26,739 nucleotides of DNA from a virus. Shown piece after piece: positions 1 to 26,739 of this stretch. Within the stretch, counting starts at the first letter, position 1, and each line of letters opens with the position of its first letter. A program made the position numbers and the translations under genes. The stretch is taken from IMG/VR virus record IMGVR_UViG_3300030117_006191, positions 1 to 26,739 of that record. One strand, given 5' to 3'. The notes beneath the pieces were generated by a model. That model saw nothing but the letters and a program-made list of their open reading frames with translations, had not been told where the DNA came from and searched no databases.

Positions 1-129
1 TTCAAGACACAATTGTTAAAGGATAAGATAAAAAAGTTGCACAAAGACGGTAATTTGAAGCTTACAATGGGTGGTGATGATAAGATGTCTAAGTTGGCGT
101 TGTTGCCCATCAAAGAATTGTTTGATTAA
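1..129 (+). CDS. C-terminal end of an unidentified plus-strand gene (5' truncated)
   Basis: An open frame runs from the window edge to TAA at 127-129, giving 42 residues that end in LALLPIKELFD. It is the only plausible plus-strand gene. Its stop overlaps the stop of the giant minus-strand gene (both use the TTAA at 126-129), so two transcription units converge here with no intergenic space. The codons differ from the late genes: leucine is mostly TTG and lysine mostly AAG, whereas the minus-strand genes favour TTA and AAA. This supports real coding on this strand and perhaps a different expression class or origin. No domain is recognisable in this fragment. By position it could be the last gene of an early or replication block, but that is inference. 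Confidence 0.6.
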   Translation, partial: FKTQLLKDKIKKLHKDGNLKLTMGGDDKMSKLALLPIKELFD

Positions 130-3100
130 CTAGAAATATCAGCGAATACAGATTTTTCAAGCCATAATTTTTTGTCTGCAACAACTTTTTCAAATAAATT
201 TTTTCTTATTCTGTACTGATATTCTTGCTCTTTAATTCTTTTTAATCCCTTTTCGCCAAAATTCTTTTTAACCCATGTTAAGTATTCTTTTCGTGGAGTA
301 ATTACGTATTTCCCTTTTTTAGTAAAAGAAACAGGAGCCATATATTTAATTGAAGATTTTAATCTTTGAATTGCAAGTTTATGGGCTTGCTTTGCTGTAA
401 CTGTACCAGGCCTGTTATCCATTATATCTGATACTAAATAATTGTAAGCACTTATGTAAGTTTTTTCTATTTCTTCTTTTTTACCTTCCCATAAAGCTTC
501 TTTAAGTTTTCTGTAATAAACGGTTCTGACTGAATAATCTTCATTCCTAGATGGATTTATGTTAAATGTCTTCTTAAATTGTTTTTCCCAGTTATTCATA
601 ACAAGCATTTCGCTGTAAGCTTTATTGCCTTTTACTTTTCTATAATTTTCATATTGAGAATATAAAACCAAACTTTTCTTTAACCAATTTTGGCTAGCAT
701 CTTCAAAAGTTTCTTTTCCTTCTAAAAAATTCATCAGTTCTTTACTTCCATTCTTTAAATTTCTTATAATAACTGGGTCTGCAAGGCTTTGAAAAGTTCC
801 GTCATCAAATGGAGATATAACGCCACCAAATAATCCTAAAAACTCTGAACGCCACAAATACATAAACATTTTATCTCCAGAAGTCCCTGCGCTATCTGTA
901 GGCTCTTTGTCAAAAATCCATTCATACATAGTGTATAAAGCAGCCCCTGAAACTGCATGACCCATTAAAGCTTTTGCTAAAGGGGCTACGTTTCCATGTT
1001 TTATTGCTGGTTTAAAATAATTTTTATAACTATCAAACGTAGTAGAATAAGCCATCCTCATAAACAATGTTAAAGGTTTACCAATTGTAGTTCCTGCCCA
1101 ATTAGGAATAAGACCAATTGATGTTGTTCCTTGGGCTGAAGCATGAGAATAAAACTCTACATGTCTTTGAATGTTTTCTAATCTTTTAGTTCCCTCAATT
1201 GTGGATAAATCTCCTTTTTCAAGAAATTTAATTTCAGACTCAGGAAGTTTGTACTGGTCTTTAAGTAATCTTTTTATTTTAGCGGGGCTTGATTTTCCAA
1301 ATATTCCTGTCTTACCTCTTAACATTTGAAGATTGTTTGTAAAATAAAGTTTTCCAGCCTCCATTGAAACTATCCTATTTACATTTTCTGTAAATGTCAT
1401 TAGGTTAACGTATTTAAATAAATTTTCCATGCTAAAATACTTCAGCATTCCTTTTCTACCTAAGCTAGTAGTAGGCAATTCCATTGTTTTAGAGCCAAAA
1501 TCAAGAGCTCCTTTTTCTCTTGCTGCATCCCACGTATTTGTATCAAAAGCTTTTAATATCCCTCTACCTGTGTTCCTCAATCCAAAAGAAGCAATACTTC
1601 TAGGAATACCTATTAAAAAATTCTTTATCCCAGACATTGGAGAAGATAGTCCTGCAGCTGCTGACAAATGAGCGGTTGCCCCTAGAAAATCTGCTACCCT
1701 TGAGTGTGATTCGTTTTCTTTGTAAACTCCAACAAGTCTTTCAATAGTATCTTTTGCGTATTTTCCAACCTCTTTATTTTTAAGAATAGTTTCTAACTGC
1801 AAAACCTTTGAAGAGCCTACTGTGTATTTTCCTCCCAATCCTGTGTACTCAGGAAAATATCTTAATGTTGCTAAATATTTTGACATTCCTGCAACGTATG
1901 GGTCAATAGACCTAGATATGCTAGACTCATATGTTTGTATTATTTTCTTTTGACCATTTCTTTTAGTTATTTCAATATACTCAGGAAGCAATGGCCCTCT
2001 TTTTAATAAAAACGAATTTTTAACTTTTGAATGTTGCTGTGTTAATAAAAACATAACATTGTCAGCAATTTCAATTTTTAATTTCTCACTTTTTAAATTT
2101 TTATTATATCTATCAAGATAAGTATTTTTATAGTTTTTATTTATAGCCATATTTTTAGTATGACTGTTGGTTATATTTTTAGAGTTTTTATATTTATTCT
2201 TTGCATAATCTATAGCATCTTGACTAGAAGCTCTTTTAATAGTATCATCAACTATTTTTTGTATGTGCTTTGAATCTGTTTTTTCAGATGTAAAATGGTC
2301 TTTAGCCTCTTGAGTTATTTTTCTTGTGTTATAATCTGTAACATATAATTCGTTATATTCTTTTAAAAATTTTTCATACTCAGCTTTGTTTGTTATTTTC
2401 CCAACTTCTTTCCCAAGCATTTTCCAATAAAAGTTAGTTAATGCTCTGTGTTCTTTATATGCTAAGTTTGCATTTGTCCCTTCGATATCCATGTCTTTTA
2501 TAAATTTTCTTTCTTCTTTAGACATTTTTATGCCAAATGTTTTTCCTTCTTTTTCTGCTTTTAATAAAGCATCTCTTCTTTCTAAATCAAAATTACGAAC
2601 AAAATCAGATTGTTTGCTTCCTAAAAATTTCTTTATATTATTAATATGAACCTCTCCAGGTCCCTTGAACTCTGAATGCAAAGCAACATCAAAGCCCAAT
2701 ATTCTGTTAGCTATTTTTTCTCCAGCCTTTCCTCCATGTTTTTGAATAAAATAATAAGCAGGTAAAAATACCTTCCCTGCACTTTGAACCATTGTAAGTT
2801 TGTCTCCTGGTATCTGAGTAATTTCTCCAGCAGAAAGAGGCATTGGCTCAGTTTTCTTTCCATGAGTTTTAATGTAATGCATGATGTAAGCTTTTGATTT
2901 TTTAGACATTTTAGAAGCTATTCCTGTAGGCTCTCCAAGATTAATAACAATATTAGAAAGTTCGGCTTGAGTTACGTCATACTGTTCTGCAAGTCTTTCA
3001 ATCATTGTTTCACCTTTTTTAACTTCAGGTATAGTTTCAGAATAAGATTCAAGCTCTCGAAGATATCTTTCATAAGAAGCAACTGATGTGTCTAAAGCTT

Positions 3101-6100
3101 TTCTTCCTGTTCCAGAGGGCTCAATATCGTAAAGAGCTCTTACTTCGTCTAAAAAGCCTCGTCCACCTTCAATATTAGCATCAAGCAACTCTTGCTCTCG
3201 TTTTTTTAATTCGTTGTTATATGACTTTATTCTAGTTGGGGCTTCTTTAACTGTTTGAAAGTGGTCATTAAGCCCATTAATATAATTTTCAACAACTTTT
3301 GTTTTAGGAATATTGCCTTTAACAACTCTTCTTGATAATATAAAAGCAATATCGTCTTTATTTGCAATACCAAAAAACTCTTTCATTCTTGAGTTGACTG
3401 CTTTCACCCAATTTCTAAACTTAGACATCATTGTCCTGTTAGTTATTTGTCCAGCTGCAAGCTCTCCAACCCTTTGAACAAGAAGTTCTTCTTTTCTTTC
3501 TGCAAAACTTTCTAAACTTTCACCCTTTTTTCTTTTTAAATCTTTAGCAAAAAAATTAACACCTCTTTTAATTAAAGACTTGTCTTTGTTTGTTCCAAAC
3601 TCTTTTAAAACATCTACAACATAATGTGAAACCTCGTGAGGTATAGTATCTAGCCTTACTTTTCCGTCAGCAATATCAATAATATGACCACGTATTCTTC
3701 CTAAAACTCTATTTCCTTTATTGTTGCCTAATTTTTTCTTTAAATATATTGTTATTTTTTTATAAGCAGGAATTGATTCAAAATATTCTTTTTGTTTTAC
3801 CTGTGTTTCAATACCTGTATCAATTTTATCTTGTAACTCAGGAGTAACTTTTTGCTGTTTTTCTTTTACAGTTTTTCCTCTTTGATTCCAAATTTTATTC
3901 ATAGCCTCAAAACCAGCCTCGACTATTGTTATTGTACTTACATCTTTTGTGTAAATTTTTTCAATAGCTGTCATGTCATGTCCAAGAATATAATTAAGTA
4001 AACGAGTGTCTTTATCGGTGAAATTTTTTGTGGTAAAATAACCTTCTTGCTGAAGAACATCACGAACATCATCTATCTTAGCTTTGTCGTACAGTTTTTT
4101 TAATTTGTCATTAACTAATTTTCTTATAGGATTTTTATTGTTATCTCCAAGCAAACTACTATTTTTTTCAATTTTGTATTTTTTTACAAAAGCATCAATT
4201 TCTTTTGCTGTTTCTAATTTTATAGGTATTTCTCTAGCTTGCCGACCTTTTCCTGTGATTTCACGCATGTCAATAAAATTTTTAGCACCTTCAGATAAAT
4301 CAATTCCTTCTTCTACTTTTCCATTTTTAATATGTTTTATGTCTTCAACTTTTATGCCAGAACCTTTAGCATCTCTTGTAAAAAATTCTTGATTTCTAAC
4401 ACCTGAATCATGAGCAATTTTAACAAAAATATTAGCTCTGTCTGCAATTTCTTTATTTGGTGCATCTTTTTCAAATTCAGCAGTCATTTTTTCTATATCT
4501 TTGCTAAATTTTTCAGGTTTAGGTAAGTTCTTTTGCCTTCTTTTTGACTGTGTATTATATGCTTTAAATGTGGCTTCAAGGCCCAAAGAAGGGTCGTCTA
4601 TGTTTAACCCTCTTTTGCTTGACATCCATTTAAATATAGCTCTAATTGCAGATGCATCAGATGGATTAATTTCTTTTAAAGATTTTCCTTGAGATTCTTT
4701 GAAAAAATTAACAATGTCTTGTTCCGTTACCTCCGTAACGTCCATTTTTTTCTTGTTAATCCATTTAAAAAAACTTTTAACTTTAGGTTTGTAAGCTTTT
4801 ATGGTTGAACTTGTAGGCTCTCCCTTGCTAACGCTTTGCAAACTTCTTTCAACTACAGTTTCTATAAAAGGGTCTTTTTTACCTATGTCCGCACTAACTT
4901 CTTTAACGGTTTTTCTTATTAAATCTCCTGCGCTATCCTTAACATAATCTGTTTCTAATTGTTTTTTGCTCGTTTCTTCAATTTTTTTATATTTTTTTTC
5001 TGGAATTTTTATTGTTCTTCCTTCAACATCTGTAAACTGTCCCAGCTTCTGCTCTACTATATCACCAACCTGTTCTCCCATTTTTTCAAGAGGAGCTTCT
5101 TTTATTTGTTTTTCTTTTGAAAATTCATCTCTTTGAGATTTATATATTCTTTCAATGATTACATCTCTTTGAGCCTTGTCAGCAAGCTTTCCTGTTGTAT
5201 CGATTCCAAACTTTTTTGCCCTATCAGATATTTCAGATTCTGACAAGGTCATTGATTTTTCTTTTGCTTCTTTTAAAGTTTTAAATCCAAAAGGAACATG
5301 AATATCTGACTCATCACCTTTTGACTTAATGTAAACATCAAATTTTGCGTCTATATCTGCATCAATTTTATTAAACTCTTTTTTAGCTTTTCGTGCTCTT
5401 TTTTCAAGATTGCTTGCCAAAGCAACATCTGCTTCTGTTCCACCTTTTTGTTTTAAGTAATTATCTATAACTCCATCAGCTTCTACTAAACTGTTCTTTA
5501 AATCAGTAAACTGCTTGCGTGCAACATCCTTGTCTGTAAAAACGCCATCATCAAGATATTTAAGAAATGTTTTTAATCTTAAATCAAGCTCATTAAGCTC
5601 TATGTTTTGAGTTTTTAAAGCTTCGTCAACAGTTATAGCATCTTTATCGAAAGAAGAATTAATTTCATTTTTATTTTTTTCAGATATATTAGGGTCTTCG
5701 TTAATATTTTCTTTAACTTTATCTTTTAAATCTTTAGTTTTACTTTCTATATCTTGTTTTTTTAAAACTTCTAATTTAGTAGCTTCTTTAATATCATTAA
5801 TTACATCGCTACCATATTTCATGACTTTTTGTTTACCTTTAAGGAAAGTTGTCATCCCTATGTCATGATAAAAATCTCTTAATATAGCGTTAGCATCTAC
5901 ATCTCCACCATTTTTAATTGCATTATACATTCTTTCAGCTGTATTTATTCCCGTAAATGTTACAGCTTCTCCTAATACTTGTCCTGGCATTCCATAGGCC
6001 CCATATGCTCTAAACTTTTCAAATCCTGTAAGAGCTTCTTTTTTTCCTTTTTCTAATAATTTGGCTTGCATGCCACCCATGCCTGTGCCTACAGCTCCAG

Positions 6101-6836
6101 TAAGACCTCCTAAAAGCCCCCCATGAAGAACTCCATAGGTTACACCTGATAGTGGGTTGTCTCCGTGGATTAACGCTTGAACTCCTCCCATAGCACCTTC
6201 ATATACAGCTAATGCAGGGGCCTGCCCTGTTGCACCAATTAAAAGTTTTTGACTTGCTGATAAAGTAGACATAAGAGATGAAGTTTCTTCAGGTGTCCAT
6301 TTAGAAATTGATTTTGGGAGTTTTTTTAATACTTGAGAATTTGCTTTAGTTGCCATGCCTTTTGCAAGACCTTTACTTAATGCTTTTCCTGCAAGTCCAC
6401 CTGTAAACATAGACATTATATCTAAAGGCATAACAAACGATAAAAGACTTGCGCCAATATCTTCAAGTAAATTAAAATCTGTAGTGTCAACGTCATAACG
6501 CTGGTTGCCTGTAATAAGCTGCTCAAGGTTGCCTGTTAAAGAATTATTATATGCGGCCTTAACCCAATCATAAGAATTTTCATCAATAAAATAATCTGCG
6601 TATTGTTGAAGAGTATTTATATCATCTTCCTCTCCATATTGTTGCCCTGCTGATGTTTGTGAGTATTGACCAAAACCAAGTGCTTTATCTTGAGCATCCC
6701 AAGAATTTAAGCTTGTTACTTTATTTTGAGTTCTTAGATTATAATACAAAGCTTCATCTGAAAGTCTTTTATAATAAGATGGACCTTCATTTCTTGCTTT
6801 ATTTAAAAGTTCTAGTGTAGGCTGTGGTATTGCCAT
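126..6836 (-). CDS. Giant polyvalent internal virion (ejection) protein with tyrosine recombinase, HExxH and LysM-like regions
   Basis: This 2236-residue protein is the last gene of the late block. Seen in order: hydrophobic glycine-rich segments at about 126-150 and 205-257; a lysine-rich helical stretch at about 340-640; a tyrosine-recombinase-like domain at about 670-975; a HEVSH zinc-peptidase motif at 1067-1071; a LysM-like motif near 1270-1312; a long helical region; and hydrophobic, glycine-containing C-terminal segments, including one at about 1950-1975. The C-terminal third resembles the large-polyvalent-protein-associated domains of phage internal proteins (LPD38-like is my tentative match). 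Position and size correspond to T7 gp16, so it is probably packaged, ejected and membrane-interacting. It starts 3 nt after the 671-residue gene with no clear Shine-Dalgarno, which suggests coupled translation. The domain matches come from motif reading and are not tested by alignment. Confidence 0.85.
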   Translation of the reverse strand: MAIPQPTLELLNKARNEGPSYYKRLSDEALYYNLRTQNKVTSLNSWDAQDKALGFGQYSQTSAGQQYGEEDDINTLQQYADYFIDENSYDWVKAAYNNSLTGNLEQLITGNQRYDVDTTDFNLLEDIGASLLSFVMPLDIMSMFTGGLAGKALSKGLAKGMATKANSQVLKKLPKSISKWTPEETSSLMSTLSASQKLLIGATGQAPALAVYEGAMGGVQALIHGDNPLSGVTYGVLHGGLLGGLTGAVGTGMGGMQAKLLEKGKKEALTGFEKFRAYGAYGMPGQVLGEAVTFTGINTAERMYNAIKNGGDVDANAILRDFYHDIGMTTFLKGKQKVMKYGSDVINDIKEATKLEVLKKQDIESKTKDLKDKVKENINEDPNISEKNKNEINSSFDKDAITVDEALKTQNIELNELDLRLKTFLKYLDDGVFTDKDVARKQFTDLKNSLVEADGVIDNYLKQKGGTEADVALASNLEKRARKAKKEFNKIDADIDAKFDVYIKSKGDESDIHVPFGFKTLKEAKEKSMTLSESEISDRAKKFGIDTTGKLADKAQRDVIIERIYKSQRDEFSKEKQIKEAPLEKMGEQVGDIVEQKLGQFTDVEGRTIKIPEKKYKKIEETSKKQLETDYVKDSAGDLIRKTVKEVSADIGKKDPFIETVVERSLQSVSKGEPTSSTIKAYKPKVKSFFKWINKKKMDVTEVTEQDIVNFFKESQGKSLKEINPSDASAIRAIFKWMSSKRGLNIDDPSLGLEATFKAYNTQSKRRQKNLPKPEKFSKDIEKMTAEFEKDAPNKEIADRANIFVKIAHDSGVRNQEFFTRDAKGSGIKVEDIKHIKNGKVEEGIDLSEGAKNFIDMREITGKGRQAREIPIKLETAKEIDAFVKKYKIEKNSSLLGDNNKNPIRKLVNDKLKKLYDKAKIDDVRDVLQQEGYFTTKNFTDKDTRLLNYILGHDMTAIEKIYTKDVSTITIVEAGFEAMNKIWNQRGKTVKEKQQKVTPELQDKIDTGIETQVKQKEYFESIPAYKKITIYLKKKLGNNKGNRVLGRIRGHIIDIADGKVRLDTIPHEVSHYVVDVLKEFGTNKDKSLIKRGVNFFAKDLKRKKGESLESFAERKEELLVQRVGELAAGQITNRTMMSKFRNWVKAVNSRMKEFFGIANKDDIAFILSRRVVKGNIPKTKVVENYINGLNDHFQTVKEAPTRIKSYNNELKKREQELLDANIEGGRGFLDEVRALYDIEPSGTGRKALDTSVASYERYLRELESYSETIPEVKKGETMIERLAEQYDVTQAELSNIVINLGEPTGIASKMSKKSKAYIMHYIKTHGKKTEPMPLSAGEITQIPGDKLTMVQSAGKVFLPAYYFIQKHGGKAGEKIANRILGFDVALHSEFKGPGEVHINNIKKFLGSKQSDFVRNFDLERRDALLKAEKEGKTFGIKMSKEERKFIKDMDIEGTNANLAYKEHRALTNFYWKMLGKEVGKITNKAEYEKFLKEYNELYVTDYNTRKITQEAKDHFTSEKTDSKHIQKIVDDTIKRASSQDAIDYAKNKYKNSKNITNSHTKNMAINKNYKNTYLDRYNKNLKSEKLKIEIADNVMFLLTQQHSKVKNSFLLKRGPLLPEYIEITKRNGQKKIIQTYESSISRSIDPYVAGMSKYLATLRYFPEYTGLGGKYTVGSSKVLQLETILKNKEVGKYAKDTIERLVGVYKENESHSRVADFLGATAHLSAAAGLSSPMSGIKNFLIGIPRSIASFGLRNTGRGILKAFDTNTWDAAREKGALDFGSKTMELPTTSLGRKGMLKYFSMENLFKYVNLMTFTENVNRIVSMEAGKLYFTNNLQMLRGKTGIFGKSSPAKIKRLLKDQYKLPESEIKFLEKGDLSTIEGTKRLENIQRHVEFYSHASAQGTTSIGLIPNWAGTTIGKPLTLFMRMAYSTTFDSYKNYFKPAIKHGNVAPLAKALMGHAVSGAALYTMYEWIFDKEPTDSAGTSGDKMFMYLWRSEFLGLFGGVISPFDDGTFQSLADPVIIRNLKNGSKELMNFLEGKETFEDASQNWLKKSLVLYSQYENYRKVKGNKAYSEMLVMNNWEKQFKKTFNINPSRNEDYSVRTVYYRKLKEALWEGKKEEIEKTYISAYNYLVSDIMDNRPGTVTAKQAHKLAIQRLKSSIKYMAPVSFTKKGKYVITPRKEYLTWVKKNFGEKGLKRIKEQEYQYRIRKNLFEKVVADKKLWLEKSVFADISS
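2892..3035 (-). other. LysM-like motif in the giant protein
   Basis: Residues about 1268-1315 read EVKKGETMIERLAEQYDV followed by TQAELSNIV, which fits the LysM pattern (V-x-x-G-[DE]-T-[LM]-x-x-[IL]-A-x-x-Y-x-[VI], then x-x-x-x-L). The usual Asn after the last helix is not obvious. Peptidoglycan binding would suit a protein crossing the cell wall during DNA entry. A chance helix-turn-helix-like match remains possible. Confidence 0.4.
3477..3719 (-). other. HExxH zinc metallopeptidase-like region of the giant protein
   Basis: IPHEVSHYVVDVL places H1067, E1068 and H1071 as a classical HExxH zinc site in a predicted helix. About 40-50 residues later, EELLVQRVGELAAGQ offers a candidate third glutamate ligand. 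The following KDDIAFILSRRVVKG resembles the tail of polyvalent-protein metallopeptidase modules. The family knowledge is that phage and conjugative-element polyvalent proteins often carry such peptidases. The substrate is unknown; self-processing of the giant protein is one possibility. Confidence 0.6.
3912..4829 (-). other. Tyrosine recombinase-like domain within the giant virion protein
   Basis: Residues about 670-975 of the 2236-residue protein. An N-terminal core-binding-like helical part starts near Y682 (STIKAYKPKVKSFFKWI). The catalytic part has box I as DSGVRNQE with R814 and E817, the beta-hairpin lysine K863 in ITGKGRQAREIPI, and box II as LGHDMTAIEKIYTK with H953 and candidate nucleophile Y962. 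The His-to-Tyr spacing of nine residues equals that of XerD and lambda Int. The HxxR motif looks degenerate: R925 lies in DDVRD, with Asp at the usual His position, and R925 to H953 is 28 residues against about 22-23 in XerD and lambda Int. Activity is therefore uncertain, but the fold assignment is strong. Confidence 0.75.
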
Positions 6837-6839
6837 ATT

Positions 6840-8855
6840 TTATACGTTTTTTAAAATTGTGTTTATTCTTTCTTGGTTTGTTTCAAAAATTTCTGGAAAA
6901 ATAGATTCATAAAGCTCTAATTGTTTTTTTAATTCTTCTAATGTGTTTCTATTAAGCTCTAAAACTTGTTTTTGGTCAAAACTTTTGCCTGTTGGAGAAA
7001 GTTTAAATTTTGCTGTCCCTGTTATTGTTAAGCCTTTATCTCTATTCATATAACTTTTTGTTCCAAAAGTAGTTGTTTCTGTTTTCCAATTTAACCATTT
7101 TTGTCCATAATCATCTATTTCTAAAATATGTCTTTGCCATGGCTCTAAATTTTGTCGTTCTCCTGCTTTAGGGCCATAAAGAACTTTTTTACCAGAAAGA
7201 TATTGGTTAATGTCTTTTGGAACTTGTCCAATTGATTGTAATTTTTTTATTTCTTTTAAAGCGTTTTCATATAAAAGTTTATCGTCTGCATGTATTTTTT
7301 CTATTTGTTTTAATTTTTCGTAAGAAAGATTACCTTTATCATCATCTCCAAGTATAGACTTAAAGCTAGAATTAATAGAATTTAACTGTTTGTCTAATGA
7401 AATTTTTTGTTTTGGATAATTTTTTTTATACCAATTTTTTATTTTTTGTTGTTCATCTGGAGAAAGAGCTCCTTTGCCTCCAGGTGCACCGCCACGAGTT
7501 TCTGTGTCTGGAGATAAACTTTCATCGCCATATTTGTAATTTTTAAAAAATGTATCCATATTTTTTAATTTATCCAATCTTTCAGGAAGTTTATAATTAT
7601 TTGCTTTAACAGGGTCTACTTTTTCTAAAACACTTTTTTTATTTAAAAGATTTTTATCTTGATTAGGTAAAAAATTTAAATCTTTTTCTTCTAGTGTTTG
7701 GCTACTGGATATTTTGTCATCTGTTGTTATGCTATCCCCAAGAAAATCATCTGAAAGGTTATACATTTTTGCGTAATTTGTTCCTGTAATAGATTCATAT
7801 GCAGGAATTTTGCTTGCCATTTCATCTTGCAATTTTATTAATTCGGTTTGAAGCATCATTTTATATTGATTTGCAATTTGACTTCCATCGTCAAGATTAA
7901 TTGTATAGTTATCATCATCTTCATTTATTTGAAAACTTGCTTTTTGTTCTAAGTTCATGTTTTCAATGTTTATTAAATTTTTAACATCTTTCCATTGAAC
8001 TGTGTGTTTCCCATTTTTTAAAATTTGTTTAGCATTTTCAATACCTTTTTTCATTTTTTCAAGCTCGTTAAATAAAGATGTTGTAACATTGCTTTCTTGT
8101 CTAGCTTGAGTGCCCATTAAGTCTTGAATAGGTTTTGCGTTTCCTGAAGCTACTGCATTTTGTATTGTATTAAGCTCAAGCTCACTCATTTGCCCATCAC
8201 CGTAAAATTTTAAAGCTCCATTAACAATCATTTCTAAGTTTGCTATTTCTGATGTATGAAATCCTGTCATACGCCTTGAATCATACTGACTCATTTTCCC
8301 TTTTGCTTCTGCCCATTTTTCTGAAATTTTTAAAAAATCTTTTTTCTTTGCTTCAGAATAATTTTTACTATAAGGTATGCCAAATGTATCTTTTGCTCCA
8401 GACGCTATTAAAGCATCTTGTTCTTCAGGAGTTTTTAATTCCCAATTTTCATAAAGGTCTGTTGCCCAATTCCCTGCATCTTTAGAAAGGCTACCAAGAA
8501 CACTCATATCAGTTTTAAAATTAATATTTTGTTCTTGTTGGTTTTTCATTTGATTTAAAATAACATCGTAAGCTTCAAGCGCATTTTCACTCATGTTGTT
8601 CATTTTTTTATTTCTGTATTTTTCAACGTCCTCTATAGATTTATTAAGAACATCAGAATTGTATTCTGTTTGATAATTTCCCGCAAGAAGTCCAATCATT
8701 TTAAGGTCATAATCGTCTCTTCTTTTTCTGTTTGCCTGGACACCTTGAGCAATTCCTCTTCCCATTCCAAGAACACGTTCAAGGGTATCCATTGCTGTGT
8801 TGGTGCGTACCCCTTGTTGCCTTCCTCCTCTATTCCAATAATCACCGTTTGCCAT
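6840..8855 (-). CDS. Internal virion protein, 671 aa (T7 gp15-like by position)
   Basis: A largely helical, charged protein of 671 residues with Lys/Glu/Asn-rich stretches, starting MANGDYWNRGGRQQG. No enzyme motif or signal peptide is visible. It lies between the 271-residue protein and the 2236-residue protein, so size and order match gp15 of T7-like ejection modules; sequence similarity to gp15 is not claimed. The start is supported by an AGGAG Shine-Dalgarno at 8861-8865, five bases upstream, which overlaps the stop codon of the preceding gene. It ends 3 nt before the giant gene. Its probable role is an injected scaffold or tube component during genome delivery. Confidence 0.65.
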   Translation of the reverse strand: MANGDYWNRGGRQQGVRTNTAMDTLERVLGMGRGIAQGVQANRKRRDDYDLKMIGLLAGNYQTEYNSDVLNKSIEDVEKYRNKKMNNMSENALEAYDVILNQMKNQQEQNINFKTDMSVLGSLSKDAGNWATDLYENWELKTPEEQDALIASGAKDTFGIPYSKNYSEAKKKDFLKISEKWAEAKGKMSQYDSRRMTGFHTSEIANLEMIVNGALKFYGDGQMSELELNTIQNAVASGNAKPIQDLMGTQARQESNVTTSLFNELEKMKKGIENAKQILKNGKHTVQWKDVKNLINIENMNLEQKASFQINEDDDNYTINLDDGSQIANQYKMMLQTELIKLQDEMASKIPAYESITGTNYAKMYNLSDDFLGDSITTDDKISSSQTLEEKDLNFLPNQDKNLLNKKSVLEKVDPVKANNYKLPERLDKLKNMDTFFKNYKYGDESLSPDTETRGGAPGGKGALSPDEQQKIKNWYKKNYPKQKISLDKQLNSINSSFKSILGDDDKGNLSYEKLKQIEKIHADDKLLYENALKEIKKLQSIGQVPKDINQYLSGKKVLYGPKAGERQNLEPWQRHILEIDDYGQKWLNWKTETTTFGTKSYMNRDKGLTITGTAKFKLSPTGKSFDQKQVLELNRNTLEELKKQLELYESIFPEIFETNQERINTILKNV

Positions 8856-8863
8856 TTATGCTC

Positions 8864-9679
8864 CTATTGTCCCATTAATTCTTGCCATCCATATATCGTA
8901 TCTAAAACATTTTCAGTTGCACCAGCTTGCATACTCATAATGTCTTCAAGAAGGTTTCCATATCCTCCACGATACATTTGCTCAGCTCCTGATAATCCAG
9001 CAGTTCTTGCACCACTTCCAGCAAAACCACCAGTTCCAGCTTTGCCCATTGCTTGTGTTTTTTGTCCAATTAATTTTTGACGACCCACATCTTCAACTGG
9101 GTCATAATATGCAGCTGTTGTTTTTTCAATCATCTCAGGAGTTAATGCTTTAACTTCTCCAGCTTGTATAGGGTCTTTTACGCCTCCAATCTGAGATAAT
9201 GTTGCTGCAAGACTTTCAGGGTCAAATATATTTACTCCTGATAAACCAGTTCCATAATACGCTGTTTCGCCAGGGTCTACTTCTTCAAAATCAAAACCTT
9301 GAATAACATCTTGCCCTACAAGTGCTTCTAATCCCCCTTGTAAAACAATACCACTATTTAAACCAGTTCCATAATAATCTTCTGCATATAAGTCTTGAAT
9401 TGCATTTAATTGTTCATTTAAGCTATGCCCCCTAAATCCACTAAAAATATTTGCTAAAGCTCCTTGAATAGAATCATTAATTCCTTCATATTGATATGTT
9501 CCAAATGGATTTGATGACTGATATGCATTAATAGCAGCTAACATATTATTTAAAGCATTATGGGTACTTATTTGATTTGAAGGCGATTGAGCAGAAATAA
9601 AATCTTGATAGCCTGCCCCTAAATAAGGGTCAACAATTGGAGTAAATTCTATATATGGATTATGTCCTGGTGTATGCAT
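8864..9679 (-). CDS. Virion-associated protein, 271 aa, ejection module
   Basis: Starts MHTPGHNPYIEF, with its ATG overlapping the stop of the 314-residue gene as TAATG. The motif YYGTGL occurs twice, at residues 102-107 and 141-146, each in a Gly/Ser/aromatic context, suggesting a short internal duplication. The C-terminal third (KLIGQKTQAMGKAGTGG, then SGARTAGLSGAEQMYRGG) looks like small-residue-rich internal virion proteins of marine podoviruses. I do not recognise a named family. It sits in the four-gene block 314-271-671-2236, so it is probably packaged inside the capsid. Confidence 0.6.
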   Translation of the reverse strand: MHTPGHNPYIEFTPIVDPYLGAGYQDFISAQSPSNQISTHNALNNMLAAINAYQSSNPFGTYQYEGINDSIQGALANIFSGFRGHSLNEQLNAIQDLYAEDYYGTGLNSGIVLQGGLEALVGQDVIQGFDFEEVDPGETAYYGTGLSGVNIFDPESLAATLSQIGGVKDPIQAGEVKALTPEMIEKTTAAYYDPVEDVGRQKLIGQKTQAMGKAGTGGFAGSGARTAGLSGAEQMYRGGYGNLLEDIMSMQAGATENVLDTIYGWQELMGQ

Positions 9680-10623
9680 TAATAACCTCCGTATGGGTTT
9701 CTAAATTGTGGATAAGAATAAGATGATGCATAAGGCGTTAATCCTGTAAACTCTCCATATGCAGCAGGACCTAAGCTTCTTAATAATCCAGATACTAATG
9801 GTTTATTTAACATTTGAATTGCTTCATCTCCCATTTCAAATCCAAATATTTGTTCAATTAAATCTTTGCTATTTTGTTGTAATTTTGAAGCATCTTTAAT
9901 TGAAATATCTTTTCCAAAAAGTTTTGTTGCCTCATCAAAGCTTAAATCAACTCCAGGAACATCCATTCTTGGAAAATCAGAGCCAACAGTATCCCAAACT
10001 TTTACACCTTTAGAAGGTTCACCAGCAATCATATTTTTAAGTTCATCTTGCAAAGCAGAAGGGTCTGCTAATACTGGACTTCCACCAGAAGGAATATCCC
10101 CCATTTGAGGGCCAGTTTGCTTTACAACTGCTTCTTCTTTTTTTATGCCTCCAGGAGTAATTGCACCAAGCAATGCACTTGACATTACATCACCTAAAAC
10201 CATTTGGTCTAAACCTTTTTGAAATGACTTTCTTGTTTCGGCAACATCTTTGTATTGTTTTCTTCCTTTTAATTTTTTTTCTAATTCTTTTAATTTTTTT
10301 GTAGGAGCATATTTTTTTTGTCGAAACTTTTCTGCAATTCCTGCTCCAGCACCTGCTCCTAAACCACCAGCTAAGGTTGCTCCAAGAGGCCCAGCAAGAC
10401 CTGCTGTTAAACCCATTCCAAGCAATCCACCAAGAACGCTTGCGCCAAACTTTCCTTTTTTAGCTTTGTTCTCTGCATCTTTAATAGCAGCATTAATTTC
10501 GTCAATAATTTCTTTTTGATGTTTGTACTGTTCAAGTAATGCTGAGGCTTCTTTTGCTCTATCTGCAACTCTTGCTTGAGGGTCTCCAGCTGAAATTTTT
10601 GCTATATCATATATGTTTGCCAT
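9679..10623 (-). CDS. Membrane-active internal virion protein, 314 aa (T7 gp14-like by position)
   Basis: The N-terminal 55 residues are helical and charged. Residues 58-97 form a Gly/Ala/Leu-rich hydrophobic segment (GASVLGGLLGMGLTAGLAG and onward), followed by a Lys-rich helix at about 100-130. The rest is less ordered, ending in an aromatic/proline tail (YSYPQFRNPYGGY). A long glycine-zipper-like membrane segment in the first gene of an ejection cluster fits a pore-forming component like T7 gp14. That role is inferred from context, not homology. The start is supported by an AAGGA Shine-Dalgarno at 10629-10633, five bases upstream. A 77-nt non-coding gap separates it from the tail genes, so it probably has independent translation initiation. 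Confidence 0.65.
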   Translation of the reverse strand: MANIYDIAKISAGDPQARVADRAKEASALLEQYKHQKEIIDEINAAIKDAENKAKKGKFGASVLGGLLGMGLTAGLAGPLGATLAGGLGAGAGAGIAEKFRQKKYAPTKKLKELEKKLKGRKQYKDVAETRKSFQKGLDQMVLGDVMSSALLGAITPGGIKKEEAVVKQTGPQMGDIPSGGSPVLADPSALQDELKNMIAGEPSKGVKVWDTVGSDFPRMDVPGVDLSFDEATKLFGKDISIKDASKLQQNSKDLIEQIFGFEMGDEAIQMLNKPLVSGLLRSLGPAAYGEFTGLTPYASSYSYPQFRNPYGGY

Positions 10624-10700
10624 ATTAGTCCTTTATTCCCTTCTAATTCTAATCAGTAATTTAATACTAAAAATTTAATTTTCATAATTGCTCTTAGTTC
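10624..10700. other. Short AT-rich intergenic gap before the ejection module
   Basis: This 77-nt stretch contains the Shine-Dalgarno of the 314-residue gene (10629-10633) and AT-rich sequence. I see no convincing promoter pair or terminator, only weak AATTTAAT-type inverted repeats. It is one of only two non-coding gaps over 50 nt in the late block. Confidence 0.5.
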
Positions 10701-11375
10701 CTAAAAATTTGTTCCAAAAAAAACTGCATTATCTGATACTGTTGTTGGTGCTAATGTGTAATCTATTACAGGGTCTGAAGCTGTACCTGAATACTCAACA
10801 AAATAAACACCATTACTATTTCCACTACCTGTTGGTTCAATATCTTTTAAATCATAATCATAATTAATCAATCCTATAACAACAGTATCTTGACTTACCA
10901 TATCTGATAAAGCAGATGATGTTAATGCTATTTGATTCATAGCTGAATTAGTAGTCCATGTTGACACTTCAGCTGAATATTTAGTAACATTGCTTTCATT
11001 ATCTCCTCCACCACTACCATCAGAACTTCCTGTAGTCCAACCTGTCATATTATCAAAATCTGCATTAGCAAACCCAAAATCATGTGGACATTTAACTAAA
11101 ATAACATCACCACCTGTTAGTGAATACCCTCTTACTTTAAATGTAGCACTTGCCACAGTAGATGTTACCCCTGATGTGTCAAACTTAAAAAATGCTCTAT
11201 AAACTCTAAAAATTGCACCACCACCTCTTGAAGCAAACTTATTTGCTTGAACTGCAAGAAGATTTCTTGTTTGAACCCCATTATATGTTCCTGATGTTGC
11301 ATCTCTTGTTCCTGCCCAACTTGAATTTTGTTTAGAAATATACCCATCATCTGTATGTGTTGTAATAGTTGGCAT
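10701..11375 (-). CDS. Tail-associated beta-sandwich protein (DNRLRE-like), 224 aa
   Basis: A Ser/Thr/Gly-rich, beta-predicted protein. The stretch FRVYRAFFKFDTSGVTSTVA followed by SATFKVRGYS has the pattern of DNRLRE-type or carbohydrate-binding-like modules (R-x-[FY]-[LF]-x-F-D-[TL]-S, then A-x-[LF]-x-[LV]). A serine/glycine linker (SSDGSGGGDNES) sits mid-protein. It is translationally coupled (TAATG) to the methyltransferase gene, which is in turn coupled to the tail fibre. It may therefore be a fibre-tip or host-surface-binding component, which is inference. There is no transmembrane segment or catalytic motif. Confidence 0.55.
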   Translation of the reverse strand: MPTITTHTDDGYISKQNSSWAGTRDATSGTYNGVQTRNLLAVQANKFASRGGGAIFRVYRAFFKFDTSGVTSTVASATFKVRGYSLTGGDVILVKCPHDFGFANADFDNMTGWTTGSSDGSGGGDNESNVTKYSAEVSTWTTNSAMNQIALTSSALSDMVSQDTVVIGLINYDYDLKDIEPTGSGNSNGVYFVEYSGTASDPVIDYTLAPTTVSDNAVFFGTNF

Positions 11376-11923
11376 TATAATTCTACCTTTGGCATATTAT
11401 AAACATTATTATTAAAATATTGATTTGCATCAGGTGTTACAGATATATTTTCAAAGGTAACAGAATCAAAATTATGTTCATTTCTATTGTCAGTAAAGTT
11501 ATTCCAATAAGTTATTTTTGCACCTGATTTAGCTTTAGCTAATGCAAAGTCTTTAAAGTTAGCCCAACTATCATCTCCATAAGTATCAATAAAAATTCCA
11601 TCATAAGTTGATAGCCCACTAACACTATTCCAATCCCCTTCAATAACAGTAACATTAGATTTATCTGATGCCCAAGCATTTAGCCTTTCTATAATTTGTG
11701 GATGTATTTCTATTATAGTGTGTGAATTTACACCTTGTGATTGTATGTAATCAGAACATATACCCATACCAAAGCCTATTTCTAAAACATCTCCACTATT
11801 ATGACAAATAAACTCTGCACATTTTTGCATTATTGCTGATTCCCATGACATCATCACTTCTTCACCAGATTCAGTAATTATCTTTGTATCTTCAAATGTT
11901 AATATTTCGTCTTTAAAAGCCAT
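11375..11923 (-). CDS. SAM-dependent methyltransferase, guanidinoacetate methyltransferase (GAMT)/RMT2-like
   Basis: A 182-residue Rossmann-fold class I methyltransferase. The SAM motif I is VLEIGFGMG (46-54), the acidic end of strand 2 is IIEIHP (70-75), and DGIFIDTYG (108-116) marks strand 4. The upstream signature EEVMMSWESAIM (21-32), the GFGM core, a Trp in EGDWNSV and the DTY triplet together closely match guanidinoacetate N-methyltransferase and fungal arginine N5-methyltransferase RMT2. An upstream in-frame ATG at 11980 exists, but I chose 11923. That ATG forms the TAATG overlap with the fibre stop used throughout this block, and it yields MAFKDEILTFED, which fits the family start. 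The stop is coupled to the next gene. The substrate is unknown: a virion arginine side chain, a host metabolite or a surface glycan. Confidence 0.8.
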   Translation of the reverse strand: MAFKDEILTFEDTKIITESGEEVMMSWESAIMQKCAEFICHNSGDVLEIGFGMGICSDYIQSQGVNSHTIIEIHPQIIERLNAWASDKSNVTVIEGDWNSVSGLSTYDGIFIDTYGDDSWANFKDFALAKAKSGAKITYWNNFTDNRNEHNFDSVTFENISVTPDANQYFNNNVYNMPKVEL

Positions 11924-13062
11924 TAAAATTGAAAGTCCAATGTTGCTACACCATAACATATTTGATTGTCTGCATCCCAAAAAAATGAAATAATATCTAC
12001 ATGGTTAGCATCTGTTGTTAATGTTGGATTACTACCACCTGGAAACTTAACTGTAGCTGCTGTACCACCTGCTAATCCTGCTTTATAATTAGTAACAGTT
12101 CTGCTTCCTGTTCCATCTTGTTTTAACAATACAACAAAATTTCCTGAAGTAGCTGGTAATATAAGATTTAAATCAGTAATATTCCCTGAGCCAAAAGTAA
12201 CAAATTGTTTGTTTCCTGTTCTAAAATCTACATCAGTATCAGTTGCATCATAAGTTGGTGTTACAAGGTCAAAACCTACACCACACCCATCAAATTCTAC
12301 ATGACCATCAGGCTCAATATTTAAATGAGCATCTGCCCCTGAATTATCATAAGTTCTTATTAATGTTTCTCCTGCTGTATCTGTTTGAATTTGAAACCAA
12401 TCATCCATAGAAGCACCACCTGCTTCATATAATGAAAAGGAAGATAAATCATTTTTAGCAGTTATTCTTGCAAAGTCATCTCCTGCATTTTTAAAATAAA
12501 TTCTTCCAGCTGCTGAACCTGCATCTAAAGTTATATCGCCATCAGTATCTAAAGTTAAATGAGCTGCACTTGCATCATCATCTACTGTAGCTAAAGTAGT
12601 TGCACCATGTTGAGCTACGGTAATACTAAACTTATCACCTGTATCTTCATCATCATGTATAGTCATTGCAGTGTTATCTACATCAAAATCAAATATAGTG
12701 GTAGTACCATCATTCATAGTAACATTTCCACCATCAGCTGATAACGCTATATCTCCTGATGAATCTAAAGTAAAATTACCTGTAACTGAATATGTTGAAG
12801 GAAGCCTAAATTGTTTAATGGTGTTAACCTTTGATTTAATTTCTTTAATTGCTTTTTCAAGGCTATCAAATGATTCTCCAATTTTAACTCCATGCCATTT
12901 GTGGTTTGCTTTTATATAAAGTTTTAAACCACTTGATGTTCTTCTAAATGTTAAATCCCCTTCACTTCCTTGGGCATTTAATGGATTTCCTTTGCCAATT
13001 GTTGGCACTGAAGATTTTCTTGCATTAATGTTTCTAGTTACATTTGTGCTTCTTATTGACAT
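11923..13062 (-). CDS. Tail fibre / receptor-binding protein, 379 aa
   Basis: Residues 31-60 form a small beta head (GSEGDLTFRRTSSGLKLYI), then a charged helix (about 62-85) resembles the coiled coil before a trimeric fibre shaft. The shaft carries recurring LTLDSSGDIAL, LTLDTDGDITL and LNIEPDGHVEF strands at about 98, 169 and 247, consistent with a repetitive beta fibre. The C-terminal part (from about 285: QFVTFGSGNITDLNLILP, ending GVATLDFQF) resembles the terminal knob of many environmental phage fibres. It is coupled (TAATG) to the tail hub gene upstream and to the methyltransferase downstream. The role in host recognition follows from architecture and position; the receptor is unknown. 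Confidence 0.75.
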   Translation of the reverse strand: MSIRSTNVTRNINARKSSVPTIGKGNPLNAQGSEGDLTFRRTSSGLKLYIKANHKWHGVKIGESFDSLEKAIKEIKSKVNTIKQFRLPSTYSVTGNFTLDSSGDIALSADGGNVTMNDGTTTIFDFDVDNTAMTIHDDEDTGDKFSITVAQHGATTLATVDDDASAAHLTLDTDGDITLDAGSAAGRIYFKNAGDDFARITAKNDLSSFSLYEAGGASMDDWFQIQTDTAGETLIRTYDNSGADAHLNIEPDGHVEFDGCGVGFDLVTPTYDATDTDVDFRTGNKQFVTFGSGNITDLNLILPATSGNFVVLLKQDGTGSRTVTNYKAGLAGGTAATVKFPGGSNPTLTTDANHVDIISFFWDADNQICYGVATLDFQF

Positions 13063-16000
13063 TATTTAACTTTTTTAGGCCTATAAACAATTGTTATATC
13101 ATTAATTTCAAAATTTGGACAAACTGCTCCAATAATATAATTACTATCGCTATTTGTAAAAGCTCCATAACCATTATCATCCCAAGCTTCTGAAACAGTT
13201 GCAACTTTAGTGCTAGTATTATATGCAGTAATAAGCTTTGTATTGAATCTTGCACTTCCACTGTATATATTAATATACCGTCCAATATATTTTATATTAT
13301 TAGTACCTTCTCCAGAATTAAGTCTTATTTGAGTAGAAGGAGTGCTTACATCTGCATTGCTTGCTCTTGCACTAGAGCCAACCGTTGCTTGTATAGTTTT
13401 TAATCTTAATTGAATGCTTTTAACATTATTAATTGAAGAATCTGGTATTAATTCTGCAATTCTCCAATTATCATCTGAAGCACTAAAACCGCCTGGATAA
13501 TCATTTTGTAATCCAAGGAATCCCCCTCCAACTATACCAGAATCAGGAGTTCTAACATCATAATTTTGAGCAACCCCAGTAGTTACTGCATATGTAGGAA
13601 CTTTAGTTGAAGAAAAAGAAGTAAAAGTTTCTCCTCCATCAGTTGCATATTGCATATCAACCCCAGAAACACCAGTGCATTTATATGTAACATATATTTT
13701 ATATATTTTTTTTCTTGTTGCGGGACTTCCAAAATCGATATCTTTAGACTTCCATAAAACAACATCTCCTGCATATCCAGCTCCAGCAATATCTGCTCTA
13801 GGAGAATTACTCCATTTATAAAAACTTGTTACTGTAGGGTCATTTGTAGGGTCAGTGAACGCAAAAAATGATATTCCTTCTGTATCTGTAACAATATTAG
13901 AGTATGCTGGAGTGCTTATTGTGCCAGCCATTGGAAATGCAGCTCCAGACACATAAGATTGATAAGCTTGTAATTCAAAGTCATATAAATAATATCTATT
14001 AGCTGCAGATATTCCAACTGATGGAGTAAAAATAACACGATTAGTATATTTTTCAAACATTATAAACCCTGGAAGAGTTGCATGAGTTGCAAATGGATTA
14101 ACTTCACTTCCTGAAGAAGTTTCTAATGAAGCAACATGTCTTGTTAAATTAGCTACTTGTCTTCCATCAAAAAACCACAATCCAGATTCATTAAACCAGC
14201 AAACACCATTATTTGTTTTACATACATGGCTTGGATATCTAATTCCAGCATTTTCATGCTCTGATTCTAAAACTTCAGAACCACCTGATACATTTATTAT
14301 ATATAGTTTTTTCTTTTTATATTGAAGTAATCGGTCTCCATAAGAAATAAGTTTAATTATTGAGTCTCCATCTCCAATTGCAACATCTATATAATTTGTT
14401 TCAGGAAATGTATCAAATTTATTTACTGGGCTTTTAAGCATTCTATCAGGGTATGTTCTGCCCCCTTGCCTTATATTGCCTATATATACTACTCTGCCTA
14501 CAACAGCAGCACATTTATATTGTGCATCAATAAGAGTTTGTTCTGTAAATAAATTTTCTGACAAATATGTATCAATTGGTTGAATTTTAATGCTTGTTCC
14601 GCTTGTTATTGTTGCAATTGCATTAGAGGCAGGTTGTTCAAGAATAAGCTCAGAATCATCAGATGCAAATATCTGATATGTACCTTTGCTTAAATTTACT
14701 TTAGAAAATAATCTCCATTCTTGTGAAGCACTGCCATCAGTCACGTCTCTCATATATATTTTAAATCCATTAATTCTTGGATTCCAAGATTTTTCATCAA
14801 CTCCATATCCATATACAGATTTAATTACTGCTTTTTTTGCAACTGTTTCTCCTGTCCAATCAACTGTTGCTGTTGGAGTTAATTCTTCAACTAAAAGTAT
14901 TTGGTCTCCACTACTGTGAGTAGCTTTTGCTGAATTATTATATCCTCGTGTAAAGGTTACAGTGTTTCCTGATACATTTGTAACAAGCATTTGTTCTGAA
15001 CCAACCATAACAACATCGTCATTAACTAAAACCCCATCTCCATCATCTATTGCTACTGCTGTTGAAGAATCTGTATCATTCATAGAGCCCGCAAGCTCAT
15101 TTGCAGTTCCATCAGCCGCAGCTAATTCTGTAATTTTATATCCTTGAGTTAACAATGATTCTTGGACTTCTTGTGCTGGTCCATCATATGTGAATGACAT
15201 TGCAAAATTCCATTTACGCTTTAAATCTTCATCAATTGCATTTTCACCAGGTTTTGTTATTGTTGCAAGTAATTCTTGAGCTTTTATATCAGAACCAGTA
15301 TTTGCACTAGATACATCTCCATGATTTGCATCTTTAAAATAAAAAGTTGTTCCACTAGCATATGTTGTAAGCTTAACTCCATTGTAAGATGTTACCCCTG
15401 TAACCCCTGTAATATGTATCCAAGTCTGCCCAGTTGCAACCTCAGAAGCATCTATTGTTGCTCTTACAGTCCCAGCAACAGTATCTTTATAATCTGCCCA
15501 AGCATCAATTTGAGCATAGTTTGCATCAGTTGACCAATCTAATTCACTTATACCATGGTCCTCTATAATAAGAGTAAACTCAGTATCAGTTACATCTGTC
15601 TGAACAGTATGGGTTCCTGCTAACTTTGAAATCCCAGAATTACAATTTGAAATAACAATTTCATCACCGTTTGTTAATCCATGGTTTGCACTTGTTGTTA
15701 TTGTAATTTCATCACCATCAATATCTACTTCAATTATTCCATAATCAGGAGCATCATCTCCAAACTCAAGAACAACCTTTTCAGATTCTGTAGGAATATT
15801 AGTTGTTGAACTTGTTATTTCATCATATATTCTTAATGATTGAATTCCAGCACTTGATGCTAAAGTTGCAGTTGTTCCATCTGATTTTCTTGTATTATTT
15901 GGAGGTTGTGGTGTTTGCACATCTTCAACCCAAGTATTAATTGAATTTGAAGTTGCAGCCTCAAACAACCTATCTTGTTTTACATGTGTAAATATTTTTG

Positions 16001-17108
16001 GAACATTAACATAATAAATAATAGAATCATCAGCATGAGTTGTAATTTTAGTGTTAGCGTAACCTCTAATTACAGTTATTGTTGTGCTGCTTGGAGAAGT
16101 TACAACATACATAATTTCTTGGTTTATTTGTATAGTTGAGCCAGCATTAATTGTTCCACTATCATGAGTTAAGGTAATATCATTTTTAGTTACTCCTGAA
16201 GCCATGTTAATTAAAAGAGCTGTAGATGTAACTGAAAAATTAGAATCTACTGTTCTTAATGCGCCATCAACATTATAGTATTCTGGCTTAACATCCGCAG
16301 TTTTACTACCTAATGTAAATTTTGCATCAGTCCAACCAGTCCTATAGCAAGTAACATCATCTATAGAGCCATCTGCTTCTATTTCAGAAGAATCCGCAGT
16401 AAACCATAAATGTGTTGCTGCAGCTACAGGCATAAATGTTACAGTGTGGGTTCCAACAACATAATTTGTTGCTGCAATATATGTTTCATCTGCAGTATTT
16501 CCTGACGCATCTCCTCCACCAATTGCTAAATTTAAAGTAGCAGTTTTTACTGTAAATGTTAATGAATATTGTAAATTTGCTTCTAATTTATCTCCTGTTA
16601 AAGTATTGTAAATTGAAGCATCTTTATTTGCACTTGTGTCAAAAACTGATGGATTTGCCCCACTACTCCAAGCAACAGTTCCTGAACCATCCGAATTTAC
16701 TGCTGCCCAATTTGAATCTCCTGGGTCGGGGTCAGTTCCATCTTGAATAATATCAGTTGATATTTTTGAACTATTAGGGTCATATATATCAATATCAGCT
16801 TTGTCATTAAGAACAATAAAATTAGTATCTATTTCACTTGGAGCAGCATCCATATTATAATCATGAGAAAATGTAAACAACCCATGTCCTCTTTTCCAAG
16901 CACCACTTGAAGTCCAATTATTTATTATTTTATGATTAAGCCTTGTCTCGTCATACAAAGATGTTCCCGAGCCTTCAAGAAGTAATCTTCCTGGATTTCT
17001 TATTGATAATTGAGAAAAAGCATTTTGATTATCTGCAATATCTCTTGGGTCAAATTTATCATTTGTTCCACCATGAAACTCTAATATTTTATGTTCTTGT
17101 TTTGCCAT
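13062..17108 (-). CDS. Large tail hub / stabilisation protein, 1348 aa
   Basis: A multi-domain, beta-rich virion protein. The N-terminus (LEFHGGTNDKFDPRDI, then NQNAFSQLSIRNPGRL) and the later block around 870-1150, including SYGDRLLQYKKKKLYIINVS and SGLWFFDGRQV, have the look of beta-propeller tail-needle or stabilisation proteins (P22 gp10-like in role). Inserted are two copies of a GdxIxixxExMxVxxVxGxTxTxxRGYxxTxxxTHxxGDxI-type module (residues about 310-367 and 677-743) and an H-G-L-[ST]-x-G-D beta module near residue 476. There is no signal peptide or catalytic motif. It follows a 50-residue gene directly (TAAATG) and is coupled to the fibre gene (TAATG), which fits the fibre-bearing hub of a short tail. 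The assignment is by architecture. Confidence 0.65.
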   Translation of the reverse strand: MAKQEHKILEFHGGTNDKFDPRDIADNQNAFSQLSIRNPGRLLLEGSGTSLYDETRLNHKIINNWTSSGAWKRGHGLFTFSHDYNMDAAPSEIDTNFIVLNDKADIDIYDPNSSKISTDIIQDGTDPDPGDSNWAAVNSDGSGTVAWSSGANPSVFDTSANKDASIYNTLTGDKLEANLQYSLTFTVKTATLNLAIGGGDASGNTADETYIAATNYVVGTHTVTFMPVAAATHLWFTADSSEIEADGSIDDVTCYRTGWTDAKFTLGSKTADVKPEYYNVDGALRTVDSNFSVTSTALLINMASGVTKNDITLTHDSGTINAGSTIQINQEIMYVVTSPSSTTITVIRGYANTKITTHADDSIIYYVNVPKIFTHVKQDRLFEAATSNSINTWVEDVQTPQPPNNTRKSDGTTATLASSAGIQSLRIYDEITSSTTNIPTESEKVVLEFGDDAPDYGIIEVDIDGDEITITTSANHGLTNGDEIVISNCNSGISKLAGTHTVQTDVTDTEFTLIIEDHGISELDWSTDANYAQIDAWADYKDTVAGTVRATIDASEVATGQTWIHITGVTGVTSYNGVKLTTYASGTTFYFKDANHGDVSSANTGSDIKAQELLATITKPGENAIDEDLKRKWNFAMSFTYDGPAQEVQESLLTQGYKITELAAADGTANELAGSMNDTDSSTAVAIDDGDGVLVNDDVVMVGSEQMLVTNVSGNTVTFTRGYNNSAKATHSSGDQILLVEELTPTATVDWTGETVAKKAVIKSVYGYGVDEKSWNPRINGFKIYMRDVTDGSASQEWRLFSKVNLSKGTYQIFASDDSELILEQPASNAIATITSGTSIKIQPIDTYLSENLFTEQTLIDAQYKCAAVVGRVVYIGNIRQGGRTYPDRMLKSPVNKFDTFPETNYIDVAIGDGDSIIKLISYGDRLLQYKKKKLYIINVSGGSEVLESEHENAGIRYPSHVCKTNNGVCWFNESGLWFFDGRQVANLTRHVASLETSSGSEVNPFATHATLPGFIMFEKYTNRVIFTPSVGISAANRYYLYDFELQAYQSYVSGAAFPMAGTISTPAYSNIVTDTEGISFFAFTDPTNDPTVTSFYKWSNSPRADIAGAGYAGDVVLWKSKDIDFGSPATRKKIYKIYVTYKCTGVSGVDMQYATDGGETFTSFSSTKVPTYAVTTGVAQNYDVRTPDSGIVGGGFLGLQNDYPGGFSASDDNWRIAELIPDSSINNVKSIQLRLKTIQATVGSSARASNADVSTPSTQIRLNSGEGTNNIKYIGRYINIYSGSARFNTKLITAYNTSTKVATVSEAWDDNGYGAFTNSDSNYIIGAVCPNFEINDITIVYRPKKVK
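14880..16181 (-). repeat. Two copies of an 'RGY' beta module in the tail hub protein
   Basis: Protein-level repeats at residues about 310-367 and 677-743 share strand-turn-strand order with E-x-M-x-V-T (EIMYVVTSPS, EQMLVTNVSG), a T-x-T-V/F-x-RGY core (TVIRGYANTKITTHADD, TFTRGYNNSAKATHSSGD) and a closing I-x-x-V strand. Such modules recur in phage tail proteins and probably build exposed beta domains. Confidence 0.6.
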
Positions 17109-17261
17109 TTATAATAATTTATCTTTGCAAACTGCCCAAACTTTATCGTCTAATTTATTTTTTGATGATGACACTAAGTAATCACCTACTTTAACAAAAA
17201 CTGATTTTAATACGTTTTCGCTAAATAAATTCTTTACTATTATCGCTACGACTTGTTTCAT
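17109..17261 (-). CDS. Small conserved-looking phage protein, 50 aa
   Basis: Reads MKQVVAIIVKNLFSE to WAVCKDKLL. It is predicted helical, with an N-terminal amphipathic/hydrophobic helix and a C-terminal KNKLDDKVWAVCKDKL segment. The ATG overlaps the preceding stop (TAATG) and the stop TAA directly abuts the ATG of the tail hub gene, so the frame is firmly embedded in the operon. Similar short helical proteins with a DDKV-type tail occur near lysis or tail genes in other phages, but I cannot name a family or function. There is no clear transmembrane span; membrane association through the first helix is possible. Confidence 0.65.
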   Translation of the reverse strand: MKQVVAIIVKNLFSENVLKSVFVKVGDYLVSSSKNKLDDKVWAVCKDKLL

Positions 17262-17455
17262 TACTTCTCCTTGTTTTTTGGTTTATCCGTTAACATAAAT
17301 TCTACTAATTTGCTTAATTGAAATACTGTTGCTTCTAATTTATCTATTCGTGCATCAGCATCATTAGGCTCTTCAACATATTTAACAATCTTATCTAGTT
17401 TAAATTTCTTTGATATTGCTTTTATTATCTTTTCTAGTATTATTGCTTTTATCAT
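17261..17455 (-). CDS. Small coiled-coil phage protein, 64 aa
   Basis: Basic amphipathic N-terminus (MIKAIILEKIIKAISKKFK) followed by a heptad-like helix (ARIDKLEATVFQLSKLVEF) and a charged Lys-rich tail. An ATG two codons further upstream (17461) is possible. I prefer 17455 because it makes the TAATG overlap with the preceding stop, the junction type used across this block; an AAGG upstream would serve either start. It is coupled at its end to the 50-residue gene. Probably an oligomeric membrane-peripheral accessory protein; the function is unknown. Confidence 0.6.
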   Translation of the reverse strand: MIKAIILEKIIKAISKKFKLDKIVKYVEEPNDADARIDKLEATVFQLSKLVEFMLTDKPKNKEK

Positions 17456-17739
17456 TACCATTTAACCTTATGAGACCAATATCTTGCTGAAAGTTTAGAA
17501 GGTTTAGAATCTTGAGCATCATGTCTAGCATAATAAGATTTTTTTCTTGCTTTTTCTTTAGGAGTTTTAGGATTTTTCCCAGCCCCTTTAACTCCCTGCT
17601 GTCCAAATCTAATTGTTTTAATTTTATCACCTAATTTTGCCACTACTACATGTGATTTTGTTTTATGCTTTGGAGTTCTTTTAGGTTTATTGTAACCTGA
17701 AACTCCAACTCTTCTTAATCTTGCATCTCTTTTTTCCAT
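17455..17739 (-). CDS. DUF5872-like small basic protein, 94 aa
   Basis: Very basic, starting MEKRDARLRRVGVSGYNKPK, with a central VVAKLGDKIKTIRFGQQGVKG and the C-terminal SYYARH, KPSKLSARYWSHKVKW. This layout (R/K-rich N-terminus, FGxQGVxG, then RHxxD/N and SAxYWxxKVKW) matches the DUF5872 family often found in phages, here recognised from memory. Its charge suggests nucleic-acid binding or DNA condensation, but no activity is established. It starts immediately after the stop of the 36-residue gene (TAAATG) and ends coupled to the 64-residue gene. Confidence 0.75.
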   Translation of the reverse strand: MEKRDARLRRVGVSGYNKPKRTPKHKTKSHVVVAKLGDKIKTIRFGQQGVKGAGKNPKTPKEKARKKSYYARHDAQDSKPSKLSARYWSHKVKW

Positions 17740-17850
17740 TTATTCTTCTCTATATATATGTTCATGATTAATTTCGCAATGTTTTGGGCAGGGGTTTTTG
17801 CTTTCATAATTTTCAAACAATATGCCTAGCCCTACAGCTATTATAATCAT
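17740..17850 (-). CDS. 36-aa membrane peptide with Cys/His-rich tail
   Basis: Begins MIIIAVGLGILFENYESK, a short hydrophobic N-terminal segment (2-12), and continues with CPKHCEINHEHIYREE, where C21, H24, C25, H29 and H31 cluster. The stop codon abuts the ATG of the DUF5872-like gene (TAAATG), and a GGGGA lies upstream of the start. It is too short to be found by ordinary length cut-offs, but spacing and context support it. It could be an anchored microprotein with a metal-binding or disulfide-forming tail, or part of a lysis cassette. No family was recognised with certainty. Confidence 0.6.
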   Translation of the reverse strand: MIIIAVGLGILFENYESKNPCPKHCEINHEHIYREE

Positions 17851-17865
17851 AATTACGTCCCCATG

Positions 17866-18231
17866 TTATTTTTCTTCCCATTTGCTTAAATCTAACATTT
17901 GTAAAGGACTTTCAATAACGTGGTCCTTTAACTTATCATTTTGTATCTGTATCTTTGTTCCACCTTTAACAAAAGGTTTCCCATTTGCAACACCAATGTC
18001 ATAAGCAAAAAATGTTGTTTTCCAAACTCCTACTCTAATACATCGAGCTGGCCTTCCATCTAATATTACTACGTCATCAGTATTTAAATCTTTTCCTAAA
18101 AAAACTTTAAGACCTTCAACAACGGTCTCAATAGTTGATTTAAATAATAAAAGAGCTACACCAGACAAAAACAACCATGTCCAATTCCCCAAGAATCCTT
18201 CTGCTTGTTTCTTTAGCTCTTCTTCGTTCAT
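17866..18231 (-). CDS. Minimal MscS-like membrane protein, 121 aa
   Basis: One transmembrane segment (TWLFLSGVALLLF, about 17-33) is followed by an amphipathic helix (about 33-46) and a beta domain with DDVVILDGRPARCIRVGVW, a TTFFAYDIG strand and GTKIQIQNDKLKDHVIESPL. The order (pore-type helix, 'gd-V-x-x-x-G', 'T-x-x-x-x-x-D-G', then 'I-x-I-x-N-x-x-[IL]-x-x-x-x-I') follows TM3 plus the beta domain of the mechanosensitive channel MscS. TM1, TM2 and the C-terminal alpha/beta cage are missing. It follows the metallophosphoesterase gene by 5 nt. It may alter inner-membrane permeability or osmotic tolerance, or act as a lysis-related pore; this is inference. An unrelated SH3-like membrane protein is the alternative. 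Confidence 0.55.
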   Translation of the reverse strand: MNEEELKKQAEGFLGNWTWLFLSGVALLLFKSTIETVVEGLKVFLGKDLNTDDVVILDGRPARCIRVGVWKTTFFAYDIGVANGKPFVKGGTKIQIQNDKLKDHVIESPLQMLDLSKWEEK

Positions 18232-18236
18232 ATTTT

Positions 18237-19022
18237 TTATCCATTTATTAGTTCACCCCACAATGAGGTTCTTCCATCAATTATTTGTATTACATGCACA
18301 GTAAAATGCCCTTTAGTATAAAAATCCACAATTGCAAATGCATGTGCCCAGTTTACAGGTCTTCCACCTAACCAAGCGTTTTGTTCAGCGGTCATGTCTT
18401 TTAAACATCCAATGCTCCATGCTGACTTGGGTCCATCCATGTGTGTCATTGACGACTGTTGGATATCGTGATGATGTCCATACATTACATTCGTTCCAAG
18501 ACGTATTAGATGATTTCTTGTATGTTGAACTCCTGCAAAGTGATGGCCATGATAAAAATGTAGTTTTCCAATCTTTAAATATTTTCCCGCAGGATAATAT
18601 TTGTAACCTCTTTCTTTTAGTTTTGTGCATTTATCAAACCTGTATTGTGTTAAATATGGATTTTCATCCACAAATCTATTCATCCAATCATCATGATTAC
18701 CTTCAATCATGTACTTTTCTTTACAACCAGCCTTATCTAAAGAACTGTCAATACGGTCCATACCTTTATTAACATCTTTAACATCTTGGTCTATGTATGG
18801 CAACTGATACTCTAATGGCGGTCTTTTTTTCTTTTTCCATTGCCAGTGAGAGCAACCATGCCATTCGCCAATATCCCCTAAATCTACATAGACATCAGGC
18901 TTTACAATTTCAATTGCTTTTTTTACCACATTAATAGCTTTTTTATGAGCCAGTGGAAAATGTTTATCAGGTGTTACAAATACTCTTTTAACTACACCTT
19001 TATCTTGTTTTGTATAACTCAT
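18237..19022 (-). CDS. Calcineurin-like metallophosphoesterase, 261 aa
   Basis: All the metal-binding motifs of the family are visible: D19-x-H21 (TPDKHF), GD at 49-50 (VDLGDIGEW), GNHD at 108-111 (IEGNHDDWMNRF), HGH at 158-160 (FYHGHHF) and GHHH at 182-185 (MYGHHHDIQ). The protein is therefore probably an active di-metal phosphohydrolase in the cytoplasm. Substrate choice (nucleotide, phosphoprotein, nucleic-acid end or cyclic nucleotide) cannot be read from sequence. Its start overlaps the 51-residue gene by 23 nt and has no good Shine-Dalgarno, suggesting coupled translation. Its place between neck and tail genes is unusual for an enzyme, although such genes occur in marine phage late regions. 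Confidence 0.9.
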   Translation of the reverse strand: MSYTKQDKGVVKRVFVTPDKHFPLAHKKAINVVKKAIEIVKPDVYVDLGDIGEWHGCSHWQWKKKKRPPLEYQLPYIDQDVKDVNKGMDRIDSSLDKAGCKEKYMIEGNHDDWMNRFVDENPYLTQYRFDKCTKLKERGYKYYPAGKYLKIGKLHFYHGHHFAGVQHTRNHLIRLGTNVMYGHHHDIQQSSMTHMDGPKSAWSIGCLKDMTAEQNAWLGGRPVNWAHAFAIVDFYTKGHFTVHVIQIIDGRTSLWGELING

Positions 19023-19155
19023 TATATATTTTTAAGCAAATATAAATAAAAGATGCAATCCCAACAGCAACTCTTACAACAACAGGCAACCATTCAATCC
19101 ATGTTACGCTTATTCCTGTGACACTTACTGCAACTGTTTTTAAAGAATCAATCAT
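19000..19155 (-). CDS. Small membrane protein, holin candidate, 51 aa
   Basis: Begins MIDSLKTVAVSVTG and includes WIEWLPVVVRVAVGIASFIY before a charged end (KIYNELYKTR). Residues about 23-43 form a clear transmembrane span, and residues 6-20 a weaker one. It overlaps the 54-residue gene by 8 nt (ATGATTGA) and the metallophosphoesterase by 23 nt. Small size, one or two hydrophobic helices and a positive tail fit phage holins. No endolysin is in this window, so the lysis role is only inferred; another small membrane modulator is possible. Confidence 0.55.
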   Translation of the reverse strand: MIDSLKTVAVSVTGISVTWIEWLPVVVRVAVGIASFIYICLKIYNELYKTR

Positions 19156-19312
19156 TTTTATTTAAATCATTTAATAGTTCTATTTTACCTAAAATTTTTA
19201 ACATCTCCTTAGTAATTCCTGCTAATTTATCTTCAAGTTCTTTCTTTTCTTTATTTAAAGCATTGTAAGATTGTACTTGCTCTTTTAATTCATTTTTTAT
19301 TTTTTTGTCCAT
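19148..19312 (-). CDS. Coiled-coil microprotein, 54 aa
   Basis: MDKKIKNELKEQVQSYNALN continues into a Lys/Glu/Leu-rich helix and ends LLNDLNKND. It is almost wholly a charged coiled coil without a membrane span. Its ATG overlaps the preceding stop as TAATG and its end overlaps the 51-residue membrane protein, so it is translationally locked between the neck protein and the holin candidate. It could chaperone or regulate the membrane protein. No family was recognised. Confidence 0.6.
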   Translation of the reverse strand: MDKKIKNELKEQVQSYNALNKEKKELEDKLAGITKEMLKILGKIELLNDLNKND

Positions 19313-20136
19313 TAAATTTTGGGTACCGATAATGCCCTAACTCCTGATTTTCTTAATGGGTATTGATGTACACCTTTTTCATACATCTGTCTAAAATAAC
19401 TTGCTCTTTCTAAATCTCCTGCATCTTCAAACATTCTTGCTTTAATATAACAAACAACCATTGGATGTAAGCCACTATCTAATCCTGCTTCTGTTTTTAA
19501 ATCTTCAGTTTGTGCATCAATTGTTCCATATTTAGAGTGATATGTTATTCTAATGCCATTATTAATAAATAAAGATACAAAGCTTCCTGTATCTCCAACT
19601 GTTCCTGTTTTATTTGTAGTATCGCTTTTTGATGTAGTATATGTAAAACTTGTAGCTCCTGGAACAGAGGCTATAGTAACCTCTTCATCATAAGCATCTG
19701 TAGATTCGTCTATATAGACAACATCACCTACAGAATATCCGTGAGCTGCGCTTGTTGTTACTGTTGCTGTTCCACTTACAACATCTAAATCACTAACAGT
19801 ATCAGCAGTACCTCCAACTGCGCTTGATGAAAATGTAAACGTAGTTGAAGAAGTTTCTGTGATAGAATAATTCCCATCATAATGTCTTGTCCCGCTTATC
19901 GCAATTCTATCATTACTTGCAAGGCTATGAGCTGCTGAACAAGTTACAGTAACAGTAGAACCGTCTGTAATCATATTTGTTATTGTTCCACTTAAATCTC
20001 CAGTTCCTTGAAAGGTATCATATCTTTCTGTAGTTCTTTCTCCTGATACTGATTCATTATCTTCGCATAAAATAGCAAGTCTATCATCATCATTGTACCA
20101 TGCAAAATTATCATTTGGATATGTTCTTTTAGCCAT
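19312..20136 (-). CDS. Neck/adaptor-like virion protein with two inserted beta modules, 274 aa
   Basis: The N-terminal 45 residues (TYPNDNFAWYNDDDRLAILC) and the C-terminal 90 residues (LHPMVVCYIKARMFEDAGD, then RASYFRQMYEKG) look like parts of a helical head-tail adaptor. Between them are two homologous beta modules at about 51-105 and 115-170, each with V-T-V-T-x-[SA]-A-A-H-[GS]-[LY]-S/A-x-[GN]-D and a closing T-F-T-[FY] strand. The same H-G-L-T-N-G-D signature occurs in the 1348-residue hub. An AGGA Shine-Dalgarno at 20142-20145, five bases upstream, supports the start. It probably sits at the portal-tail junction with the modules exposed; this assignment is by context. Confidence 0.6.
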   Translation of the reverse strand: MAKRTYPNDNFAWYNDDDRLAILCEDNESVSGERTTERYDTFQGTGDLSGTITNMITDGSTVTVTCSAAHSLASNDRIAISGTRHYDGNYSITETSSTTFTFSSSAVGGTADTVSDLDVVSGTATVTTSAAHGYSVGDVVYIDESTDAYDEEVTIASVPGATSFTYTTSKSDTTNKTGTVGDTGSFVSLFINNGIRITYHSKYGTIDAQTEDLKTEAGLDSGLHPMVVCYIKARMFEDAGDLERASYFRQMYEKGVHQYPLRKSGVRALSVPKI

Positions 20137-20143
20137 AATTTTC

Positions 20144-20488
20144 CTAAGTTAAAGTATCGTCTCCTGCATCTAAATTTGACCAAGTTATATCGGCAGCAGA
20201 AATGTCATCTGTGTCCCCTCTTAAAATTTTGTGAGGGTCTGCTAATCTTGGAATCATTACATACCTATTATTTGTATCTTTAATTTCAACTCTTTTAATA
20301 TCAATAACATCATCTTCAAGAGTATACCATCTATCATGCTTTTTTAAGTCAGTCACTTTAGATACTGTGCGATGTTGTTTTTGTGCTGCAATATCATCCA
20401 ATGCATCATTAATTAATTGAAACATATATTGTTCAGGCTGTCTTCCAAACATTTTTTCAATTTGTTCTATAATATTTTTAGCTGTCAT
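20144..20488 (-). CDS. Head-tail connector-like protein, 114 aa
   Basis: Starts MTAKNIIEQIEKMFGRQPEQ with a helical N-terminal part (NDALDDIAAQKQHRT) and then beta strands (RWYTLEDDVIDIKRVEIKD, RYVMIPRL). A helical start with a later 'y-x-L-[DE]-x-D-v-i-x-I-x-x-V' segment is typical of small adaptor proteins that dock under the portal. It is coupled by TAATG to the 230-residue gene and followed by the 274-residue neck protein after 7 nt. The exact family is not recognised; the role is assigned from architecture and order. Confidence 0.55.
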   Translation of the reverse strand: MTAKNIIEQIEKMFGRQPEQYMFQLINDALDDIAAQKQHRTVSKVTDLKKHDRWYTLEDDVIDIKRVEIKDTNNRYVMIPRLADPHKILRGDTDDISAADITWSNLDAGDDTLT

Positions 20489-21180
20489 TATTTAGCTCCT
20501 TGAGGTGCCTGCATAAGTCCTGACGTTTGAAGGCCTTGCTGATAATCTTGTTTTAAATTTTGTATAAGAGGTAAGTATAGCTCAGGGTCTTCTTCTACTA
20601 CAGCCTGATATTCTAATGCAGTTATTGCAGCTCTTAATGGAACTAAATGCTCCAATTCATCAGGAAAATTAGAAATAGATGTTGCTGCCCCTGGTAAATT
20701 ACTTCCATCCCAAACTGTTGAATTTGGTGGATACGATAAATAATGCACTCTTGCAGGTTGGTCTGAACTAGGGTCAGGCTTAACAAATAACTTTGGGTCT
20801 CCACCTGTGTCACTTTCTACCCAATATACTGGGTCAGTTGAACTTGCTGCATGAATGCTCGATGAATCGCTTGCAGACCCTCCATAAATTGGGTCAACTT
20901 TTCTACATCCAACATAATAACCAGAATCAGCATTTTCACGAGTTACATGAAAAACTTCACCTTTTCCATCTAAATCCATTGGGGTAGAGCTTGTTAATGA
21001 GTTTATTTTAACACATTTCATTTTTAACTCTTTAGGCATCATATTTATGATTTCTTTGGCTGCATCAACTAGCCATTGATTTGCTAATAAATTAAAATCT
21101 TCCCCAGTCTCACTATCGTTTGTTGAAGCTGCGTCATATTTTGTTAATGAATGTATTTGTTCTGCAAAATTCCAAGCCAT
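20488..21180 (-). CDS. Adaptor/neck virion protein, 230 aa
   Basis: N-terminal helices (LLANQWLVDAAKEIINMMP), a central beta part (PVYWVESDTGGDPKLFVKPD, RVHYLSYPP), and a C-terminal helical part (FPDELEHLVPLRAAITALEY, then LPLIQNLKQDYQQGL). The pattern 'P-x-E-L-E-H-L-V-P-L-[RK]-A-A-x-x-A-L' is familiar from virion proteins of marine phages encoded between capsid and tail. Both ends are TAATG-coupled to neighbours. It probably forms a ring at the head-tail junction. No Pfam name can be given with confidence. Confidence 0.6.
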   Translation of the reverse strand: MAWNFAEQIHSLTKYDAASTNDSETGEDFNLLANQWLVDAAKEIINMMPKELKMKCVKINSLTSSTPMDLDGKGEVFHVTRENADSGYYVGCRKVDPIYGGSASDSSSIHAASSTDPVYWVESDTGGDPKLFVKPDPSSDQPARVHYLSYPPNSTVWDGSNLPGAATSISNFPDELEHLVPLRAAITALEYQAVVEEDPELYLPLIQNLKQDYQQGLQTSGLMQAPQGAK

Positions 21181-21359
21181 TAGCGTGCATTCCTATTAGC
21201 AATATCTTGGTCCATTGTTGTTTGGCTAAACTCAACTTTTGTTTGACCACTCCATGTTGTTCTCATATTAACATGATTACGAGTATCATCTATATTTGCA
21301 GGAGCTTCTTTTAATTTAACAACTTTGTTTTTTTGTTTATCATATTTAAAAATTGCCAT
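21180..21359 (-). CDS. Small phage protein of unknown function, 59 aa
   Basis: MAIFKYDKQKNKVVKLKEAP continues to TTMDQDIANRNAR. The ATG lies in TAATG with the stop of the 87-residue gene, and its own stop lies in TAATG with the 230-residue gene, so the reading frame is well supported despite its length. It has a basic N-terminus, a polar middle and no membrane span. A minor structural or assembly protein is the simplest guess. Confidence 0.6.
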   Translation of the reverse strand: MAIFKYDKQKNKVVKLKEAPANIDDTRNHVNMRTTWSGQTKVEFSQTTMDQDIANRNAR

Positions 21360-21622
21360 TATTTTTTACCTTTTTTAACTTTGCCCCCATGCATCATTTT
21401 AGCAATTCTATTAGCCATTGCCATTTTTTGAGCTGGATTCATAACCATTCCGCCACCTGCATATTTAGGCATCATTGGTTTAACCATACCACCATGTCCA
21501 TATTGAGGTATTATACCTCCATTTTCCATTTCCATAGATTTTCCTGTTTGTTTTGCATAATTTGCAGCATCTTTCATTCCTTGCTCAGTATATGGAAATT
21601 TCATTTTTCCTACTTTTGGCAT
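21359..21622 (-). CDS. Small basic virion-associated protein, 87 aa
   Basis: The N-terminus MPKVGKMKFPYTEQGMKDAA followed by YAKQTGK is a signature I associate with small structural proteins of marine phages (MPKVGxxxFPYTxxGxxxAxxYAxxTGK). The rest is rich in Gly/Met (GGIIPQYGHGGMVKP, AGGGMVMNPAQKMAMA) with four GG steps and a Lys-rich end. It is TAATG-coupled on both sides. The function is unknown; the low-complexity glycine/methionine segment suggests a flexible or assembly-related virion component. Confidence 0.65.
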   Translation of the reverse strand: MPKVGKMKFPYTEQGMKDAANYAKQTGKSMEMENGGIIPQYGHGGMVKPMMPKYAGGGMVMNPAQKMAMANRIAKMMHGGKVKKGKK

Positions 21623-21834
21623 TACTTCTTCCCCCTTTTTCTTGCATCAATTACTGGTGGTAATTTACCATGAGTATTGATATATTCCAAAACAGCCTCC
21701 GTCTTAGGATTGACTGATTTCTTTTTAATTATATATTCACCACCTTCAGCTTCAATAATGACTCCACCATTATCATGAGATGGTCCTTTAAGGTTTCCAC
21801 CCTTTAAATATTTTTTACGTTTCTTTTTAGGCAT
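21622..21834 (-). CDS. Small virion-associated protein with GPSHxxGGVxxExxGGEYIIxKK motif, 70 aa
   Basis: The lysine-rich start MPKKKRKKYLKGGNLKGPSH is followed by DNGGVIIEAEGGEYIIKKKS. This 'GPSHxxGGvxieaeGGEyii' motif recurs in phage small structural proteins and at the ends of some tail proteins. It is coupled by TAATG to the 56- and 87-residue genes. It has no membrane span and a strongly basic character. The role is unknown; the motif may be a protein-protein docking hairpin. Confidence 0.65.
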   Translation of the reverse strand: MPKKKRKKYLKGGNLKGPSHDNGGVIIEAEGGEYIIKKKSVNPKTEAVLEYINTHGKLPPVIDARKRGKK

Positions 21835-22004
21835 TATCCGTTTTTAGTTGCAATGATAAAAAGTCTGTCACCAGCCAATCTAGTAACAGAAACTTGACAA
21901 TCATCTTCACTAGCCATAAATGTTGCAAGTGCATCATAAGGTGCGTCAGACTCAGTTTTACCATCTGCTGCATCTACAATAAAAGTTTTGACTGTTGTTG
22001 CCAT
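21834..22004 (-). CDS. Small phage protein of unknown function, 56 aa
   Basis: MATTVKTFIVDAADGKTESD continues to RLFIIATKNG. A GGAG Shine-Dalgarno at 22010-22013, five bases upstream of the ATG, supports the start, and the stop makes a TAATG with the 70-residue gene. The predicted fold is a small alpha/beta unit (strand, helix PYDALATFMAS, two strands QVSVTRL and DRLFIIATK). It is the first gene after the hairpin-containing gap, so it heads the next translational unit. No family was recognised. Confidence 0.6.
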   Translation of the reverse strand: MATTVKTFIVDAADGKTESDAPYDALATFMASEDDCQVSVTRLAGDRLFIIATKNG

Positions 22005-22044
22005 ATTTTCTCCAATTTAAATGTTATAAAATTCTTAGTAGATT

Positions 22045-22074
22045 TGGAGTGAGCCCTTTATACGACCCACTCCA
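22045..22074 (-). terminator. Strong RNA hairpin downstream of the capsid cassette (possible attenuator/partial terminator)
   Basis: In the minus-strand RNA, TGGAGTGGGTC and GGCTCACTCCA form an 11-bp stem (two of the pairs G-U) around the 8-nt loop GTATAAAG. The G-U pairs would be mismatches in plus-strand RNA, which favours a structure acting in the late transcript. No T-run follows, so it is not a classic intrinsic terminator; processing or attenuation is equally possible. Confidence 0.45.
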
Positions 22075-22099
22075 TAGTTCTACAAAACTATTAAACCTT

Positions 22100-22128
22100 A
22101 TTGCTTTGGTTTAGCTGCTAAAAGCAAT
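22100..22128 (-). repeat. Inverted repeat (8-bp stem) spanning the stop codon of the 181-aa gene
   Basis: ATTGCTTT and AAAGCAAT flank a 13-nt loop that contains the stop codon of the capsid-associated gene. It lies about 25 bases upstream (in transcription) of the stronger hairpin at 22045-22074. It may act together with it in transcript punctuation. AT-rich stems like this can arise by chance. Confidence 0.3.
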
Positions 22129-22656
22129 AGTTCCAGCACTTCCGTCGCCTTTTAAAACGCCTCTTACTTTAACTAACCATTTGCCATCATCTTTACAATA
22201 AAGTATGAAATAACTTCCTACTTGCCCCCAGCCACCATTAGTAGCTGCTGGTGTTATAGTAAGTATGTCATCTCCTGAAACAGATGAATCTTGTTGAGCT
22301 GGTATACCAGTTCCAATATGAACTTCTTGGTATTGCTCAAACTCATCACCTGATACAGCACTTATTGTCATAGCATTTGCTGCATCAGCATCGCCAGTTT
22401 GAACCCAAACTATAAAAGCTCCTTCAGATGCTGCTGGTAATGATATAGCAGATGTAGCATCAGATGTCCATGCCGAAACATATACATTGTTAGCTTCTAA
22501 AGTTAAGCCTGCATCTACTTCTGCATCAGTTTTAGCAGTTGATTTTAAGACGCCAGCAGTGACTAAGTATTCCCACTTTTCAGCTGCAAAAGCTATGTCT
22601 TTAAAATCTACATCGCCATAGCTTCCACTATTTTTATTTAATACATCACTTCTCAT
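22111..22656 (-). CDS. Capsid-associated (decoration or head-fibre) protein candidate, 181 aa
   Basis: An Ala/Ser/Thr-rich, beta-predicted protein starting MRSDVLNKNSGSYGDVDFKD. It has a central strand-rich stretch (GAFIVWVQTGDAD) and a C-terminal segment (GSYFILYCKDDGKWLVKVRG) of the kind seen in head-fibre or decoration proteins. It is coupled to the major capsid gene by TAATG, suggesting matched high expression. No membrane span or catalytic motif is present. The decoration role is inferred from coupling and composition. Confidence 0.55.
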   Translation of the reverse strand: MRSDVLNKNSGSYGDVDFKDIAFAAEKWEYLVTAGVLKSTAKTDAEVDAGLTLEANNVYVSAWTSDATSAISLPAASEGAFIVWVQTGDADAANAMTISAVSGDEFEQYQEVHIGTGIPAQQDSSVSGDDILTITPAATNGGWGQVGSYFILYCKDDGKWLVKVRGVLKGDGSAGTIAFSS

Positions 22657-24035
22657 TATAGCACTCCTTCTAGGTTGAACAACGCATGTGTTTCAGGAAG
22701 AGATACTTCAAGACCTGCTTCTGTAAGAATCATATCTTTTCGTAAATCTTCATCTGCTTGTTGCACATTTGTTGTGATTGAAGTGTCTCTATTAACACCG
22801 TTACCAACCAATGGTCTATAAGATACGTGGTCTAAATCAACCATGCATAAGTATCCAGCAAAGTTGCTTCTAAATAGAGGCTCTTTTACAAGAGTCATGT
22901 CTCCATGTATAGTATCAACTTTTAATACTTTATGACCAAATGCTCCTTGCGAAGCTCCAAACATATATCTATTTGGATTATTAGACCCTGCACCATTATC
23001 AAGAGATTCACTTATAAAGTTTCCATCTCCTAATTTATTGAAGTGAGACATAACAGGTAAAGACGCTAACGCTAATTTAGAAGAGCTTCCACCCCTTGCA
23101 GGGTCAAAGATTACTTCAAAATCACCAAGTAAAGCATCATATGTTAATTGTCCTGGTGTGAAAGATTTTAAATACGGAGTATTTTCAGAATAAGATAATT
23201 TAACATCACCTTCTGTAGCTGTTCCCCCACCTTTAATTATACTTCCACATATACCATCAGAATACTGAACTCCACTTTGCGAACCTTTCATACCAAAAAG
23301 CATTGCTCTTTCAATATCAATTTTATGTTCTCGCAATTTAAGATTCCAGATTCTAGCCCACTCATCAGCATATCCACGATATACTGTAGCTCTTGCAGTA
23401 TTGCTCATTTCACAAGCTGTCTTAAAGATTTGGGTATACCCATATCCATTATCTAGCTCTTGAGACCATACGTCAGGAGCACCTGAGCCTTGCTCAAAAG
23501 ATGTACCAATTACAGTAACTTTACCACCTGCTTCAAGAGATGTAGTAGAACTATCTCCTGCTGAAGCTTGTATAGTTTTAACCGATAATGTTGTATCTGC
23601 AGAATTGTGATTTACAGATTCAATTCTTGCAGTTGCTGTTATGATTGCATCTGAGTCATCAGTAGCATTGTCATCATTGTTATGTTGCTGCACACTAATA
23701 ACCATACCTTTTAACAACCAATCAACTGAAGCGTCTCCTTCTGTATCTACAGTTATGCTTGTTAAACTTCCTGGTGCTGCGAGTGTAGCAGCTGTTTTTA
23801 AGACAAAAGCCCTATCAGTCATTGCAATCTTAGTTCTATCTTCTAAAAACCTAAATTGCGAATCACTTGTCGGCACTTTTGCAACTTTTGACAAGTATAC
23901 GAAAAATGGAGATTCTTCTGGTGACAGTTCTGCGACCCTATCGCTAAAGTCATACAGTCTTCTTGAAGGTATAGTATTATCAATGACTGCACCAGGAGTT
24001 CCAAATTTTACTTGTCCACTATTATAAGTAGCCAT
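22656..24035 (-). CDS. Major capsid protein, 459 aa
   Basis: It lies directly after portal and scaffold genes, as expected for a coat protein. The N-terminus (KFGTPGAVIDNTIPSRRLYD) is followed by SPFFVYLSKVAKV, and the C-terminal part (GDMTLVKEPLFRSNFAGY, VDLDHVSYRPLV, LTEAGLEVSLPETHALFNL) resembles HK97-fold coat proteins of the SU10/DUF5309 type. The 'mp-x-x-x-a-y-x-v-D-l-d-x-v-x-x-R' and final 'E-x-x-L-E-V-x-x-x-x-A-H/L' patterns are the basis of that match. A full AAGGAG Shine-Dalgarno at 24043-24048, seven bases upstream, is the strongest in the window and fits the highest expression. The family name is tentative; the coat role is well supported. Confidence 0.85.
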   Translation of the reverse strand: MATYNSGQVKFGTPGAVIDNTIPSRRLYDFSDRVAELSPEESPFFVYLSKVAKVPTSDSQFRFLEDRTKIAMTDRAFVLKTAATLAAPGSLTSITVDTEGDASVDWLLKGMVISVQQHNNDDNATDDSDAIITATARIESVNHNSADTTLSVKTIQASAGDSSTTSLEAGGKVTVIGTSFEQGSGAPDVWSQELDNGYGYTQIFKTACEMSNTARATVYRGYADEWARIWNLKLREHKIDIERAMLFGMKGSQSGVQYSDGICGSIIKGGGTATEGDVKLSYSENTPYLKSFTPGQLTYDALLGDFEVIFDPARGGSSSKLALASLPVMSHFNKLGDGNFISESLDNGAGSNNPNRYMFGASQGAFGHKVLKVDTIHGDMTLVKEPLFRSNFAGYLCMVDLDHVSYRPLVGNGVNRDTSITTNVQQADEDLRKDMILTEAGLEVSLPETHALFNLEGVL

Positions 24036-24042
24036 TATTTTT

Positions 24043-24048
24043 CTCCTT
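24043..24048 (-). promoter_or_regulatory. Strong Shine-Dalgarno site of the major capsid gene
   Basis: AAGGAG on the minus strand, seven bases before the ATG. It is a complete anti-16S match, whereas most late genes here rely on TAATG coupling or shorter AGGA/GGAG sites, as expected for the most abundant virion protein. Confidence 0.75.
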
Positions 24049-24057
24049 AGTTATTTA

Positions 24058-24795
24058 TTATAAAACGTTTTTTCGGCTGCCAGCACCTACAATTGAATCC
24101 CACATTTCATCCTTTCCGCTTTTAGCTTGAGGTTGTTGACCTTGCAATATACCACCAGGTGTTGGGGTTTCTTGCGTTTGTCTAACATTATCAAGTGAGT
24201 TATCTGCTGTAACTGTGCCTTGGCCATCGTTCATCATAGCACGCCACATTTTAACAGCACCTTCCACGCCATATTCTCCAGGATTTTTTGATGCAAACTG
24301 CATGAAAGAGTCAACTTCTTGCGGGGTTAGACCTTGTTGTAAAAGATTTCCCTTTAATTGTTGAATTCCTTGCTGTTTCATTACACCAGCCATCCTTTGA
24401 TTTACTGCATGTCCAATACTATCTTGTAGCTCTTGCTGTCTAAACTTATACGATTTAGATTTAGGGTCATTATAGGCTTCCCATGGGTCAAACTCATCTT
24501 TATCTAATTCAATACGCTGCGGGCCAACGGGTTGTCCATTATTGCCACCTTGAACCATAGCTGCAACTGTATTTGCAATATCTGGTCTTGCTTGCAATAA
24601 CTCTCCTATCGCTTTATATTGTTTTAAATTTTGATTTTCATTAGCGAGTTTATCCTTTTCAGACTGGAAGTACTTGACCTGTTCTTCCAAGTTCTGTCCA
24701 GAACTCTCGTTAGTGTTTTGTCCTTCATCTTGCCCTACATTATCAACGACTTGACCTTCTTGTTGAAGATTTTCGTTTTCATATGCGTCTGTCAT
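24058..24795 (-). CDS. Capsid scaffolding protein, 245 aa
   Basis: Acidic, Gln/Glu/Asn-rich N-terminus (MTDAYENENLQQEGQVVDNV), then a coiled coil (EEQVKYFQSEKDKLANENQN LKQY region, about 36-60). The middle and C-terminus are helical (QELQDSIGHAVNQRMAGVMK). Acidic helical composition, size and position between portal and capsid are typical of phage scaffolds that direct procapsid assembly and then leave. It overlaps the portal stop by one base (TAATG). No protease motif is visible. Confidence 0.8.
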   Translation of the reverse strand: MTDAYENENLQQEGQVVDNVGQDEGQNTNESSGQNLEEQVKYFQSEKDKLANENQNLKQYKAIGELLQARPDIANTVAAMVQGGNNGQPVGPQRIELDKDEFDPWEAYNDPKSKSYKFRQQELQDSIGHAVNQRMAGVMKQQGIQQLKGNLLQQGLTPQEVDSFMQFASKNPGEYGVEGAVKMWRAMMNDGQGTVTADNSLDNVRQTQETPTPGGILQGQQPQAKSGKDEMWDSIVGAGSRKNVL

Positions 24796-26739
24796 TACTT
24801 CTTCTCCTTTTGCGATTTCTCTTGTCGTATTTGAGCTTGACTACTTAAACGTAATTTCTCTGACTCGAGTTTGACCGCATCTTTTAGTCTACCAATGGAG
24901 AGCTTATCATCAGCTTTTCTAAGTGATGAATCTTTGCTTAGCTCTGCCTTGAATTTTTCTACCTCAGTACGCTTACGTGCTTGTATTGATTCACGATGTG
25001 CTGTTTGTAAGTCACCTGAGACTTTCTTAATTTGTTCTTGGGCTTGACCCAATGCTTGTTGTAATTGTTGTATCATATCTGTTCTTTGTAATACACCTTC
25101 TTTATCAAATATATCGGTCTTTTTAAGAGCTTCAACTTTATCAATAAGACCTGACTGATATGCTTGCATATATATTTCCCATTCTCCCCATTTATTTGAA
25201 GGCATGGTTGAATTACCAATTACACGTATATCAAATTGACCAACTGAAACATCATTTTGTATTTCCATTAATTCTTTTGATTTATCGTCATATAATCTTT
25301 TATTAACTGTATATTCATTTATATCATTATTAGGTTGCACAATTCTAAATGTTTTTTGATAATTATAATGAGATTTAGCTAAATTATACACAACCCTTCC
25401 AATTCTTTTTAAAGACCCCTCAACATCTCTTAATTTCGATTTAGAGCGTCTTTGTCCAAAATCTTCCATCATCATTGTTGCTGATGAAGTTCTTGGTGCA
25501 ACTTCAGCATTACCTTGCATCATTTCAAATATTCCCATGTTAAGGTCAATATATCTTTCAATTAAAGAAGGTAATTGCATAATTGAACTTGACAATGGTT
25601 GTGGCGATGGAAAATGCGGTTCCCCAAAAGAAGCATCATATTCAAGGGTGGCATTCGGATTTGCCCAATCTCTTTCGAGTTCTTCAATGTCTTGGACACT
25701 TCCTTGAGGTATAAGAAGTTTAAGTCCTGAACTAGCTTGTGCGTGCGATGTAATTAATGATACAACTTTATTGAGGAACCTTTGAAAATCTTTATTCTTT
25801 CTAACATCGCTCATTGGATATGGAGTATTAGTCCATATATTTGGCACTGGAACAATTGGATATATATCAGTATCTAATACTAAATCATATAATACTATTT
25901 GCCCAACTGAACATGTTTGCCTAATTCTTGTTTGTTGAACTTCAACAAAATCAATTAAACCTTTATCAATTGCATTTAAAAATTGTTTATCCTGCTCCAT
26001 CATTTTAAATTGTTCTTGAGATATTATTTTTTCTTGATTATTTCTTTTATCTAAAACTCTATAAAATGGAACTTTAGTTTTTGAATAGTATTCAATTAAT
26101 CTATATTTTTCGCCAGACGTTTGATTGTAATCATAATCTTTTACTACATCAGGAGTAAACGAATCCATTGTACGTTTATTTGAATTATCAGGCCAATCTT
26201 CTTCAGAAACAGTTTCAATTTGGTCAATTAATAATTTTTCTTCATTTTCTTTAATTGGCTGTCCAAGTTGAGGATATGCATCAAGAAGTTGCATTTTGCT
26301 CATTATATGAGAAACCATTATTCCAGTTGCATCTTGAAAATATCTATCTCTTGAATTAGGGTCTACATAAACTTTAAAAGGATTAAGATGTTTAAACTTT
26401 ATTTCACCTCTACCGTAATCAGCTTCTTTATCTATATAAGCATAAAAATAACCCAAGCCTGTAACTGCATAATCATGTACTGCTTGTTTAAATTGCTCAT
26501 CACCATCAGATATGTCCCATATATATTCAAGAATAACTTTCCAAACATTTGCAAGTTTATTGTCAGAGTCTTCTCTTCCAATTGCTGAAAATTTTGGAGG
26601 TTTTGATGTAATAATTGCTTTAAATTGTTCAATGGCAGAATACAATCTATCCATTGGAACAGCTGATTGGTTACGAGAAGCTAATTCATCTGCTTCTTCA
26701 CCGCTAAAATGGTTTCCTAAATAAAAATCTATATCTTCT
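24795..26739 (-). CDS. Portal protein (P22-type), 5' partial
   Basis: The frame stays open from the stop at 24795-24797 to the right edge, so the true start lies outside. About 28 residues precede the internal Met at 26654 and include EDIDFYLGNHFSGEEADELA and RNQSAVPM, the typical portal start ('D-x-x-F-Y-x-G-x-x-[WF]', then 'RNQ-x-a-x-P-m-x-r-l'). Further portal-like parts are KPPKFSAIGRED, FKHLNPFKVYVDPNSRD, GLKLLIPQGSVQDIEE and the helix region YIDLNMGIFEMMQGNAEVAP. The C-terminus is a Gln/Lys-rich coiled coil (about 560-619, counted from that Met), as in the barrel or tail of P22-like portals. It forms the dodecameric DNA gate and docks the terminase and adaptors. Confidence 0.9.
   Translation of the reverse strand, partial: EDIDFYLGNHFSGEEADELASRNQSAVPMDRLYSAIEQFKAIITSKPPKFSAIGREDSDNKLANVWKVILEYIWDISDGDEQFKQAVHDYAVTGLGYFYAYIDKEADYGRGEIKFKHLNPFKVYVDPNSRDRYFQDATGIMVSHIMSKMQLLDAYPQLGQPIKENEEKLLIDQIETVSEEDWPDNSNKRTMDSFTPDVVKDYDYNQTSGEKYRLIEYYSKTKVPFYRVLDKRNNQEKIISQEQFKMMEQDKQFLNAIDKGLIDFVEVQQTRIRQTCSVGQIVLYDLVLDTDIYPIVPVPNIWTNTPYPMSDVRKNKDFQRFLNKVVSLITSHAQASSGLKLLIPQGSVQDIEELERDWANPNATLEYDASFGEPHFPSPQPLSSSIMQLPSLIERYIDLNMGIFEMMQGNAEVAPRTSSATMMMEDFGQRRSKSKLRDVEGSLKRIGRVVYNLAKSHYNYQKTFRIVQPNNDINEYTVNKRLYDDKSKELMEIQNDVSVGQFDIRVIGNSTMPSNKWGEWEIYMQAYQSGLIDKVEALKKTDIFDKEGVLQRTDMIQQLQQALGQAQEQIKKVSGDLQTAHRESIQARKRTEVEKFKAELSKDSSLRKADDKLSIGRLKDAVKLESEKLRLSSQAQIRQEKSQKEKK

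Follow-up and report, generated by a model that had tools for sequence, protein, structure and literature searches.

A putative tyrosine recombinase module carried as an interchangeable cassette in a giant late protein of uncultured marine viruses

What does a tyrosine recombinase (YR) domain do inside the giant late protein of a virus? This question arose from a preliminary description of the 26,739 nucleotides analysed here (referred to as the window), which correspond to positions 1-26,739 of IMG/VR record IMGVR_UViG_3300030117_006191, a viral contig of 26.7 kb. Recombinases are familiar as enzymes synthesised inside the cell. In the window, portal, major head protein and further head or tail genes form a minus-strand block, at the end of which lies a single open frame of 2236 aa (126..6836, stop codon included; all features located below lie on this strand). 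This giant frame occupies a late position, after the portal, head and tail genes. The core of its product is made of two conserved blocks, N-terminal (residues 1-380, 5697..6836) and C-terminal (residues 1191-2236, 129..3266), both delimited by homologue alignment and HMM matches. Between them, the YR module (residues 655-1005, 3822..4874) sits just upstream of a HExxH metallopeptidase-like domain (residues 1000-1190, 3267..3839, with HEVSH at 3624-3638), so that at least two disparate domains are found in one product of the late operon, among virion genes. The HExxH domain was recognised by its motif and is conserved in most long homologues, SprT-like Pfam matches being weak and restricted to 4 relatives. 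An artefactual fusion was ruled out because the same architecture recurs in many independent contigs. The neighbouring late gene (671 aa, 6840..8855) agrees with the ORF order in relatives, most of those examined having a gene of 500-660 aa directly upstream of the giant one. The giant protein and its short homologues were unrecognised by PHROGs, and neither the profile of the C-terminal block nor that of the 671-aa protein had a credible relative in the PDB. Elsewhere in the window, a 201-aa protein encoded amid structural genes (11375-11980) gave a methyltransferase-like match (RrnaAD, 27.2 bits, above cut-off) and a metallophosphoesterase was found within the late gene block (18237-19022; PHROG 221, E 1.7e-22); no tRNA was detected in the 26.7 kb.

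The window belongs to a group of uncultured viruses. A portal search uncovered 186 IMG/VR relatives, and the sole match of the portal among annotated phage records was at 25% identity. Homologues of the giant protein were gathered from these 186 records and then by scans with C-terminal-block alignments, which yielded about 80 of them, in uncultured marine viral contigs. No match was obtained when the window protein and three homologues were compared by tblastn with 50,697 phage records (the domain alone gave chance matches only), nor when bacterial genomes were scanned with core-protein and portal patterns. The homologues came in two sizes, long (at least 2100 aa, with a divergent middle) and short (about 1500-1900 aa, mostly without this middle). 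A model of the YR module matched 39 of the 44 long homologues, weakly in L130, L186 and L189; among short complete ones, only L120 was matched, weakly. L130 (from G012) is a giant homologue of 2924 aa whose partial module match lacks the His and Tyr end. Five module families, A to E, were distinguished, family A comprising the window, L131, L134, L172 and others. Families A, B and E detected each other, and family C was linked to the A/B/E profile by hhalign (E 4.6e-8). In several family D modules, box II and/or the Tyr end was unrecognisable. Free-standing integrases were not found, PF00589 having no match outside the giant frames in 47 related records, which are fragmentary contigs.

Taken as a single sequence, the window module gave moderate evidence of its nature, which became clear once relatives were added. 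Its core-binding (SAM-like) domain (residues 677-738, 4623..4808) was detected directly by Pfam PF02899 (Phage_int_SAM_1; 25.5 bits, cut-off 22.3). The Pfam model of the catalytic domain was silent on the window protein as a single sequence; relatives L138 and L153 exceeded the Phage_integrase cut-off inside their own giant frames. Likewise, a phmmer search of the PDB with the domain sequence alone returned nothing clear, and a profile of 16 relatives was needed. Using hhalign, 16 modules were matched to XerD and the lambda, P22 and HP1 integrases with 93% probability (E 2.9e-7) over 273 columns, covering both the core-binding and the catalytic domain. A profile search of the whole PDB retrieved only YRs at significant E values (4a8e 5.7e-7, XerA 3e-6, XerD 1.9e-5). 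The AlphaFold2 (AF2) model of the module (pLDDT 77.8, pTM 0.72) placed Cre, XerA and XerD on top in Foldseek and an archaeal Xer at Z 15.3 in VIA, with YopR, MrpR and SroF among the weaker fold matches. Profiles and predicted structure thus identify residues 655-1005 as a tyrosine recombinase fold module, far beyond chance. The preliminary description had proposed such a domain, with a core-binding half, at residues 670-975, i.e. exactly 4829-3912, and had called for a structural comparison with XerD/Int; Pfam, hhalign, the PDB profile and the AF2 model in Foldseek and VIA all agree with it.

The catalytic domain (about residues 775-975, 3912..4514) displayed an active-site set composed of R814 (4395-4397), E817, K863 (4248-4250), R925 (4062-4064), H953 (3978-3980) and Y962 (3951-3953). 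Five of these residues and the nine-residue spacing from H953 to Y962 had been proposed beforehand, and the residue map places them as announced; hhalign paired R814, K863, R925, H953 and Y962 with XerD R148, K172, R247, H270 and Y279. In 20 modules of canonical order, conservation reached or exceeded 85% at the active-site columns alone: R (20/20), E (20/20), K (17/20), R (19/20), H (17/20) and Y (19/20). Within the 16 modules of families A, B and E, which share 14-44% identity with the window (near-copy L131 aside), R814, E817, R925 and Y962 were the only invariant columns, H953 being found in 15. In the multiple alignment, the window fills the lysine column with G862 and has K863 in the next position, an alignment shift of one. 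Such confinement of conservation to catalytic residues is the pattern expected of a working enzyme, and these alignments indicate that the active site of the module is under selection. The proposed fold could have been refuted by the lack of a YR structural match or by loss of R814, H953 or Y962 in homologues, and neither was observed.

One residue of the standard set is missing. The His of the HxxR motif, replaced by D922 in the window, occurred in 0 of the 20 modules, at a position that is itself variable; the earlier remark on an Asp in its place, and the caution attached to it, remain valid. This absence lowers the claim of standard chemistry and leaves that of the fold unaffected. It also recalls the type IB topoisomerases, in which a related constellation is found (R130, K167, R223, H265 and Y274 in the vaccinia enzyme). 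These enzymes share the fold and were among the VIA matches (Z 9.7-11.7), so the module might serve to relax torsional stress in the entering DNA by nicking and religation. Yet Xer, Cre and integrases ranked above topoisomerases in sequence and structure searches alike, and a recombinase-type core-binding domain is present, which makes a topoisomerase-like role very improbable.

The module behaved as a separate unit within the giant protein. Comparison of the window with L131, its nearest relative, gave dS values of 0.66 for residues 1-380, 0.09 for residues 671-1000 and 0.62 for residues 1600-2236. Sliding dS delimited a tract of about residues 450-1050 (3687..5489), with 0.04-0.18 inside versus 0.26-1.3 outside. 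Since dS is low in the module region only, this region was exchanged recently between the window and L131 lineages, and strong purifying selection was rejected as the cause of their 96% module identity. On a tree of the C-terminal block (quick tree method), module type changed at least 23 times, the least possible number being 6 and the shuffled mean 39.8. Sisters L146 and L149 carry modules of different families (C and B, respectively), and L136 and L150 have none amid relatives that have one. These comparisons show the YR module to be an interchangeable cassette, swapped in and out of one slot among related viruses. Its absence from some sister proteins implies that the core protein works without it, the module being cargo. 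This absence, together with the family D modules whose box II and Tyr are unrecognisable, might also be read as the mark of a decaying passenger that is functionless in this virus. Such decay is scarcely credible given the selective retention of R, E, K, R, H and Y in highly divergent modules, the breadth of module matches among long homologues and a module dN/dS of 0.32 between the window and L131. On a larger scale, identity to G002 is 88% for the giant gene (window 1-6843) and no more than 74% for part of the next gene (7738-9234), a contrast that would suit transfer of the entire giant gene as one block too.

Family C distinguished itself by the order of its motifs. Its 12 modules (residues 655-1040 of the L158 giant protein, and 11 relatives) share an invariant Arg II, an invariant Tyr and an invariant R-x-x-E motif, and this last motif (e.g. 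TGPRLNE) occurred after the Tyr instead of before the beta sheet. When the R-x-x-E segment was moved back, scores rose from 30.4 to 41.2 against canonical recombinases (controls 19.5-35.8) and from 65.7 to 76.6 against family A (controls 58-73), the controls consisting of alternative placement and column shuffle. Foldseek with the family C module gave no significant match (best E 0.22) and VIA reached Z 7.8 only. Our working hypothesis is that family C would be a circularly permuted recombinase.

Other contents of the slot bear on whether catalysis is what matters. In L193, the giant protein carries FtsK-gamma (E 1.7e-17) together with an isolated integrase core-binding domain (approximately residues 580-638 and 860-945), and no YR catalytic domain; L192, a close relative, has neither FtsK-gamma nor the core-binding domain. 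Within FtsK, the gamma domain serves to read KOPS and to activate XerD. The co-occurrence of FtsK-gamma and a lone core-binding domain points to DNA recognition as the common theme of the slot, catalysis being selected in families A, B and E. The coexistence of complete, degenerate and core-binding-only versions suggests that recombinase and DNA-binding roles both occur in the family. L193, the several family D modules deprived of a recognisable Tyr end and the weaker fold matches to YopR, MrpR and SroF would all suit a repurposed, non-catalytic DNA-binding module that attaches the ejected protein to DNA of the phage or of the host, or acts as an early regulator. For the window itself we regard this as unlikely, since most catalytic residues are lost in the YR-fold repressor MrpR (PMC10516654), whereas conservation in families A, B and E is almost limited to R, E, K, R, H and Y, and 6 of the 7 catalytic residues in Table 3 of that paper are present in the window module. 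Among the middle regions of other relatives (alignments A5 and A6), single members matched the Eco29kI restriction endonuclease (E 3.5e-4) and a GIY-YIG endonuclease model (E 5e-4), and other nuclease cargo may therefore occupy the slot.

The reading that we favour, and consider fairly probable on sequence and model grounds, is that the window encodes a catalytically competent Xer/integrase-like YR as an interchangeable cargo cassette in a giant late ejection protein. From gene position, architecture and the precedent of polyvalent proteins, we infer that this protein is packaged in the virion and leaves it along with the DNA. Its peptidase domain may then process the polypeptide or free the module, which would bind a specific DNA site in the new host; Y962 would cleave, and strands would be exchanged or religated before phage genes are expressed. 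Three points weigh against this reading, namely the HxxR His missing from 20/20 modules, the relatives that retain just degenerate or core-binding parts, and the location of the module inside a long polypeptide from which its release is presumed. Known YRs work as dimers or tetramers, which adds to this last concern.

The target of such a recombinase could lie in the genome of the phage or outside it. A packaged enzyme might act on the phage's own genome at entry, by circularisation or dimer resolution. P1 Cre performs these reactions and is made in the cell. The giant protein's YR is the sole one detected in the 47 records, and imperfect repeats (63 and about 92 bases, 90-95% identical) are common to both end regions of G002 (45,263 bases, L225-L227). 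An essential genome function should nevertheless persist, and the module is swapped, degenerate or absent among sisters; nor was a dif-like inverted repeat found in the intergenic DNA of the window, and we judge an own-genome role to be quite improbable. The earlier proposal of a recombinase delivered with the DNA listed several roles. Its YR fold, fused into a giant late protein with conserved residues, was upheld, and an essential role such as genome circularisation turned out less likely than it implied, because the module is exchangeable, dispensable and degenerate or permuted in some relatives. A cassette swapped, lost or degenerate among sister viruses favours a target outside the phage's own genome, and an accessory act on host or rival-element DNA (e.g. 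a dif/Xer-type, prophage or satellite site) is more likely than an essential act on its own. A wider proposal, possible but rather doubtful, is that a family of virion-delivered YRs exists as interchangeable cassettes in the giant ejection proteins of a podovirus-like group of uncultured marine viruses, including circularly permuted recombinases (keeping R-x-x-E, Arg II and Tyr) and FtsK-gamma variants, and acts on host or competitor DNA at entry.

If the favoured reading is true, the recombinase would enter along with the DNA and be active ahead of all phage gene expression, and cassette swapping between sister viruses would suggest that its target, in the host or in a rival, is under diversifying pressure. 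The modules would also provide a large set of natural YR variants, without the HxxR His and with an apparent circular permutation. A described virion-embedded recombinase was not found in the open papers searched, and what appears to be new here is the module as an interchangeable cassette.

Among known systems, the module most resembles Xer and other simple YRs (XerD, XerA, XerH, Cre), its best fold matches, with a core-binding domain followed by a catalytic one, R, K, R, H and Y aligned with XerD and the nine-residue His-Tyr spacing. It differs from them by its location inside a 2236-aa late protein, by D922 in place of the HxxR His and by an identity of about 15%. Likewise, it is unlike a phage integrase, a lysogeny gene, in being part of a larger frame instead of free-standing. 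MrpR/YopR and SroF, YR-fold repressors of Bacillus phages, are comparable as YR folds in phage proteins that do not serve as integrases, yet they are free-standing. With FtsK, the relationship is limited to the gamma domain that shares the giant-protein slot with a core-binding domain in L193; there is no motor domain, and FtsK-gamma is absent from the window. Podovirus ejection proteins (T7 gp16, P22 gp16) are similar by position and size only, as giant late proteins ending a structural operon, no PHROG or PDB match to these internal virion proteins being obtained in sequence or fold. A parallel for the whole protein is offered by polyvalent proteins of phages and conjugative elements, which are large, multi-domain, encoded beside virion genes and provided with a HExxH metallopeptidase-like domain and enzymatic cargo, as in the packaged N4 vRNAP and P1 DdrB, both with metallopeptidase domains (PMC5512222). 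Recombinases and integrases are unmentioned in that work, whereas the cargo slot described here holds YR modules; if our reading is true, the polyvalent-protein idea would extend to site-specific recombination.
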